Positions 1 through 64,000 of a stretch of DNA of 64,000 nt are shown here, piece after piece (within the stretch, counting starts at the first letter, position 1; every line of letters begins with the position of its first letter). The stretch spans positions 62,001 to 126,000 of the forward strand of contig JAUYSK010000023.1 in NCBI GenBank assembly GCA_030696345.1, read 5' to 3'. Both the position numbers and the translations under genes were made by a program. The DNA comes from Azonexus sp. (lineage in GTDB: Bacteria > Pseudomonadota > Gammaproteobacteria > Burkholderiales > Rhodocyclaceae). Under the pieces are notes generated by a model, which saw only the letters and a list, made by a program, of their open reading frames with translations, was not told where the DNA came from and ran no database searches.

Positions 1-230
1 AAAATTGATAGATCATGAAATATAGAGCGATGAAATAGGTCCGAGTCCGGCCATGAGCGGTCCGTCAACTGCTCGGGATGATCGACCGGAATCTAGGTTG
101 AAATGAGGTTGTTAGCTCAGATAAAAAGAGTGAAGTAAGTCGTATAACGTGTCGATTTTCTTTACAACGCATCTTTCCCCATCCCCTCGTCTGTTGATTA
201 AGCAATTGAAGGTATTAGATACGTTACGAA

Positions 231-246
231 TGGCGCAGTTTGTGCT
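231..246 (+). promoter_or_regulatory. sigma-54-like promoter of the PEP-CTERM gene
   Basis: TGGCGCAGTTTGTGCT matches the -24/-12 consensus TGGCACG-N4-TTGCW with the invariant GG and GC exactly 10 bases apart. Two secondary positions differ. The ATG of the PEP-CTERM gene lies about 40 bases downstream of the GC, which fits a short leader. Sigma-54 control of PEP-CTERM genes through PrsK/PrsR-type systems is known, which supports the reading. Confidence 0.5.
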
Positions 247-285
247 TAAGCTCTAAAGCACAAATAACTAGAAGGGGAAACTGAT

Positions 286-828
286 ATGAAGATCAAGATG
301 ATTGTTTTGGCCGTGTTTGCGTTTGCATCAATTTCTTTAGCTCATGCAGGCTGGACTATCGCTCAATCCTGTGCGGGCTGTGGGCCTGCAACGACGGCCG
401 AATTTTTCATTGTTGGAGATACTGGTGCCGGACCATTTGATAGTATTGGCATTTTTGGGCTCGATGCAGGGTGGTCTGCTACGGTTGTCAATCCAAATTA
501 TGTTGTAGCAACTGGACCGACCTCTAATATGGGGTCATGGGTTGAACAGTATTTTGGCAATATTGCGGATTCCGTGGAAATCAATTTGTTCTTTTGGAAT
601 GGTGCCCCCCTGTCTTCGCTGACTTTTTCGGCAGATTACACAAGGTCTGGCGATGGCTCCCTCAGTTTGGTGTGCCAGCAATTTGGTGGTGGTTGTGCAA
701 ATTTGAGCGACCCGACCGGCGTCAACTACAACAGGTCACCAACAAATGTTCCCGAACCAGGATCACTTGCCTTAATTGCTCTCGGTTTGGTTGGTCTTGT
801 AGCTGGACGCCGCAGCAAAGCAGCTTAA
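286..828 (+). CDS. PEP-CTERM sorting domain protein
   Basis: A secreted protein of 180 residues. A signal peptide (hydrophobic to about residue 21, AHA cleavage motif) is followed by a Gly/Ser/Asn-rich body. The C-terminus has the PEP-CTERM signature: VPEPGS, a hydrophobic stretch, then RRSKAA. Such proteins are exported and processed by an exosortase (EpsH/XrtA type) in exopolysaccharide-forming Gram-negatives. Four Cys sit in two CxxC-like or spaced pairs (residues ~29-32 and ~130-136). The ATG has the RBS AAGGGG 6-7 bases upstream. No exosortase is in this window. The specific role is unknown. Confidence 0.9.
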   Translation: MKIKMIVLAVFAFASISLAHAGWTIAQSCAGCGPATTAEFFIVGDTGAGPFDSIGIFGLDAGWSATVVNPNYVVATGPTSNMGSWVEQYFGNIADSVEINLFFWNGAPLSSLTFSADYTRSGDGSLSLVCQQFGGGCANLSDPTGVNYNRSPTNVPEPGSLALIALGLVGLVAGRRSKAA

Positions 829-847
829 CCGTGTTTTAGCATTACCG

Positions 848-873
848 CGGCACCTTTTGGTGCCGTTTTTTTT
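848..873 (+). terminator. Rho-independent terminator after the PEP-CTERM gene
   Basis: A perfect 7-bp stem CGGCACC/GGTGCCG with a TTTT loop is followed by eight T, starting 20 bases after the stop codon. Confidence 0.9.
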
Positions 874-1246
874 GCTTGTCAGAATGCGAGAATGGCTTTG
901 GTTTGATTGCGGAAATTAAGGCTTCCTGAGCTTTTATAGAAAATTCCCTTAATGAGCACGTTCCCGCCGCTTTGCTACTTATATTGAATGTCCGTTGCCA
1001 GCCTGAAGTACTGGTGGAGACTAATTGTTGACCGACCGAAAAGGGCACCCAGTTGCCTAAATGGTCTTGAATTTCCAAGCTGGAATTGACGGTATATTTT
1101 TGCGGCGCACAATAAAATTGCCGTCATGGCTGTGCAATTCAATGCGCTCTGATCAAACCAATCCGTTCATCGGCTAGTCCGGATACCCGAAAATAAAGGC
1201 ACTGGATCCCCGCCTGCGCAGGGATGATGGTTTTCTCGGCCTTTCC
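874..1246. other. intergenic gap without a supported gene
   Basis: About 370 bases between the PEP-CTERM terminator and the RlmI-like gene. A 78-codon open frame on the minus strand (842-1078) runs into the terminator hairpin and has no recognisable protein, so it is not called. The only structured element is the palindromic repeat at 1202-1228. Confidence 0.5.
1202..1228. repeat. dispersed short palindrome, copy A
   Basis: CTGGATCCCCGCCTGCGC followed by AGGGATGAT. An imperfect palindrome (TCCCCGC/GCAGGGA arms) related to copies at 9090-9117 and 28594-28620. All three are intergenic. Short GGATTCCCGC...GCGGGAATGAC elements of this kind are common in proteobacterial genomes. Confidence 0.7.
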
Positions 1247-2293
1247 CTAGACCCGCAGCAGGGCGATCTTCAACGGCGGTTGTCCGTCGTGGCTGGGGAA
1301 ATCCTCTTCCGGCGTAATCCATTCCAGCTCGCGTATCGTTCGCCCGGCCTTTTTGGCGCAGCGTTCGAGTTGATCTGCCCAAGTTTCACGCGATACCTGC
1401 GCCGCATTGTTGCAGCAGATCAGCGTGCCGCCTTCCAGTGTGCAGAGCAACGCAAGCTTCATCAGCGCGGCATAGTCGTTGACGATGTCGACGACGCCGA
1501 AGGCGCTCTTGGCGTAGCGCGGCGGGTCGAGAAAGACCAGGTCGAATGCGCGTGGTTCCAGTTTGGGGAAGCTCGGCATCTTCTTGCCGCGCACCATGGC
1601 TGGCTGAACAATGCCGGCCAGTTGGCGCATGGCGGCAAAGGCGTCGCTCTGGACGAAACGCAGGCGGATAGGCAGGTCGTTCAGGCGGGCGTTGTCCTTG
1701 CCGACCTTGAGGCTGGATTCGGAAAAATCGACGTTGACCACATGTGCTGCACCGGCCTGGGCGGCCGCAACCCCGACCCCACAGGTGTAGGCAAACAGGT
1801 TAAGCACGGATTTTCCGGCGGCTTCCTGCATCACCCGGCGCCGTCCAGCACGCATGTCGAGGAACAGCCACGGGTCCTGGCCACTATGGCGGCCCTGTAC
1901 CAAGTAGCGAATGCCCATTTCATGGAAATCCCGCGGCTTCATGGCTTCGGCCAGCACATCGGCCGGCAGCGGGTTGCAGATCCGCGAATTGGCGCGGCTA
2001 CGGTCGTTATAGACGGCGATCAGGCCGGGCAGGGCAGTGGCGTAATAATTTTCGATTTCGGCGCGGTCATGGCCATCCAGCGCTTCGTGGAAGGTCTGGA
2101 TCAGCAGCAGGTCGCCATAACGGTCGACGGTGAGGCCGGGGTGGCCTTCGGTGCTGCCGTTGAACAGCCGGTAGGCGTTGGTGTCTTCGGTCTGGAGGCG
2201 TTCGAGGAGAGGCTGGCGGGCCGTGAAGGCGGCCTGCAATAGCGGGGTCAGTGTGGTTTCGGGCATGGTGGTTTCCGGTGGGGTTGTAGCCAT
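1247..2293 (-). CDS. class I SAM methyltransferase, RlmI/RlmK-like
   Basis: Probably an RNA (cytosine-C5 or guanine-N2) methyltransferase of the RlmI/RlmK family, 348 residues. The SAM-binding motif I NLFAYTCGVG is at 165-174, the acidic ribose-binding residue follows in NVDFS (about 187-191), and motif IV is DPPRY near 257-261. A C-C-N-N stretch near 293 could hold the second catalytic Cys region of C5 methyltransferases. The N-terminus lacks an obvious PUA domain but contains the NGSTEGHPGLTVDRYGD segment typical of the family. Start ATG at 2293. The substrate is not determinable here. Confidence 0.8.
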   Translation of the reverse strand: MATTPPETTMPETTLTPLLQAAFTARQPLLERLQTEDTNAYRLFNGSTEGHPGLTVDRYGDLLLIQTFHEALDGHDRAEIENYYATALPGLIAVYNDRSRANSRICNPLPADVLAEAMKPRDFHEMGIRYLVQGRHSGQDPWLFLDMRAGRRRVMQEAAGKSVLNLFAYTCGVGVAAAQAGAAHVVNVDFSESSLKVGKDNARLNDLPIRLRFVQSDAFAAMRQLAGIVQPAMVRGKKMPSFPKLEPRAFDLVFLDPPRYAKSAFGVVDIVNDYAALMKLALLCTLEGGTLICCNNAAQVSRETWADQLERCAKKAGRTIRELEWITPEEDFPSHDGQPPLKIALLRV

Positions 2294-2335
2294 CGGTGCA
2301 GAGGGAGCCGCCGGAAAGCCGAGAAGCTGCGCATT

Positions 2336-2566
2336 CTACCGGAGGATATCGGCCGGGTCCGGTTTGACCAGGTCAGGCCATATCCGCCAGTGGCCGCAGG
2401 CGGAGCGGGCGCGGCGTTCGGAAGCATCCCAGCCGCCGCCAATGCAAAGCCCGCTGACCATCTCTGTTTGAACTGCAACCGTGCCCGGAGTTTCGCCGGG
2501 CCGGCGTTCGCCACGCCAGCATTCACAACTGGCGCAACGCTTGCGGTCGACTGCCTGAATCAGCAA
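2336..2566 (-). CDS. small Cys-rich hypothetical protein
   Basis: A 76-residue open frame with a TTG start that overlaps the last bases of the upstream rhodanese gene (TGA at 2560-2562), which suggests translational coupling. Cys-x2-Cys-x-Cys near the N-terminus (residues ~12-17), then GLCIGG, WDASER and CGHWRIWPDL. This order of conserved Cys and Trp recurs in small uncharacterised betaproteobacterial proteins and could bind a metal. No strong Shine-Dalgarno sequence and no ATG are available, so the start is uncertain. No function assigned. Confidence 0.5.
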   Translation of the reverse strand: MLIQAVDRKRCASCECWRGERRPGETPGTVAVQTEMVSGLCIGGGWDASERRARSACGHWRIWPDLVKPDPADILR

Positions 2567-3003
2567 GTTTTCGCGGTACGGCAGGCGGCAATGCTCTGGG
2601 TTGCCGGGACCACCGGGCCACCGGTGCCGATCCAGCCCTTGATGCCTTGTTTTACGTTATAGACCTTGGCGTAGCCGGCCTGTTGCGACAGGAACTGGCT
2701 GACCGCCTTGGTCCGGTTGCCGGTGCGGCAGATGACGATGACCGGTTCGTTCGGCTTGGCAAACGGCTTGACCTTTTCCAGCCAGCCCGGGGCATCAGCC
2801 CGGCCACGTTCGTCAAAGAAGGTGAGCAATTTGCTGCCGCTGACGATACCGGTTTCTTCCCACTCGGATTGCAGGCGGATATCAACCACCGGCACGCCGC
2901 TCTTCATCAGCTTGTCGAGTTCGGCGTTGTCGATGTCGATGACTTCGGCGTGGGCAAACAGCGCCGTCAGGGCGAGGCAGCAGGTCAGGATCAATTGGCG
3001 CAT
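2560..3003 (-). CDS. periplasmic rhodanese-domain protein
   Basis: A single rhodanese (sulfurtransferase) domain of 147 residues behind a signal peptide (cleavage after AHA near residue 19). DIR at ~41-43 and the active-site loop CRTGNRT with nucleophile Cys92 are intact. The domain ends with the usual GIKGWIGTGGPV segment. The protein is predicted to be periplasmic. Rhodaneses transfer sulfane sulfur to thiophilic acceptors; the physiological partner is unknown. The downstream small Cys-rich gene overlaps its end, so the two are probably cotranscribed. Confidence 0.85.
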   Translation of the reverse strand: MRQLILTCCLALTALFAHAEVIDIDNAELDKLMKSGVPVVDIRLQSEWEETGIVSGSKLLTFFDERGRADAPGWLEKVKPFAKPNEPVIVICRTGNRTKAVSQFLSQQAGYAKVYNVKQGIKGWIGTGGPVVPATQSIAACRTAKTC

Positions 3004-3045
3004 GGGTTTCTCGAAGATTAGAAAACGCTAATTATACGGCCCTGA

Positions 3046-3579
3046 CTATTTGCCTTGCTGCTGGCGCTTCATCATCTCGCGCACCTGCGGGTCTTTCATC
3101 ATTTCCTGCATGTTTATCGCCGGCATGCCCTGCATCATCACATCGCCCGGTTTCTGCCCCGGTTTGCAGGGGCCAAGCCAGCGTGCTTCCTGGACCATCT
3201 TCATTTCCTTCATGCCCTGCTGCGGCGGGTCGTAGCGGATCACCATGTCGCTGCGATAGCTGTTTTCGAAATCACCGGTAATCACTGCATCACTGGTTGT
3301 CGTTATGCCTTCGTGCTTGCAGACGGCGTGGATGGTGACCTTGCCGACGCCGCGATTGACATCCATCACCGGGCAATTGGATTTTTCCTTTGAGCGTTCC
3401 TGCATCATGTTGTCGCTGGCTTGATCGACGCACATCTGCATCGGGCCTTGCGATGGGATACCAGCCATCTGCGTCTTCATTTCCCAAAGGCCGGATTTGC
3501 GCTTGGGCGCATCGGCGGCGTTGGCCTGGGCAGCGAGCAGGCCGGCAAGAAGGGCAAGGCTGATTTGACTGAGGCGCAT
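3046..3579 (-). CDS. DUF3617 domain protein, exported
   Basis: A 177-residue exported protein of the DUF3617 family: signal peptide (AQANA cleavage region), then KRKSGLWEMKTQM, the family's conserved W in a GLWE context, and a single-Cys CVDQ segment, with a Met/Gln-rich tail. The start is set at 3579 because AAGGAG lies 8 bases upstream. The frame stays open further upstream but without an RBS, and that extension would bury the signal peptide. The function of DUF3617 is unknown; many members are periplasmic. Confidence 0.85.
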   Translation of the reverse strand: MRLSQISLALLAGLLAAQANAADAPKRKSGLWEMKTQMAGIPSQGPMQMCVDQASDNMMQERSKEKSNCPVMDVNRGVGKVTIHAVCKHEGITTTSDAVITGDFENSYRSDMVIRYDPPQQGMKEMKMVQEARWLGPCKPGQKPGDVMMQGMPAINMQEMMKDPQVREMMKRQQQGK

Positions 3580-3669
3580 GACGGTTTCTCCTTTGTGGTG
3601 AATGCTTTGAATCCTAGCCTGCTTTGGGCGAATCGTCATGGGATAATCCGCCCTTTTTCAGGGGCGGGC

Positions 3670-4224
3670 ATGGCACTCAAATCCACCATTTTCAAGGCCG
3701 AACTGCAGCTTGCCGATCTCGATCGCGGACATTTTGGCGATTACACCCTGACCATTGCCCGTCACCCGTCGGAAACCGATGAGCGCATGATGGTTCGCCT
3801 GCTGGCTTTTGCGCTGAATGCCTCGGAAACACTGACCTTCGGGCGCGGCCTGTCGGCGACCGAGGATGAGGCAGATTTGCAGGATCTGGATGCGACCGGG
3901 AGCGTCGAGCGCTGGATCGACGTTGGCCTGCCTGATGAAAAGCTCATTCGCCGGGCCTGTAACCGGGCGCGGCACGTCATGGTGCTCAGCTATGGCGGGC
4001 GGACGGCTGAAATATGGTGGCAACAGACGCAGGGGAAGGTGTCGGGGCAGAAGAATCTGCGCGTGCTGTCCTTGAGCGTGGAGGAGGGCAAGGCGCTGGC
4101 GTCGCTGGCGGCACGCGGCATGCGCCTGCAATGCACGATTCAGGATGGGGTAATCTGGTTGGGCGGCGATAGTTCTCAGGTGGAACTGGCCCCGAAGGTC
4201 TTGTTTCCGAGCGAGATGGCGTAG
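3670..4224 (+). CDS. yaeQ: YaeQ family protein
   Basis: 184 residues, the usual length for YaeQ. Typical features are the opening ALKSTIFKAELQL, the segment SETDERMMVRLLAFAL, TFGRGLSATEDEADL and IDVGLPDEKLIRRA. YaeQ has a PD-(D/E)XK nuclease fold, but the biological role is unsettled (early reports linked it to RfaH suppression). The start is the ATG at 3670, which gives the family N-terminus. It is divergent from the DUF3617 gene with about 90 bases between them. Confidence 0.9.
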   Translation: MALKSTIFKAELQLADLDRGHFGDYTLTIARHPSETDERMMVRLLAFALNASETLTFGRGLSATEDEADLQDLDATGSVERWIDVGLPDEKLIRRACNRARHVMVLSYGGRTAEIWWQQTQGKVSGQKNLRVLSLSVEEGKALASLAARGMRLQCTIQDGVIWLGGDSSQVELAPKVLFPSEMA

Positions 4225-4253
4225 AACCAGCAGGGTTTTGCGGGTTCCGGGAT

Positions 4254-4973
4254 TCAACGCTTGATCAGGTTCCAGACGAATTCAGCGCCGGCTGAAAGCA
4301 GGTCGATCGCGTCGATAATTCCGGCGTTTTCAGGTTCCGGTTTCGTGCGTTTGAAACGCGATTTTTCCCGTTCGCGCATCACGATGGCGTCGCCGAGCAG
4401 CTCGACATCGCGCGTTGTGCGGCGCACCTCCGCATGCTGGTAGCGGGTTAACGCCTGTTCGACGGCGGACGGGTCGAGGATGGTGATCGGCGCCCGGCAG
4501 TGGCCGCAGGCGTGGTCCTTGCGGATATCGACCGGGGCCCCGCAGCCCATGCAGCTGATGATGCCGACTTTGGCCGACAGTTCGTTGATTTCGGCCGGAT
4601 TGAGCTGCCGGACGAAGCCCTTTTCGATCATGAATTGGGCGAAGGTGGTGAAACGGCCGTGTTTTTGCAGGCAGCGGTGGTAGTTGAACTGGCCGCCGTG
4701 TTTGGCCACGTCGAGGCCGTGTAGCAGTTTTTCTTCACAGCGCGGGCAGCGCAAGGGAGCGCTGAGCGGGAGGCGCTGGTCGTCGTGGTGTTCGTGCAGC
4801 AGTTTGAACAATTCGACGATGCCGCCCGGCGTGATCTGGACGCTTTCGAACTCGTCAAACCAGATTGCCTGGCAGCTGAAACACATGTCGAGAATGACTT
4901 CGCCGTGATGTAGCCGCTCGAAGCGGTGCTTGGTCATGGTTTGACGGCAGGACGGGCAGGGAGTGGGTTTCAT
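4254..4973 (-). CDS. zf-TFIIB-type zinc-ribbon protein
   Basis: 239 residues with three zinc-binding modules. CPSC (6, 9) and CFSC (31, 34) form a TFIIB-like ribbon with the usual ILDxCxxCxxIWFD sequence. CPRC (76, 79) pairs with a later HRC, and CMGC with CGHC form a third ribbon near 143-165. The C-terminal 70 residues are charged and end in a hydrophobic helix. Probably cytosolic. The family has no agreed function; protein or nucleic-acid binding is inference. Confidence 0.75.
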   Translation of the reverse strand: MKPTPCPSCRQTMTKHRFERLHHGEVILDMCFSCQAIWFDEFESVQITPGGIVELFKLLHEHHDDQRLPLSAPLRCPRCEEKLLHGLDVAKHGGQFNYHRCLQKHGRFTTFAQFMIEKGFVRQLNPAEINELSAKVGIISCMGCGAPVDIRKDHACGHCRAPITILDPSAVEQALTRYQHAEVRRTTRDVELLGDAIVMREREKSRFKRTKPEPENAGIIDAIDLLSAGAEFVWNLIKR

Positions 4974-5088
4974 GGTGAGTGGGTACGGTGCGACAGGCGT
5001 GACTATAGCGCCACTTTTCCATCATGGCGCGCGCCGCTGCATCAGCATCCGCTAAAATTCGGGTTCACCCCTTGTTTCCGGATGTGCC

Positions 5089-5799
5089 ATGAAGATCGCT
5101 GATCCCACACAGACCACGCTGTGCAACGAAATCAAGCTGTTGCTCGAAGAACTGCCGTTCGATGGCGCCTGTGTCCTCGAACTCGGCTGCGGCAGGGCTG
5201 AAAAGACCCGTATTCTGGCCGAAACCGGGCGGCCGCGGGAAATCATCGCCCTCGAAGTCGACACCATCCAGCATGCGCGCAATCTGGAAATTGCCGATCT
5301 GCCGACGGTGCGCTTCAGCCATGGCGGCGCCGAGGCGATTCCGGTCGATGACGCCAGCGTCGATATCGTGCTCATGTTCAAGTCGCTGCACCATGTACCG
5401 GTGGCCGACATGGACCGCGCCCTGTCCGAGATTGCCCGCGTGCTCAAGCTGGGCGGCCTGGCGTGGATTTCCGAACCGGTCTTTGCTGGTGATCTGAACG
5501 AGGTTTTTCGTATCTTCCACAACGAGCAACTGGTCCGCGAGGCGGCGTTTGCCGCGATCTGCAAGGCGGTGGATTCAGGCAGCCTGCAGCTCGAAAAGCA
5601 GATGTTCTTCAACACCCGCAGCTATTTCGAGAGTTTTGCCCAGTTTGATACCCGGATGATCCAGGTTACGCACACCGATCACCGGCTGGCCCCGGAACTC
5701 TACCGGCAGGTGCAGGAAAAGTTCGAGTCCTTCATGGGGCCGGACGGCGCCACCTTCCTCAATCCGCAGCGCGTCGATCTGCTTCGCAAGCCGGCCTGA
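5089..5799 (+). CDS. class I SAM-dependent methyltransferase
   Basis: 236 residues of Methyltransf_11 type. Motif I VLELGCGRA is at 29-37, an acidic loop ALEVD follows at about 58-62, then SVDIVLMFKSLHHV (motif post II) and LKLGGLAWISEPV (motif III). The C-terminal third is helical and probably sets the substrate. The acceptor cannot be inferred. It is convergent with rlhA, only 7 bases separating the stop codons, so the transcripts may interfere. Confidence 0.8.
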   Translation: MKIADPTQTTLCNEIKLLLEELPFDGACVLELGCGRAEKTRILAETGRPREIIALEVDTIQHARNLEIADLPTVRFSHGGAEAIPVDDASVDIVLMFKSLHHVPVADMDRALSEIARVLKLGGLAWISEPVFAGDLNEVFRIFHNEQLVREAAFAAICKAVDSGSLQLEKQMFFNTRSYFESFAQFDTRMIQVTHTDHRLAPELYRQVQEKFESFMGPDGATFLNPQRVDLLRKPA

Positions 5800-5806
5800 G
5801 GAGAGC

Positions 5807-7699
5807 TCAGGCGGCGGGGCGGATGGTGCCGAGGTTGAGCATGACGCCCTTCTTCATCTTGCCGACGACGTGCATTTCGCAGGCTTTGCAGTCGAATTTG
5901 AGGATCAGTTTTTCGTTGCCGTTGATCAGCGTCATCGGGTCTGGCTTGAGGTGCTTCACTTCCTTCGGGCACAGGTTGAAGCTGTAGCGCAGGCAGTGGC
6001 GGGTGATCATGAGCGAGACCATGCCCTTTTCGTTGCCGGCCTCGTAGGCTTCCTCGATCAGCTTGACACCGTGTTTCTCGTAGAACTGACGAGCCTTGGC
6101 GTTGAAGACGTTGCCGAGGTAGGTCAGCTCTTCCTGCGGGTAGGGCACTGGGTTGGCGGCTGGTGTGGCGCGTGGCGGGCGCGGGTGGCTGGCAATACGG
6201 GCGGCTTCGAGCTGTTCGGCGGCCTCGCGGCGCAGGGCGTTGATGGCGCTGACGGGCAGGAACCAGGGCTGGCTGAGCTTGATCTCAACCGGCTCGGCGA
6301 CGAACATCGTGTTGCCGAATTTGCCGAGGTTTTCCTTGAGCTTGGCCATCGCCGGCTCGGGATTCTGGGCCAGTTGCCATTCTGATTTTGGCCCGTTTTT
6401 CCGGTTGACCGTAGCAATCACGCCATCTTCGTCAGTTAGCGTCAGCGCGAAGCCGTCTTCGGTTTCGACCAGCACCGGCTTGACCGAAATGCGGCGGTCG
6501 GCCGATTCCTTTTCCAAAGAACGCTCAAACTCCTGGTCGCGATTGCGGAATAGGGTGGCGCCGGCGGACAGTTCTTCCGGCATTTCGGCCGGGAAGAGGG
6601 TTTTGCCATCGGCGCGGTTGATACGCATGCCAACGACTTCGCCGTGGGCGTCGTAGAAACAGACGCCGTCGCCGTTGTTGAAGGGCTTTTCGGCATTGAC
6701 GGTGAAACAGCCGTCGCCGATTTCGACCACTTCGCCGATCAGTTCGCCGACGAAACTCGGCGAATCGAAGGCGCCGATGTCGTCCTGGCGGCCGTTGGCG
6801 AAATAATCGGTGTAGCCGCGGTTGAACGTCTTGTCCGGCTGCGGCGTGAAGGTATAGGTGCTGTGGCCGCTGGAGGCGCGGGTGAATTCGGGGTTGTTGG
6901 CGATGATCTCGTCGAGCAGGCCGCGGTAGTGCGCCGTGATGTTCTTGACGTAGCTGAGATCCTTGAGCCTGCCCTCGATCTTGAAGGAGCAGACGCCGGC
7001 CTGTGCCAGCGCCAGAATGTTTTCGCTCTGGTTGTTGTCCTTCATCGAAAGCAGATGCTGGTTCTCGGTGATGGTTTTGCCCTTGTCGTCGATCAGCGTG
7101 TAGGGCAGTCGGCAGGCTTGCGAACACTCGCCGCGATTGGCGCTGCGCCCGGTATGGGCCTGGCTGATGAAACATTGGCCGCTGTATGCAACACAGAGTG
7201 CGCCGTGCACAAAATATTCCAACGAAACATTGGTTTGCGACGATATGTTAATAATTTCATTTAAGCTTAATTCACGGGCCAGAACCACCTGCGAGAAGCC
7301 AACGTCTTGCAAAAACTTCACCTTGTCCGCATTTCGATTGTCGGTTTGCGTACTGGCGTGCAACTGGATGGGTGGCAGATCCATTTCCAGCAGGCCCATG
7401 TCCTGAATGATCAGGGCATCTGCGCCGGCTTCGTAAATCTGCCAGGCAAGCTGACAGGCTTCTTCCAGTTCATCGTTACGCAGGATGGTGTTGAGGGCGA
7501 CGAAAACCTTGGCGTGGTAGCGGTGGGCGAAATCACACAGGCGCTTGATGTCGGCGGTGGTGTTGCCGGCGCCATAGCGGGCACCAAAGGCCGGGCCGCC
7601 GATGTAGACGGCATCGGCGCCGTGTTTGATGGCTTCGATGCCGAAATCGGCGTTCTTAGCCGGCGCCAGGAGTTCGAGAGGGTGTTGAATTCGAGTCAT
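5807..7699 (-). CDS. rlhA: U32-family 23S rRNA hydroxylase RlhA
   Basis: 630 residues, close to E. coli RlhA (formerly YdcP), which hydroxylates C2501 of 23S rRNA together with prephenate-derived chemistry. The TIM-barrel N-terminus begins LELLAPAKN. The U32 signature VHGALC-x6-C (Cys169, Cys176) and the second pair at Cys192 and Cys196 could ligate an Fe-S cluster. The RlhA-specific C-terminal domain with GMVSLMITRHCLRYS and a final FDCKACEM is present, which separates it from the shorter TrhP/YegQ. It is followed 6 bases downstream of the methyltransferase gene at 7706, suggesting one transcript. Confidence 0.88.
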   Translation of the reverse strand: MTRIQHPLELLAPAKNADFGIEAIKHGADAVYIGGPAFGARYGAGNTTADIKRLCDFAHRYHAKVFVALNTILRNDELEEACQLAWQIYEAGADALIIQDMGLLEMDLPPIQLHASTQTDNRNADKVKFLQDVGFSQVVLARELSLNEIINISSQTNVSLEYFVHGALCVAYSGQCFISQAHTGRSANRGECSQACRLPYTLIDDKGKTITENQHLLSMKDNNQSENILALAQAGVCSFKIEGRLKDLSYVKNITAHYRGLLDEIIANNPEFTRASSGHSTYTFTPQPDKTFNRGYTDYFANGRQDDIGAFDSPSFVGELIGEVVEIGDGCFTVNAEKPFNNGDGVCFYDAHGEVVGMRINRADGKTLFPAEMPEELSAGATLFRNRDQEFERSLEKESADRRISVKPVLVETEDGFALTLTDEDGVIATVNRKNGPKSEWQLAQNPEPAMAKLKENLGKFGNTMFVAEPVEIKLSQPWFLPVSAINALRREAAEQLEAARIASHPRPPRATPAANPVPYPQEELTYLGNVFNAKARQFYEKHGVKLIEEAYEAGNEKGMVSLMITRHCLRYSFNLCPKEVKHLKPDPMTLINGNEKLILKFDCKACEMHVVGKMKKGVMLNLGTIRPAA

Positions 7700-7705
7700 G
7701 GAGCC

Positions 7706-8527
7706 TTAGTACGTGAAACGCGGGGCAAGTTCTTCGAGATTGAACTCCCGTAGGATGGCTTCGGCCCGTTCGCGGGCATTTTTGCGGGGATTGCCGCGCT
7801 TGTTGGCGATGATCAGCTCGTTTTTCATCGAATGTTCCCAGCCGACCAGTTCAGTCACTGTCACGTCGTAGCCGTGCGATTCGAGCAGCAGGCAGCGCAG
7901 GACGTTGGTCAGGTGGCTGCCAAGTTCGCGGGTATGAATAGGGTGGCGCCAGAGTTCCGAAAGCGGTGTCTTGCTCAGTGATTCGTTCTTGCGGGCGCGC
8001 ATGCAGGCAGCGACTTCGGCCTGGCAACAGGGCACGAGCACGATGTGCTTCGCCTGCTTGGCGAGTGCGAAACGAATGGCGTCATCGGTTGCGGTATTGC
8101 AGGCGTGCAGCGCGGTGACGACATCGATTTGATCGGGCAGGGTGCTGGCGCGCGTGGATTCTTCGACCGTGACGTCAAGAAAACTCATCCGGTCAAAGCC
8201 CAGCCTTGCCGCCAGATCACGCGATTTTTCAACCAGTTCCTTGCGGCTTTCGATGCCGTAGATATGGCCGGTTTCCTGCTGCTTGAAGAACAGGTCATAA
8301 AGGATGAAGCCGAGGTAGGACTTGCCGGCGCCATGGTCGGCCAGACTTTGGGCATCGGCCAGGAGCGGTTCGATGAACTGGTAGAGGTGATAAACCTGTT
8401 TCAGCTTGCGCCGGGTGTCCTGATTCAGTTTGCCGTCCCGCGTCAGGATATGCAGTTCCTTGAGCAGTTCGATGGACTGCGCGGGACGGATTTCAGCAAT
8501 TTCGGCGGGGACGTTTTGTTTTTTCAT
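7706..8527 (-). CDS. SAM-dependent methyltransferase, METTL25/RRNAD1-like
   Basis: A Rossmann-fold methyltransferase domain. An N-terminal helical region with QSIELLKELHILTR is followed by LADHGAGKSYLGFILYDLF (motif I region), an acidic ribose residue in GIESR, and LHACNTATDDAI plus LVPCCQAE. That last pair is typical of the METTL25/RRNAD1-like group. The ATG at 8527 is used. A TTG 42 bases upstream (8569) has a better RBS-like AGAGGA, so the protein may be 14 residues longer. Six bases upstream of rlhA, hence probably cotranscribed; an RNA-related role is inference. Confidence 0.7.
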   Translation of the reverse strand: MKKQNVPAEIAEIRPAQSIELLKELHILTRDGKLNQDTRRKLKQVYHLYQFIEPLLADAQSLADHGAGKSYLGFILYDLFFKQQETGHIYGIESRKELVEKSRDLAARLGFDRMSFLDVTVEESTRASTLPDQIDVVTALHACNTATDDAIRFALAKQAKHIVLVPCCQAEVAACMRARKNESLSKTPLSELWRHPIHTRELGSHLTNVLRCLLLESHGYDVTVTELVGWEHSMKNELIIANKRGNPRKNARERAEAILREFNLEELAPRFTY

Positions 8528-8682
8528 AAGTTTTGGATTATCGCATTTATGAAAGAAATCAAGCTTCAAAAGTCCTCTTCAAAGAATCTCTCAATTTCTA
8601 TTATTTTTGTGTCAACCGAATATCCGGAGGGGCGTTATTTGGCTCATGGTGACCTAACACCGAACTTATAACGGAGAGACAA

Positions 8683-8961
8683 ATGGGTAGTTTGAGCACA
8701 GAATCCTTCGAGCAATTTCTGGATTCCCTGAAAAACGCCGGCATCACGATTTCCAACGAAACCGAACTGCGCGAGCGCCTGGCTGAAGCTCAACGCTGGC
8801 GTTTCGCTTTCCAGACACTGGCCGCCAATGGCAAGATCATTGGTATCAGTTTTGAAGATCATTCCGAAGGCCGCAACGAAGCCGAAATTTGCCGCACCTT
8901 CAACGACTTTCATTTTTCCGAAAAGTCCAAGGCGGTTTTTTCTGCTAATCTGAAGCACTGA
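8683..8961 (+). CDS. conserved small hypothetical protein
   Basis: 92 residues, ATG at 8683 with GGAGAG 6 bases upstream. The sequence is charged and predicted alpha/beta, with no signal peptide, membrane segment or Cys pair. It opens GSLSTESFEQFLDSLKNAG and has a central ERLAEAQRWRFAFQTL. I do not recognise the family. A terminator follows 45 bases after the stop, and the gene stands alone. Confidence 0.65.
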   Translation: MGSLSTESFEQFLDSLKNAGITISNETELRERLAEAQRWRFAFQTLAANGKIIGISFEDHSEGRNEAEICRTFNDFHFSEKSKAVFSANLKH

Positions 8962-9006
8962 TATTTCAAGTTTCAGCCTTCCGCGTTGGCGGGGGGCAGA
9001 AAAAAG

Positions 9007-9032
9007 AACGGGCGCCATGCGGCGCCCGTTTT
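9007..9032. terminator. bidirectional terminator
   Basis: A perfect 10-bp stem AACGGGCGCC/GGCGCCCGTT with loop ATGC and T-rich sequence on both sides. It serves the small gene ending at 8961 and possibly ettA from the other strand. Confidence 0.85.
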
Positions 9033-9089
9033 GCGTTATTTTTGGTGGTCCACCGCAGCAGTCCCGGATTTCGGCGAGTCTGCTGCGGA

Positions 9090-9117
9090 CTGGATTCCCG
9101 CTGGCGCGGGAATGACC
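9090..9117. repeat. dispersed short palindrome, copy B
   Basis: CTGGATTCCCGCTGGCGC followed by GGGAATGACC: arms GGATTCCCGC and GCGGGAATG. Same family as 1202-1228 and 28594-28620. It lies 6 bases beyond the ettA stop codon. Confidence 0.75.
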
Positions 9118-9122
9118 ATTGA

Positions 9123-10787
<1,665 letters not shown>

Positions 10788-10873
10788 GGGTCCGTCTTGG
10801 GGCGTTGAAAGTTGGACAGTTTACCCAAGAAGCTGCCGGCCGAAAATTATTCTGAAAAAAGCTGGCAAATGCC

Positions 10874-11530
10874 TCAGGAAACCTTTACGGACTGCAAATG
10901 CTGTGGGCGCCGATTCTGTAGCAACTTCGGGAAGGGGTGAAGCAAGTTACGATGCAGAAGGATGGCCGGGGCATTTACTCGCGGGCAAACGCGCAAGGGC
11001 CCCAATCGGGTGAAACCCAGTTCGCGTTCATAGTAGCGGCAATGTCTCGGATTGATTTCAACGAGGGCATCGCTGGCATGGAAATGACTGCGGGCGAAGT
11101 TATAGGCGGTTCGAAAAAAGGCGTCCATCAGTGCCGGGGAACTGAAATCCGGATCGATGGCCAGCCGTGAGTATTCGCAGACTTTCAGATTCCTGGCACG
11201 AAGGTTCGCAATTTCGTCTGGGTAAAGTGCCTCGCAGAGCAGCCCGTTGCCGCTATCGTGTGACAGGGTCAGGGTTGCGGCTAGCACATTGTCTTGCCAT
11301 GCGACCAGCGTCACCCTTCCGGAATCTGGCTGGGGTGTGGTGTGAGGGTTGGCGCGATAGCCGCGCCAAGCATACATGCGGCGAACCAACAGATCCGAGG
11401 CAAGGCGTTCATGGAAGTCGCCAAGCCGACGAATGACCAAATCTCCCGAACGAAAAAGTTCCGCCGGCGAAATACTGGAACCGCCGGAAACTGGTCTAAT
11501 TGAGGAGAAATGGGAGGTGGCACTAAGCAT
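10874..11530 (-). CDS. FeeM-like N-acyl amino acid synthase / GNAT-fold acyltransferase
   Basis: About 218 residues with an autoinducer-synthase/GNAT-like fold. VCEYSRLAIDP and the later LVEINPRHCRYYERELGF match the FeeM group, which joins fatty acyl-ACP to amino acids. No signal peptide. The C-terminal 30 residues are Arg/Gln/Leu-rich. Start taken at ATG 11530; a TTG at 11557 gives 9 more residues. It begins about 34 bases after the bactofilin stop codon (7 bases if the TTG is used), so the pair forms an operon under the sigma-54 promoter at 12191-12206. The product and acyl donor are unknown. Confidence 0.65.
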   Translation of the reverse strand: MLSATSHFSSIRPVSGGSSISPAELFRSGDLVIRRLGDFHERLASDLLVRRMYAWRGYRANPHTTPQPDSGRVTLVAWQDNVLAATLTLSHDSGNGLLCEALYPDEIANLRARNLKVCEYSRLAIDPDFSSPALMDAFFRTAYNFARSHFHASDALVEINPRHCRYYERELGFTRLGPLRVCPRVNAPAILLHRNLLHPFPKLLQNRRPQHLQSVKVS

Positions 11531-11563
11531 GGTTGCGGATTCTATGTTGAGTGACAAAAGCTA

Positions 11564-12142
11564 TCAATTAGAAATAGCACTCAAGGTCGGAACAAAGTCG
11601 TTGGCCGGGCGAGATGATGTTCGATGCTCGGCAGAAATGGCGTTAATGTCCCCGCACAACTCGCCACCTTCGTCGATGACCAGCTTGCCGTAACGAATCT
11701 TGCCGCTGACCCGACCGGTGGCGTGAATGATCAGTTGTGAGCGGGCGGTCAGTTCGCCTTCGAAGGTGCCATGAATTTCGGCAATGTCGATACTGACCTT
11801 GCCGGCAAAAGAGCCTTGATCAGCGATTCTGATGACACGGCTATCCATGGTCGCCTCGACACGACCTTCGACGACCAGTGTGTCGCAATCGAGAATTTCC
11901 GCCCCCTTGAGTTTGACATCCGGGCCAACGATCAGGCGGGCACCCATGACGTTTTCCGGGCTTCCGGATGGTTCGGTTTGCGAGGGTAGAGCGGCTGCAG
12001 GGGGTAATTCGGTATTGGCGGCAAGGGCTCCTTTGGTCGTCAAATCCGCAACTGTTGGTGCAGTGCCGTTGCCGAGAACCGGTCGGACGTCTTTGCGGGT
12101 AACGAGGTCGTTACGATGGGTAAGGCTTGGTTTGCTGAACAT
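11564..12142 (-). CDS. bactofilin (polymer-forming cytoskeletal protein)
   Basis: 192 residues. A disordered Pro/Ala-rich N-terminus of about 75 residues is followed by a bactofilin beta-helix core: repeated hydrophobic-Gly strands (RLIVGPDVKLKGAEI, LVVEGRVEATM, GTFEGELTARSQLII, TGRVSGKIRYG). A short tail follows. Bactofilins self-assemble into nucleotide-free filaments that scaffold envelope enzymes. AAGGA lies 7 bases before the ATG. A sigma-54 promoter and two GlrR-type boxes precede it, so regulation by the neighbouring two-component system is likely. Confidence 0.85.
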   Translation of the reverse strand: MFSKPSLTHRNDLVTRKDVRPVLGNGTAPTVADLTTKGALAANTELPPAAALPSQTEPSGSPENVMGARLIVGPDVKLKGAEILDCDTLVVEGRVEATMDSRVIRIADQGSFAGKVSIDIAEIHGTFEGELTARSQLIIHATGRVSGKIRYGKLVIDEGGELCGDINAISAEHRTSSRPANDFVPTLSAISN

Positions 12143-12190
12143 GGGGAGTCCTTCTCAGTAATGGTTGGGCGCTGATTTCCATGTAGTCAT

Positions 12191-12206
12191 TGCGATAACC
12201 GTGCCA
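12191..12206 (-). promoter_or_regulatory. sigma-54 promoter of the bactofilin operon
   Basis: Read on the minus strand: TGGCACGGTTATCGCA. The -24 element TGGCACG is perfect and the -12 element TCGCA differs from TTGCW at one base. GG and GC are 10 bases apart. The expected start lies about 38 bases upstream of the bactofilin ATG. Two TGTC-N10-GACA boxes lie 75-157 bases further upstream, the usual range for an enhancer-binding protein. Confidence 0.75.
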
Positions 12207-12280
12207 GAAATATATTAATCAACAAAAACATATAGATAATATATTTACTTGAATTAAGTTCTGAATTAAAACGATAACCA

Positions 12281-12298
12281 TGTCGTTAATTGGCGACA
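12281..12298. promoter_or_regulatory. GlrR-type activator box 1
   Basis: TGTCGTTAATTGGCGACA: TGTC-N10-GACA, extended to an inverted TGTCG/CGACA. As I recall, this is the consensus reported for E. coli GlrR upstream of glmY. It sits between the bactofilin operon and glrK. Confidence 0.65.
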
Positions 12299-12345
12299 AG
12301 TATTTTGGCTTTTGCTGGATACTCGGTGTGGTGCTGGTTTGCCTT

Positions 12346-12363
12346 TGTCTGATTTTGGCGACA
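12346..12363. promoter_or_regulatory. GlrR-type activator box 2
   Basis: TGTCTGATTTTGGCGACA: the second exact TGTC-N10-GACA, 65 bases from box 1 (start to start). The right half GGCGACA is identical to box 1. It may serve the bactofilin operon and also autoregulate glrK. Confidence 0.65.
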
Positions 12364-12497
12364 AAATTCCCAGGTAACTGATTTATATATATTTATGGCT
12401 TGGTAAAGTTGTGTTGATTGCCCAGAGTTATCGTCTTGATGCACCTCTTGGAAATATCGTTACGGTCTACACTTCAATTTTCACGAAAACGACGTAG

Positions 12498-13904
12498 ATG
12501 ATTCGAGTTTCCTTTCGCCAGGGCATGTTGCTCGGCTTTGCTGTGATCGTTCTGCTTCTGGGTGGAGTGGCTTTGCAGAGCTGGCTGGTGGTCGAACGTC
12601 TGGTTGATGAGAGTCGGCGCAACAGCGAACAGGCGATCCATCTGACGGCAGCTATTCAGGAGCTTGCCGAACGTACGGTCGATATCGAGCGCAGTGCCCG
12701 GCAATACCTGGTCCTTGACGACCCGCTTTTTCACCAGCGTTTCGACGAGCACTTGGCCCAGTCATTGGCCCTGGTCGATCGTCTCGATGCCATGGTGGCC
12801 GAGCCCATGACCCCATTGCTTGGGGGTTGGCGAATGGTGGCTGAAGCGCTGCGCAGCGGGCTGGAAAAGAAAGTCGGCAAGGCTGAACTGACCCCCTTCC
12901 TGGCGCGCCTGGTCGAGTTGAACGGATTGTTGAAGCAAGCTGGTCAGCGCTGGATCGAAGCGCAGAACAGTCGCCTACTCATCGAGCTCGAAGCGAATCG
13001 ATTGCATCTCGGTGGGCAGATCGTGCTTGCCCTGGCTGGCGCCTTGCTCGTCGCGCTGGCGATGGGTTGGTGGCTGGTGCGTCCCGTGCGACAACTGGAG
13101 CAGGCAATCAGCAGGCTCGGGGCCAATCGCTTTGAGGAAGCGGTAAAGGTTGGCGGGCCGGCCGACCTCCGGCAGCTTGGTCGGCGCCTTGATTGGCTCC
13201 GGCAGCGCCTGGCTGAGCTGGAGGCGGATCGTGAACGAACGCTGCGGCATGTCTCGCATGAACTGAAAACGCCGCTTACCGCGCTGAAGGAGGGCGTCGC
13301 TTTGCTCAAGGAGGAGGTTCCCGGGCCGCTGGGTGAGAACCAGCGTGAGGTGGTCGATATCCTTCAGCACAATGTGGCCGGCTTGCAGCTCCAGATCGAG
13401 AGCCTGCTAAGCCTCAACGGTGCCGCTTTCGAGGCGCGTCGCCTCAAGCTGGAGTCGGTGGAGTTGCAGAAATTCATGGCCGGTGTCGTGCAGCGTCGGG
13501 AATTTCATGCCCAATCCAGACAACTCAAGGTTTTGGTCGAAACGCCGGATCGCGCTAACGCGATTCTAGACATCGATAAAATGGGTGTCGTGCTGGATAA
13601 CCTGCTCTCCAATGCCATTGATTTCAGCCCCGAAGGTGCCTCTGTCCGGCTCGTCGTTACCCGGCACGACGACTGCCTTTCCTTCGAGTGTATCGATCAG
13701 GGGCCCGGTGTCGCTCCGGAAGATCGCCAGCGCATCTTTGATCCCTTTGTCCAGGGCCAACGGGAAGCGCCGGCTCAGCGCCAGGGTAGCGGAGTGGGGT
13801 TGTCCATCGTGCGCGAACTGGTTCGCGCCATGGGTGGCACTGTCTCATTGCTGGCTACCGAAACCGGGGCTCATTTTTGTGTGGAACTGCCTGATGAAAA
13901 ATAA
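12498..13904 (+). CDS. glrK: sensor histidine kinase GlrK (QseE)-like
   Basis: 468 residues. A transmembrane segment at about 8-30, a helical periplasmic sensor, a second membrane segment near 174-196, a HAMP domain, HisKA with phospho-acceptor His254 (HVSHELKTPL), and HATPase_c with the N box (LDNLLSNAIDFSP), DQGPGV and GSGVGLSIV. It is the first gene of a kinase-lipoprotein-NtrC-type regulator operon. That order is the hallmark of E. coli glrK-qseG-glrR, which senses envelope state and activates sigma-54-dependent glmY. ATG at 12498, weak RBS. Confidence 0.8.
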   Translation: MIRVSFRQGMLLGFAVIVLLLGGVALQSWLVVERLVDESRRNSEQAIHLTAAIQELAERTVDIERSARQYLVLDDPLFHQRFDEHLAQSLALVDRLDAMVAEPMTPLLGGWRMVAEALRSGLEKKVGKAELTPFLARLVELNGLLKQAGQRWIEAQNSRLLIELEANRLHLGGQIVLALAGALLVALAMGWWLVRPVRQLEQAISRLGANRFEEAVKVGGPADLRQLGRRLDWLRQRLAELEADRERTLRHVSHELKTPLTALKEGVALLKEEVPGPLGENQREVVDILQHNVAGLQLQIESLLSLNGAAFEARRLKLESVELQKFMAGVVQRREFHAQSRQLKVLVETPDRANAILDIDKMGVVLDNLLSNAIDFSPEGASVRLVVTRHDDCLSFECIDQGPGVAPEDRQRIFDPFVQGQREAPAQRQGSGVGLSIVRELVRAMGGTVSLLATETGAHFCVELPDEK

Positions 13905-13926
13905 TCGCCGGGATGGCTGCTTTGGC

Positions 13927-14457
13927 ATGGATCGTTCGCCGAATGCTTTGCTCTTTTCCTTTTGCCTTATCCTGGCCGGCTGTGCCGTCAATCCGTTCGG
14001 GCCACGCAAGCCGACCTACGATGAACCCGGGCCGCTACCGCCGCTGGCCTACTATCAAATGCTGTCCCGCCTGACGCCGAGCGAACTCAGCCGTGAGCGC
14101 ATGGTGCTGGCTGCCTTGCCGGCGAATCCGAATACCCAGCTGAGGACAGCCATGCTGCTTGGCGCACCACGCGCCCCGCAGGATCTTGGCAGGGCGCTTG
14201 GGTTGCTCGACCACGTCCTCAAATCCAGCGACCCGGCTGCGCTCAGTTTGCAACCCCTGGCGCGCCTGCTGGCCGACAACTACGCCGAGCGGCAAAGGCT
14301 GGACGGACAACTTGATCGACAGGGGCAACAATTGAAGGATAGTCAGCGCAAAGCTGTCGAATTGCAGGAGAAAATCGACGGCCTGGCCGACATTGAACTT
14401 ACCTTGCCGGCCCGCCCGCGTTCGCAAAGGCCTGCAAGCCAGAGGAGTGCGCCATGA
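13927..14457 (+). CDS. QseG-like outer-membrane lipoprotein of the glrK operon
   Basis: 176 residues. A lipoprotein signal with lipobox LAGC (short N-region MDRSPN, hydrophobic LLFSFCLIL) is followed by a helical body and a C-terminal coiled-coil-like stretch (about 105-150) ending in a Pro/Arg-rich tail. E. coli QseG is the lipoprotein that stimulates GlrK, and position and topology match although similarity is low. An upstream ATG at 13894 would overlap the glrK stop but gives a long charged leader. Its stop overlaps the glrR start (ATGA). Confidence 0.65.
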   Translation: MDRSPNALLFSFCLILAGCAVNPFGPRKPTYDEPGPLPPLAYYQMLSRLTPSELSRERMVLAALPANPNTQLRTAMLLGAPRAPQDLGRALGLLDHVLKSSDPAALSLQPLARLLADNYAERQRLDGQLDRQGQQLKDSQRKAVELQEKIDGLADIELTLPARPRSQRPASQRSAP

Positions 14458-15863
14458 GCAAGATTTCCGCGATGGCCGGAGCCCATATTCTGGTGGTCGA
14501 TGACGACGAAGATATCCTGCGCTTGCTGGCCATGCGCCTGCGGGCCAGAGGGTTTCGCGTTTCGGCCGTAGGATCGGCCGAAGAGGCATTGGCCAGAATC
14601 GCGGTTGATCCGCCGCGCGTCGTGGTCAGCGATGTTCGCCTGCCGGCGCGCGATGGACTGGCACTGTTCGAGGAAATCCGCGCTACCCGGCCAAGTTTGC
14701 CGGTGATCCTGCTGACCGCCCACGGCACCATTCCCGATGCGGTGGACGCCACTTCCCGAGGGGTTTTCGGTTATCTGACCAAGCCCTTTGACAGCCAGAT
14801 ATTGCTTGGCAAGATTGACCAGGCGTTGCAGCTTTCGGCGCCAATGCTGCCGACAGATCCATCGGCGCCGCCGACACTGGGTGGCGGAACGGATGAATGG
14901 CAGGATGGCATCGTCTTTCGCAGTAGTCAGATGGCCGAGTTGATGGCCGAAGCGCGCATGGTGGCTGCCTCTGACGCCAGCGTTCTGATTCGTGGCGAGA
15001 GCGGTACTGGCAAGGAGGTGCTGGCCCGGGCCATCCATCGCGCCAGCCCGCGGGCCAAGGGGCCGTTTATTGCCATCAACTGCGGGGCAATTCCAGAGCC
15101 GCTGCTGGAGTCGGAACTCTTCGGGCACATCAAGGGAGCATTCACCGGTGCCGGCAATAGCCGCGTCGGACTTGTCCAGGCTGCCAATGGAGGAACGCTT
15201 TTTCTCGATGAAATCGGCGACATGCCGCTTTCCCTGCAGGTCAAATTGCTGCGCGTGCTGCAGGAGCGGATGGTCAGGCCGGTCGGCGCAACCCGTGCCG
15301 AGCCCGTTGATGTTCGTCTGCTCTCCGCAACGCACCGCGACCTCGATGCCGCGATGGCACAGGGTCAATTCCGCGAAGACCTCTATTACCGGCTTGATGT
15401 CGTTTCGCTGACACTGCCGCGGCTTGAGGACAGACGTGAGGATATTCCGCTGCTGGCCGCCTACTTCGTTCAGCAGATCGCTACCAAATATGGCAAGTCG
15501 ATCACCGGCTTTGCCCCGGATGCGCTGGAAGCATTGGCAACCGCCGCCTGGCCGGGAAATGTGCGGCAACTCTATAACGTCGTTGAACAAAGCTGCGCCC
15601 TGACCTCGACACCGCTTATTCCGCTTTCGCTGGCCCAACGCGCGCTACGTGTTCCGGCCATGGAAGCGCTGAGTTATGTCGATGCCAAGCAACGTTTTGA
15701 GCGCAACTATCTGGTCCAGTTGCTCAAGCTGACCGATGGCAACGTGGCCGATGCTGCCCGAATCGCTGATCGCAATCGGACGGAGTTTTATCGGCTGTTG
15801 CAGAAGCATGACCTGACGCCTTCAATGTTTCGTAGTGATGGCGACATCGTCGCCGAGCGCTGA
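14454..15863 (+). CDS. glrR: sigma-54-dependent response regulator GlrR (QseF)-like
   Basis: 469 residues: receiver domain with phospho-acceptor Asp60 (VVSDVRL), AAA+ domain with Walker A GESGTGKE, the sigma-54 contact loop GAFTGA at 228-233 and Walker B LFLDEIGD, then a Fis-type HTH. The C-terminal FERNYLVQLLKLTDGN and IADRNRTEFYRLL closely match E. coli GlrR. Two neighbouring transcription units (bactofilin operon, BON gene) have sigma-54 promoters and matching boxes, so they are the likely targets. Overlaps the lipoprotein gene by 4 bases. Confidence 0.85.
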   Translation: MSKISAMAGAHILVVDDDEDILRLLAMRLRARGFRVSAVGSAEEALARIAVDPPRVVVSDVRLPARDGLALFEEIRATRPSLPVILLTAHGTIPDAVDATSRGVFGYLTKPFDSQILLGKIDQALQLSAPMLPTDPSAPPTLGGGTDEWQDGIVFRSSQMAELMAEARMVAASDASVLIRGESGTGKEVLARAIHRASPRAKGPFIAINCGAIPEPLLESELFGHIKGAFTGAGNSRVGLVQAANGGTLFLDEIGDMPLSLQVKLLRVLQERMVRPVGATRAEPVDVRLLSATHRDLDAAMAQGQFREDLYYRLDVVSLTLPRLEDRREDIPLLAAYFVQQIATKYGKSITGFAPDALEALATAAWPGNVRQLYNVVEQSCALTSTPLIPLSLAQRALRVPAMEALSYVDAKQRFERNYLVQLLKLTDGNVADAARIADRNRTEFYRLLQKHDLTPSMFRSDGDIVAER

Positions 15864-15873
15864 AGACGATTGA

Positions 15874-15891
15874 TGTCGCTTGCGGGCGACT
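15874..15891. promoter_or_regulatory. GlrR-type activator box 3
   Basis: TGTCGCTTGCGGGCGACT: TGTC-N10-GACT, one base off the boxes at 12281 and 12346 and with the same GGCGAC right half. It lies 65 bases upstream of the sigma-54 promoter of the BON gene. Its GTCGC/GCGAC arms could also form a weak hairpin after glrR. Confidence 0.55.
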
Positions 15892-15955
15892 AAAACAAGG
15901 GTTTTTGCCGCGCGATACTTTGTTAAGTAATTGAATTGTAATAAATAATTAGTTC

Positions 15956-15971
15956 TGGCACCAAGCTTGCA
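15956..15971 (+). promoter_or_regulatory. sigma-54 promoter of the BON-domain gene
   Basis: TGGCACCAAGCTTGCA: both TGGCAC and TTGCA are perfect, with GG and GC 10 bases apart. The region just upstream is AT-rich, as for bending toward an activator. The ATG is 38 bases downstream. Confidence 0.85.
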
Positions 15972-16008
15972 TTATGTCCTTCACGTTAAATCCCTGAAGG
16001 AGCAATCG

Positions 16009-16350
16009 ATGATAAATCGCAATCTGGCCATAACAGGCATCGTGCTAGCAACGATGTTGGGCAGTCTCGGGCTGAGCGCTTTTGCCACCGACAATCCTCA
16101 AACGATTGCGGCCCTTGGGGCAACGGTCGAGGCGCCCGATGGAGTCCTGCACGACAAAGTGGAAACCCTCTTGCGCACGGATGTCGGACTGGTTGGGTCC
16201 CAGTTTCGTGTGCTATCCAAAAGCGGTGTAATTACTCTGGGCGGAACCGTTCCAGACGAACATTCGCTGCGCCGTGCGCTCGATCTGGCCAGTAGTGTGC
16301 GAGGGGTCAGGGAGGTGCGCAATGCGATGGAGATCGACTCCCCAAAGTAA
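16009..16350 (+). CDS. periplasmic BON-domain protein
   Basis: 113 residues: signal peptide (cleavage near SAFA-T) and one BON domain from about residue 43, with the typical LLRTDVGLVGSQF, GVITLGGTVPDE and VRGVREVRNAM. BON domains (OsmY-type) bind phospholipid and are linked to envelope stress. ATG 16009 is preferred over the upstream open frame because AAGGAG lies 6 bases before it and it starts a clean signal peptide. It is driven by a sigma-54 promoter next to glrR, so it is a probable GlrR target. Confidence 0.85.
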   Translation: MINRNLAITGIVLATMLGSLGLSAFATDNPQTIAALGATVEAPDGVLHDKVETLLRTDVGLVGSQFRVLSKSGVITLGGTVPDEHSLRRALDLASSVRGVREVRNAMEIDSPK

Positions 16351-16389
16351 TGCGAGGGGGCGCCGCAACAGCGTTCTGGACGGCAGTGC

Positions 16390-16656
16390 TCAGGCTGATT
16401 CCAGCGTTACCAGCAGCGCTCCCGCATTCACTGTATCGCCCTCTATGACATGGATTTCCACAACCCGGCCGGCGTAGGGGCTGGGAATATCGAGAGATAT
16501 CTTGCCCGTTTCGAGCGTCAGAATATTGTCGTCGCGTTCAATCATGTCACCCGGCTTGACCAGAAGTTCGAGGATGAAGACATTTCCGCTGGCGCACGAA
16601 CCGCAACTTTCCCAGCACTCGGGGTATTTGGGCATGTGGATGGAGAGGGTACTCAT
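16390..16656 (-). CDS. single lipoyl/biotinyl-domain carrier protein
   Basis: 88 residues forming one biotinyl/lipoyl domain: the swinging-arm Lys lies in LETGKISLDIPSP (about 49-53), and the family Gly turns (YAGRV, VNAGALL) are present. ETGK suggests lipoylation rather than biotinylation, which normally has MKM. An insertion with three Cys (CWESCGSC, residues ~14-21) is unusual for the fold and could bind metal or form disulfides. No E2 or carboxylase partner is adjacent. Confidence 0.7.
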   Translation of the reverse strand: MSTLSIHMPKYPECWESCGSCASGNVFILELLVKPGDMIERDDNILTLETGKISLDIPSPYAGRVVEIHVIEGDTVNAGALLVTLESA

Positions 16657-16678
16657 TCAAGTTTTTCCGGTGAGACCC

Positions 16679-16706
16679 TTGCATTCTACGCCCGCGCCCG
16701 TATAAT
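16679..16706 (+). promoter_or_regulatory. sigma-70 promoter of the tRNA-Arg pair
   Basis: TTGCAT (16679-16684), a 16-base GC-rich spacer and a perfect TATAAT (16701-16706), ending 16 bases before the first tRNA. GCGCC-type discriminator sequence follows, as in stringently controlled stable-RNA promoters. Confidence 0.85.
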
Positions 16707-16722
16707 GCGCCGCTCTAAGAGT

Positions 16723-16799
16723 GCGCCCGTAGCTCAGCTGGATAGAGTACTTGGCTACGAACCAAGGGGTCGGGCGTTCGAATCGCTCCGGGCGCACCA
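16723..16799 (+). tRNA. tRNA-Arg(ACG), first copy
   Basis: 77 bases with a 7-bp acceptor stem GCGCCCG/CGGGCGC, D arm GCTCAGCTGGATAGAGT, anticodon stem CTTGG/CCAAG with loop CTACGAA (anticodon ACG), T loop TTCGAAT and encoded CCA. Confidence 0.97.
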
Positions 16800-16853
16800 C
16801 TAGAACCAAGCAACAAGACCAACGCAAATTTGATCTTGTTGTGCATTGGTAGC

Positions 16854-16930
16854 GCGCCCGTAGCTCAGCTGGATAGAGTACTTGGCTACGAACCAAGGGG
16901 TCGGGCGTTCGAATCGCTCCGGGCGCACCA
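16854..16930 (+). tRNA. tRNA-Arg(ACG), second copy
   Basis: Identical over 77 bases to the copy at 16723-16799, with encoded CCA, 54 bases downstream in the same transcript. Its 3' end serves as the left boundary of the island that follows. Confidence 0.97.
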
Positions 16931-16931
16931 A
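16920..16931 (+). repeat. candidate attL: tRNA-Arg 3' end, CGGGCGCACCAA
   Basis: The last 11 bases of the second tRNA-Arg plus one A recur exactly at 20094-20105 beyond the AT-rich genes. Upstream of the core the two copies also share TTCG in register with a gap. Core length (12 bases) is short, so this is a candidate only. Confidence 0.45.
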
Positions 16932-16946
16932 GCAAGCATGAAACTG

Positions 16947-16972
16947 GGCACTTCTTCTGAAGTGCCTTTTTT
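16947..16972 (+). terminator. terminator of the tRNA-Arg transcript
   Basis: Stem GGCACTTC/GAAGTGCC with loop TTCT followed by six T, 16 bases after the second CCA. Confidence 0.92.
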
Positions 16973-17280
16973 CATTTTGGCGACAGCATTTCCAAGTTTG
17001 GCGTAACTGCCCTTCCTCGTTGCTGTGTCACCATCCACTACGATCTCATCGACCAGCACTTGCAAGTAACGCTTGGCGAAGGCCCTGTCCTTCAGTTTGG
17101 CGCGAATGGCCTTGCTGAAGGCTCCGAAATTGCTGGGAAGGATGTACGCTCGCGCCTTGCGCGCGATACGCGCAGCCCTCTGTCAGAGCGGTTTTGCTTG
17201 AGTGGAATATTCGAAACGGCTATTCTGAGAGACTATTTAGCAACGGCGCCAAATAAGAATGACGCTGATTTGGAGGGTAT

Positions 17281-17808
17281 GTGCGCTGGTTTTTGCTGTT
17301 TATATTAATAGCCGTTGTTCTGTTTTTCATACTCAAACGTCGTAATTCACCATCGCCAGAAGGTAGTGACAGTTACCCTTATGTTCTTGGCGCTGGGTTG
17401 TTTTCTCCAGCTGAACGCTCCTTCCTTGGCGTTCTCGACCAAGCCGTCGGTGGAGATTTCAGGATTTTCGGGAAGGTTCGAGTTGCCGATGTTGTGAATG
17501 TCGCTACTGGTACGCCGAAGTCACTGTGGCAGCGAGCATTCAATCGAATCAGCGCAAAACACTTCGACTATGTGTTGTGTAGCCCCGATAGTCTCAAGCC
17601 GGTGTGCGTCATTGAGCTGAATGACCAATCGCACGCAAAGGATTCTCGTAAAGGTCGTGATGAATTCTTGGAAAAGGTGTGCGAGGCAGCTGGAATGCCA
17701 CTAGTTTTCTTTCCTGCAAAGCATGGCTACACGCTGTCTGAAGTTTGCGAACGGATCGCTAAAGTGATGGGTAGCAAAAATGCTGTAGTTGAACTGGTTA
17801 AATCTTAG
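17281..17808 (+). CDS. DUF2726 domain protein, membrane-anchored
   Basis: 175 residues. An N-terminal membrane anchor (residues ~3-19, rich in Leu/Ile/Val/Phe) precedes a DUF2726 domain: LFSPAERSFLGVLDQA, FGKVRVADVV, FDYVLCSPDSLKPVCVIELND and SHAKDSRKGRDEFL. The D-x-VLC-x-IELND-x-S pattern resembles PD-(D/E)XK-like nuclease folds found in DUF2726/topoisomerase-linked proteins; a nuclease role is inference. GTG start with GGAGG 4-5 bases upstream. It is the first gene of the AT-richer island after the tRNA. Confidence 0.7.
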   Translation: MRWFLLFILIAVVLFFILKRRNSPSPEGSDSYPYVLGAGLFSPAERSFLGVLDQAVGGDFRIFGKVRVADVVNVATGTPKSLWQRAFNRISAKHFDYVLCSPDSLKPVCVIELNDQSHAKDSRKGRDEFLEKVCEAAGMPLVFFPAKHGYTLSEVCERIAKVMGSKNAVVELVKS

Positions 17809-17901
17809 TTTGACCCTTGTTTCAAGATGATCAGAAGGACACTCTAGGTTCCTATTGCATCAAGAACTGAAGAGCGTCACATTTTTTCCATGTATCCATA
17901 G

Positions 17902-17926
17902 CCCCCCGTGTTACTTGGACGGGGGG
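17902..17926 (+). other. strong hairpin upstream of the RelA/SpoT-domain gene
   Basis: Perfect 8-bp stem CCCCCCGT/ACGGGGGG around a 9-base loop, ending 17 bases before the ATG at 17944. There is no T-run, so it is not a classical terminator. The all-GC stem stands out in an AT-rich stretch and could block or protect the leader, or mark the end of the DUF2726 transcript. Confidence 0.6.
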
Positions 17927-17943
17927 AATAATTAGGAGTATTT

Positions 17944-19209
17944 ATGTCCATTCCTTTAATCAAAGAAGATTTCTTGCATAGAAATAATATTGATCAAGAT
18001 ACTTGGAATAAGGCGGAAATTGAATGGAATATTCTTGAAGAAATTGCAAATGACCATGAGCAACAATTGGTTCAATTGGAGGAGTCTGCCACTCTATTTG
18101 CAAGGTTGATTCAGAAATACAAGCACGTTCACTCAGTAAGGTGGCGGGTAAAAAATTCGGAGCACCTTGTTGAGAAAATTATTCGAAAGCGTGCAGAGAG
18201 TAACGAAAAATATACAGATATTTCTGCTGAAAATTATTTTGAGATTGTGACGGACTTGGTCGGTATTCGTGTTCTTCATTTGTTTAAAGAAGATTGTTTT
18301 TCAATTCACTTAGACCTTACTTCACAATGGGATCCTATTGAAACGCCTGTGTCATATATTCGTACTGGTGACCGCGATGAACTAATTTCTCAGTTTAATG
18401 AATCTGGTTTTGAAATTAAAGAGCATCCAGCAGGTTATAGGTCGGTTCATTACGTTTTTTCCAGCCAGCCTATGAAACGGAAAGTTGTAACTGAAGTTCA
18501 AGTCAGAACAATTTTTGAGGAAGGCTGGAGCGAGATTGACCACACTGTTCGATATCCCAATTTTTCTGATAATGAGTTAGTTGAGTATTTTCTAACAATT
18601 TTTAACAGACTGGCGGGAAGTGCGGATGAGATGGGGGGTTTTGTTCGACGCCTTGCGGGAAATTTAACCCACATGGAGTCTCAAATTTCTGCTGCAAAAG
18701 ATGACAATGCTTCAATACTGCGGGATATGGAGCTAACGCTTGGAGAGTTGGAAAAAACAAAAGCTCAGGGGAGAGGCTACGAAGAGCACATTGGAAAATT
18801 GAAGAGCGAATTGGAAAAGTTAAAGGTTGCTGAGAAGACTTCATTCGCCGCTTCTCGAGGCTTAGACATTGAATCGCCGGCGTATATACGAAGAGGTGCC
18901 CTAGGGTTAGTTGGTGAAGATTTGGCAAGGAAGAATACTAAGCGCCCAGGTTTGGCAACAATCTACGAGGAATTAGCGAAGCACAAGAATGGGGGAGAAT
19001 CAACGGCGCAACTTGATGCACTTGCCGCAGCAGCTAAAGGACTCGACTTGTCCAGGTTTTCGAAGAAATATTCTTCCGTCGGGTTAGACGTTTCTCCAGA
19101 AGATTTGAAAGTTATTCATAGATTAATTAACTCAAAAAATATTAATAATACGTTAAGAAAAGATATTGTAAATGGTGTGAAATCCGATAAGGATAAAAAA
19201 GACCAGTAA
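17944..19209 (+). CDS. RelA/SpoT-type nucleotide pyrophosphokinase with long C-terminal extension
   Basis: 421 residues, AT-rich codons unlike the neighbours. The synthetase domain lies at about 45-215. The ATP-binding RVKNSEHLVEKIIRKR, the DLVGIRVL acidic/Arg strand, the substrate loop GYRSVHYVF and EVQVRT-x6-W-x-E-x2-H all keep the catalytic residues. No hydrolase (HD) domain precedes it. A coiled coil follows at about 225-285, and a 130-residue C-terminal region I do not recognise. Monofunctional synthetases with extra domains in mobile islands include toxSAS/CapRel-type anti-phage toxins. Whether this one makes (p)ppGpp, (p)ppApp or modifies tRNA is open. RBS TTAGGAG before the ATG. Confidence 0.8.
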   Translation: MSIPLIKEDFLHRNNIDQDTWNKAEIEWNILEEIANDHEQQLVQLEESATLFARLIQKYKHVHSVRWRVKNSEHLVEKIIRKRAESNEKYTDISAENYFEIVTDLVGIRVLHLFKEDCFSIHLDLTSQWDPIETPVSYIRTGDRDELISQFNESGFEIKEHPAGYRSVHYVFSSQPMKRKVVTEVQVRTIFEEGWSEIDHTVRYPNFSDNELVEYFLTIFNRLAGSADEMGGFVRRLAGNLTHMESQISAAKDDNASILRDMELTLGELEKTKAQGRGYEEHIGKLKSELEKLKVAEKTSFAASRGLDIESPAYIRRGALGLVGEDLARKNTKRPGLATIYEELAKHKNGGESTAQLDALAAAAKGLDLSRFSKKYSSVGLDVSPEDLKVIHRLINSKNINNTLRKDIVNGVKSDKDKKDQ

Positions 19210-19220
19210 TTATATTTAGG

Positions 19221-19310
19221 TGGGAATTTGTTTGGGTGGTTTTTTCTGATTGGGTGGACATAGAATGTGTCCGGGTAAATTTATTGGTTGGCTCGTATAA
19301 CCCAATGGGA
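19221..19310 (-). pseudogene. degraded duplicate of the 3' end of the adjacent nuclease gene
   Basis: The bases around GAATGTGTCC, the flanking AATTTA and the TATAACCC segment repeat, in the same order, the 3' end of the gene at 19388-19783. Minus-strand translation gives LPGHI (against SPGHI in the gene) and, in another frame, YEPTNK (against HEPSRL), so the copy is frameshifted. It suggests a decayed second copy or tail duplication. Confidence 0.35.
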
Positions 19311-19387
19311 ATATTAACGACAGATGATGGATTTATATTATCTCGTCGCGCAATAAGAAAATCCACGATGTTTGGTGGATTTATTTA

Positions 19388-19783
19388 TTATATTTTCGCA
19401 AACGCTTTTAGGAAATTTGTTGGGTGTTTGTGAAAACGAATGTGTCCTGGCGAATTTAATAGCCTGCTTGGTTCATGAAATGCTGGGGTTATATAACCCC
19501 ATTCACCTTGAACGGAAAAATATACAACATAGTCTATTTTTGCCCCTTGCCATTTGTTTTCAACAGTAATAGATTCATTTGTGCTTTGAATACTTTTTAC
19601 TTGAATTCGGTAGTACAGGTTGTCATCTGCGACAACCAAATCAGTTTTTTTTCCATGATCGATAGCTGGAATTAATACCTCCCAGCCATCACTTAGTAGC
19701 CAAGCAGCTAATAGGTTCTCAAAGGACAGTTGCTTATGGGCGGCGAGGGTTGTTTCTTTAATTGCTACGTTTCGTACAGGCAT
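19388..19783 (-). CDS. PD-(D/E)XK nuclease-like protein
   Basis: 131 residues with the pattern of group-I-intron-associated / Holliday-junction-resolvase-like endonucleases. An N-terminal helix has Glu (SFENLLAAWLLSDGWEV), then IDHGKKTDLVV supplies the catalytic Asp, and YYRIQVKS supplies the (E/Q)xK motif. The C-terminal part has DYVVYFSVQGEWGYI. The gene is AT-rich and convergent with the RelA/SpoT gene. Its cargo context suggests a defence or mobility role, but activity is not established. Start ATG at 19783. Confidence 0.6.
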   Translation of the reverse strand: MPVRNVAIKETTLAAHKQLSFENLLAAWLLSDGWEVLIPAIDHGKKTDLVVADDNLYYRIQVKSIQSTNESITVENKWQGAKIDYVVYFSVQGEWGYITPAFHEPSRLLNSPGHIRFHKHPTNFLKAFAKI

Positions 19784-20093
19784 GGCATTCCCATTTCTGG
19801 ATATGCCGTATGACAGCCTAAGGTGGCTTCCTGTAAACGGACCGAGGCAGTTTCGCGCTTACCTCCCGATTTAACACCCTCTCTCGATGATCATCGGAGA
19901 CGAGTAGTCAAGGCTGCCAACCTAACCTCTTCGAGATTGCCTCGGTTTGGTATGAAGACTACTCACTAACTGTTCCAGCTTAGGTGTATGCGTGTGCTAA
20001 AGAATAGTTTCTCTCTGTGCGAGATGTCAACCTTGTTCAACTGCCACTCTTACGATGTCAATTGTTAGCAACCAGTGCCCGGATTCGTCATCT
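19784..20093. other. right end of the island, no gene seen
   Basis: About 310 bases between the nuclease gene and the tRNA-end repeat at 20094. No open frame with a credible start, and no tRNA can be folded from the 77 bases ending at the CCA-like ACCA (the T arm does not pair). Several short inverted segments (TCGATGATCATCGGA near 19885) could be recombinase-binding arms. Confidence 0.4.
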
Positions 20094-20105
20094 CGGGCGC
20101 ACCAA
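20094..20105 (+). repeat. candidate attR: copy of the tRNA-Arg 3' end
   Basis: CGGGCGCACCAA identical to 16920-16931, followed within 12 bases by a terminator, just as a tRNA end would be. With the recombinase remnant next to the tRNA it frames a 3.2-kb island. Confidence 0.45.
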
Positions 20106-20117
20106 ATACAACGATCA

Positions 20118-20140
20118 AGCCACCTTCGGGTGGCTTTTTT
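20118..20140 (+). terminator. terminator downstream of the tRNA-end repeat
   Basis: Stem AGCCACC/GGTGGCT with loop TTCG and six T. It is probably the original terminator of the tRNA-Arg transcript, displaced by the island insertion. Confidence 0.85.
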
Positions 20141-20209
20141 GTTGCGTGAGGATTATAAAGTCTGGCTTCTGACCTTGATGTCATAACCAGTACCCACGGC
20201 CATTTCTCA

Positions 20210-21004
20210 GTGACTAATTTTTCTCCATCAATTGAAGCAGCGCTGGATGCTGTTGCTGGCCATCTGAGCCAGGCACGCCGTGCCTTGTTCATTACCGGGG
20301 CTGGGATTTCGGCCGACTCGGGTTTGCCGACCTACCGGGGGGTAGGGGGCTTGTACAACAGCGAGGCAACGGATGAGGGCCTGCACATCGAAGAGGCACT
20401 GTCCGGGGATGTTTTCGCTGTCAGGCCGGACATTACCTGGAAGTACCTGATCCAGATCGAGGAGAACTGTCGTGGCGCGAAGCCGAATGCGGCGCACCGG
20501 GCGATTGCCTGTCTTGATCAGCACCTTGATCGGGTGATGGTTTTTACGCAAAATGTTGACGGCTTGCACCGGGCGGCGGGCAGTTGCGAAATTATCGAGA
20601 TTCACGGCAATTTGCAGGAACTGATGTGCACCTCCTGTACGCATGAAGAGGCTGCGGTAGACTTTCGTGGGCGCGAAATTCCGCCGTTGTGCCCGGTCTG
20701 CGGTGCCGTGTTGCGACCCAAGGTAGTTCTTTTTGGTGAATCTCTGCCCGAGGATGAGCTTGATCGCTTTATTGAGGCCCTGCAGGAAGGCTTCGATATT
20801 GTTTTCAGCATCGGGACTTCCAATGTCTTCCCCTATATCACCCAGCCAGTAGTATTTGCTGCAGGCAGCGGCATTCCGACGGTTGAGATCAACCCCGCCC
20901 GAACCCAGCTCAGCGAGGTGGTTGACTACTACCTGCCGCTCGGTGCCGCCGAGGCCATGACGGCGATTCTTGATCGTCTCGGGATCGAAATCGATCCTGT
21001 CTAG
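20210..21004 (+). CDS. cobB: NAD-dependent protein deacylase (sirtuin)
   Basis: 264 residues. NAD-binding GAGIS is at 30-34, SGLPTYRG follows, FTQNVDGLH near 113, catalytic His in IEIHGNL, a structural zinc ribbon with CTSC and CPVC, then LRPKVVLFGE and the GTSNV / EINP segments. It removes acyl groups from lysines with NAD+ and acts in the cytosol. The start is GTG at 20210 with no clear RBS. The name follows the bacterial family; it stands alone ahead of the phasin gene. Confidence 0.85.
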   Translation: MTNFSPSIEAALDAVAGHLSQARRALFITGAGISADSGLPTYRGVGGLYNSEATDEGLHIEEALSGDVFAVRPDITWKYLIQIEENCRGAKPNAAHRAIACLDQHLDRVMVFTQNVDGLHRAAGSCEIIEIHGNLQELMCTSCTHEEAAVDFRGREIPPLCPVCGAVLRPKVVLFGESLPEDELDRFIEALQEGFDIVFSIGTSNVFPYITQPVVFAAGSGIPTVEINPARTQLSEVVDYYLPLGAAEAMTAILDRLGIEIDPV

Positions 21005-21056
21005 TTGGAAGAAGATGCCGAATTTCCTTGTTTGGCAAGGCATTTTGGTTGAATTG

Positions 21057-21127
21057 GTGCACTGCACAAAAAGTTGTTGACAATAGGTCTTCCATGGCTA
21101 AAATAGAGTCATGTTGCAGTGCAGCAA
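21057..21127 (+). promoter_or_regulatory. phasin promoter flanked by PhaR-like palindromes
   Basis: TTGACA (21077-21082), 16 bases, TAAAAT (21099-21104). The promoter is bracketed by two GC-A palindromes: GTGCACTGCAC (21057-21067) and TTGCAGTGCAGCAA (21114-21127). PhaR repressors of phasin genes bind TGC...GCA palindromes, so this is a likely PhaR operator pair. No phaR gene is in the window. Confidence 0.6.
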
Positions 21128-21171
21128 AATAATGCCTGCGAAGACTACCCCAACCCTCAGGAGAACTTACC

Positions 21172-21744
21172 ATGATGACCAAACCCGAAGATTTCGCCAA
21201 GACCGGCTTCAACTTTGCCCTGTTCTTTGCCAACACCGCTTTTGATGGCATCGAGCGTCTGGCCCTGTTGAACCTGGCTGCTGCCCGTTCGATTTTCGAA
21301 GCTTCCATCGGCAACATCTCGACGCTGCTTGGCGCCAAGGATGTTCAGTCCTTCGTCAGTCTGCAGAAGTCGATTTCGGCCCCGTCCCTCGAAAAAGGCA
21401 TGGAATACTCACGTAACGTGATCGCCATCGCCTCGGAAACCAAGGACAAGATCGCCAAGGAAGTTGAAGTCCACGTTGCTGATACCAATGCCAAGGTTTC
21501 CGGCATGGTTGAAAAGGCTCTGGCTTCCGCTCCGGCTGGTTCTGAAGTTGCCGTTGCTGCTGTCAAGACCGCGATCAAGACCGCCAACGAAGCCTACGAA
21601 GGCCTGAACAAGGCTGCCAAGCAGGCTGCTGAAGTTGCTGAAGCCAGCGTTTCCGCTGCAACCCAGGCAACCCTGAAGGCCGCCAACGTTGTTGCTGCTC
21701 CGAAGGCTGTTGCTCCGAAGGCTGTCGCCAAGAAAGCTGCCTAA
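21172..21744 (+). CDS. phaP: phasin family protein (PHA granule coat)
   Basis: 190 residues, highly helical, with the phasin pattern FNFALFFANTAFDGIERLALLNLA and repeated Ala/Val/Lys heptads. The tail is an Ala-Lys-Pro-rich AAPKAVAPKAVAKKAA. Phasins coat polyhydroxyalkanoate granules and control their number and size. AGGAGA lies 9 bases before the first ATG. Strong promoter, operator-like palindromes and a terminator frame it as a single, highly expressed gene. Confidence 0.88.
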   Translation: MMTKPEDFAKTGFNFALFFANTAFDGIERLALLNLAAARSIFEASIGNISTLLGAKDVQSFVSLQKSISAPSLEKGMEYSRNVIAIASETKDKIAKEVEVHVADTNAKVSGMVEKALASAPAGSEVAVAAVKTAIKTANEAYEGLNKAAKQAAEVAEASVSAATQATLKAANVVAAPKAVAPKAVAKKAA

Positions 21745-21795
21745 GCTTCTTTTGCAGACGCGCAGTAAAAACCGGAGCCTGGCTCCGGTTGTATG

Positions 21796-21826
21796 AAAAA
21801 GCCCTTGAATCCAAGGGCTTTTTCTT
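21796..21826 (+). terminator. terminator after phaP
   Basis: 12-bp stem AAAAAGCCCTTG/CAAGGGCTTTTT with loop AATC. A second hairpin AACCGGAG/CTCCGGTT sits at 21770-21790 just before it. Arms are A/T-flanked on both strands, so it can also stop the opposing gene at 21854. Confidence 0.9.
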
Positions 21827-21853
21827 TATCTGGTAGCGATTTTTTGGCGTTGC

Positions 21854-22126
21854 TTAGGCCATAGTCGACAGCGCATCACGAAGAGCGTCATTGTCGTTTT
21901 CTTCAGCGATACTTCCGTGCGAGCCTTCAACCTCGGCGACGTAACCCAGATCACGCAGTATATCGGCCCAATCGGCGGCATCACCCCGGGAGGTATGCCA
22001 GGGGCCGTGCTCGACTATCCAGCGATTTCGATGGTCGCGATGCTTGGTTACTACTCGATACACAATCGCAACCTGCTTTCTGAAACAGCTGCATTCTAAG
22101 GCATTACGCTTACTCGCCCGAGCCAA
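21854..22126 (-). CDS. hypothetical protein, start uncertain
   Basis: A frame of up to 90 residues. The conserved-looking core runs YRVVTKHRDHRNRW, VEHGPWHTSRGDAADWADIL and RDLGYVAEVE. This is a short beta-strand/helix protein of the kind often found as orphan hypotheticals in Rhodocyclales. The TTG at 22126 has no RBS. A GTG at 22063 is an alternative start that keeps the core. No function. Confidence 0.5.
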   Translation of the reverse strand: MARASKRNALECSCFRKQVAIVYRVVTKHRDHRNRWIVEHGPWHTSRGDAADWADILRDLGYVAEVEGSHGSIAEENDNDALRDALSTMA

Positions 22127-22179
22127 ATGATCGACGATGGCCTGCTACAATCGCCGCAGTCAATTTCCGGATTATTCCC

Positions 22180-22659
22180 ATGAGTTGGTTTGAACGCGGC
22201 CGTGAACCGACCTCCTTCAGTCATCGGATGGTGCAGACCGACCTGTTCAGCACGCTCAGCGAGCGCGAACTGGGCATTGTTGAAGGCTTTGTGCACAACC
22301 GGCAGTATCTTGCCGGCGAAGTGGTTTTTGATGCCGGTGAGGAAGGTCAGGCGCTTTACGTGATTGTCAGCGGCAAGGTGGCGATTTGCCTGCCGGGTCA
22401 GCATGACACGCCGCTCGCTGAATTGCAGACCAATGATTTTTTTGGCGAACTTGGCCTGCTTGACGATTGGCCACGCTCCGCCCAGGCGAGGGCGGCTTCT
22501 GCAACTGAACTGGCTGTGCTCTTTCGCGGCGACTTCGAGCGCCTGATGGAGTCGCATGCCCGCATCGCCGCCAAGATCACCATGCGGCTGGCCCACCATC
22601 TTGGCCAGCGTTTGCGCCAGATGCTGACGCAGAGTTCGGCTCAGGGCACGTTGCAATGA
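22180..22659 (+). CDS. cyclic-nucleotide-binding domain protein without HTH
   Basis: 159 residues, a single cNMP-binding (Crp/Fnr-type) beta-roll: YLAGEVVFDAGEEGQALYVI, SGKVAICL, NDFFGELGLLDD with the phosphate-binding FGELGLL, and RSAQARAAS. It lacks the HTH of Crp-type factors, so it probably modulates a partner protein. The stop codon overlaps the start of the downstream PerM-type transporter (ATGATGG), so a regulatory pairing with the transporter is plausible. Confidence 0.8.
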   Translation: MSWFERGREPTSFSHRMVQTDLFSTLSERELGIVEGFVHNRQYLAGEVVFDAGEEGQALYVIVSGKVAICLPGQHDTPLAELQTNDFFGELGLLDDWPRSAQARAASATELAVLFRGDFERLMESHARIAAKITMRLAHHLGQRLRQMLTQSSAQGTLQ

Positions 22660-23786
22660 TGGATGCCGCTGGCCAATATCGTGCCGGGCCGGTAGTGTGG
22701 GCTGCGAATATTGCTGGAACCTGCCTGATTCTTTTCCTGTTCCAGAAAATCCTGTGGCTGGTCGTGCCATTTGTGCTCGCCATGGTGATTTACTTTGGCC
22801 TGCTGCCGCTCAAACTGCGACTCGTCCTCAATGGCGTTTCGCACGATGCAGCGGCAGCCTGGGTCAGTGCTGGTGCTTTTTTCATCCTGCTGCTGATCGG
22901 TATCCTCGTCTTCCCGTGGCTGCTTGCCGAGGCGGTCAGTTGGCAGGATTCGGCAACGAACTATCTGAATGGCGGTATTCAGATGTTGAGTACGGTGATT
23001 TCCCAACTGGAAGGGCGTATTGGCATGCTGGCCCAAGCGCGAGCCAGTGAGGCGTTCGCCGCCCAGGTGGCAGATTTCTCGGCGCATTTTGCCGAAAAGT
23101 ATCTGCCGGCCATCACCATGAGTATTGCCGTGTGGTCGCCATCCTTGCTGCTGGCACCATTTCTCGCGTTTTTCATGCTGCGTGATGGCTGGCGTTTTCG
23201 CAAATTCCTGATTCGCGCCGTGCCCAATGCCTATTTCGAGCGCTGCCTCTACCTGATGGAGCAAGTCGATCAGACGGCTCGCCTCTATTTTGTCGGACTG
23301 ATCAAGCTGACGCTGCTTGATACTCTCTGCCTGGCCAGCGGACTGTGGATCATTGGCGTTTCCGGGCCGCTGATGTTGGGTCTGCTGGCGGCTGTGCTGG
23401 CCTGGATTCCGTTTGTTGGCTCCATCCTCGGCTGCATCATTGTCGTGTTGGTGGCGGCTACCGATTTCCCCGGCAATCCGGGGATGGCCTATGCGGCGGT
23501 CGGCCTGTTCGTGTTCGTCCGGCTGCTTGATGATTTTGTCTTCATGCCAATGACCATCGGCAAGAGCCTCAATATGCATCCGCTTTTAACCGTGCTGATG
23601 ATTTTTGTTGGCGGTGCAGTGGCTGGTGTGCCGGGTCTGATGATGGTTCTGCCAGTTTTGGGGGTCGTTATGGTTTTCGGTGAAACCATCGGCATGCTGG
23701 TCAATGACCCACGTTTACGCGCGCGCCATGCGCATGAACGGGCGTTGCGTCAGCAACTGGTGACGCGTGATTTGACCCTGCCATAA
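22656..23786 (+). CDS. AI-2E/PerM-family membrane transporter
   Basis: 376 residues with about seven or eight membrane segments. Family features are the long periplasmic/soluble insertion between the early segments, LIKLTLLDTLCLASGLW, ISGPLMLGLLAAVLAWIP-like spacing and FVFVRLLDDFVFMP. AI-2E/PerM proteins export small molecules or act as antiporters; the substrate is unknown. It overlaps the upstream cNMP-domain gene by 4 bases and so is translated with it. Confidence 0.8.
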   Translation: MMDAAGQYRAGPVVWAANIAGTCLILFLFQKILWLVVPFVLAMVIYFGLLPLKLRLVLNGVSHDAAAAWVSAGAFFILLLIGILVFPWLLAEAVSWQDSATNYLNGGIQMLSTVISQLEGRIGMLAQARASEAFAAQVADFSAHFAEKYLPAITMSIAVWSPSLLLAPFLAFFMLRDGWRFRKFLIRAVPNAYFERCLYLMEQVDQTARLYFVGLIKLTLLDTLCLASGLWIIGVSGPLMLGLLAAVLAWIPFVGSILGCIIVVLVAATDFPGNPGMAYAAVGLFVFVRLLDDFVFMPMTIGKSLNMHPLLTVLMIFVGGAVAGVPGLMMVLPVLGVVMVFGETIGMLVNDPRLRARHAHERALRQQLVTRDLTLP

Positions 23787-24128
23787 AAACGGGGCATTTT
23801 TTGCCAATACGGGGTGACCACAGAATTAGGAAATTATCGTACGCTAAACCAATGTCATTTTACGCGACGGTCTCTTGTGTGCCCACTGCAGCCTGATGAA
23901 GCTTTCATAGGCAATGGCTGCTTATTCATGACAAAGCTGCCTTCTATCACTACGAAGGACTCTGCTAGGGTTCGTCCGATGTCTTAATCAGCAATATGCT
24001 GTGACCAATTCAATTAAGTTATCCGATTCGCGCCCAAGTACAGTGCATGTTCCCGAAGTAATGCCTATTTTTCTATAGCCGCAAGATCAGGCCACATACA
24101 ACGAAGACTGTCAGCTGAATTCGCGCAA
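23787..24128. other. intergenic gap without a supported gene
   Basis: 342 bases between two convergent genes. It opens with a weak hairpin GGGGCATTTTTTGCC-like element also seen near 28640. No gene, RNA or repeat recognised. Confidence 0.45.
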
Positions 24129-25388
24129 TTAGGCCGCCGGATTCTCGGGGCCAGCCACGGGCAACCAAACCTTGAAACTAGTACCTTGACCGGGCTGGCT
24201 GCTCACGTCAATGCGGCCACCGTGTTTTTTCACAATATCGTAAGCCAGAGAAAGCCCTAGGCCGGTACCCTTGCCCACTGGCTTGGTGGTGAAAAACGGC
24301 TCGAAGATGCGTTTCATCACTTCCGGTGTCATGCCTTTGCCGGTGTCTTCGACGCTCACCCACGCCCAGGGGCCCTCCGCGCCGCTACTCAATGTGATCT
24401 TGCCCCGATCCTCGAACGCTTGCACCGCATTCGCCAGCAGGTTCATGAATACCTGATTGACCTGCCCCAGATGGCAACGCACCGGTGGTAGTTCACCGTA
24501 ACTCTTGACTACTTCGGCCTTGTGCTTAAGTTCGTTCCAGACCACGTTGAGGGTACTCTCCAGACCGGCATTCAGATCCGCCTCCTGCCAATCCGGGCTG
24601 TCGATGCGGGAGAAATCACGCAGATCCTGGACGATCTTCCGCACCCGTTCCAGACCGTCACGCGACTCGGCCAGCAGCGCCACCACGTCATCGCGCAGAA
24701 AACCAATATCCGCCTTTTCACGCGCGGCCTGCAGTGCCGGGTCGGTCGCTGTGCCATTCGCGTCGGCGCAGCGTTCATAAACATCGATCAGGAAAAGGAG
24801 TTCCTCAACGTGGCTCTTTAGGGTGCCCAGGTTGGAATTGACGTAACCGATCGGATTGTTGATTTCATGGGCGACCCCCGCCGCCAGCTGACCGACCGCG
24901 GCCATTTTTTCCGATTGCAGCAGTTGGACTTGGGATTGCTCCAGCTTGGTGTTGAGCAGCTTCAGATCGGCGTTCTTGAGCGTCAGTTCGCGCGTGAGGT
25001 TGTTCTGTTCGTGGTTGAGTGCCAGCACCTCGCGGGCCAGGCGCGCCTGTTCCACCGCGTTGACCTCGCCGAACAGCAGATAATCCGCGCCGTTCGTCTC
25101 GACCTTGACTTCGAGCGTCTGCGGCAGCCCGGCGGCGGTGCGCACATTCAGCAGCCGAGGTTGCGCCGTATCGGCGAGCCAGTCAGCCAGTGCAAGCTTG
25201 CCGCCGAAATTCAGCAGCATGGTGTGCCACGGCTGCCCCTCCAGCGGGACGCCAATGAGCGTCGTGGCGTGCCCGTTGGCGGCGAGAATCATGCCTGCAG
25301 GACTCACCCGCACCACCAACACGCTGCTACTTTCCCGGAGGAAGCTCCAGCCTAAGCCTGCGGGGAGTGACGGAAACTCATTGCTCAT
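24129..25388 (-). CDS. sensor histidine kinase, soluble, PAS-like N-terminus
   Basis: 419 residues without membrane segments. A PAS-like N-terminal domain (~15-110, VVRVSPAGMILAANGHA), a coiled coil (~115-165), HisKA with His174 in GVAHEINNPIGYV, and HATPase_c with N box VFMNLLANAVQAF, DTGKGM and GKGTGLGLS. No receiver domain or GAF/PHY domain is present. It is the last gene of a three-gene operon after the B12-binding protein and the heme-oxygenase-like gene, whose stop it overlaps by 11 bases. No cognate response regulator is adjacent. Confidence 0.85.
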   Translation of the reverse strand: MSNEFPSLPAGLGWSFLRESSSVLVVRVSPAGMILAANGHATTLIGVPLEGQPWHTMLLNFGGKLALADWLADTAQPRLLNVRTAAGLPQTLEVKVETNGADYLLFGEVNAVEQARLAREVLALNHEQNNLTRELTLKNADLKLLNTKLEQSQVQLLQSEKMAAVGQLAAGVAHEINNPIGYVNSNLGTLKSHVEELLFLIDVYERCADANGTATDPALQAAREKADIGFLRDDVVALLAESRDGLERVRKIVQDLRDFSRIDSPDWQEADLNAGLESTLNVVWNELKHKAEVVKSYGELPPVRCHLGQVNQVFMNLLANAVQAFEDRGKITLSSGAEGPWAWVSVEDTGKGMTPEVMKRIFEPFFTTKPVGKGTGLGLSLAYDIVKKHGGRIDVSSQPGQGTSFKVWLPVAGPENPAA

Positions 25389-26028
25389 AGGCCACCATGC
25401 GCTGCTCCAACTCGTCGATCGATGCCATGTAAGACGCGTTGGGATAGGGTTGCAAGGCAGCCTCCGCGCCCCAGCGGAATGCTTGCCCGCCGACCAGGAT
25501 GGGCAGTTCGGGATAGTTGAAGGTGACCGCATCGAGGGCCTTGATCAACGCCGGTAGGTTGAAATAGACGCTCAGCGACAGGCCAAGCAAATCGGGGCGG
25601 CGTTCTTCGATCAGGTGCAGCAAATCCGGCAAAGGCGTATTGGCGCCGAGGAAATAGCCGCGCCATCCGCGCAGTTCGCAGAAATCGGCAATCATCCTGC
25701 CGCCGAGTTGATGATATTCGTCAGCTACGCAGGCAATGATGATGGTCCGGTCAATCGCCGGCCGGCTGAACGCCTGTGCCTGCACAAGGGTCAGCATGTG
25801 CTGGGTGATGGCGGTGGACAAATGTTCGACCGCGACTGAAATGCGCTGTTGCTCCCACAGTTCGCCGACCTGATACTGGGCGCGCTGGAACAAGTCCGTG
25901 TACAACTCCTTCAGCCCCGTGCCAGCGGACACGAGTTCCTGCACGATCCGCGCACACTCGGTGCGGTTGCCGGAGAGCAAGGCCGCGAGGTAAGACGCAT
26001 AGGTAGCTTCGTCGATGGTATGGGTCAT
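25378..26028 (-). CDS. stand-alone CarH-like B12-binding protein
   Basis: 216 residues. A helical cap (~1-88) is followed by a cobalamin-binding Rossmann domain. The cap contains W58-x9-E68-H69, the arrangement that covers the adenosyl group in CarH photoreceptors, and the binding site has E104-Y-H106-x2-G109 (ExHxxG) as in CarH. RMIADFCELRGWRGYFLGAN, LLGLSLSVYFN and ILVGGQAF complete the fold. The MerR-type DNA-binding domain is absent, so output must go through a partner, most simply the overlapping histidine kinase. Light sensing is inference from these residues. Confidence 0.75.
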   Translation of the reverse strand: MTHTIDEATYASYLAALLSGNRTECARIVQELVSAGTGLKELYTDLFQRAQYQVGELWEQQRISVAVEHLSTAITQHMLTLVQAQAFSRPAIDRTIIIACVADEYHQLGGRMIADFCELRGWRGYFLGANTPLPDLLHLIEERRPDLLGLSLSVYFNLPALIKALDAVTFNYPELPILVGGQAFRWGAEAALQPYPNASYMASIDELEQRMVAYEQ

Positions 26029-27317
26029 GGTCGGGCCTCCTGGCGCGCCCGCGTCAGGGTGGCTTCCACCACTACAATCCAATCAGCCGGAAAACGCTCG
26101 GTGTCGGTCATCCAAGAGTGCAGGCTCTTGACCGCGTTCGTATTCCCCTCCAACTCGTCGGCAACAGCGGCACAGAGCAAGGCTCCGGTGTTGGGAAGCC
26201 GCGTGCTCCACTCCGGCCCCACCGCACTGTCGAAGTCGCCAGCCACTGCCTCAATTTGTTCATCGGTCAGATGTTTGCACCGCGCTGCGTGCAGTTCGGC
26301 GGCGGCGGGCAACAGCTTTTCGTAATCGGATTTTTTGCAGGGAGTGGCGGCGACAAGTTCCGCCACCAGGATTTCCAACTGAATCTGCAATAAAAGGGTG
26401 GGCATGCCACGGCCGGCCAGGACACGCCCTAGCCATTGCACCTGTTGGAGAATCTGGGTTGCTGGGTATTGATAGAGTGTGGCCTGCCAGGCGGCATCGC
26501 TACGTGCAAAGCGACGGCCCCGCTCGCCATAGCGCTGCTCAAAATAAGGAAATCTCTGCCAGCAAACATCGCCTGCCTTTACGGCTGCTTGCACTTCGCT
26601 GGCATCGGCCGGCACGGGATGGCGTCCTGCCTCAGGATTGACTGAAGTGACGAGATAGGTTTTTGACTCGGGTTGGAATGGATACAACGCCCGGAATATC
26701 GTTTCGAGTTTGGCAAACAATTGGCACGCCGCCTGAGCAACTTGACCGCGCTCTTCTGGACTCAATCGCAGTGCGTTCATCCGTTGTTTATAGTCTGCCC
26801 ACCGATCGTGAATCGCGGATCCGTAACTGTGTAGATAGGCCAATCCATCCTCGCCCGCGAGCAGGAGCGCACGAGCAACCATTGGTCGAACTACCACTGC
26901 GCCGAGCGTGGATCCTTCCAAAACATAGACCCAACCCAACAGCGAAATTGGCGCCTCGAGAGACACGAGGCGAAGCCCATCCGCCGTGTTCAGCGCCGCT
27001 TCCACCGCCTCCTTGAGGTCAGCCACGGTGCGCGGCTCGAAATAGCGCAGATCCTGCTGCAACAAGGGAAGCTTGATCATGCCGTTATTCCATACGGAGG
27101 CGATCCGTTCGTCGATGCAGTTTGCAAGGGCCTGCTCGATCACTCCGTGAATGGCCGACAAGGCGCGGAGTTGTCCGATATAGGATTCGAGTGGTAACTG
27201 ACAGGTAGCCAGAGCTTCAAAGAAAGGTGCGGTTTGCAGACGGGTATGGGCCGAAAAGGTCGCTGCCTTGAGTTCTTCCATCAAGCTCAATTGCTGCCCG
27301 AAGAGTCCTGTTTTCAT
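26025..27317 (-). CDS. heme-oxygenase-like protein with C-terminal extension
   Basis: 430 residues. The N-terminal 190 match bacterial heme oxygenases of BphO type: proximal His24 in LKAATFSAHTRLQ, and distal-helix YVLEGSTLGAVV with the Gly-rich kink. Heme oxygenases convert heme to biliverdin, CO and iron. The C-terminal 240 residues are helical and unrecognised (SKTYLVTSVNPEAG, FPYFEQRYGERGRRF). Start at ATG 27317. The stop overlaps the B12-protein start (ATGA). No phytochrome gene is in the window, so either biliverdin or CO is used elsewhere or the domain binds rather than cleaves heme. Confidence 0.75.
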   Translation of the reverse strand: MKTGLFGQQLSLMEELKAATFSAHTRLQTAPFFEALATCQLPLESYIGQLRALSAIHGVIEQALANCIDERIASVWNNGMIKLPLLQQDLRYFEPRTVADLKEAVEAALNTADGLRLVSLEAPISLLGWVYVLEGSTLGAVVVRPMVARALLLAGEDGLAYLHSYGSAIHDRWADYKQRMNALRLSPEERGQVAQAACQLFAKLETIFRALYPFQPESKTYLVTSVNPEAGRHPVPADASEVQAAVKAGDVCWQRFPYFEQRYGERGRRFARSDAAWQATLYQYPATQILQQVQWLGRVLAGRGMPTLLLQIQLEILVAELVAATPCKKSDYEKLLPAAAELHAARCKHLTDEQIEAVAGDFDSAVGPEWSTRLPNTGALLCAAVADELEGNTNAVKSLHSWMTDTERFPADWIVVVEATLTRARQEARP

Positions 27318-27816
27318 GGGCGACCCTGTTATGTAATTGGAACGGTGCAAATTCAAAACTCAAGTGTAGTATGAACCGTTCGCAACGATTCCCCCTGATT
27401 GTCGCCAGGATCAAGTCAAACGCGTTAGGTGGCCCCCTGATACCAGTCGCTCAAGTATTATGCGGATGCGATCACCAATGACCAGAATCGCTGAGGACCC
27501 GCTCTAAATCGGCACTGATTTGAGTGTCTCTTCCGTGCTGGGTTAAGCTACTGGCGAACGGCGGCAATAGTGATGACAAGACCAGCCGTTGATAAAGGCT
27601 CGGCTTTCGGACGCCGGGTGCCCCCTCACTAGCCGGGTTTCGGCAGTGAGGTCGTCGATTTGCTCGCCGTATACCGGCCATTCAACTCGACCAGCGGGCA
27701 CACAACCAGCACAAATTGAAACGTAACCCTGACCGGCAGGTTGTGGCCGATTCCTGGCACCGAGCATGCTTGCTTATAGCAGCCTGTGCAATGCAATCCG
27801 CAATCCGCAAGATCAG
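27318..27816. other. intergenic gap, possibly decayed mobile DNA
   Basis: About 500 bases. Two overlapping minus-strand frames (27472-27681, 27543-27767) lack RBS and family features. The base pattern is patchy, as in degraded insertion sequences, but no terminal repeats are visible. The region should hold the promoter of the heme-oxygenase operon; none stands out. Confidence 0.35.
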
Positions 27817-28084
27817 CTACCGATTTTCGCGCGTGTGCCAGATTCGCAATATGTAGATGTTGATTTCCTGAAGTTCATAGCGCATCTCGTATTGGTCCAC
27901 CAATAGGCGACGAACTTCCCGAGGCTCGAACTCGTCGAGTCTTTCGCCAATGCGTGGGTTGTCCAACAAATTGGTCGGGGTTGCCGTCAGTGATTGAACG
28001 GTACGTGCCGCTGCGGAGTGATTTACCGGCACCAGACAGTCGCGCCAAGTCAGTCAGCGCTTTACTCGTCCACTTCAACTGCAT
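27817..28084 (-). pseudogene. ParE/RelE-family toxin, frameshifted
   Basis: The ATG at 28084 overlaps the antitoxin stop, and the first codons read MQLKWTSKALTDLARL, a normal ParE start. The protein then shifts frame: the rest (VNHSAAARTVQSLTATP, LLDNPRIGERLDEFEPREV, YEMRYELQ, IYILRIWHTRENR) is in another frame ending at 27817. About ten bases seem missing at the junction near 28030, where intact relatives carry a few more residues. A toxin could not be made without ribosomal frameshifting. Confidence 0.7.
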
Positions 28085-28353
28085 CAGCGAGGAACCGGCA
28101 GCGGCGACTCAGTACCAAGGCAATTGGCCCATGCCTGCACTGCTTGGTGGTCGATGACGCTACCCCCATCCACATCAGCCAAGGCTTCACGGGTAAGGCG
28201 GCTACGTTCTTCTTCCTGATCCAGCCAAGCCGAGAGTGCTTGTTTCATAATCCAGCCTCGCGAGCGTTCAAGACGCGCCGCCATCTGGTCTATCTTCTCG
28301 GCAAGCGGCAACGGTACGTGCGCGGTGAGAACTTTGGTCGCGGTGTGTGCCAT
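28084..28353 (-). CDS. RHH/CopG-type antitoxin of a ParDE-like pair
   Basis: 89 residues: a ribbon-helix-helix N-terminus (KVLTAHVPLPLAEKIDQMA, LERSRGWIMKQAL) and an acidic C-terminus that wraps the toxin. TAAGGAG is 8 bases before the ATG. The open frame continues upstream without an RBS. Its stop overlaps the toxin ATG. As the toxin is broken, this may now be an orphan antitoxin. Confidence 0.75.
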   Translation of the reverse strand: MAHTATKVLTAHVPLPLAEKIDQMAARLERSRGWIMKQALSAWLDQEEERSRLTREALADVDGGSVIDHQAVQAWANCLGTESPLPVPR

Positions 28354-28425
28354 GTTGTAACTCCTTACGATTTCGTCAATTCGAATCGTGGTGATTAATA
28401 GTGATTTAGGCAACCTGGGGAAGCA

Positions 28426-28519
28426 CTGATTAAATCAAGACCGTTCGGGCTGAGCCTGTCGAAGCCCTTGAATTCACGGGGATTGCCCTTCGACAAGCTC
28501 TGGGTGAACGGAATAAATC
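28426..28519. repeat. long imperfect inverted repeat, TTCGACAAGCTC type
   Basis: Left arm CCGTTCGGGCTGAGCCTGTC plus GAAGCCC (28441-28467) and right arm GCCCTTCGACAAGCTC plus TGGGTGAACGG (28485-28511) are near-complementary. The outer CTGATT...AATCAG extends the hairpin. This TTCGACAAGCTCAGCCCGAACGG-type element is dispersed in many proteobacterial genomes. One copy is seen here, between the antitoxin and parC. Confidence 0.75.
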
Positions 28520-28593
28520 AGCGCCTCCTTAGCGTACAATTTTTTCCGAATTCTGCGGCGCTCTCAAGCGGGAACCCTGTAAATGCGTGCACC

Positions 28594-28620
28594 CTGGATT
28601 CCCGCTTTTGCGGGATTGAC
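28594..28620. repeat. dispersed short palindrome, copy C
   Basis: CTGGATTCCCGCTTTTGCGG followed by GATTGAC: arms TCCCGC and GCGGGA. Same family as 1202-1228 and 9090-9117. It lies 70 bases beyond the parC stop. Confidence 0.7.
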
Positions 28621-28688
28621 GCTTAACTGGACGGCATTGGGGCATTTTTTGCCCCGTTTCCGGCGTTGACCGCAGCCATTTGACCTGA

Positions 28689-31088
28689 TTACTTGCGCGG
28701 TGCCTTTATCGGTTTACCTTTACCGCCACGATTGCCACGGCAGATTTCCAGACGCTCGCCCTTGAGCTTGCCGGCAATCCCATCGACGACCGGAATGATG
28801 GCTTCCAGCGCTGTCTTGCCGGGGGCCGCATCAATCAGCTTCAGGCCACGACCCTTGCCCAGCAGGCGGATTTCATCGATGTTGAAGACCAGTGCCCGGC
28901 CATCCTTGGTCACACAGGCAATTTCGCCTTCGGGTGCCAGACCGAAAATGACCGGTGTTTCACCGTCGGGCAGGGTCATAAAGGCTTTGCCGGCCTTGCC
29001 GCGTGACAGGAGATCGGCTCCCTGGCAGCGGAAGCCGTAGCCGCCGCTGGCAGCGACCAGATAGAGCGCATCGTTCTTGATCGCCACGGCCAGGCAGGGT
29101 TTGCCGCCGTCCTGGAAATCAGCCAGCGAGGTGGCCGGGAGGCCATCGCCCTTACCGCCGGGGATGTCCGAAGCGGGAATCGAGTAGGCGCGGCCCTTGG
29201 TGTCGAGCAGAATCAGGTTATCGACCGTGCGGCAGGGCAAGCAGGCCAGCAGTTCGTCACCGGAGCGGAAGCTCAGTTGTGTCGGGTCGATGTTGTGGCC
29301 TTGGCGCGAGCGCAGCCAGCCGTGTTTCGAAACGATCAGCGTGGTTGGTTCATCGACGATGGAAACCGTCTTGGCGTCCGACATGGTGACCTTGTCGGCG
29401 GCTTCGATGAAGGTGCGGCGGTCGTCGCCATATTTTTTCGCATCGGCTTCGATTTCAGCGGCGACGCAGGTGCGCATTTCGGTTTCGGAATCGAGCAGCT
29501 TGTTGAAACCGGCAGCTTCTTCACGCAGCTTGGCCAGCTCTTCGCCGATCTTGATGCCTTCCAGCCTTGCCAACTGGCGCAGGCGGATTTCGAGGATGTC
29601 TTCGGCCTGAATCTCGGACAGCTTGAAGTGCGCCATCAGATCGACCTTGGGGTCGTCCGATTCGCGGATGACCTTGATCACCTTGTCGATATCGAGGAGC
29701 ACCGCCAAACGGCCTTCCAGGATGTGGATGCGTTTTTCGGCGGCGGTCAGGCGATGGCGCGTGCGCCGTTCGACGGTGGCCAGCCGGTAGCGGCACCATT
29801 CGGCGATCATGCTGTACAGCGAAGCCTGGCGCGGTGTGCCATTGACGCCGAGGACGGTCAAGTTGATCGATGCATTGGTTTCCAGGCTGGTGTGGGCGAG
29901 CAGCATGCGCACCAGATCGTCCTGGCCCTGGCGCGACGAGGCTGGCTCGATGACCAGACGAACAGCGTGTTCCTTGCCCGACTCATCGCGCACGCCGCTT
30001 TCCGAAATCGACGACAGGAAGGCGGCTTTCAGGTTGAGCTGTTCGGGCGTGAAGACCTTCTTGCCGGCCTTTTCCTTGGCGACCGGGTTGGAGCAGGCTT
30101 CGATTTCCGAGAGCACCGTGGCGGTCGAAACGCCCGGCGGCAGTTCGGTGATGACCAGCTTCCATTGGCCACGGGCGAGGTTTTCGATTTTCCACTTGGC
30201 GCGCACGCGCAGGCTGCCGCGGCCGCTGCGGTAGGTGGCAGCGATTTCCTCGGGCGTCGAAATGATTTGCGCACCGCCCGGGTAGTCCGGGCCGGGGATC
30301 AGGGTCAGCACCTGATCTTCGGTGAAATTCGGGTCTTTTATCAGGTTGACCGCAGCATTCGCCACTTCGCGTAGGTTGTGGGCTGGGATTTCGGTGGCCA
30401 TGCCGACGGCGATGCCGGACGCGCCGTTGAGCAGGCAAAACGGCAGGCGGGCCGGGAGCAGGGCCGGTTCGTCGTTGGCGCCGTCGTAGTTGGGCTTCCA
30501 GTCGACCGTGCCTTCATCGAGTTCGGCCAGCAAGAGCTCGGCAATCGGCGTCAGGCGGGCTGCGGGGTAGCGCATGGCGGCGGCGTTGTCGCCGTCGCGC
30601 GAGCCGAAATTGCCCTGACCATCGACGATTGGGTAACGCAGGCTCCAGTCCTGGGCCATACGGACCATCGCGTCATAGACCGACGAGTCGCCGTGCGGGT
30701 GATATTTACCGATCACGTCACCGACGACGCGTGCCGATTTGACGTGGCGCGGGCTCTTGTAGAGGCCCATGCGGTGCATGGCGTAGAGAATGCGGCGCTG
30801 CACCGGCTTCTGGCCGTCGGCGGCCGAGGGGAGGGCGCGGCCGGTGACGACGCTCATCGCGTATTCGAGATAGCGGCGGGCGGCGTAGTCGGCGGGTGAC
30901 GGAATGTCGCTGGCCGGGCCGCTGGCGGCTGGCGGCAGGTCCGGCGGTGTTCCGGATTGCTCTGCCGTTTGTTCTAGTTCCGGCTCAACTAGTGATTCAG
31001 GAGCCGGTGAGTCGGGAAGCTGCGGCGCAGCTTCGTCGCCAGTGGCGAGCGGGGCGTTCGGGTCGAAGAGGTTCAATTGGTCGGTCAT
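28689..31088 (-). CDS. parC: DNA topoisomerase IV subunit A
   Basis: 799 residues. An acidic, Pro-rich N-terminal extension of about 65 residues (absent from E. coli ParC) precedes the breakage-reunion core: [12 protein letters not shown], quinolone-region [12 protein letters not shown], and catalytic Tyr in [12 protein letters not shown]. The C-terminal part carries the ParC-type beta-propeller blades. With ParE (40585-42534) it decatenates daughter chromosomes. The Ser of the quinolone region is the wild-type Ser, with Asp where E. coli has Glu84. Starts at 31088. Confidence 0.95.
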
Positions 31089-31165
31089 GCTTTTCGGCGT
31101 AGGGAGTTCGTTCCGTGAGCGCGCGATCTTACTCGAAGTTGCCGGCAGCTGCCTTGCCAGCCGGG

Positions 31166-33106
31166 TCAGTCGGACGAATGGCGGGCGATCATTTCTTTGA
31201 GTTGGGCACTGTGGATGGGCTTGGCGAGGTAATCGTCCATGCCGGCTTCGAGGCAGGCCTGACGGTCGGCTTCGGTGGCATTGGCGGTCATCGCGATGAT
31301 CGGCGTGTGGCGATTGCCCGATTCCATCTCGCGAATCCGCCTACTTGCCTCCAGGCCGCCCATCACCGGCATCTGCATGTCCATCAGAATCAGGTCGAAT
31401 TTCCGATCTTGCAGAATGTCCAGAGCCTCCTGACCATCGCAGGCCAGGCTGATTCGATGCGACCAGTTATGAAGCATCTTGGCCGCCACCTTCTGATTGA
31501 TCAGGTTGTCCTCGACAAGCAGGATGTCGAGGCTGTGCTGCTCTTCAGCGGGCGCGGCCGGTAGCGCTGTCTCGCTGGCCGGCATTTCCTTGGCAATCGG
31601 CAGCTTGATCGAAATGAAGAAGGTGCTGCCCTGGCCGGGCGTGCTCTCGACGCGGATCTTGCCCTGCATCAAGTCAAGCAGACGGTTGCAGATCGAGAGC
31701 CCGAGCCCGGTGCCGCCATAGCGCCGGGTCGTTGAGGTGTCGGCCTGGGTGAAGGCTTCAAAAACGTCGTCGAGCTTGTCGGCAGCAATGCCGATGCCTG
31801 AATCCTCGACGGCAATTTGCAGTTGGCAATGGCCTGCATCGGCGCCGGGCAGGACTTCGGCGCGCAGCGAGATACGCCCGGCATCGGTGAATTTGATCGC
31901 ATTGCCGACGAGGTTGAGCAGTATCTGGCGCAATCGAGCCGGATCGCCAACAAGATGCTGTGGCACCCCGGGGGCAATCACGGAGACAAGCTCAAGCTGC
32001 TTCTCGCGGGCGCGGGCCGAGACAGTCTGCAGGCATTCCCGAAAGACGTCGGCGATGGCAAAAGGAATGGCCTCAAGTTCTACCTTGCCGGATTCGATCT
32101 TGGAGAAATCAAGAATATCGTTGATGACATCCAGCAAATGCTCGGCCGAGATCCTGATGATGCCGAGTTGCTCACGCTGTTCAGCATCCAGCGGGGTATC
32201 GAGCAGGAGATCGGTCATGCCGATCACACCGTTCATCGGGGTCCGGATTTCGTGGCTCATGTTGGCCAGAAATTGGGATTTGGCAATGCTGGCGTCTTCG
32301 GCCACTTCCTTAGCCATTTTCAATTGCTGCTGCGTGGCATGAATCAGTCGCAGGAAACGCCATGACAGCCCGGTAACGCCCAGGATAACCAGCCCGATCA
32401 GGATGAACTGCAGGCGCCGCATTTTGCTCTGCTGGCTGGCGTGGCGCTCTTCCAGCTGGAGCAGGCCGTTATGGCCGGCAAAGAACAGCCGGTTGGCATT
32501 TTCGTTGAGCCGGAAGAAGAACGAGGGAATGGTCTTGTATTGCAGCTGGATCGACGCATTGGCTGCTGCAAGGCACGCCGGTTTGTTCAGGGCGCAGTCG
32601 TCGCGCTGTTCAAGTGCGGCGATCAAGGCGTTGGCGCGCTGATGGATCTGCTCGACATAGGGCGCGATTTCAATCACTTCCAGTACCGCGGCCGAACCTT
32701 TTTCCTCTGGCATATAACGATATTCGCGGACCATTTCGTCCTGGCCTTCGATATTCAGGGCCAGACGTTTTTTGACCACGCCACCACTGCGCAGGACTTC
32801 AATGGCGCCAGCCAGTTCCTGTGAGTCGCGGTCGATCTGCAGCAGCAGACGCTTGCGCGCGGCGAGGTTGGTCGTCGCCAGCTGAAAGAAGACGCTTTCG
32901 ATATTGCGCACGGCATTGACGATGTGTTCGCCGATCGAGAGGCGGGCCCGTTCGTTACTGCTGCGCCGCTCAAGATCCGAAATCAGGTTGGTGGTGATTT
33001 CACTGATCGCGACCACGGCCATCAGGCCGAAGCACAGCAGCGCGATCAGCCAAAGCGTTGCGCGCTTGCTGGAAAAAGACGTCAGGCGGTCGGCGGAATC
33101 CGTCAT
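31166..33106 (-). CDS. hybrid sensor histidine kinase with receiver domain
   Basis: 646 residues. Membrane segment near 18-40, a long helical periplasmic region (~45-230), a second membrane segment near 233-255, HisKA ([11 protein letters not shown]), HATPase_c (N box [22 protein letters not shown]) and a C-terminal receiver with Asp in [13 protein letters not shown]. BarA/ArcB-like layout without an Hpt. ATG 33106 is used in place of a TTG two codons upstream. It starts 9 bases after the substrate-binding protein gene, so the two probably form a sensing unit. Confidence 0.85.
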
Positions 33107-33115
33107 CAACAAAGT

Positions 33116-33892
33116 TTAACGGGTGCGATTGTCGAGAAATCCGTATTTGCGAAAGACGGCCTGAGCTTCCGGCGACGCCGCGAAGTCGATGAACTTCTGG
33201 GCAAGTACCGGAGACTTGGAAAAAGTTAATTGAATCAGAAGCAAAGCCTGTGGTTCGGCAAGCTTGGTATCAAGGTCGACCACATCAAGATGCGGTGCGT
33301 TGTCCGGGAAAAAGGCTGTCGCCCGCCAGTTCAGCGCAATATCGCCTTCGCCACGGCGCAGGCTCAGGTTGATCGCCCGCGAATCCGGCATCATCAACGC
33401 CGCCTTGGCGACGGCCTTCGGATACATTTTGGCGCCATCAAGCACACGCTTGCTTTCCTGGCCGATGCTGCCGCTTTCGACATTGCCGAGAATCAGCACA
33501 AGATCCTTGCGCAATAATTCCTTCAGGTCGGCCTTGACCTGTTTCGGGTTGCCCTTGGGCACGACGATGGATACCTGGTTGTAGCCGACCAGCTTGTGAT
33601 AACCCAGCAGGCCCTCGGCCTGATGGCGCGCCCGGTAGGATGGTTCACCTGGGAAATAAATGTCGCCAAGCTGGCTACGCTTGGCACTCTGGTAAAGGTC
33701 TTCCGAGCCACCCTGGGAAATGGTGACGCGCACTTTTTCTGTCTGCTCGAATTGCCGCGCCAGTTCTGTAATCGGCCTCACCATCGTGATGCCGCAATAA
33801 ATCAGCAGCTCCTTTTCCTGCGCCTGAACGGGCGACAGCGAAAAAAGCAGCGCGATGAACAGGCAACGGCCAAACAGTTTTTTGAAGCTCAT
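33116..33892 (-). CDS. periplasmic substrate-binding protein (ModA/PBP type II)
   Basis: 258 residues: signal peptide cleaved near VQA-Q, then LLIYCGITMVRPITELARQFEQ and VTISQGGSEDLYQSAKRSQLGDIYFPG, the pattern of molybdate/oxyanion-type binding proteins. It continues with VESGSIGQESKRVL and ends with FAASPEAQAVFRKYGF. No permease or ATPase is nearby. Instead it is cotranscribed with a hybrid histidine kinase 9 bases downstream, which suggests ligand sensing rather than transport. ATG at 33892, GGGGG-type RBS. Confidence 0.75.
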   Translation of the reverse strand: MSFKKLFGRCLFIALLFSLSPVQAQEKELLIYCGITMVRPITELARQFEQTEKVRVTISQGGSEDLYQSAKRSQLGDIYFPGEPSYRARHQAEGLLGYHKLVGYNQVSIVVPKGNPKQVKADLKELLRKDLVLILGNVESGSIGQESKRVLDGAKMYPKAVAKAALMMPDSRAINLSLRRGEGDIALNWRATAFFPDNAPHLDVVDLDTKLAEPQALLLIQLTFSKSPVLAQKFIDFAASPEAQAVFRKYGFLDNRTR

Positions 33893-34091
33893 GGTTTCCC
33901 CCGATAACAGCTTTCCATTGTACGACTGGCATTGGGTCAGAGCCACCTCTGGCCGGAGATTCCGGGTCGAGCCCGGTTTCGTTCGCGATGTTTCTCTACG
34001 CCTTGCTTTTTGCGCTATTGATGGCCGGCGCCGTTGAGTCGCCTGCATTTTTGCCCAAAAAAGGCCGTCCACCGCAGCACTTGCCTTATTT

Positions 34092-35330
34092 TCACTCCGC
34101 CCGACCGGGGCGGGTCATTCGAGCGGCCAACCCGGTTACAGCAAGGGAAAAACCGATCAAGCCAAGCGTGACCGGCAATTCGTTGAGGCGCTCCGGGGCA
34201 ACGAGAAGGCACAGGCCGAGGCCGAACATCATGGTGCCGGAAAGCAGCTTGAGCAGTCGACCTTCGCGCTCGCTCAACTTCCGCGCCCCCATGCTCCGGA
34301 CGAAAGCCAGCACGATGGCAAACAAGGGCAGCACATAGATCAGGTTATAGAAGGCCAGATACGCATAGCGCTCGGCGGGGTTGGTAACGTGTAGCGTGAG
34401 CAGCCGGGTATAAACCATCGGGAAACCGGCCGTGCAGATCAGCTCGTAAAGATTGGCAGCGACCGCCAGAAAGACCGTGGCAGCTAGCATTGCGGGCAGG
34501 CTACCGGCTTTCAGGATGGCGCGGGAACGCTCGAAAATTCCGGCCCGCCCGGTGTCGGAGATAGAGAGCGAGACCCCCTTCTTGAAAGCGATGAAATCCT
34601 TGACGTTGATTGCCCCGATCAACAGCGCAACCAGACCGGCGCCACCGGTCACCCAGGGCAGGCTGCCAACCACCAGGAAGAGGCCAAGCCAGGCAGCCAT
34701 GAAAGCGAAATACATCAGGCCGGAGATACCGACGAAAACCAGCCCGATCAATGCCATGCGCCGCCGATTCTGCTGATGGACGAGCAACGACAGCAGAAAC
34801 AGCAGTACAAAGAAAGCGCAGGGGTTGAAGGCGTCGAGGCCGGCGATCAACACCGTAAGCACCGGCAAGGAAAAACGGGCCGGGTCAATCTCGCCCAGTA
34901 CCGGCAGGCGCAACGGCGCTGCCATGCGAGTGGCTGGCGCCGCTTCCTGATCACGGCAAGCAGTCAGTTCCTGCAACAGCCTTTCGCCCTGGTCATCCTC
35001 CCAGCCGGTTTCCATCCGGCCACAGTAGAACAGCGCCGGCACGTAACGCGCTTCCTCGCCCAGTTCCCCGGCCATCGCCGCATAGCGTTCGAGATGCGCC
35101 GGGTTCTCGCTGATTTCCTGATCATGCAACGCGATCCACGCTTGGCTGGCGGCCAGCGCCTGAATTTGCGGCCGGGCTTCCAGGCAGTGCGGGCAACTTA
35201 GCGACCAGAACAGGTAAAGCTGTACTTGTGGCTGGCCATCGGCTCCCGGCGCGGTCCATGCGATCTCGGCCCGGCTGGGCAGGGCGAAGAGAAAGAGGAG
35301 CAGGAAGAGCAGTCGGCGGGCCTGGCGCAC
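34092..35330 (-). CDS. thioredoxin-fold / DsbD-like membrane fusion protein
   Basis: 412 residues. Signal peptide, then a periplasmic thioredoxin-like domain (~25-130) with C46-P-H-C49 in FWSLSCPHC. A short linker is followed by six membrane segments resembling the electron-conducting core of DsbD/CcdA (FNPCAFFVLLFLLSLL, LICTAGFPMVYTRLL, with one Cys in segments 1 and 4). DsbD proteins move electrons from cytosolic thioredoxin to periplasmic disulfides. Here the thioredoxin domain is N-terminal instead of C-terminal. GTG start with AAGGAG 7 bases upstream. Confidence 0.75.
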   Translation of the reverse strand: MRQARRLLFLLLFLFALPSRAEIAWTAPGADGQPQVQLYLFWSLSCPHCLEARPQIQALAASQAWIALHDQEISENPAHLERYAAMAGELGEEARYVPALFYCGRMETGWEDDQGERLLQELTACRDQEAAPATRMAAPLRLPVLGEIDPARFSLPVLTVLIAGLDAFNPCAFFVLLFLLSLLVHQQNRRRMALIGLVFVGISGLMYFAFMAAWLGLFLVVGSLPWVTGGAGLVALLIGAINVKDFIAFKKGVSLSISDTGRAGIFERSRAILKAGSLPAMLAATVFLAVAANLYELICTAGFPMVYTRLLTLHVTNPAERYAYLAFYNLIYVLPLFAIVLAFVRSMGARKLSEREGRLLKLLSGTMMFGLGLCLLVAPERLNELPVTLGLIGFSLAVTGLAARMTRPGRAE

Positions 35331-35670
35331 GGGAAGTCTCCTTTTACGGTGCGGCTTGGGCGATAGAGCTCACCGTTTCAGCGAGCGCGTCGAGCGCTAG
35401 ACTTCTACGGGAAGTCTTGCATTTGTGAGCAACCGGGGAAGCATTCTCTCCATGTATTTCCGAAATCCGGCGAAGGAAATGCCTTCGGATATTTCGCACG
35501 TTGAAAAATGACAAAAATTTTTTGTGTCTCGTCTGGAATTTAGAGAATTGTAAAAAACTTTTCATATAAATTCACTAGGCCTGTCTTTGAATGTGGCTAC
35601 TATCGAATGAAGACTCAGGACTTCTTTTGGGTTTTTGTCGTTTTTTCAGGTCTTGCTTAAGGAGATAAAA
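35331..35670. other. intergenic gap between divergent genes
   Basis: 340 bases, AT-rich from about 35510, holding the promoters of both divergent genes. A TATAAA-like -10 at 35566 and several A/T tracts are present, but no clear -35 pair. No repeat or RNA recognised. Confidence 0.4.
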
Positions 35671-36051
35671 ATGGGAATTTTCAGCAGCATCATGGCCAAA
35701 CTTGGCTTTGGCGATGACAAGAAGGAAGAAGTTGCAGCAACCGCCCCCGTTGCCGTTGAAGCGGCCGTAGCGGCTTCTCCGGTGGCGATCAGCGCGGTGG
35801 ATGTCGTTGCCAAAATGGAAGCATTGGCGAGCGCCCATGGCGAAAAGCTCAACTGGAAGGTGTCGATCGTCGATCTGTTGAAACTGCTCGGCCTGGACAG
35901 CAGCCTAGCTGTGCGCAAAGAACTGGCGGCCGAACTCGGTTGCCCGGCCGAGAAGATGGGTGATTCAGCGCAGATGAACATGTGGCTGCACAAGACGGTA
36001 CTGCAGAAGCTGGCGGAAAACGGCGGTAATATCCCGGCAAGCCTGCTGTAA
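35671..36051 (+). CDS. DUF3597 domain protein
   Basis: 126 residues. A short N-terminal MGIFSSIMAKLGFG, an Ala/Val-rich linker, and the DUF3597 core: KLNWKVSIVDLLKLLGLDSS, VRKELAAELGCP and MNMWLHKTVLQKLAENGG. The family has a helical LysM-like architecture and is often encoded beside stress genes, but has no known role. AAGGAG lies 8 bases before the ATG at 35671. A terminator follows 24 bases after the stop codon. Confidence 0.85.
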   Translation: MGIFSSIMAKLGFGDDKKEEVAATAPVAVEAAVAASPVAISAVDVVAKMEALASAHGEKLNWKVSIVDLLKLLGLDSSLAVRKELAAELGCPAEKMGDSAQMNMWLHKTVLQKLAENGGNIPASLL

Positions 36052-36074
36052 ATGTGTTGCGTGGCACTAACTCG

Positions 36075-36096
36075 AAGGCCCGCGGTGCGGGCCTTT
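36075..36096 (+). terminator. bidirectional terminator
   Basis: AAGGCCCGC/GCGGGCCTT stem with a GGT loop. The stop of the radical SAM gene on the other strand is at 36097, so one hairpin serves both genes. Confidence 0.85.
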
Positions 36097-37959
36097 CTAT
36101 CGAGCGCTCAATGCCTTCGCAATAAAATGTCGGCCGACTCTCGGTTTTGGTACACGCTCGTTGAACCAGGCGCGCACATCCTCATCCAGCCCGATGCCGT
36201 GCATGAAGTTGTAGAGCGCCTTGTTCAGGGCAACACCCAAGGTGCTGTGGTCAACGCCGGTTGGGTCGATGAATTCGACGTCGTTGGTGGCGAAGCTGAT
36301 TGGTGGCAGCGGTTTCAACTTGATGCCGTAATCGGTCGGGTTGAGGCCGACCGGCGAGTGCACGGTGCAGGCGAAGCGGTGGAAGAAGCCGGACTGGATG
36401 CAGCCTTCGGCGAATAGCTGGCGGACGTATTCCAGTGCATCGACGGTATCCTGAACGGTTTGCGTCGGGAACCCGTACATCAGGTAGGCATGGACGAGAA
36501 TGCCGGCTTCGCTGAAGGCCTTGGTGACACGGGCGACTTGATCAACAGATACGCCTTTTTGCATCAGCTTGAGCAGACGGTCAGAAGCTACCTCAAGCCC
36601 GCCGGAGACGGCGATGCAGCCGCTATCGGCCAGCTGGTTGCAGAGCTCTGGTGTGAAGGATTTTTCGAAGCGGATATTGCCCCACCAGGAAATCGCCCGG
36701 TTGCGCTTTTGCAATTCCTCGGCCAAGGCTTTCAGTGCCTTGGGCGGGGCGGCTTCGTCGACGAAATGGAAGCCGGTCTGGCCGGTTTCAGTAATGATGG
36801 TTTCGATGCGGTCGACCAGCAATTCGGCTGGGGCGCCGTCATAGCGGCCGATGTAGTCGAGGCTGACGTCGCAGAAGCTGCATTTCTTCCAGTAGCAGCC
36901 GTGGGCAACGGTCAGCTTGTTCCAGCGCCCGTCGGACCACAGGCGATGCATGGGGTTGAGCATGTCGAGCAGCGACAGGTAGCGATCGAGCGGCAGGCCA
37001 TCCCAGGTAGGTGTGCCGACTTCGGCGAAAGCGATGTCCGGTTCGCTGGCATTGAAGTAGCGCACCTTGCCATCGACCCGGGTATAAGTGCGAACGAGAT
37101 TGAGGCGAGGCCTTTTCCCATCTAGATGCTCGAGCAATGCCAGGAGCGGGCGTTCGCCATCGTCCAGGGTGATGAAGTCGAAATAATCGAAGACGCATGG
37201 CTCTTTCAGTTCGCGTAACTCAGTATTGACCCAGCCGCCGCCGAGGACGGTGACGATGGCCGGGTTGTGTGCCTTGATCGTCTGCGCCATGCGGAAGGCG
37301 GCATAGACCGAGCCGGGGAAGGGCACGGAAATCAGCACCAGATTTGGATTGCTGCGGTCAACAGCCTGCAGGGTCAATTTTTGCAGCGTGCTATCGACCA
37401 GGGTTGGCGGCGCTACAAGGGCGTGAGCCAGCGGTTCGAAAGTCGGCTGGCTGCGGGCCAGCGATTCGGCGTAACGGACGAATTCGAAACGCTCATCGAC
37501 CGCCTCGCGCAACACGTCGGCCAGGTCGTCGAGAAACAGGGTTGCCAGGTGGCGTGCCCGGTCCTGCACGCCGAGCGAGCCGAAAGCCCAGGCAAGTGGG
37601 TCGCCACCTTCGTCGTCGATATAGGCATCAAGCGGTGCAAAGCGTGGCCCCTCGGGCAGAAAATTGCGGCCGGCGATGCGAAAACCGATCGACGGGTCGC
37701 GCCCCTGAAGAAAGGCGATTGCCGGGGTGACTGCAGCCAGATAGCGGTCGAAATTTTCGTCAAAACAGCGCAGCGTCGGTGTGCGCTTTTTCGCCGGCAT
37801 CGGCTTGACCCGCTCGTGCATGGCGCGCAAGCCTTCGGGCGAGAAAAGTTCCAGCACCAGTTGTAGTGCGATGTCTTCCTGCGTTGCCGCGAAGCCCCGC
37901 GAACGGAGGAAGCCAGTCAGATACGCCGTCGATGGGTAAGGGGTGTTGAGCTGAGTCAT
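36097..37959 (-). CDS. B12-binding-domain radical SAM protein
   Basis: 620 residues. An N-terminal helical region, a B12-binding-like Rossmann segment near 205-300 (LVLISVPFPGSVYAAF, IVTVLGGGWVNTE), then a radical SAM barrel with Cys355, Cys360 and Cys363 (CYWKKCSFC) for the 4Fe-4S cluster and VSGGLEVASDRLLKLM for SAM. The Cys spacing is C-x4-C-x2-C, one longer than canonical. The substrate is unknown. Starts at ATG 37959. Confidence 0.8.
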   Translation of the reverse strand: MTQLNTPYPSTAYLTGFLRSRGFAATQEDIALQLVLELFSPEGLRAMHERVKPMPAKKRTPTLRCFDENFDRYLAAVTPAIAFLQGRDPSIGFRIAGRNFLPEGPRFAPLDAYIDDEGGDPLAWAFGSLGVQDRARHLATLFLDDLADVLREAVDERFEFVRYAESLARSQPTFEPLAHALVAPPTLVDSTLQKLTLQAVDRSNPNLVLISVPFPGSVYAAFRMAQTIKAHNPAIVTVLGGGWVNTELRELKEPCVFDYFDFITLDDGERPLLALLEHLDGKRPRLNLVRTYTRVDGKVRYFNASEPDIAFAEVGTPTWDGLPLDRYLSLLDMLNPMHRLWSDGRWNKLTVAHGCYWKKCSFCDVSLDYIGRYDGAPAELLVDRIETIITETGQTGFHFVDEAAPPKALKALAEELQKRNRAISWWGNIRFEKSFTPELCNQLADSGCIAVSGGLEVASDRLLKLMQKGVSVDQVARVTKAFSEAGILVHAYLMYGFPTQTVQDTVDALEYVRQLFAEGCIQSGFFHRFACTVHSPVGLNPTDYGIKLKPLPPISFATNDVEFIDPTGVDHSTLGVALNKALYNFMHGIGLDEDVRAWFNERVPKPRVGRHFIAKALSAR

Positions 37960-37990
37960 CGGCGGAATCAGCGAAAGAATGCGGCACGGG

Positions 37991-38905
37991 CTATTTGCCA
38001 CCCTGTTTCCTTGCTTCAAGTTTCTGCCGGATTGCGGGGAGTGCCGCCTGAGTCGCCCGCTCGCCTTCCAGGATGGCATCGTGGCGGGCGGTGAAGTCCC
38101 ACGATTTGACGTAGGGCAGGTTGGGGCGGATGACGATGTCGGCATCACGCAATTCAGTCTTGCCGATCAGGCCGCCCATGATGGTGGTGGTCTGCCAGAG
38201 AACGCTGGTCAGGCTATCTACCGGTTGCCCATCGGGAACGGCTGAGATATCGACGGCAATGACGAAATCAGCGCCCATTTCGCGGGCGGCACGGACCGGA
38301 ATAGGGCTGGTCAGTCCGCCATCGACATAAGTCTTGCCGCGAAACTGGGTCGGCTGAAAAACGCCGGGAACCGCTGCCGAGGCGCGAACCGCCAGGCCGG
38401 TGTCGCCGGTGCGGAAAACCACGCGTTCGCCGGATTTCAGGTCAGTGGCGACGGCGGCAAACGGCTTGTTCAATTTTTCCAGCGGGCGGTTTTGCACATG
38501 CTGGTTGATGAATTCCTGCAGCGCTTCGCCCTTCAGAAACCCACGGCCTCCCAGTGTCCAATCGGCGAAAATCTTTTCGTCGAGTTGCTGGGCGATTTTT
38601 TGCATGGCATAGGCGTCGTAGCCGCTGGCATAGAGCGCGCCGACGACTGCGCCGGCACTGGTGCCGACCACGTAATCGGCAAATATTCCCTGCGATTCGA
38701 GCATCTTGATGACGCCGATATGGGCAAAGCCGCGTGCCGCGCCGCCACCCAGTGCCAGTGCGATTTTGGGTTTGGCGGGTGCAACGGTTGGTGGTGGGGT
38801 TGTCTTGCCGGGTGACAAGGAGGTGCAAGCTGTCATCAGCACGAGACTGACTGCCAGCAGGCAGTGGCGAAGAAAGTCAGGGAGTTTGTTTAAGCGTTCA
38901 GGCAT
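37991..38905 (-). CDS. patatin-like phospholipase, lipoprotein
   Basis: 304 residues: lipoprotein signal with acylated Cys27 (LMTAC), a Pro/Thr linker, oxyanion loop GGGAARG (~53-59), nucleophile Ser83 in GTSAG, and catalytic Asp in YVDGGL. RssA/YchK-like. Predicted anchored to the periplasmic face of a membrane. Substrate unknown. A second patatin-type gene lies at the window end (63408-64000). Confidence 0.85.
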   Translation of the reverse strand: MPERLNKLPDFLRHCLLAVSLVLMTACTSLSPGKTTPPPTVAPAKPKIALALGGGAARGFAHIGVIKMLESQGIFADYVVGTSAGAVVGALYASGYDAYAMQKIAQQLDEKIFADWTLGGRGFLKGEALQEFINQHVQNRPLEKLNKPFAAVATDLKSGERVVFRTGDTGLAVRASAAVPGVFQPTQFRGKTYVDGGLTSPIPVRAAREMGADFVIAVDISAVPDGQPVDSLTSVLWQTTTIMGGLIGKTELRDADIVIRPNLPYVKSWDFTARHDAILEGERATQAALPAIRQKLEARKQGGK

Positions 38906-38938
38906 GGTGTTTTTCAGAAATGGCCGGGAGCTTGCTGC

Positions 38939-39775
38939 TTACTGGCACATGCGGCGGATTTCATCTTCCTTGATGGCCATTTCGACCTGCAGCAGTACGG
39001 CTTCGACATCGGCCAGATGTTCGTCGAGCACCACCTGTCCGGTCAGCACCTGATCGGGGCGCAGCAGGCCGCTTTCGTAAAGCCCCCAGATTTCCTTGCC
39101 GTACTGGGTGTCCTTCAGGGCTGGCGCAAAGGCGCTGAAGTAGGTGCGCAGGTTGATGACGTCGCGCTCAAGCATTTCGGCGGCGGTGCTGTTCGCTGCG
39201 GCATCGATGGCCTGCGGCAGGTCAATGATTACCGGACCGTGCTCGCCCACCAGAATGTTGTATTCGGAAAGGTCGCCGTGAATGATGCCGGCGCAGAGCA
39301 TGCGCACCACCTGATTGACCAGCGTGGCATGAAATTCCAGAGCCGTTTCTTCACTGAGTGCGACGTCGTTCAGGCGCGGCGCCGGATGGCCTTCGGCATC
39401 GACCACCAGATCCATCAGCAATACACCTTCGTAGCAGATGTAAGGTTGCGGCACCGTTACGCCAGCGGCGGCCAGACGGTAAAGGGCGTCGACCTCGGAA
39501 TTCTGCCAGGCTTCTTCCTGCATCTGGCGGCCGTAACGGCTGCCTTTTTCCATGGCGCGTGCCTGCCGGCTGTTCTTGACCTTGCGGCCTTCCTGGTAGG
39601 AGGAAGCTTTACGGAAGCTGCGCTGGTTGGCATCTTTGTAAACTTTGGCGCAACGAATGTGCTCGCCACAGCGCACGATATAAACCGTGGCTTCCTTGCC
39701 GCTCATCAGTTGCCCGATCACCTCGTCAACCAGGCCTTCTTCAACGAGTGCGGTGAGTCTTTTCGGGGTTTTCAT
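38939..39775 (-). CDS. RIO-type serine protein kinase
   Basis: 278 residues: a Gly-rich nucleotide loop region (GKEATVYIVRC), ATP-binding Lys in CAKVYKD, catalytic loop IHGDLSEYNILV with Asp, and the metal Asp in VIIDLPQA. RIO kinases are universal in eukaryotes and archaea (ribosome maturation) and occur in some bacteria, where the target is unknown. The C-terminal 60 residues are acidic and helical. Single gene; ATG at 39775. Confidence 0.85.
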   Translation of the reverse strand: MKTPKRLTALVEEGLVDEVIGQLMSGKEATVYIVRCGEHIRCAKVYKDANQRSFRKASSYQEGRKVKNSRQARAMEKGSRYGRQMQEEAWQNSEVDALYRLAAAGVTVPQPYICYEGVLLMDLVVDAEGHPAPRLNDVALSEETALEFHATLVNQVVRMLCAGIIHGDLSEYNILVGEHGPVIIDLPQAIDAAANSTAAEMLERDVINLRTYFSAFAPALKDTQYGKEIWGLYESGLLRPDQVLTGQVVLDEHLADVEAVLLQVEMAIKEDEIRRMCQ

Positions 39776-39875
39776 GGGCCTATCGTGTTCTCGCTGATTC
39801 GAGTTGCATGGGGATGAAGTGATTCAAGTCGGAATAAAACCATGGTTCCAAGACGGCTACCAGCCATCCGGCGGT

Positions 39876-40253
39876 CTAAACGGTTTGCACCAGTTCGGAA
39901 TAGGCTGCCAGTTGGCTGTCGCCGGTAAGCAGGCGCATCGGCTCGGCGATTGCCTGCGCCACGATCATTCGGTCAAACGGGTCGCGGTGATGTAACGGAA
40001 GGGTGGCCAGGGTTTCGGTGTGCTCGCCCAGTACCGGAAGTTCAAGGAATCCGCTGGCCGCGATGGCGGCTCTGATTTCGGCAACATCAGCCGTGAGTTT
40101 TCCGATGCTGGCTTTGGTGGCAATTTCCCACAGCGAAACCGTGCTGACGAAAACTGTCGTTTCCGGGGCAAGAATCAATTGGCTGATCGGCTTTATTCGT
40201 GAGTGCCCAGTCAGCGTCCATAGCAGGACGTTGGTGTCGAGCAATAACCTCAT
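39876..40253 (-). CDS. vapC: PIN-domain toxin VapC
   Basis: 125 residues. PIN ribonuclease residues are present: Asp6 (LLLDTNVLLW), Glu43 (SLWEIATK), Asp in HHRDPFDRMIVAQA and a final Asp in LLTGDSQLAAY. VapC toxins cut tRNA or rRNA, and the product is neutralised by the antitoxin encoded just upstream, whose stop codon overlaps its start by 4 bases. No defect is visible. Confidence 0.85.
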   Translation of the reverse strand: MRLLLDTNVLLWTLTGHSRIKPISQLILAPETTVFVSTVSLWEIATKASIGKLTADVAEIRAAIAASGFLELPVLGEHTETLATLPLHHRDPFDRMIVAQAIAEPMRLLTGDSQLAAYSELVQTV

Positions 40254-40495
40254 GCCGCATCGCCTTCGAAGGATTTCAGCAATTCCTCGGGCAATGGCGC
40301 ATCGAAATCGTCCGGAATGGTCAGTTTGCCGGCAAGTAGGCCAATATATTTTTGCGGAACATCCGACGACGTCGCCGGTACCAGTTTGGCTTCAACCTTG
40401 CCGTAAGCGCCAAGCAGGATGGTTTCGCCGGTTGCAGCCCGTTTGACCAGTTGCGACAATGTGCTTTTGGCTTGGTGCATCGATACAACTTGCAT
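40250..40495 (-). CDS. vapB: Phd/YefM-family antitoxin
   Basis: 81 residues. The opening MQVVSMHQAKSTLSQLVKRA and GETILLGAYGKVEAKLVP are the Phd/YefM DNA-binding domain; the acidic C-terminus (PLPEELLKSFEGDAA) would bind VapC. Translationally coupled to vapC. The tandem palindromes 37-58 bases upstream are the probable autoregulatory operator. Confidence 0.85.
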   Translation of the reverse strand: MQVVSMHQAKSTLSQLVKRAATGETILLGAYGKVEAKLVPATSSDVPQKYIGLLAGKLTIPDDFDAPLPEELLKSFEGDAA

Positions 40496-40531
40496 GACAC
40501 GGCTCCAGGGTTGGGTTCAACGCCAGAGTAG

Positions 40532-40553
40532 TTTAGCTAAACGTTAGCTAACC
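40532..40553. promoter_or_regulatory. tandem-palindrome operator of the vapBC pair
   Basis: GTTTAGCTAAAC (40532-40543) and GTTAGCTAAC (40544-40553): two adjacent perfect palindromes with a shared TTAGCTAA core. Abutting half-sites of this kind are typical of conditional-cooperativity TA operators. Confidence 0.75.
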
Positions 40554-40584
40554 TGCAAGCCGGAATGCAAACTCGTCTTGCCGA

Positions 40585-42534
40585 TCAGACATCCGCCTCG
40601 ACCAGCCCGCCATCCCGCTCCATCCAGGCTCGGCGGCCGGCGGCTTCGCCTTTGCCCATCAGTAACGTAAAGGTGGCAGTCATTTCCTTGATGGTTTCGC
40701 GGCTGGCCTGGAAGGGCACGAGTCGGCGGGTGTCCGGGCAAAGTGTGGTTTCCCAGAGCTGGTCCGGGTTCATTTCGCCGAGGCCTTTGAAGCGGGAGAC
40801 GGTGATCTTGTTCTCGTTGACGCCTTCGTCGCGCAGCTTGGTCAGCGTCTGTTCCTTTTCGGCTTCATCGAGGCAATAGACTTTACGCGTGTGGCCACGG
40901 GCTTCAACATCGACGCGGAACAGCGGTGGCTGGGCGACGTGGATGTGGCCGCGCTCGACCAGCGCCGGGAAGTGTTTCAGGAACAGCGTGAATAGCAGGA
41001 CCTGAATGTGCGAGCCATCGACGTCGGCGTCGGACATGACGATGATGCGGCCGTAGCGCAGGCCGGTCACATCGACCGTGTCGATTTGCTCGATGCCGTG
41101 CGGGTCGACGCCAACGGCCACGGAAATGTCGTGCACTTCGTTGTTCTTGAACAACTGGTCGCGATCGACTTCCCAGGTGTTCAGGACCTTGCCGCGCAAG
41201 GGCAGCACGGCCTGGGTTTCCTTGTCGCGGCCCTGTTTGGCCGAGCCGCCGGCGGAATCCCCCTCGACGAGAAAGACTTCATTGCGGCTGAGGTCTTCCG
41301 ATTCGCAATCGGTCAACTTGCCGGGCAGGGTGGCGATGCCGGAGGATTTTTTCTTCTCGACCTTCTGGGTCGATTTCATGCGGTTCTGCGCCGCCTTGAC
41401 GGCCAGTTCGGCAATCTTCTTGCCGAAATCGGCATGGCTGTTCAGCCACAGCTCGAAGGGGTCGCGCACCATCTGCGAGACCAGCTTGTAGGCGTCGCGG
41501 CTGGTCAGCTTTTCCTTGGTCTGGCCCTGGAACTGCGGGTCGAGCACCTTGGCGGAGAGCAGGTAGGTCATGCGGCCGCAGACGTCTTCTTGCGCCAGCT
41601 TCACTTTTGCCGGCAGGATGGCATGGTGTTCGGCGAAGGTCTTGATCGCTTCGAATACCCCCGCCTTCAGCCCGGCTTCGTGGGTGCCGCCGTCGAGTGT
41701 CGGGATCAGGTTGACGTAGCTTTCCGGCTTGCCGCCGCCTTCTTCAAACCAGGCCAGCGCCCAGGTGGCGCCTTCGCCAACGGAAAAGCCGTTGGCGGTA
41801 TCAACGTATTTCTCGCTGACGAAAATCGGCGCCACCGGCGTACCGACCATCATTTCGTTGAGGTAATCCGCCATGCCGTTCTGGTAGCACCAGACCTTCT
41901 TTTCCTGGCCTTCAATGTCCAGTTCGACTGTGACATTCGGCATCAGCACGGCCTTCGAGCGCAGCAGGTGCTCCAGTTGGGCCAGGTTGATCTTCGGCGA
42001 GTCGAAATATTTTGGGTCGGGCTGGATGCGCACCGTGGTGCCGGTGTTGCGTTGGCCGCAGTCGCCGATGCGCGAAAGCGGCTCGGTAACAAAGCCGGCG
42101 CCGAAAGCGATGTGATGAATACCGCCGCCGCGCTTGATCTCGACTTCGAGCCGGATCGACAGCGCATTGGTTACAGAAACGCCAACGCCGTGCAGGCCGC
42201 CCGAGAAGCGGTAGGCGTTGCCGGCATCCTTTTTGTTGAACTTGCCGCCGGCGTGAAGCTTGCAGAAGACCAGTTCGACCGCCGGTCGGCCTTCTTCCGG
42301 ATGAATCTCGACCGGAATGCCACGGCCGTTGTCGAAAACCTCAATAACGCCATCGGCCCGCACCAGCACGCCGATTTTCTTGGCGTAACCAGCCAGCGCC
42401 TCGTCGGCCGAGTTGTCGATGACTTCCTGAATGATGTGGGTCGGGCATGTTGTCCGGGTGTACATGCCCGGGCGTTCCTTGACCGGTTCAAGATCCTTCA
42501 GGACACGGATGGAAGAGGCGGAGTATTCAGTCAT
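40585..42534 (-). CDS. parE: DNA topoisomerase IV subunit B
   Basis: 649 residues: GHKL ATPase domain (EVIDNSADEALAGYAKKI, DNGRGIPVEIHPEEG, GLHGVGVSVTNAL), transducer, and TOPRIM domain with LVEGDSAGGSAKQGRD and the acidic DADVDGSHI. Works with ParC (28689-31088). The start is placed at ATG 42534, giving MTEYSASSIRVL; seven codons of open frame remain upstream. A long open frame on the plus strand is a shadow. Confidence 0.95.
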   Translation of the reverse strand: MTEYSASSIRVLKDLEPVKERPGMYTRTTCPTHIIQEVIDNSADEALAGYAKKIGVLVRADGVIEVFDNGRGIPVEIHPEEGRPAVELVFCKLHAGGKFNKKDAGNAYRFSGGLHGVGVSVTNALSIRLEVEIKRGGGIHHIAFGAGFVTEPLSRIGDCGQRNTGTTVRIQPDPKYFDSPKINLAQLEHLLRSKAVLMPNVTVELDIEGQEKKVWCYQNGMADYLNEMMVGTPVAPIFVSEKYVDTANGFSVGEGATWALAWFEEGGGKPESYVNLIPTLDGGTHEAGLKAGVFEAIKTFAEHHAILPAKVKLAQEDVCGRMTYLLSAKVLDPQFQGQTKEKLTSRDAYKLVSQMVRDPFELWLNSHADFGKKIAELAVKAAQNRMKSTQKVEKKKSSGIATLPGKLTDCESEDLSRNEVFLVEGDSAGGSAKQGRDKETQAVLPLRGKVLNTWEVDRDQLFKNNEVHDISVAVGVDPHGIEQIDTVDVTGLRYGRIIVMSDADVDGSHIQVLLFTLFLKHFPALVERGHIHVAQPPLFRVDVEARGHTRKVYCLDEAEKEQTLTKLRDEGVNENKITVSRFKGLGEMNPDQLWETTLCPDTRRLVPFQASRETIKEMTATFTLLMGKGEAAGRRAWMERDGGLVEADV

Positions 42535-42674
42535 TCGCTTTTGAAAAATGGGCAAAAAAGGCAGTCGACCGCAGCAGTCGGCGCGGGCCGAATTCTACCG
42601 GTTTCCAGGCTCGCCCGCCTGCAAACCCCTGTGGCATAATCTCCATCCGGCTTATAAATCAGAGAGGTGGGGCC

Positions 42675-42881
42675 ATGACCCAAAACGGATCGCAGGAAGG
42701 TTCAGGGCAGGCGAAGAATCGCTCGCGGCGCGACGATCGCCGTTGCAGAAGCCGGGTTTCCCCGCCGCCTTATCCCACGAGTGAAGGTGAAGTTCAGACT
42801 GACCGGCGCTCATATCTTGATCGTCGTTCGACCTGGATCAGGGATTTTTTCATCGAGCACGGTGAGCCCGATAAGCACTGA
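42675..42881 (+). CDS. small Arg-rich hypothetical protein
   Basis: 68 residues, ATG 42675 with AGAGGTGGGG just upstream. Very basic N-terminus (RSRRDDRRCRSR), then TDRRSYLDRRSTWIRDFF. The DRRS repeat resembles small uncharacterised Rhodocyclales proteins. No signal or membrane segment. It may bind nucleic acid, but that is a guess. Confidence 0.55.
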   Translation: MTQNGSQEGSGQAKNRSRRDDRRCRSRVSPPPYPTSEGEVQTDRRSYLDRRSTWIRDFFIEHGEPDKH

Positions 42882-42940
42882 AGGTTCGGCCGGGGTTTGT
42901 TCGATAGAATCAGGGCCCTTCAAATACATGGAAATTTGAG

Positions 42941-43864
42941 ATGGCCGGAGCCAGCCTGCTTGCCCTGATCGACGATATTGCGTCGGTTCTTGACGACGTG
43001 GCCTTGATGACCAAGGTTGCCGCCAAGAAAACTGCCGGTGTGCTGGGTGACGATCTCGCGCTGAATGCCGAACAGGTTTCCGGCGTCCGGGCCGAACGGG
43101 AACTGCCGGTGGTCTGGGCCGTGGCGGTCGGTTCGCTGAAAAACAAGCTGATTTTGGTGCCCGCTGCGCTGGCAATCAGCGCCTTCATTCCTTGGGCGGT
43201 GACGCCGCTGCTGATGATTGGCGGTTTCTACCTTTGCCTCGAAGGCGTCGAAAAGCTGGCCCACAAGTGGCTGCACAGCCCCGCGGAAGACGCCGCCAAC
43301 CATGCTGCCGTGGTTGCCGCGCTGGACGATATCAATGTCGATCTGGCGATGTTCGAGGCCGACAAGATCAAGGGGGCCATCCGGACTGATTTCGTGCTCT
43401 CGGCTGAAATAATCGTGATCGCGCTCGGTACTGTCGCCGAGCAGCCATTCACTTCACAGGTGGCCGTGCTTGCCAGTATCGGGCTGATCATGACGGTCGG
43501 CGTGTACGGAATTGTCGCTGGCATCGTCAAGATGGATGATCTCGGCTTCTACCTGCTTAAAAAGGGCAGCGCACTGGCGCGAACCATCGGCAAGGGCCTC
43601 GTGCTGGCCGCGCCGAAACTGATGAAGGCGCTGACGGTGATCGGCACCGCCGCCATGTTCATGGTCGGTGGCGGCATCCTCGCCCACGGCTTGCCGCCGG
43701 TGCATCACGCCATTGTGAATATTGGCGAAAGCCTTGGGATGCTGGGTGGCGTGGTTTCGCTGGCGCTTGATGTGGCCGTCGGCCTGGTCGGCGGCACACT
43801 GGCGCTGCTGGTGGTCAAGGGCTTTGCCAAAGTGGCGGGTAGATTCAAGGGAGAAAAGGCATGA
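42941..43864 (+). CDS. DUF808 (YedI-type) membrane protein
   Basis: 307 residues with six or more membrane segments, opening MAGASLLALIDDIASVLDDVA and AAKKTAGVLGDDLALNA. These are the invariant DUF808 features, followed by GGFYLCLEGVEKL and two hydrophobic blocks. Function unknown. The stop codon overlaps the next gene (ATGA), so they are cotranscribed. Confidence 0.85.
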   Translation: MAGASLLALIDDIASVLDDVALMTKVAAKKTAGVLGDDLALNAEQVSGVRAERELPVVWAVAVGSLKNKLILVPAALAISAFIPWAVTPLLMIGGFYLCLEGVEKLAHKWLHSPAEDAANHAAVVAALDDINVDLAMFEADKIKGAIRTDFVLSAEIIVIALGTVAEQPFTSQVAVLASIGLIMTVGVYGIVAGIVKMDDLGFYLLKKGSALARTIGKGLVLAAPKLMKALTVIGTAAMFMVGGGILAHGLPPVHHAIVNIGESLGMLGGVVSLALDVAVGLVGGTLALLVVKGFAKVAGRFKGEKA

Positions 43865-44898
43865 GTAAGGCACTGCGTCTTTCCGAAAAATGGTTCCGTT
43901 TTGGCCTGTGGATTGTGGCTTTCGTGTTTGCCAGCTTCCTGATTGGGCTGGGCGGGACGGTCGTTCAGAATTTACCCAAGGTCGAGCAGCGCTACACGCA
44001 GGATGATTTCATCGACAAGCCAGCTGCCGCCAAGCTGCGCGCCGAGCTCAGGGCGATGCAGGAAAAACGTCAGGTCGCGCAGGACGCCCACGATCAGGCC
44101 CAGCTCAAGCACAACGGCGCCCGCGCCAATTCCGCGGCGGCGCGCGACACTCACAACAGTTGGCTGGCGACCCGCCACGCGACCCAGCGCTCAGATCAGG
44201 ATAGGGAACTGATCGAACGCACGCAGGCGCTCGATGAGCTGAAAATTCTCGAACGCAAGGCGCTTTCCGACGTCGAGCGCCAGCAGCAACATCTGCTCGA
44301 CGCCCGCCAGGCCGAGGCCAAGGCGCAACGCGAACTGCGCGAGCTGGAAGGTGAGGCCTCCAGCAAGCTCAGCGTTGAACTGCGCCATCAGGAATTGCGC
44401 GTCTTCGGCTATCGCCTGCTGCTGACCCTGCCGCTGCTCGGCATCGCCGGCTGGCTGTTTGCCAAAAAGCGTCAAAGCACCTATTGGCCTTTTGTCTGGG
44501 GCTTTATCTACTTTGCGCTGTTCGCTTTCTTTGTCGAGCTGGTGCCTTACCTTCCGAGTTACGGCGGCTATGTCCGCTACGTGGTTGGCATCCTGATTAC
44601 TGTACTGGTTGGCCGCTACGCGATCATTGCGCTGAACCGCTATCTGGAAAAACAGAAACTTGCCGAGGCGATGCCGGATGTCGAACGGCGCAAGGAACTC
44701 AGCTACGACACGGCGCTCGCCCGGCTGGCCAAGAAGGTCTGCCCCGGCTGCGAACGGCAGGTGGATTTGACCAATACCGCCATCGACTTCTGCCCGCATT
44801 GCGGCATCTGCCTCTTCGACCATTGTGGTCAGTGCAAGGAGCGCAAGAGCGCCTTTGCCCGCTTCTGTCACGCCTGTGGCGCAGCGGCGCGGAGCTGA
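43861..44898 (+). CDS. membrane protein with coiled coil and C-terminal zinc ribbons
   Basis: 345 residues: a membrane segment near 12-35, a long Ala/Arg/Glu-rich coiled coil (~50-175), two or three membrane segments (~185-260), then cytosolic zinc ribbons CPGC, CPHC, CGQC and CHAC at the C-terminus. It starts within the stop codon of the DUF808 gene, so the two form one unit. I do not recognise a named family. The layout suggests a membrane-bound scaffold. Confidence 0.7.
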   Translation: MSKALRLSEKWFRFGLWIVAFVFASFLIGLGGTVVQNLPKVEQRYTQDDFIDKPAAAKLRAELRAMQEKRQVAQDAHDQAQLKHNGARANSAAARDTHNSWLATRHATQRSDQDRELIERTQALDELKILERKALSDVERQQQHLLDARQAEAKAQRELRELEGEASSKLSVELRHQELRVFGYRLLLTLPLLGIAGWLFAKKRQSTYWPFVWGFIYFALFAFFVELVPYLPSYGGYVRYVVGILITVLVGRYAIIALNRYLEKQKLAEAMPDVERRKELSYDTALARLAKKVCPGCERQVDLTNTAIDFCPHCGICLFDHCGQCKERKSAFARFCHACGAAARS

Positions 44899-44899
44899 G

Positions 44900-45742
44900 T
44901 TGATTCGCCTGGCGCCGATGCTGAGCGGCCTGATGGTGATGCTGGCGGTTGTTGTATCGCCAGTTCATGCCCAGAGCGAGGCGCCAGCCAGCGCAAATTC
45001 AGAGGCTATCTTTAGCGTGGCACGCGATGGATATTCGATGGCCGGTCTGCTCAGCCATCGTCGTGACGTGAAGAAATTCCGTTACGGCATTGCACTCTTT
45101 GCCGGGCATCCGGGGATTCTTCGCCTTCGGGAAGAGGCGGGGCAAATGGCGTTCGACCTGCGTGGCAATTTTCTGGTTCGCTCGCGGCGCCACTGGCTGG
45201 ATGATGAAACCTTGGTCATCGTCGTCGATGCACCCTCGGATCAATGGTCTGGCTTTTCACAGCACTTTCGCGAGACGACGCGTTATGGCGAGGATGTAGC
45301 CGCGTTGTTGCGGGCTGCAGGAGAGCAGTTTGGCATCAAGGAGTGGATCGCCGTGGGCACCAGCGAGGGTTCGGTCAGCGCATTTCACGCAGCACGGATG
45401 AATCCAAAACTGATCAATCGGCTGATTCTGAGTGCTTCGGTTTTCCTGCCCTCTCGCAATGGGCCCGGGTTATCCTGGGTCGCCTGGGACGATCTGAAGG
45501 TGCCACTGCTCTGGGTGCATCATGTCGATGATCCCTGCAAATTCACGCCCTATCGTTCAGCCGAGGATTATGCCGCGAAGACCAAAGCGCCATTGATTAC
45601 CGTGCGTGGTACCGAGGGCTGGCGCGGCAACGCCTGTGAGGCTTACACCGGCCATGGCTTCGTCGGGGTCGAGGTCGAAACCGTTCAGGCGATGCGTGCC
45701 TGGGTGAAGACTGGGGTGGCAGTGAAAGAGGTTGGCCACTGA
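44900..45742 (+). CDS. exported alpha/beta-hydrolase-like protein
   Basis: 280 residues: TTG start with GGAG 5 bases upstream, which yields a signal peptide ending VHA-Q. An ATG at 44918 gives a shorter one. The body has an alpha/beta-hydrolase core: ALFAGHPGIL, VGTSEGSVSAFHAA with the nucleophile elbow G-T-S-E-G-S, VPLLWVHHVDDPC with the acid, and HGFVG with a candidate catalytic His. It follows the zinc-ribbon gene by one base. Substrate unknown. Confidence 0.7.
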   Translation: MIRLAPMLSGLMVMLAVVVSPVHAQSEAPASANSEAIFSVARDGYSMAGLLSHRRDVKKFRYGIALFAGHPGILRLREEAGQMAFDLRGNFLVRSRRHWLDDETLVIVVDAPSDQWSGFSQHFRETTRYGEDVAALLRAAGEQFGIKEWIAVGTSEGSVSAFHAARMNPKLINRLILSASVFLPSRNGPGLSWVAWDDLKVPLLWVHHVDDPCKFTPYRSAEDYAAKTKAPLITVRGTEGWRGNACEAYTGHGFVGVEVETVQAMRAWVKTGVAVKEVGH

Positions 45743-45837
45743 AGTTCCCGAAAGAGCGGCTGATGACGCTGGCTGCAATGGGCAGCCGATGCGCTCCTCA
45801 TCATCGATGTAACGCAGGTTGGGGCTGCAGTATTTCG

Positions 45838-46362
45838 TCAGCCGCGTATCGTACTTTGCTGTTTTGCGTATTGTTCGACAGCACGTTGGGCGCCGTATGA
45901 AATAGCTTCTTCGACTGAGCTGAACTGCTTTTTCTCCGGACGGCTGCTCGCTGCGAGCTCATTTTTAGTGTTTACCGAGTCCGTCTCGCCGGCGTTGCCG
46001 GTTGTTTTGAACTGCCGGGAACTCGCCTGTTCTGCCGATCGGCTTGCACCGTATGCCAGTGCTTCATCAACCGACTTGAACTGACGTTTTTCCGCCCGCG
46101 AGGTTGATGTAGCAGAGTTGGGTGGCGTTGCGCCCTCAGCCTGTGATTTTGCAGTACCTTCAGCGCTCAAACTGACTTTGGTTGATGAACTGTCCTGACC
46201 CCGATTGCCGGAAACAGCCTGTATCGCATTCTGGATACCCGTCGTGTCAAACCCCATAGCCTTTGCCATTTTCTCGGTGGCTTTCAGGCTGGTGGTCGCG
46301 CTGGTGTTTTGTGCCCGGTAGACTTCCAGATTGGAACTACTTGAATTGACGGGGGCAGGCAT
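45838..46362 (-). CDS. hypothetical protein with two internal repeats
   Basis: 174 residues, Ser/Thr/Ala/Gln-rich and probably unfolded. It contains two copies of a 24-residue unit: RAEKRQFKSVDEALAYGA (about 89-112) and RPEKKQFSSVEEAISYGA (about 140-163), each followed by a Gln/Ala/Glu helix. Beginning MPAPVNSSSS, no signal or membrane segment. No family recognised; the duplicated motif suggests a docking function. Confidence 0.6.
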   Translation of the reverse strand: MPAPVNSSSSNLEVYRAQNTSATTSLKATEKMAKAMGFDTTGIQNAIQAVSGNRGQDSSSTKVSLSAEGTAKSQAEGATPPNSATSTSRAEKRQFKSVDEALAYGASRSAEQASSRQFKTTGNAGETDSVNTKNELAASSRPEKKQFSSVEEAISYGAQRAVEQYAKQQSTIRG

Positions 46363-46428
46363 TTTGCTAACTCCGGTAAATGTATTTAATGATTTTGATA
46401 TTTATAAAGAATTATGATTAATCCTAGC

Positions 46429-46695
46429 TCAACCCTGGTTGATATGCAATGGGAAAAAGGGGGCTCCAGCTACTGATAATCGGGGTGGTATCAGGGTGCG
46501 CTCGGAAACAATCATTCGCTTTTTTACGCCTGCACCAATCCTTCGTTCGACTTCCCACATGGCCAAGCCTTTAACCACAGCCACTTGCTCGTTAGCGGTT
46601 ACGACATCACCCAATTTCGTGCACAAATACTCGGCACCGCGTTCAATTGAAGACTTCACTTTCATCAGGGCAGATCTCCATTGTGGTCGTTTCAT
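46429..46695 (-). CDS. hypothetical protein
   Basis: Up to 88 residues, ATG at 46695 with a second ATG at 46665 that has GGAG nearby. MKVKSSIERGAEYLCTK, LGDVVTANEQVAVVKGLAMW and EVERRIGAG look like a real small helical protein, but I recognise no family. The C-terminus is hydrophobic and Pro-rich. It lies between the repeat protein and the YccA-type gene, all three on the same strand. Confidence 0.4.
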   Translation of the reverse strand: MKRPQWRSALMKVKSSIERGAEYLCTKLGDVVTANEQVAVVKGLAMWEVERRIGAGVKKRMIVSERTLIPPRLSVAGAPFFPLHINQG

Positions 46696-46729
46696 GAATG
46701 CTGCTGCCTATCTGTCGAGACCTTGGCAC

Positions 46730-47404
46730 TCAGTCATCGGATGAAAAGCCCAGCAAGTGCAGCAAGGACAGAAACAGGTTCAAAACATTCAGGTACATAC
46801 TGACGGCCGCCATCACGTAGTTATCCTCTTCACCGCGAACCAGGCGACTGGTGTCGTACAGGATGAAGCCAGAGAACAGCAAGGCGGCAACCGCTGATAC
46901 ACCGGCCTGCATGGCCGGAATGAAGATGGCAGCGATGCTGGCGAGGATGACGACGATCAGACCAGCGAACAGGAAACCGCCCATGCGGGAAAAGTCCTTG
47001 CCCGTCTTATGAACGTATGCCGTCAGCGCCAGGGTTACCGCCGTCGTGAGAACCGCAGCGGTCAGAACCGTACTGCTACCACCGGGCATGTTGATGTAAT
47101 GAGCCAATGTGGGACCCAGCCCCAGGCCGCTCAAACCGGTAAACGTCAGCATGGCCGGCACGGCGGCGGCAGTGTTCCGTTTCTTGTACAGATAGATCAA
47201 GGGTACCAGGCCAAGCAGAGTGAATACGATACCGGCCAAAGGACCAAAGCCTGCCAGCATGCTGATGCCAGCGCCGACGCCTGCAACGCCGGTGGAAAGG
47301 GCGAGCAATTGGTAGGTATTGCGAATGACACGGTTGGTGTCCGGTGCAGTGTAGGTGCCCTGTTCGGTTTTGCTCAGGTCAATAACGCGAGTTTGAGTTT
47401 GCAT
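46730..47404 (-). CDS. yccA: Bax-inhibitor-1/YccA family membrane protein
   Basis: 224 residues with seven membrane segments, ending in the family's GFILYDTSRLV segment with two conserved Asp in the last loops (DTSRL, EEDNYV). YccA is an inner-membrane partner and inhibitor of the FtsH protease, and BI-1 proteins are pH-sensitive Ca2+ channels. Start ATG 47404. No operon partner is clear. Confidence 0.85.
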   Translation of the reverse strand: MQTQTRVIDLSKTEQGTYTAPDTNRVIRNTYQLLALSTGVAGVGAGISMLAGFGPLAGIVFTLLGLVPLIYLYKKRNTAAAVPAMLTFTGLSGLGLGPTLAHYINMPGGSSTVLTAAVLTTAVTLALTAYVHKTGKDFSRMGGFLFAGLIVVILASIAAIFIPAMQAGVSAVAALLFSGFILYDTSRLVRGEEDNYVMAAVSMYLNVLNLFLSLLHLLGFSSDD

Positions 47405-47659
47405 GGTGATACAGATCCTCCATCAGGAATGTATTGTCACTGTAAATGAGGACGGGTCCGGAAAGAAACAAGTCATGGCGGATTGATGTTTCGTAAAATC
47501 CGAAGGGTAGTTGTTCTTTATGTCAATAATTCGGGAGCCAGTTGCTCCAATGGCTTGCAGGGCAACGATTGCGTTGGGCGGCGATAGCCTCGGAGGCGTC
47601 ATTTCGATACCCTGCGGTTGAACCGATTTCAGTTTCAATCAGACAGGGAACTTGTTCAC

Positions 47660-48289
47660 ATGAATCGCCGCGATTTCGTTCTGATGACCATTGCACTTGC
47701 TTCGCTATCTGGCTGTAGCAAGAAGGCAAAACAAAGCGCACTTTCCCCTGGCAGCAAGATATTGGCCTTTGGTGACAGCGTGACGTTTGGCACCGGAGCA
47801 GGACCGGGAGAAGATTGGCCAAGCTTGCTGGCTGCTCTTTCCGGGTGGCAGATTATCAATGCGGGAGTGCCTGGAGATACCGCGGAAGCTGGCAAGGCCA
47901 GAATTCAGGCGCTACTCAACGAGCATCAGCCGGCATTGGTCATCATCGAGACCGGTGGCAATGACTTTCTACGTCGTCGGCCCGTGAATGCTGTCAAGGA
48001 AGATGTGCGCCAGTTGATCCGGCACTGTGTTGCCGCCGGAGCCAAGGTGGTGCTGATTGGCGTGCCGGAATTGTCAGTTCTGGCTGTTATCGCTGGAAAG
48101 CCTAGTGATTCCCCGCTCTATGCACAGCTCGCCAATGAAGAGTCGGTTCCGGTTATCTCAGACGTTTTCTCGAATGTGCTCGCCCAACCCGAGCTTTGTT
48201 CCGACAAGATACATCCGAATGCTCAAGGCTATCGGCAGATGGCGAACAGCATTTTCGCGGGGCTACGGGAAATTGGTCTGGCTCGCTGA
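47660..48289 (+). CDS. SGNH-family lipase/esterase (TesA-like), lipoprotein
   Basis: 209 residues: N-terminal NRRDFVL Tat-like twin Arg, lipobox LSGC, then SGNH blocks FGDSVTFG (Ser), NAGVPGDT (Gly), GGND (Asn) and DKIHPNAQGY (Asp/His). Likely a periplasmic arylesterase or thioesterase of the TesA type. ATG 47660, AGGGAA upstream. Divergent from the YccA gene with ~250 bases between them. Confidence 0.8.
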   Translation: MNRRDFVLMTIALASLSGCSKKAKQSALSPGSKILAFGDSVTFGTGAGPGEDWPSLLAALSGWQIINAGVPGDTAEAGKARIQALLNEHQPALVIIETGGNDFLRRRPVNAVKEDVRQLIRHCVAAGAKVVLIGVPELSVLAVIAGKPSDSPLYAQLANEESVPVISDVFSNVLAQPELCSDKIHPNAQGYRQMANSIFAGLREIGLAR

Positions 48290-48321
48290 TCTGCCTTCTT
48301 GATAGCGCTTGGCGTTAAAAC

Positions 48322-49278
48322 TCAAACGGCCTTTCGGGCAAATGTTTGGGCCAGCCAAGCATGCCCGCTGACCAAAACGACACCTGCGAGCACCAGGATC
48401 GAGCCAACGACAAAACTGGGCTCGAGTGGTTCGTCGAGTAGCCAGACCCCAAAAAGGACGCCAAACAATGGGGTCAGAAAAGAAAAGACCCCTAACCGGG
48501 AGGCCAGATATTTTTTCAGCAACCAGAACCACGCCAGGTAACTCGCGAAGGACACGATCACGGAGTGAAAAATCATGCTGCCAATTGCTAGAGCCGAGAA
48601 TTTTATCGAGGTCTGCCCCAGAAGATCGGCAGCTACCATGAGGCCGATGAACCCTCCAAGCAACTGGTAAAGCAGCGTTTGTGTCGCCGGTGCATTCGCC
48701 AGGCTTGTAATTCTGACGGCGACAGTGGTTGCTCCCCAAGCGGCTCCGGCCAGTAAAGCCAGAAGGTCGCCAAACAACATATTCGAGCCGCCATTTTGCT
48801 GCTCACGGAGCAGGAAGGTAATGGCTATTCCAGCAAAGGCCATGACGATTCCAAGCCATTGCAGCACGTTCATTCGCTCAGCCGGAAACTTCCAGTGCAA
48901 ACCTAAAGCTACGAATATCGGCGCGGTGTAGAGCAAAACAACCATGTGCGAAGCGGATGTGAAACGGAGTCCCTCGCCAATCAGAAAGAACTCAATGGCG
49001 AACAAGGCGCCGACGAGTAATCCGGGCCGAAGATTTTCCCCAAGCAAATCAAGAGGCTCTTTCCGAATCAGCATCAGGATCCAGACCAATGCGGCAGAAA
49101 ATCCTGAACGGAGGGCAATCTGCATGAGTGGTGTGATATCTGGTGCCGCGACTTTCAACACTATTTGCTGCAGCCCCCAAATCAGGCACAGCACAGTCAT
49201 GATTGAAGTGGCCTGGAGGTCCAGGGGCTGGCGTTCGGTCACTGCGTTTGGAGTTGATTCAAGGTCATTGACGTGCAA
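48322..49278 (-). CDS. EamA-family transporter (DMT superfamily)
   Basis: 318 residues with ten membrane segments in two EamA repeats (LIWGLQQIVLKVAAPDI, FLLIGEGLRF; TPLFGVLFGVWLLDEPLEP). Such proteins export amino acids or metabolites; the substrate is unknown. The TTG at 49278 gives a long hydrophilic leader. GTG 49242 and ATG 49200 are alternatives; none has a clear RBS. Confidence 0.8.
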   Translation of the reverse strand: MHVNDLESTPNAVTERQPLDLQATSIMTVLCLIWGLQQIVLKVAAPDITPLMQIALRSGFSAALVWILMLIRKEPLDLLGENLRPGLLVGALFAIEFFLIGEGLRFTSASHMVVLLYTAPIFVALGLHWKFPAERMNVLQWLGIVMAFAGIAITFLLREQQNGGSNMLFGDLLALLAGAAWGATTVAVRITSLANAPATQTLLYQLLGGFIGLMVAADLLGQTSIKFSALAIGSMIFHSVIVSFASYLAWFWLLKKYLASRLGVFSFLTPLFGVLFGVWLLDEPLEPSFVVGSILVLAGVVLVSGHAWLAQTFARKAV

Positions 49279-49454
49279 TCGCGTTTGGTGGTCAAAGTTT
49301 CATCCGTGTTGCAGCAATAGTTTTCCACTGAATCGGATAGTAAGCGACCTTTGTCAAACAGGCGCTCCAACCAAGAGTTCCCCCATTTGCTTTGCCGGGC
49401 TGCTTGGGCATCAACATGACAAACCAATGGCCAGCTAAAACCCTGACTTTGCAA

Positions 49455-49868
49455 TCAGCCCATCAGCGTTACAACCACCTCCCGCCGATGGCCATGCGTG
49501 CGGTGTTCAAAGAGGTAGATGCCTTGCCAGGTGCCAAGCAGCAACTGGCCGCCGCCAAACGGGATGCTCAGCGAAGTGCCGGTGAGCAGCGACCGCCCGT
49601 GGGCTGCCATGTCGTCGTTGCCTTCCATGTCATGCCGGTAGGCCGGGTCGCCATCGGGGGCCCAGCGCTGGAGCAGGGTTTCCAGATCGTCGCGGACCGA
49701 GGTGTCGGCATTTTCGGTAATCGCCAGGCCGCAACTGGTGTGGCGAATGAAAATATGGGCAATTCCGGTGTCCACCGCAGCATTCTGTACCAGCGCGGCA
49801 ATGTCGGCAGTGATCTCGACCGAGCCGCGGCCGTGGGTGTTGAAAGTCAGGTGGAATTGCGAAGTCAT
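49455..49868 (-). CDS. yjbQ: YjbQ/UPF0047 family protein (thiamine-phosphate-synthase-like)
   Basis: 137 residues of the UPF0047 (YjbQ) fold: HIFIRHTSCGLAI, ADTSVRDDLE, a metal His set including HRTHGHRREVVV, and GTWQGIYLFEHR. Some members have secondary thiamine-phosphate synthase activity. ATG 49868 is used, within the stop codon of the YajD gene upstream (TGATG), so it is translationally coupled to it. Confidence 0.85.
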   Translation of the reverse strand: MTSQFHLTFNTHGRGSVEITADIAALVQNAAVDTGIAHIFIRHTSCGLAITENADTSVRDDLETLLQRWAPDGDPAYRHDMEGNDDMAAHGRSLLTGTSLSIPFGGGQLLLGTWQGIYLFEHRTHGHRREVVVTLMG

Positions 49869-50236
49869 CACTTTTTGTCCTTGATCAGGCCCTGCAATGC
49901 CGCAAACGGGTTATGCGTGGCGCCACCGCCACGTTCCGAACGGATATCGCTGTAACCACGGTCGGCTTCAATCTGTTTCTGGTGCTCGTTGTCGTGGCAG
50001 TAGATGCAGAGCAGTTCCCAGTTGCTGCCATCCGACGGGTTGTTGTCGTGATTGTGGTCGCGGTGGTGCACCGTCAGTTCGCGCAGGTTGGTCGTGGTGA
50101 ATTCGCGGGTGCAGCGGCCGCAGACCCATGGGTAAATTTTCAGGGCGCGTTCGCGATAGCCTTCGGCGCGGGTGTCGGCGGCCTTGCGGGCATCGAGGAC
50201 GAGTTTGTCGAGTTTACCGTGGTCGATGGATTTCAT
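49868..50236 (-). CDS. yajD: YajD family HNH nuclease
   Basis: 122 residues: CGRC zinc knuckle, VHHRDHNHDNNP HNH core and CIYCHDNEH, then a basic tail. YajD is a conserved HNH nuclease of uncertain role. Overlaps the lipocalin gene upstream (50233) and yjbQ downstream, so three genes form an operon. Confidence 0.85.
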   Translation of the reverse strand: MKSIDHGKLDKLVLDARKAADTRAEGYRERALKIYPWVCGRCTREFTTTNLRELTVHHRDHNHDNNPSDGSNWELLCIYCHDNEHQKQIEADRGYSDIRSERGGGATHNPFAALQGLIKDKK

Positions 50237-50772
50237 CGCTTTGCCTCCGCCTGGCGGGTGGTTTTGAGCTGACTGAGATCGTAACCCTGAGCGCTGGCCG
50301 CTTGCATCGCCCGCTCAAGTTCGGCCGGCGGCAGTTGTGGCGTGCGAGAGAGTATCCATAGATATTTTCGATTCGGATTACCAACCACGGCCCAGCGGTA
50401 CTCCTGATCCAGCCCGATCACCCAGTAATCGGAGCGGAAGGGCCAGAAGAAGGAAACTTTCAGTTTTGAATTGACCGCTGCAGCAGCCACCCAGGCTTTG
50501 CCAATGGCCTGGTCGAAACCGCTTTCGGTACGGCAGCGGTTATCGACCTTGACTTCACCATCCGGCTGCAGCGAATACTCGGCGGTCGTGTCGCCAAGGC
50601 AGTTGCGCTGGAAGAACATCGGGAAGGAGGCGATCTCGTACCATTTGCCGGTATAGCGCACCAAGTCGATCTGGCCAACGCTTTGCACCAGCGGCGCTTC
50701 AGCCTGGGCGACCGGGCAGAGCAGGGTGAGCGATAGCAGGCTGGTCAGGGCAGTTCGTTGCGTCAGGTTCAT
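50233..50772 (-). CDS. blc: lipocalin Blc
   Basis: 179 residues: signal peptide, the GKWYEIASFP lipocalin motif, a Cys pair (NCLGDT and NRCRTE) as in Blc, and YLWILSRTPQLP. Start at ATG 50772 with GAGG upstream; longer frames lack an RBS. Blc is an envelope lipid-binding lipoprotein in E. coli, though no lipobox Cys is clear here. First gene of the blc-yajD-yjbQ operon. Confidence 0.85.
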   Translation of the reverse strand: MNLTQRTALTSLLSLTLLCPVAQAEAPLVQSVGQIDLVRYTGKWYEIASFPMFFQRNCLGDTTAEYSLQPDGEVKVDNRCRTESGFDQAIGKAWVAAAAVNSKLKVSFFWPFRSDYWVIGLDQEYRWAVVGNPNRKYLWILSRTPQLPPAELERAMQAASAQGYDLSQLKTTRQAEAKR

Positions 50773-50885
50773 GGTGGGCCTCATCTGGGTTTTAAGGATT
50801 TTACTCCGGCAGGCCCGAGTGATCAGGCTGGTGGCGCACACAGGGAGCACTTAAAATCGCGTTCTACTCTTTTCCGGTATTTTCC

Positions 50886-51311
50886 ATGCCCCGCATCAAG
50901 ATCGAACTGCCCGACCATTTCATTTTCTCGACCGAAATCCCCATCTACATCAGCTACATCAATTACGGCCATCATCTCGACAATGCTGCCCTGATTTCGA
51001 TGGTCTCGGAGGCCCGGGTGCGATTTTTCCAGTCGCTCGGCTACAAGGAACTGGATGTTGAAGGTGTTGGTATCGTGGTGGCCGATGTTGCGGCGCAGTA
51101 CCGCTCCGAGGCTTTCCACGGCGAGACGATGGTGGTCGAGATGGGCGCCAATGACTTCAACAAGTTCGGTTGCGATCTCGTCTGGCGGCTGTCCGACAAA
51201 GCCACCGGGCGCGAAGTGGCGCGCGGCAAGCACGGTATCGTTTTCTTCGACTACACCGCCCGCAAACCGACTTCGGCGCCGGCAGCATTTGTTGCCAAGG
51301 TGAGTGGCTAG
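50886..51311 (+). CDS. acyl-CoA thioesterase (hot-dog, 4HBT-type)
   Basis: 141 residues: hot-dog domain with YISYINYGHHLDNAAL (the His/Asp pocket) and QYRSEAFHGETMVVEM. Probably hydrolyses acyl-CoA in the cytosol; chain length unknown. The next gene starts 3 bases after its stop codon, so they form a two-gene operon. Confidence 0.8.
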   Translation: MPRIKIELPDHFIFSTEIPIYISYINYGHHLDNAALISMVSEARVRFFQSLGYKELDVEGVGIVVADVAAQYRSEAFHGETMVVEMGANDFNKFGCDLVWRLSDKATGREVARGKHGIVFFDYTARKPTSAPAAFVAKVSG

Positions 51312-51314
51312 GCG

Positions 51315-52205
51315 ATGATCCCGATTCGCTACGTCGAGCCGGTTTTTCGCCCACCCAGCGAGGCGGAGTCGCTGATTCTGCCGGTAACGGATGGCTGCTC
51401 GTGGAATGAATGCACATTCTGCGAAATGTATACGGCGCCGCAAAAGAAATTCAGGGTACGGGAGGAGGACGAGATATTGGAAAGCATCCGCCTGACCGGT
51501 CAGCGCTATGGCGATCAGGTGCGCCGCGTTTTCCTGGCCGATGGCGATGCCCTGGTGCTGCCGACACGCCGCTTGCTAAATATCCTTGAGGCGATTCGCC
51601 AATACATGCCGACGGTGAGGCGTATTTCGTCGTATTGCCTGCCGCGAAACCTGAAGAAAAAGAGCCAGGCGGAAATCAACGAACTCGCGGCGGCAGGTTT
51701 GAAAATGGTCTACGTTGGTGCCGAATCTGGCGACGATCAAGTATTGGCCTCGGTCAGGAAGTGCGAAACCTTTGAAAGCACCTGTGATGCGCTGGAAAAA
51801 CTCGGCACCGCTGGCATTACCCGTTCTGTGATGATCCTCAACGGGCTTGGGGGAAAGATCTACACCCGGCAGCATGCCGAACAGTCAGCAAAATTAGCCA
51901 ATTTGACGCAGCCGGAATACCTGGCAACGCTGGTCGTCAGCTTTCCCAAGGGCGAGCAGCGCTTTCGCGCCGATTTTCCCGAGTGGGAGCCGTTGGGTCA
52001 GCATGAACTGTTCGTTGAAATGGAGCAGTTTCTATCGGCGCTCGAACTCAAGCGGACAGTTTTCCGCAGTGATCACGCCTCCAACTGGCTGATCCTCAAA
52101 GGCACGCTGGGTGCCGAGAAGGAGCGCCTGCTGGATCAGGTTCGGCAGGCCATCGCTGCCCCGGATCAGGCCCATTTGCGTCCGGGCTGGGCCCGCGGTC
52201 TGTAG
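51315..52205 (+). CDS. radical SAM protein
   Basis: 296 residues. The Fe-S triad Cys28, Cys33, Cys36 (CSWNECTFCEMY) shows the C-x4-C-x2-C spacing also seen in the gene at 36097. A partial TIM barrel follows, with ADGDALVLPTRRL and VGAESGDDQVL as the SAM-contact segments. The C-terminus is short, without an auxiliary cluster. Substrate unknown; it is downstream of a thioesterase. Confidence 0.8.
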   Translation: MIPIRYVEPVFRPPSEAESLILPVTDGCSWNECTFCEMYTAPQKKFRVREEDEILESIRLTGQRYGDQVRRVFLADGDALVLPTRRLLNILEAIRQYMPTVRRISSYCLPRNLKKKSQAEINELAAAGLKMVYVGAESGDDQVLASVRKCETFESTCDALEKLGTAGITRSVMILNGLGGKIYTRQHAEQSAKLANLTQPEYLATLVVSFPKGEQRFRADFPEWEPLGQHELFVEMEQFLSALELKRTVFRSDHASNWLILKGTLGAEKERLLDQVRQAIAAPDQAHLRPGWARGL

Positions 52206-52221
52206 GCTTTCCTGCCGGTGT

Positions 52222-52620
52222 TCAGGATTCGTCCGGCTGCAGTTTGAGCGAGGCCGAATTGATGCAGTAGCGCAAGCCGGTCGGCGCCGGGCCATCCGGG
52301 AAAACGTGGCCGAGATGGGCGCCGCAGTCGTGGCAGGTGACTTCGGTGCGGCTCATGCCAAAGCTGCGGTCGACGTGCTCATCGACCAGTTTTTCATCGT
52401 TGGGCGTGTGAAAACTCGGCCAGCCACAACCGGAATCGAATTTGGTTTCTGAGCGAAAAAGCGGTGCGCCGCAGCAGATGCATTGATAAGTGCCATTCTC
52501 GTGGCTATCCCAGTAGCGGCCGGTGAAAGCGCGCTCGGTGCCTTTCTCGCGGGTGACACGAAATTCCTCAGGGCTCAGTTCGGTACGCCATTCGGCGTCG
52601 GATTTTTCAATTTTTGGCAT
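52222..52620 (-). CDS. msrB: peptide-methionine (R)-S-oxide reductase
   Basis: 132 residues, typical MsrB: zinc ligands CICC and [19 protein letters not shown], and catalytic Cys in RYCINSASL. Reduces methionine-R-sulfoxide in damaged proteins. Single gene, ATG 52620. Confidence 0.95.
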
Positions 52621-52705
52621 GGGATTGATACGCTACGGGTTGGCGACGGCAAGTCGGACACCTATACTCGCCGATGATTCACTCTGGCCAACAGGATAAA
52701 CCGAT

Positions 52706-53401
52706 ATGAACCCCGCCCCACTCAACGATAGCGAACTCGATCATCTGGAAGAGTTGCTCGAATCCGAAGTTTTCGCCGGCGAAGCCATGCGCCTCGACGA
52801 AATCCAGGCCATGATCTGCGCCATCGTCAGCGGTCCGCAGCCGGTTGCCCCCAGTATCTGGCTACCGGAAGTTCTCGGCAAAGGCCTGGAAGACGCGGCG
52901 AATCCCATCGTCGGCGAAACGCTGGAACTGCTGATGCGCCTGAACAACGATATCGCGGCCTCGCTGATGGCCGAAGACACCATAGCACCGGTACTTTATC
53001 CGGAAGATGAAAGCTGCAAGACCTACGATTACGCTGCTTGGGCGGATTCCTATGTCTTTGGTGCCGGCTTGGCTGGTGACTGGTACGAACTCGCCGGAAA
53101 GCATGCCGACGACCTCTCCGAATTGCTCGAACCGTTGTTCCTGCTCAACGGCATGCTCAAGGAAGATATCGAGAAAAGCGGCGAGCGCTGGTTTGCCCCG
53201 GCTGAAGAGGCCCGGCTGGTCAGCGACATTCAGGAAAACCTGCCGGTCGTCGTGCAGTCGCTTTACAACTTCTGGCGCAACAAGCGCCTGGGTGGCACCG
53301 TCAGGCACGAAGAAGCAAAATCCGGCCGCAACGACCCGTGCCCCTGCGGCAGCGGCCGCAAATACAAGCAATGCTGCGGTCGACCGGATAAATTGAACTG
53401 A
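52706..53401 (+). CDS. UPF0149 (YecA-type) protein with SEC-C zinc motif
   Basis: 231 residues: a UPF0149/YecA-like helical domain ([26 protein letters not shown]) and a C-terminal SEC-C motif [17 protein letters not shown], which binds Zn and docks to SecB or ribosomal proteins. Followed after 13 bases by the deoxyribosyltransferase gene. Confidence 0.85.
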
Positions 53402-53414
53402 TATCGTCGGCTAG

Positions 53415-53909
53415 ATGAAACTCTACCTGGCCGGGCCTGATGTCTTCCGTCAGGATGCCCTGGCTTGGGCAGAAGAGGCGCGTCAGCTTTGCCGTGCCGC
53501 CGGCCACACCGCGCTGATCCCGCTCGACGGTGTCGAAACCACGGCGCCGGGCATCTTCCACGCCAACATCGACCTGATCCGCTTGGCCGATGCGGTCCTC
53601 GCCAATCTCAATCCCTTCCGTGGCTGCGAGCCGGATTCCGGCACCTGTGTCGAAGTTGGCTTTGCGCTGGCGCTGGGCAAGCCGGTGATCGCTTACCTGA
53701 GCATTGATGAAACGACCACGGCGCGGGTGGCGAGGGTCTCGGGGACTGATCTTGAAATTCGCAATGGCCGACCGGTAGATCAGGATGGCCTGTACGTCGA
53801 GGATTTCGGCCTGCTGCTCAACCTGATGCTGGCGGTGCCAACGAAAATTGTCGTTGGCGGGTTGAGCGAGGCTTTGCGGGCTTTGTCAGGGGTAAAACTT
53901 CCAACCTAG
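53415..53909 (+). CDS. nucleoside 2-deoxyribosyltransferase family protein
   Basis: 164 residues: KLYLAGPDVF at the N-terminus, then ADAVLANLNPFRGCEPDSGTC VEVGFALALGKPV, the fold of nucleoside 2-deoxyribosyltransferases, with the catalytic Glu in the VEVG segment. Acts on nucleosides or related phosphates; true substrate unknown. Starts 13 bases after the SEC-C gene. Confidence 0.8.
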   Translation: MKLYLAGPDVFRQDALAWAEEARQLCRAAGHTALIPLDGVETTAPGIFHANIDLIRLADAVLANLNPFRGCEPDSGTCVEVGFALALGKPVIAYLSIDETTTARVARVSGTDLEIRNGRPVDQDGLYVEDFGLLLNLMLAVPTKIVVGGLSEALRALSGVKLPT

Positions 53910-53920
53910 GCGCTAACCGC

Positions 53921-54274
53921 CTACTTGGTAATCGCCGCGTTTCTTCCGGAAAACTGGTCGCTCAGTCGCAAGGCTGCCTCATCGAAGCCGCTTTGCGGGT
54001 GATCGGTGCAATAGCGGTTTATCCACTGCTCGATCGTGCCGCTGGAAATGGTGGAAACCTGCTGGCTCGGGCGGGCGTAATTGTGGCCGGTGAGCAGGCC
54101 GCGTATCCACGCGATGTAAGGGCCGCGTTGATCGGCATCACCTTTTGACTGTTTCCAGGCCTGACAGCTCATGTCGTCAAAGCCGAGTGTTTTCAGCGGT
54201 TCAGCCTGCGCGTAGGGCAGGCTCAATGTAGCCAGCAGAATGACGAGAAATTTAAGTTGTTTCTTGTGAATCAT
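53921..54274 (-). CDS. secreted HdeA/Rap1a-like small protein
   Basis: 117 residues: signal peptide (AQA cleavage) and a mature domain with a Cys pair (DDMSCQAWKQ, NRYCTDHP) and GLLTGHNYARP. The pattern fits the HdeA/HdeB or Tai/Rap1a immunity-type periplasmic fold. Function unclear; no T6SS effector is adjacent. Confidence 0.6.
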   Translation of the reverse strand: MIHKKQLKFLVILLATLSLPYAQAEPLKTLGFDDMSCQAWKQSKGDADQRGPYIAWIRGLLTGHNYARPSQQVSTISSGTIEQWINRYCTDHPQSGFDEAALRLSDQFSGRNAAITK

Positions 54275-54335
54275 GCCAAAACTCCAATAGGCGAACTGCC
54301 ACTATACGCGACATGTCGCGGCGCTCAAGCGCCAC

Positions 54336-55547
54336 TCACAGCGGCGATTGCCGGAACCCTTCCCACTGCGCCTGCGTCGTCCTGGTCATTGCCACGGCGA
54401 TATCCAGAAGTTCGGACATCCAGCTTTCGCCCTGGGCAAACTCGACCAGCTCGTCAGCGCTGGCGGCGCCGCTGCGACCGGTGGCACGTAGCTGATCCCA
54501 GGCCAGCACATTGCCCATGGTGCAGACGACCTCCCGCAGCCGTTCGAGCTTCTTGCCCCAGTCACCGATTGCTACCCGATCTTCCGAAGGCTGGAGATCT
54601 CTGAGTACGCTTGATTGCCCGTCGAACTCCACCGGATAGAGAAAAGCATGATCGACGGCCTGCAGACGTTTTTGCACGGTGACGATCCGGCTGGCTTCGT
54701 CGGGCCAGTCCGGCTGGCTGATATCGAGCTGGTGAAGGCGAGGCAGCAGGGCAGAGGGCTGCGTGGCCTTGAGGTCGAGCAGGTAGTTTTCATCCGGAGA
54801 GCCTTTGCCCTCGACCAGAATGACGTAGCGGCTGACACCGAGACTGCCGGTGCCGGCGATTCGGCGAGCGACGTCGAGCACCTTGAAAAAATCGGGTTTG
54901 GGCTGGGTCGAGGCAAACCGGGCCATGAAGGCCATGACCTTTTGCCGCTCGGCATCGCTGACGGCAAGAGCTTTGATGCCGTCGACCTTGATTTGTCGCT
55001 GTCCATCCTTGAGGCTGGTCCGGCGGTTGAGGAAGTCCGGACGCTTGCGCTCGGCCAGTGTCACGAACAGGTCGTGAATCAGGCCCGTTGAAGTTTCGGC
55101 TTCCACCCACAGTGGCTTGCCGCGCATCAGGGCGGTGCGATAGCTTTTCAGGCAATCGCCGGCGACGGCCATTGCTTCGGCCTCGGTCGCCCGCAGGGAT
55201 TCAGCGCCGCTAAGAATGCTGGTCAGCAGTCGGACGATGTCCCAGGTGCAGGGGGCCAGAGCGCTTTCGTCAAAGTCATTGATGTCGAAATAGACAAGGC
55301 GATTGTCGGCCTTGTAGCTGCCGAAATTCTCAAAATGCAGGTCGCCGCAACACCAGGCCAACGGTGCCTTGTCGAGCACTGAAGCTGCCGGCAGCGCGTC
55401 GTAGAAGAGGTGACAGGCGCCGCGCAGGAAGATGAAGGGGCTTTCCCGCATCTTGGCGTAGCGCATGGCAAGCCGTTCCCGGTCCCGTCCGGCATCGCGG
55501 GTCCGGATGGCGTCGACAATGTTTGTCGGAGATGGCTGCTTGCTCAT
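54336..55547 (-). CDS. DUF2252 family protein
   Basis: 403 residues of DUF2252, an aminoglycoside-phosphotransferase-like fold: MRESPFIFLRGACHLFY, CCGDLHFENFG (the kinase-like HxN catalytic loop), FDINDFDESALAPCTWDI. Probably a small-molecule or protein kinase of unknown substrate. ATG 55547. The CreA gene lies just upstream (55553). Confidence 0.85.
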   Translation of the reverse strand: MSKQPSPTNIVDAIRTRDAGRDRERLAMRYAKMRESPFIFLRGACHLFYDALPAASVLDKAPLAWCCGDLHFENFGSYKADNRLVYFDINDFDESALAPCTWDIVRLLTSILSGAESLRATEAEAMAVAGDCLKSYRTALMRGKPLWVEAETSTGLIHDLFVTLAERKRPDFLNRRTSLKDGQRQIKVDGIKALAVSDAERQKVMAFMARFASTQPKPDFFKVLDVARRIAGTGSLGVSRYVILVEGKGSPDENYLLDLKATQPSALLPRLHQLDISQPDWPDEASRIVTVQKRLQAVDHAFLYPVEFDGQSSVLRDLQPSEDRVAIGDWGKKLERLREVVCTMGNVLAWDQLRATGRSGAASADELVEFAQGESWMSELLDIAVAMTRTTQAQWEGFRQSPL

Positions 55548-55552
55548 GCTGA

Positions 55553-56014
55553 CTACTTTCCGCCCCAAGGCTGGATCGGCACCGTCGAAATGGCATTGGC
55601 CGGTGCCCCTTCGATGATCTTGCGGCTAATGGCGAGGTAGATCAGGACGTTACGTTTCTGGTCCAGTGAGCGATGGATGGAGGTTTCCTTGAAGAGCAGC
55701 GAGGTGTTTTCGCTGAAGGCGATTTCATTCTCTGCCAACTTGGTTGGCAGCGTGATCGGGCCGATCTGACGGCAAGCCAGTGAGAACTGCGACGGGTCTT
55801 CGGCCAGCCCGAAGCTGCCTTTGACGCCACCGGTCTTGGCCTGGCTGACATGACAGGTGACACCGGGAATTTTGGGGTCATCGAAAGCGTAAACGCAAAC
55901 GCGGTGGTTGGCGCCAATCAGTTTCCATGCCGTCGTAACGCACCCAACTTCCTCTGCTTTTACCGGCAAAGAAAATAACAAAATCAGAAAAACGCTATAA
56001 AAAAACTGCATCAT
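55553..56014 (-). CDS. creA: CreA family periplasmic protein
   Basis: 153 residues: signal peptide (VKA-E), then the CreA core VGCVTTAWKLIGANHRVCVYAFDDPKIPGVTCHVSQ with four Cys, and SIHRSLDQKRNVLIYLAIS. CreA is a conserved periplasmic protein of unknown function. ATG 56014 is chosen for its signal peptide; a longer frame is open upstream. Ends 6 bases before the DUF2252 start, so the two are probably cotranscribed. Confidence 0.85.
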   Translation of the reverse strand: MMQFFYSVFLILLFSLPVKAEEVGCVTTAWKLIGANHRVCVYAFDDPKIPGVTCHVSQAKTGGVKGSFGLAEDPSQFSLACRQIGPITLPTKLAENEIAFSENTSLLFKETSIHRSLDQKRNVLIYLAISRKIIEGAPANAISTVPIQPWGGK

Positions 56015-56292
56015 TGGCCCTTGCTGTGGTGATGTCATGGATGATGAATATACATGCCCTTCGTGAATTACTTGATTCAAGAAGGGCTGAGTCCATGGCG
56101 TAGGCAATGCCGACTTGGTCTGACTTGACTCGAACCAGACTGCCCACGAGCTTTTCAGGCAAGTTTGGCGTTGACGCCGCAGTCCTGAAGGGCATGCATA
56201 GTCTTGGGGGCATAACCACGCCTACTGCTATACTCATCGGCCTATTTACACCGAAACCGCACGCACGATGACTGCGTAGGGCGGTTTCAACC

Positions 56293-57633
56293 ATGGATAT
56301 ATTACTTTTAGTCTTTCTAATCCTTATCAATGGCGTTTTCGCCATGTCTGAAATAGCAGTCGTCTCCTCGCGCAAGGCGAGACTCCAGAACCTGGCAGAC
56401 GACGGTAGCCTGGGTGCAGAAGCGGCGCTCTCGCTGCATCAGGAACCCTCTAGTTTCTTATCCACGATTCAGGTTGGCATTACATCGGTTGGCATCATGA
56501 GTGGTGCCATCGGAGAAGCCGCGCTTGCTGACCCGTTAGCCGCCTGGATGGCTGGGTTTCCCTTGGTTGAACCGTATGCCAAGACAGTAGCTCTCACTAT
56601 CACTGTGGTGGCGCTGACCTATTTCTCAGTAGTGGTCGGTGAGTTGGTGCCCAAACGCTTGGCCATGCTGGCACCTGAGGGTATTGCATCGTTGATTGCC
56701 CGGCCTATGATGCTGCTGGCAAAAGTGACACACCCAGTGGTAGTCATCCTTTCTGGAACTTCAACGGCCATCCTGAGTATGCTTGGTGCTCGCCGCAAGG
56801 AAGAACCTCCAGTCACCAACGACGAAATCAAAGTGCTGATGGAACAAGGTTCCGAGGCCGGCGTCTTCCATGAAAGCGAACAGGAGCTCGTTTCCAACGT
56901 CCTGCGCCTGGATGAGCAAAAGATTGCGGCCATTATGACGCCACGCCGTGAGATGTTCGTTATCGACCTTGACGAAGGCGATGAGGTTGTTCGCCAGCGA
57001 ATCATTGAAACCGAGTTTTCGCGGGTCGTGGTTTGCCGGGATGGGATGGAGCATGTCCTCGGCATCTTGCAGACTGGGGACCTACTGAAGAAAGCACTGC
57101 CCGGTGGCCATTGTATTACGGTGGCGGACATTGAGTCAGTCCTGCATCCGCCGCTGTATGTGCCAGAAACAGTCACCACAACTCAGTTGCTGGAAAGCTT
57201 CCGCCGGGCCCGCGTGCAATTTGCGCTGATTGTCGACGAATACGGTGATGTTCAGGGTGTAGTCACGTTGACTGACGTCATGTCAGCTATCGTTGGAGAG
57301 CTCTCCGAGCCGGAAAAGCCTGAAGAACGCGACATGATTCAGCGAGAAGATGGCTCCTGGCTGGTCGATGGCGACGTGGGTGTTGAACGTATGAAGTATG
57401 TCCTCGATATTGAGGATGACCTACCCGGAGAAGAAGACAAGGGCTTCCATACGCTGGGCGGATTCATTATGCATGCACTCGGACGAATTCCTGCTCCGAC
57501 GGACCATTTTGATGCAGCTGGTTGGCGGTTCGAGGTCATGGACATGGACAGGAACCGGGTGGACAAGGTGCTTATCTCAACAATAGTCGTTGCCGACAAT
57601 ACGTTTGCAATACAAAACCCTAATCAGAAATGA
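56293..57633 (+). CDS. CNNM/HlyC-CorC family transporter
   Basis: 446 residues: DUF21/CNNM membrane domain (four segments, MSEIAVVSSRKARL), two CBS domains (MTPRREMFVIDLDE, VQFALIVDEYGDVQGVVT) and a C-terminal CorC_HlyC domain. CNNM proteins transport Mg2+ and related ions; E. coli homologues are YtfL/PaeA, the latter a putrescine/cadaverine exporter. Ligand not decidable here. Confidence 0.85.
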   Translation: MDILLLVFLILINGVFAMSEIAVVSSRKARLQNLADDGSLGAEAALSLHQEPSSFLSTIQVGITSVGIMSGAIGEAALADPLAAWMAGFPLVEPYAKTVALTITVVALTYFSVVVGELVPKRLAMLAPEGIASLIARPMMLLAKVTHPVVVILSGTSTAILSMLGARRKEEPPVTNDEIKVLMEQGSEAGVFHESEQELVSNVLRLDEQKIAAIMTPRREMFVIDLDEGDEVVRQRIIETEFSRVVVCRDGMEHVLGILQTGDLLKKALPGGHCITVADIESVLHPPLYVPETVTTTQLLESFRRARVQFALIVDEYGDVQGVVTLTDVMSAIVGELSEPEKPEERDMIQREDGSWLVDGDVGVERMKYVLDIEDDLPGEEDKGFHTLGGFIMHALGRIPAPTDHFDAAGWRFEVMDMDRNRVDKVLISTIVVADNTFAIQNPNQK

Positions 57634-57768
57634 AGGCTTTGTTGCCAAGGTGCAATTGAGTATCTGGCAATTCCGGGGCTGCCATGGCGTTGTAATCCAC
57701 CCAACTTCTTCTGCTTTTGCTGGCAAAGAAAGTACCAAACGCCATATAGATCCTGGCTTGATCCGGCA

Positions 57769-58689
57769 TCAATATCCGTTGCCTCTTTTACATCTGCCAA
57801 GCCCTTCATTCAGCAATTCATCAAGGAAAGCCTGGGCCGGTAGCGAGAGGATCTTGCTACTCAGGTGTACCACGTTCCACGCCTGTTTAAGCGGGAATCC
57901 GTCGACACTTAGAATGGCAAGGCCATCCTGCTCAGGGGCGTTGCCCAAGGCGTGGCGAGAGAGTACGGACAAACCCATGCCGCTGGCGACCAGATCACGA
58001 ATTGCTTCGTTGCTGGCCAGCGCCAGGCGAACTTTCAACTGGGTTTTGCAATCGCGCATGTGCTCTTCAATTACATGACGTGATCCGGAGCCCTGTTCAC
58101 GCAGAAGGAATGGCTCCTTGGCCAGTTCCTGGATGGAAACCTGCTTGCCAACGGCCCAATGCGCGGTCGGTGCTATAACAACATACTCATTGTCGAGAAA
58201 AGGCAGCCTGACAATATCCAGATCGTTTGGTGGATATGACATCACATAGAGATCGTCCTGATTGTTGCGCAGGCGCTCGACGATTTTTTCGCGGTTGGCG
58301 ATCTCCAGTTCGATGTCAATCTCAGGGTAGCGCTTGCAGAAGGCACCCAGCATCCGTGGAAGAAAATACTTGGCCGTGGTGACCAGGGCGACCCGCAATT
58401 TGCCGCGCTTCAGGCCTTTCAGTTCATCAATGGCCGACTCGAATCGATTCCAAACGTCATCCAGGCTGCGCACCGTTTTAAGCAATTCATCTCCAGCAGG
58501 TGTCAGTGCGATATCGCGCCCGGTCTGCTCAAAGAGTGGCAAGCCAATAGTTTCCGAAATTTGCCGCACCTGTATTGAGACAGCAGGTTGAGTCAGATGC
58601 AGGGCGTCCGCAGCTTTCGTAAAGCTGTTTAGCCTTGAAACAGCAGCAAATGTTTCAAGTTGGCGAAAGGTGATGCGGCGGCGTGGCAT
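57769..58689 (-). CDS. LysR-family transcriptional regulator, CbbR-like
   Basis: 306 residues: HTH (RRITFRQLETFAAVSRLNSFTKAA, DALHLTQPAVSIQVRQISE) and a periplasmic-binding-type effector domain. Resembles CbbR in the helix and in YPEIDIELEIANREKI. Start ATG 58689; a longer open frame lacks an RBS. Divergent from the TerB-like gene, with a perfect inverted repeat between them as the likely operator. Confidence 0.85.
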   Translation of the reverse strand: MPRRRITFRQLETFAAVSRLNSFTKAADALHLTQPAVSIQVRQISETIGLPLFEQTGRDIALTPAGDELLKTVRSLDDVWNRFESAIDELKGLKRGKLRVALVTTAKYFLPRMLGAFCKRYPEIDIELEIANREKIVERLRNNQDDLYVMSYPPNDLDIVRLPFLDNEYVVIAPTAHWAVGKQVSIQELAKEPFLLREQGSGSRHVIEEHMRDCKTQLKVRLALASNEAIRDLVASGMGLSVLSRHALGNAPEQDGLAILSVDGFPLKQAWNVVHLSSKILSLPAQAFLDELLNEGLGRCKRGNGY

Positions 58690-58705
58690 GTATAAGCTCC
58701 AACAA

Positions 58706-58734
58706 ATCCAATTTGATAAATTGTTTAATTGGAT
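58706..58734. promoter_or_regulatory. LysR-type operator between the LysR gene and terB1
   Basis: ATCCAATT (58706-58713) and AATTGGAT (58727-58734), perfect 8-bp arms around a 13-base spacer TGATAAATTGTTT. A similar half-site TTGTTTAATTTGATT occurs at 59628-59642 upstream of the second TerB-like gene, suggesting shared control. Confidence 0.6.
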
Positions 58735-58817
58735 TTTATGTATTTTAACAGCGATAGTGAAGTCGTACTTTAAAGAGGTACGAATCCCTCGTTCCATCTC
58801 AGTTCAGGAGAAATTAC

Positions 58818-59279
58818 GTGCGCAAGTATTCAAATGACAGTCCCGAAGCAGCCGCCCGTATTGTGGCCCTTGCACTTATGGCCGATGGCAAAGTGGATCG
58901 CAGTGAAACTCAATTGCTTGAGCGCCAAGGGACTATTCGCCGCCTCGGCTTGGACCACGAGCAATTTGACAAGGTTTTTTATGAGTTTTGCGAAGACATG
59001 CTGACCAGCGCCTATCGACTTGCTTCTGGTCAGTTTGAACTGGACGCACAAAATGTGAATAAGTTGCTGGACGAGATTCGGGATCCTGCACTACAGAAAA
59101 ACACCTTGCGCCTCATGCTCGACATCGTTAATGCCGATCGCCGCCTTACTGCCGGTGAAGCATCGCTGATCGCGCAAGCGCTCAGGAGCTGGGATATCGA
59201 CCTGCATGAGGTTTCTGACTCCTCCGTCCCCCGCCATCGCTCGCCGCCCAGCACGCAGTTCAATACGCTGTTTTCCTGA
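58818..59279 (+). CDS. TerB-like protein, paralogue 1
   Basis: 153 residues: GTG start with AGGAGA 7 bases upstream. TerB-type helical fold: ARIVALALMADGKVDRSE, the Asp-rich turn ALMADG, LDIVNADRRLTAGEASLI. About 55% identical by eye to paralogue 2 at 59730. TerB domains bind Ca2+ and belong to tellurite/stress networks. It precedes the riboswitch-TerC operon. Confidence 0.75.
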   Translation: MRKYSNDSPEAAARIVALALMADGKVDRSETQLLERQGTIRRLGLDHEQFDKVFYEFCEDMLTSAYRLASGQFELDAQNVNKLLDEIRDPALQKNTLRLMLDIVNADRRLTAGEASLIAQALRSWDIDLHEVSDSSVPRHRSPPSTQFNTLFS

Positions 59280-59729
59280 CAAGTCGATCTACCGAGCGCG
59301 CTATCGTGCAGATCCAGGACAGACAGATCCAAAACTTGACGCTGAGCCCGTTGCGCAATGCTGTGCTTCGAGAGTTTGTCATGCCTCAGGACCGCCTGCC
59401 TCGTGATCAGCGGTTCGATCTGCCGGAGATACAGGAGTCGTTCCGTGTCAATTTCAGCGACGCCGCGTTGGCGGCTTCTGCAGAAGGCGCACGAACAGTT
59501 TTGCAAAAATCCCGGCCAACCGATGAAAAGGGCGCGACAGAACTTCAGCTACGGGCCTATCTGGCAATTGCAGCACTATGAAATGCGTCGAACAATACAT
59601 AAGCCAAAGCAAATGCGAAGGCGCATATTGTTTAATTTGATTAAATAGCCAGACGCAAGCATATTGGCTTCGTCCCCGCAGCAAAGGGATGAAACAGAAA
59701 CACCAACCCGACTTTCAAGGAGATTAAAG
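59280..59729. other. gap with a weak open frame and a LysR-like half-site
   Basis: 450 bases between the two TerB-like genes. A 91-codon GTG-started frame (59306-59581) has no RBS and no recognised family. The AT-rich end (59628-59650, TTGTTTAATTTGATTAAATA) resembles the operator at 58706-58734 and may be the promoter of paralogue 2. Confidence 0.4.
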
Positions 59730-60191
59730 ATGCGTCACTACCCTTCCGACAGCCCTGAAGCCATGGGCCGACTTGTTGCTCTGACCCTGATGGCTGACGG
59801 CGCCATCGACGCGAGCGAATTGAAACAGCTGGATCACAAGGACACCGTTCGCCGCCTGGGCTTGAACGAAGCGAGTTTCGACAAACTGATCCATGAGCTG
59901 TGCGATGACATGCTGAGCAGTGCCCATCGAACCCCGGCCGGACACCTGGAACTTGATGTGAAAAGCATTGACCTTCTGCTCGCCGAAGTTCAGCACCCCT
60001 TGCTGCAAAAACAGGTGCTGCGCATGATGCTGGACATCGTCAATGCCGACAGCGAACTTTCCGGTGGTGAGGCCGTCCTGGTTGCCGAGGCCATGAAGTT
60101 CTGGGAAATCGACCTGCATGAAGTTGCAGACAGCTCGATTCCGTCTCTGCACCGGCGGAATCAGGGTCGATATGAGCTTGCTCATGCCTGA
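59730..60191 (+). CDS. TerB-like protein, paralogue 2
   Basis: 153 residues, same size and layout as paralogue 1: LVALTLMADGAIDASELKQL, VRRLGLNEASFDKLIHEL, LELDVKSIDLLL, LDIVNADSELSGGEAV. GGAG lies 6-7 bases before ATG 59730. A third, decayed copy lies at 63285-63407. Both intact copies are encoded just upstream of TerC, which fits the ter functional network. Confidence 0.8.
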   Translation: MRHYPSDSPEAMGRLVALTLMADGAIDASELKQLDHKDTVRRLGLNEASFDKLIHELCDDMLSSAHRTPAGHLELDVKSIDLLLAEVQHPLLQKQVLRMMLDIVNADSELSGGEAVLVAEAMKFWEIDLHEVADSSIPSLHRRNQGRYELAHA

Positions 60192-60224
60192 TTGTTGATC
60201 AACTCCGGATCTTTGTAGTCCGGA

Positions 60225-60336
60225 GCAAGTACAAGGGGGAGTAGCTCTCCGCCGCGGCGTCGTCAGCACGGAATGTTAGACTTGTTCCCGGCGTCACGGG
60301 TGGTTCTGGCAACAGGGCCGCGAGCAAGACCTTTGC
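60225..60336 (+). promoter_or_regulatory. yybP-ykoY (Mn2+) riboswitch upstream of terC/alx
   Basis: The hallmark AAGGGGGAGTAGCTC (60234-60246) is followed by GTCGTCAGCACGG and the return strand GCAAGACCTTTGC (60324-60336). These match the E. coli alx leader elements (PRE) as I recall them. The element binds Mn2+ and controls Alx/MntP-type proteins. The following 75 bases contain AAGTG/CACTT arms that could sequester the RBS. Confidence 0.85.
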
Positions 60337-60414
60337 AGCACCTTAAGTGATTTCTCAGAAAGGAGCACTTGCCAGGCGCTGACTGAAGGTTTTTCTGACA
60401 GGGAGAGAATTCTC

Positions 60415-61413
60415 ATGGAAACAATCGGCACCTGGTGGATGTGGTCCGGTTTTTTTGTCATCGTCCTCATTATGCTGGCCATCGACCTCTTCGTCGTCGG
60501 CGGCAGCAAGCAACATCGCGTCACCCTCAAGGAAGCGGCCACCTGGTCTGGTATCTGGGTCAGCGTCTCGTTTCTCTTCGCCGGCGCCCTGTGGTGGTAC
60601 CTCGACGGCACGGCCGGACGAGAACTGGCTAATCAAAAAACGCTGGAATACATCACCGGCTACCTCATCGAAAAATCGCTGGCCATCGACAACGTCTTCG
60701 TCTGGCTCATGCTGTTCAGCTTCTTCGCCATACCGCTTGAACTCCAGAAACGCGTGCTCATCCTCGGCGTGCTCGGCGCCATCGTCATGCGCACGGTGAT
60801 GATCTTCGCCGGCGTCTGGCTCATCGCCCAATTCCACTGGCTGCTCTATGTATTCGGCGCTTTCCTGCTGATCACCGGTATCAAGATGTGGTGGTTCGCC
60901 GACGAAACCCCGGACCTCGCCAAAAATCCTGCCATCAAATGGATACGCCGGCACATGAAGGTGACCGACGAACTGCATGGCGACCGCTTTTTCATCATGA
61001 AGGAGGATGCCGGCAAGCTGGTGCGCTACGCCACGCCGCTGTTCCTCGTTTTGGTCCTCGTCGAGATCACCGACCTGATCTTCGCGGTCGACTCGATTCC
61101 GGCCATCTTCGCGATCACCACCGATCCGTTCATCGTGCTGACCTCGAACATCTTTGCCATCCTCGGCCTGCGCGCCATGTACTTCCTGCTTGCTGACATG
61201 GCCGACCGCTTCTCCCTGCTCAAGTACGGTCTGGCCATGGTGCTCATGTTCATTGGCGTCAAGATGCTGGTCATCGACCTCTTCAAAATTCCGGTGGCCG
61301 TCTCGCTCGGCGTGGTCGCCGCGATCATCGCCACCTCGATCATCCTCTCCCTGAAAAAGGATGCCCGCGAGCGGGTCAGGGAGGGCTCAATCGACGAGAG
61401 GAAGGTGCAATGA
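60415..61413 (+). CDS. alx: TerC/Alx-family Mn exporter-like membrane protein
   Basis: 332 residues with nine membrane segments. TerC-family features: IDLFVVGGSKQHRVTLKEA, YLIEKSLAIDNVFVWLMLF and the acidic VEITDLIFAVDSIPAIFAITTDPF. Related E. coli Alx is controlled by a Mn2+/alkaline riboswitch and exports Mn. The same riboswitch class lies upstream here. First gene of a chain with the sodium channel, PAP2 and DgkA genes, each overlapping the next. Confidence 0.88.
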   Translation: METIGTWWMWSGFFVIVLIMLAIDLFVVGGSKQHRVTLKEAATWSGIWVSVSFLFAGALWWYLDGTAGRELANQKTLEYITGYLIEKSLAIDNVFVWLMLFSFFAIPLELQKRVLILGVLGAIVMRTVMIFAGVWLIAQFHWLLYVFGAFLLITGIKMWWFADETPDLAKNPAIKWIRRHMKVTDELHGDRFFIMKEDAGKLVRYATPLFLVLVLVEITDLIFAVDSIPAIFAITTDPFIVLTSNIFAILGLRAMYFLLADMADRFSLLKYGLAMVLMFIGVKMLVIDLFKIPVAVSLGVVAAIIATSIILSLKKDARERVREGSIDERKVQ

Positions 61414-62240
61414 CCGCCGTTGATGCTTGCCTTGAGAGCGCAGGCTGGCGGCATCGCCTGGCCGCCTTGCTCGAATTGCCGAAGTTCCAGCATGCGCTGA
61501 TCGGGCTGATCCTGATTAACGCCGTCATCCTCGGCATGGAGACCAGTTCGGCCCTGATGGCCGACTGGGGGGTATGGCTGAATATCGCTGACAAGGCCAT
61601 CCTCGCCATATTCGTCGTTGAAATCGCGCTACGCCTGATTGCTCACCGTTTGAGCTACTTCCGCGATCCGTGGAACGTATTCGATTTTACCGTGGTGGCC
61701 ATCGCGCTATGGCCGGCATCGGGGCCGCTGGCGGTGCTGCGCGCACTGCGTGTACTTCGGGTGCTACGCCTGGTCACGCTGGTGCCAAGCTTGAAGCGTG
61801 TCGTTGGCGGCTTGCTTTCGGCGTTGCCCGGCCTCGGTTCGGTCGCGGCGATCATCGGCCTGATTTTCTATGTCTCGGCCGTTATCGCCACCAAGTTGTT
61901 CGGCGCAGCTTTCCCTCAGTGGTTCGGCACGCTGGGTGACAGCGCCTTCACCCTGTTTCAGGTCATGACTCTCGAAAGCTGGGCAATGGGTATCGTTCGT
62001 CCGGTCATGGAAGTCTTCCCTCACGCTTGGGCCTTTTTCCTGATCTTCATCCTTGCCTCCACCTTCACCTTGCTCAATCTCTTCATCGCAGTCATCGTCA
62101 ATGCCATTCAGCAGGAACACCAGGGCGATGGGCGTCCATCAATTGAAAGCGAATTGACGCGACTGCATGACGAAATCAGTCGCCTGCGCGAGGATCTTGC
62201 GCGCCATGGCGGCCGCCTGCCGGAGACCGGGAAACATTGA
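61410..62240 (+). CDS. voltage-gated sodium channel, BacNav type
   Basis: 276 residues, one six-segment channel subunit that would form a tetramer: S4 with Arg every third residue (LRALRVLRVLRLVTLVPSLKR), pore helix and filter T187-L-E-S-W191 identical to the NaChBac filter, and a C-terminal coiled coil (SELTRLHDEISRLREDL). Overlaps TerC by 4 bases (ATGA). Ion selectivity is inferred from the filter. Confidence 0.88.
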   Translation: MTAVDACLESAGWRHRLAALLELPKFQHALIGLILINAVILGMETSSALMADWGVWLNIADKAILAIFVVEIALRLIAHRLSYFRDPWNVFDFTVVAIALWPASGPLAVLRALRVLRVLRLVTLVPSLKRVVGGLLSALPGLGSVAAIIGLIFYVSAVIATKLFGAAFPQWFGTLGDSAFTLFQVMTLESWAMGIVRPVMEVFPHAWAFFLIFILASTFTLLNLFIAVIVNAIQQEHQGDGRPSIESELTRLHDEISRLREDLARHGGRLPETGKH

Positions 62241-62866
62241 TGGTCCGACGGATAGCTGTCCCTGTGGCCTGGTTAACCGGCTCGGCAGGCATCCTGATCA
62301 TTGGTGCCAACCTACTCTGCGCGGGTGGCCAATGCCGTGTTCCATGGTTCGATGCCGCAGTACTTGGCTTGCTGAGTGATTGGAAGTCGAACGAACTCGA
62401 CACATTCTTTGCTGCCATCACGTGGTTGGGGTCGTTGTGGGTGGTGGTGCCTATCGCTGTTTTGATGGCCTGGAAAGAATACTGGCGCTCAAGTTTGGGA
62501 GCCTGTCTTTTTGTGCCGTTGAGCCTGTTCCTGGCAAGCAGCCTTGCCCACATCACCAAGATCATGGTCGAGCGCCCACGTCCCGAGCTTTACCCCGCAA
62601 GTATTCCACTTCCCGTGGATTGGAGTTTTCCCAGTGCCCACGCGATGCAGGTCACAGCATGCCTTCTGGCCATGGTCCTTCTGCACAAAACTGGACACCT
62701 TTTCGCCAAAGCTCTTGGCGCGGTAGTAATCGTTCTGCTTGTCGTGGCCTCTCGTGCCTACTTGCAGGTGCATTTCCCGACGGATGTGATTTTCGGCATC
62801 GTCGCGGCCATCGGTTGCGTCCTCGCAGCACAAAAACTGACTTTTGAACAAAGGAAGGTTTCATGA
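62240..62866 (+). CDS. PAP2-family membrane phosphatase
   Basis: 208 residues with six membrane segments and the three PAP2 motifs: KIMVERPRP, FPSAHAMQ, SRAYLQVHFPTDV (catalytic His and Asp). Acts on undecaprenyl-pyrophosphate, phosphatidate or a related lipid phosphate in the periplasm-facing membrane. Start ATG 62240 overlaps the channel's stop codon. Confidence 0.85.
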   Translation: MVRRIAVPVAWLTGSAGILIIGANLLCAGGQCRVPWFDAAVLGLLSDWKSNELDTFFAAITWLGSLWVVVPIAVLMAWKEYWRSSLGACLFVPLSLFLASSLAHITKIMVERPRPELYPASIPLPVDWSFPSAHAMQVTACLLAMVLLHKTGHLFAKALGAVVIVLLVVASRAYLQVHFPTDVIFGIVAAIGCVLAAQKLTFEQRKVS

Positions 62867-63243
62867 GGCACAAGTTTCTCGGCATCGGCGAACCGGGCTA
62901 TCACCCGCTGCGCAAGCTGCGCACTGTTTTTTCAGGTCTGCGCTACGCCGTCATCTATGACTGGTCGGTGACCTACAAGCTTGTCGTATCGGCCATCATA
63001 TTGCTCGCCGCCTTTTCGCTACGTGCCTGGGTCGATTTTCTGGTCATCCTCCTTGCCACCGCCTTCGTCGTCTTTGCAGAAATCATCAATAGCGCGATCG
63101 AAGCACTGTGCGATTTCGTCGAGGATCGCCATAACGAAAAGATCAAGGTCATCAAGGACATGGCTGCTGCTGCCGTCGGCATTGCCATGTTCGCGTGGCT
63201 GGTGGTCATTTTTGTCGAAGCGGGGCAACTGCTTCAACGTTGA
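62863..63243 (+). CDS. dgkA: diacylglycerol kinase
   Basis: 126 residues with three membrane helices and the DgkA signature AEIINSAIEALCDFVEDR (catalytic Glu) plus NEKIKVIKDMAAAAV. Phosphorylates diacylglycerol (and perhaps undecaprenol) to recycle lipid. Overlaps the PAP2 gene by 4 bases; PAP2 and DgkA act in opposite directions on lipid phosphates, which suggests coordinated lipid turnover. Last gene of the riboswitch operon. Confidence 0.92.
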   Translation: MRHKFLGIGEPGYHPLRKLRTVFSGLRYAVIYDWSVTYKLVVSAIILLAAFSLRAWVDFLVILLATAFVVFAEIINSAIEALCDFVEDRHNEKIKVIKDMAAAAVGIAMFAWLVVIFVEAGQLLQR

Positions 63244-63284
63244 AAGCATGGTAATGAATTGCACCGGCTTCGATAAACATTCCC

Positions 63285-63407
63285 GGCTTGAACGAAGCAA
63301 ACTTCGACAAACTGCTCCACAAGCTGACCGCTGCCTATCGAACCCGGGCCGGACAGCTGGTGCTTGATGTGGAGAGCACAGGAAATCAGCTCCTGCTAAA
63401 CCAGTGA
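63285..63407 (+). pseudogene. decayed third TerB-like copy
   Basis: Reads GLNEANFDKLLHKL, then, after losing about eight residues relative to paralogue 2, TAAYRTRAGQLVLDVES and a changed tail ending in TGA at 63405-63407. It is clearly derived from the 59730-60191 gene (LGLNEASFDKLIHEL...HRTPAGHLELDVKS). No start codon or RBS. It abuts the patatin stop codon on the other strand. Confidence 0.75.
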
Positions 63408-64000
63408 CTACTTCAAACCTTTGAGGAAAGCCAGACCCTCGCGGCGGCCTTCGGTGAGCAGGGATTCGATGAAACTCGGACGGCGGTCGAGTTTTGACGG
63501 GTAGTCGAGTTCGAGTCTGAGCGGAATGTGGCGCACTTCGACATGTTTGAAATGCTCGGCATTCAGCCAGCCTTTGGCGATCCACTGGTTGGTCTGGTCG
63601 ACGAAAAACAGTTCCTGCTTGAGCGAAAGGTTGCCGGCCAGCTCATTTCGGCGATCGGTGATGTCGCTGTTCAGTGTCGGTTCAGTCGTGCGTTGGTCAG
63701 GGTTGATCTGGATAACCCAGATTTCATCCGGCTTGGCATCTTTGCCTTGGCTGCCAGCGAGAAAACTGCGGACCGGCGGATTTTCGGAAAACAGGCCATC
63801 CCAATAAATGCCCTTGCCGATCGGTACGGCACGGAACAGTTCGGGAATCGCTGCCGAAGCGAGCAGGGCTTCGGGTGTGATGCGCTTTTCCAGTTCGCGG
63901 TGGTGTGAATTGAATACCGTGAATTTCCCGGAAAGCACTTCGACTGCGCCAACCAGCAGGCGTGGCGAGGTGGCGGTGATCAGGTGCGGCAGGCGGGCAA
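63408..64000 (-). CDS. patatin-like phospholipase, 5' end outside the window
   Basis: At least 197 residues, open to the window edge. VGAVEVLSGKFTVFNS, LLASAAIPELFRAV, GIYWDGLFSENPPVRSF (the DG dyad as D-G-L) and a C-terminal RREGLAFLKGL match the C-terminal half of patatin-like phospholipases. The catalytic Ser GxSxG lies upstream of the window. Confidence 0.75.
   Translation of the reverse strand, partial: ARLPHLITATSPRLLVGAVEVLSGKFTVFNSHHRELEKRITPEALLASAAIPELFRAVPIGKGIYWDGLFSENPPVRSFLAGSQGKDAKPDEIWVIQINPDQRTTEPTLNSDITDRRNELAGNLSLKQELFFVDQTNQWIAKGWLNAEHFKHVEVRHIPLRLELDYPSKLDRRPSFIESLLTEGRREGLAFLKGLK

Follow-up and report, generated by a model that had tools for sequence, protein, structure and literature searches.

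The window, a stretch of 64,000 nucleotides from Azonexus sp., carries on its minus strand an operon for what is probably a split photocobilin with its own chromophore synthesis, coupled to a histidine kinase. Gene 1 (26025..27317; 430 aa), assigned from its ORF, Pfam and orthologues, is a predicted heme oxygenase–bilin-type globin fusion; gene 2 (25378..26028; 216 aa), assigned from Pfam and PDB sequence matches, is a stand-alone CarH/photocobilin-like B12-binding protein; and gene 3 (24129..25388; 419 aa) is, according to Pfam, a soluble sensor histidine kinase with HisKA and HATPase_c domains. The ORF coordinates agree with the preliminary description of the locus in that the three minus-strand genes overlap, by 4 bases between genes 1 and 2 and by 11 bases between genes 2 and 3. 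Related genomes show the same gene order and domains, and the operon arrangement is therefore not a matter of chance. The exact overlaps vary: the 4-base overlap of genes 1 and 2 is also found in locus L002, and L001 and L004 have short gaps instead, which depend on the start codons chosen.

The heme oxygenase domain of gene 1 spans residues 11–209 (26691..27287, minus strand) and matches Pfam Heme_oxygenase (PF01126) with E 7e-21 and a score of 75.3 bits against a cut-off of 23; the remainder of the protein has no match above the Pfam cut-off. His24, which we take to be the proximal histidine, is invariant in all four heme oxygenase–globin fusions (those of the window, L001, L002 and L004) and aligns with a histidine of a second heme oxygenase in the same genome. 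The distal-helix motif is retained as EGSTLGA, following the pattern EGS(T/S)LG, and the orthologues of gene 1 are 80% (L001), 66% (L002) and 65% (L004) identical to it. Judged from its sequence, this domain should make biliverdin from heme.

The heme oxygenase part of the preliminary description thus stands, whereas the C-terminus that it had termed unrecognized is recognizable as a bilin-type globin of the phycobiliprotein/photoglobin type, an assignment that draws on sequence and on a predicted globin fold. This putative biliverdin-binding globin covers residues of about 235–348 (26274..26615, minus strand) and includes D274, W295, L300, R303 and M305-P306. In the photocobilin SasPcob, the residue most important for biliverdin is Asp270; AbPcob, a poor biliverdin binder, has a histidine there, and its pocket includes Trp289, Leu294, Arg297, Val299 and Val303 (PMC10979010). 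When the aligned AbPcob stretch was matched to the published residue numbers by spacing, the pocket histidine fell on gene-1 D274, and W289, L294, R297, V299 and V303 fell on W295, L300, R303, M305 and L309, respectively. The SasPcob aspartate lies outside the aligned stretch, and its equivalence to D274 is what we infer from the AbPcob alignment. Among 15 aligned globins, the tryptophan at position 295 and the arginine at position 303 are present in all, the aspartate at position 274 and the leucine at position 300 in 14 each (replaced by glycine and arginine, respectively, in L049), and position 309 is variable; in the window group, the loop from the aspartate to the tryptophan is shorter by five residues. 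Most biliverdin pocket residues thus appear to be kept. In place of the RGMC motif of BBAG-2 globins, which contains the bilin attachment cysteine (PMC10151467), gene 1 has R303-G-M-P306 (RGMP); the linking cysteine is also missing from photocobilins (PMC10979010). Residues 234–342 contain no histidine, making a heme ligand in this globin unlikely. The globin is followed by a helical tail of about 80 residues (350–430; 26028..26270, minus strand), which has no Pfam match above the cut-off and is conserved in the four fusions and in the four stand-alone globins that were aligned.

Gene 2 carries the Pfam domains B12-binding and B12-binding_2; its cap residues are W58, E68 and H69, and H106 is a candidate lower ligand. 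The W58-x9-E68-H69 and ExHxxG (E104-x-H106-x-x-G109) motifs of the preliminary description are both present, and its statement that a DNA-binding domain is lacking agrees with the Pfam result, in which the B12 domains are the only matches at E ≤ 1. Among solved structures, the closest by sequence are the photocobilins SasPcob (8j2x, 9e-24) and AbPcob (8j2y, 1e-16), ahead of CtMerR (9e-11) and TtCarH (5c8a, 2e-7). The W-...-EH and E/DxH pattern of the CarH-like B12 domain of photocobilins is thus found here; the photocobilin globin, however, is not in the same polypeptide but is encoded by a separate gene. Gene 2 shares with CarH the W-x9-EH and ExH B12 pocket, but differs from it in having no MerR-type DNA-binding domain and in having E59 after the cap tryptophan, where W131 of TtCarH is followed by H132, the upper histidine ligand in the light state (PMC11796333); SasPcob likewise has no bis-His light state (PMC10979010). 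Of the signature given for light-responsive cobalamin-binding domains, GxxW, EH, GxxH and GxxxP (PMC11796333), gene 2 has the first (G55–W58), second (E68-H69) and fourth (G128–P132) elements, and has DxxH (D103-E-Y-H106) instead of GxxH.

The kinase encoded by gene 3 has neither a receiver domain (Pfam) nor a strongly hydrophobic segment, in agreement with the preliminary description as to the receiver; the PAS-like domain also proposed there scores below the Pfam cut-off (PAS_8, E 0.15) and is assigned from conservation across relatives, together with a coiled-coil-like linker, to residues of about 1–150 (24939..25388, minus strand). This input region is 62–64% identical between the window kinase and those of L003 and L004, as against 31–32% for the kinase core; relative to the L001 kinase, the core is 87% and the input 61% identical. 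Nineteen partner proteins whose genes adjoin B12 or globin–B12 genes were trimmed by hand and aligned (L011 is placed solely by this alignment, and the row for L054 is without its first half); similarity of the input was established with phmmer, using the window domain as query for kinases and GGDEF-EAL proteins and the domain of the G034 partner as query for partners of single-chain proteins. The partners are histidine kinases, hybrid kinases, and GGDEF and GGDEF-EAL proteins, those of L011 and L036 having been classed as cyclases by eye. In 9 of the 19 loci (L003, L004, L023, L047, L049, L051, L052, L053 and L054), the partner or an adjacent response regulator contains a GGDEF, EAL or HD_5 domain in Pfam, HD_5 being a domain linked to c-di-GMP. 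We propose that the PAS-like/linker input is a docking site common to other B12-linked kinases and cyclases. No response regulator adjoining the window kinase was seen by eye among the ORFs lying between 18 and 34 kb.

In all four heme oxygenase–globin loci, the fusion gene is followed by the B12 gene and then the kinase, so that the co-occurrence on which the preliminary description had staked its reading holds there; it fails in the close relative L003, from which the heme oxygenase–globin gene has been lost. L001, L002 and L004, the three fusion loci among the related loci L001–L007, are in records labeled betaproteobacterium or Rhodoferax (L009 and L024 were taken to lie on the L001 contig, given its length). 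L003 keeps the B12 protein, the kinase and an RR-GGDEF protein, and its remnant (2844–3717) encodes the first 29 heme oxygenase residues (E 2e-5) with a changed start codon, followed directly by a stretch like globin-tail residues 416–427, weak when taken alone (E 0.9). This remnant has the form of an internal deletion, and a small toxin–antitoxin-like gene pair was seen by eye just upstream. In L006 and L007, neither heme oxygenase nor globin gave a match, and L005 was left out of the presence/absence judgment because its contig begins just upstream. Directly after the kinase, L005 (an acidobacterial MAG; 2065–2535) and L006 (an archaeal MAG; 7853–8323) have similar-looking 156-aa ORFs without a Pfam match over the cut-off, which are possibly distant globins. 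The MAG with the B12 and PAS-like kinase pair of L006 is labeled Methanospirillaceae archaeon, reflecting either gene transfer or mis-binning.

Three arrangements link the globin with B12: it occurs as a fusion with heme oxygenase, as a free protein, and as a fusion with the B12 domain. Free globins precede a B12 gene and a partner in L023 (of the same genome), L047 and L049; the stand-alone globin of L048 instead neighbors a heme oxygenase-like gene and what looks by eye like a MerR-type B12 regulator. Each of seven single-chain globin–B12 proteins (G034, G613, G506, G805, G1048, G933 and G1036) has a partner encoded after it. Globin searches, with the own genome counted throughout, matched 1 of 369 genomes at class level (single sequence query) and, with a profile, 3 of 399 at order level, 9 of 297 at family level (one being a dropped tail match) and 1 of 398 at phylum level; a known positive, G026, is absent from all four match lists, so these counts are to be read as samples. 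They suggest that the module is rare and patchy among the genomes sampled.

The same genome contains further B12 and bilin loci. The preliminary description had noted no phytochrome or MerR regulator nearby; a genome search indeed found no phytochrome on the contig of the window, but three phytochrome matches and a MerR-type B12 regulator elsewhere. The latter belongs to a second B12/bilin light locus (L028; contig C18, minus strand), in which the regulator (3095–2133), a heme oxygenase (2136–1471) and a bacteriophytochrome (1502–3) overlap; because of this second heme oxygenase, gene 1 is not the sole source of biliverdin. A paralogous locus on contig C16 (L023; 12791–8028) has a stand-alone globin, a B12 protein, a hybrid kinase and then a receiver-HD protein, with no heme oxygenase match in the 18 kb covered. 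The window itself also has two tandem tRNA genes with equal scores (16723–16796 and 16854–16927).

Since the C-terminus of gene 1 is a bilin-type globin, the sensor likely has two pigments, biliverdin and adenosylcobalamin. In the proposed mechanism, the heme oxygenase domain would convert heme to biliverdin, the fused globin would hold it non-covalently and dock on the separate CarH-like B12 protein, and the gene-2 dimer would bind adenosylcobalamin under W58, E68 and H69. Green light on B12, or red light via biliverdin, would then break the Co–C bond and disrupt the dimer, and the altered B12 protein would switch the activity of the kinase through its PAS-like/coiled-coil input, the signal going to a response regulator encoded elsewhere. 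The presence of both chromophores, their coupling, the dark dimer and light monomer, and partner control in trans are proposed by analogy with photocobilins, in which adenosylcobalamin and biliverdin are arranged edge to edge, red illumination of biliverdin results in Co–C cleavage, the dark dimer of SasPcob comes apart and a cyclase is activated in trans (PMC10979010). Synteny and conservation point to kinase control through the PAS-like domain, and synteny and the gene fusion to a direct hand-over of biliverdin from heme oxygenase to globin. More tentatively, and with somewhat less than even confidence, the operon can be read as a self-loading two-color photoreceptor acting in trans, in which one polypeptide makes biliverdin for its own globin, this serves as a red antenna for the adenosylcobalamin of a second protein, and the kinase is switched via a PAS-like docking domain that kinases and c-di-GMP enzymes share as an exchangeable part.

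Because L003 has kept the B12 protein and the kinase after losing the heme oxygenase–globin gene, these two proteins may be the core of the system. They could even be the whole sensor, responding to green light via adenosylcobalamin or to a cobalamin or redox signal, with the heme oxygenase–globin as an accessory that tunes or protects it; consistent with this are the retention of the RR-GGDEF protein in L003, the pairing of B12 protein and kinase in L006, where no heme oxygenase or globin is recognizable, and the functioning of AbDPcob with poorly bound biliverdin (PMC10979010). However, the retained pocket residues and the recurrent tie between globin and B12 argue for a joint role, and we regard this explanation as unlikely.

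Alternatively, gene 1 might be a heme-degrading enzyme of iron or heme turnover with a domain that holds the product, the kinase pair being merely co-transcribed. Its heme oxygenase domain is similar in sequence to meningococcal HemO; yet the genes are co-located in four of four loci, and relatives have the same globin beside a B12 gene without heme oxygenase, which leaves this reading highly improbable. That gene 1 supplies biliverdin to the phytochromes of the genome is scarcely to be expected: although there are three phytochrome matches, and the L002 locus has an upstream ORF with a phytochrome domain, the second heme oxygenase directly adjoins one phytochrome, and gene 1 has a globin acceptor of its own.

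The likely sensor belongs near photocobilins and BBAG-2 globins. Photoglobin (Schneider et al. 2022) is reportedly a globin with a bilin pocket for which coupling to B12 domains in signaling proteins has been predicted; the heme oxygenase fusion probably sets gene 1 apart from it. Photocobilins (SasPcob and AbDPcob) share the CarH-like B12 domain with its W/E-H cap and the phycobiliprotein-like biliverdin globin, and their known output is a diguanylate cyclase, also in trans (PMC10979010); in the window, by contrast, B12 domain and globin are encoded as separate proteins, joined only in relatives (G034, for example), heme oxygenase and globin form one chain, and a histidine kinase is the partner. 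BBAG-2 globins likewise bind biliverdin and occur together with heme oxygenase and a separate B12 protein (PMC10151467), but differ in having RGMC rather than RGMP; at the window, the heme oxygenase is fused to the globin, a kinase is part of the operon and, unlike in BBAG-2 systems, no bilin reductase was noticed by eye.

The association of bilin-binding globin, B12 protein and heme oxygenase (PMC10151467), and single-chain photocobilins with their cyclase coupling (PMC10979010), are thus already published. The preliminary description had proposed as new a two-component system using a free B12 photoreceptor: the link between a free CarH/photocobilin-type B12 domain and a histidine kinase is borne out at the level of sequence, whereas the novelty holds in part, control of a separate enzyme by a light-regulated B12 module being already known. 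Neither the heme oxygenase–globin fusion nor a photocobilin-type histidine-kinase operon was found described in the literature searched, which comprised parts of papers including PMC10979010, PMC11796333, PMC10151467, PMC11480375, PMC11908464, PMC8508746 and PMC11011852.

If the proposed reading is true, the photocobilin principle of combining biliverdin with B12 also works with separate proteins and in control of a two-component system. It would further mean that the enzyme making a chromophore can be fused to the domain holding it, and that a single adaptor domain connects one and the same light module to kinases as well as to c-di-GMP enzymes. What bilin-binding globins do beside B12 proteins, not yet known according to PMC10151467, becomes testable in this way. 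For optogenetics, the operon would offer a module potentially equipped with a red-light pigment supply of its own.
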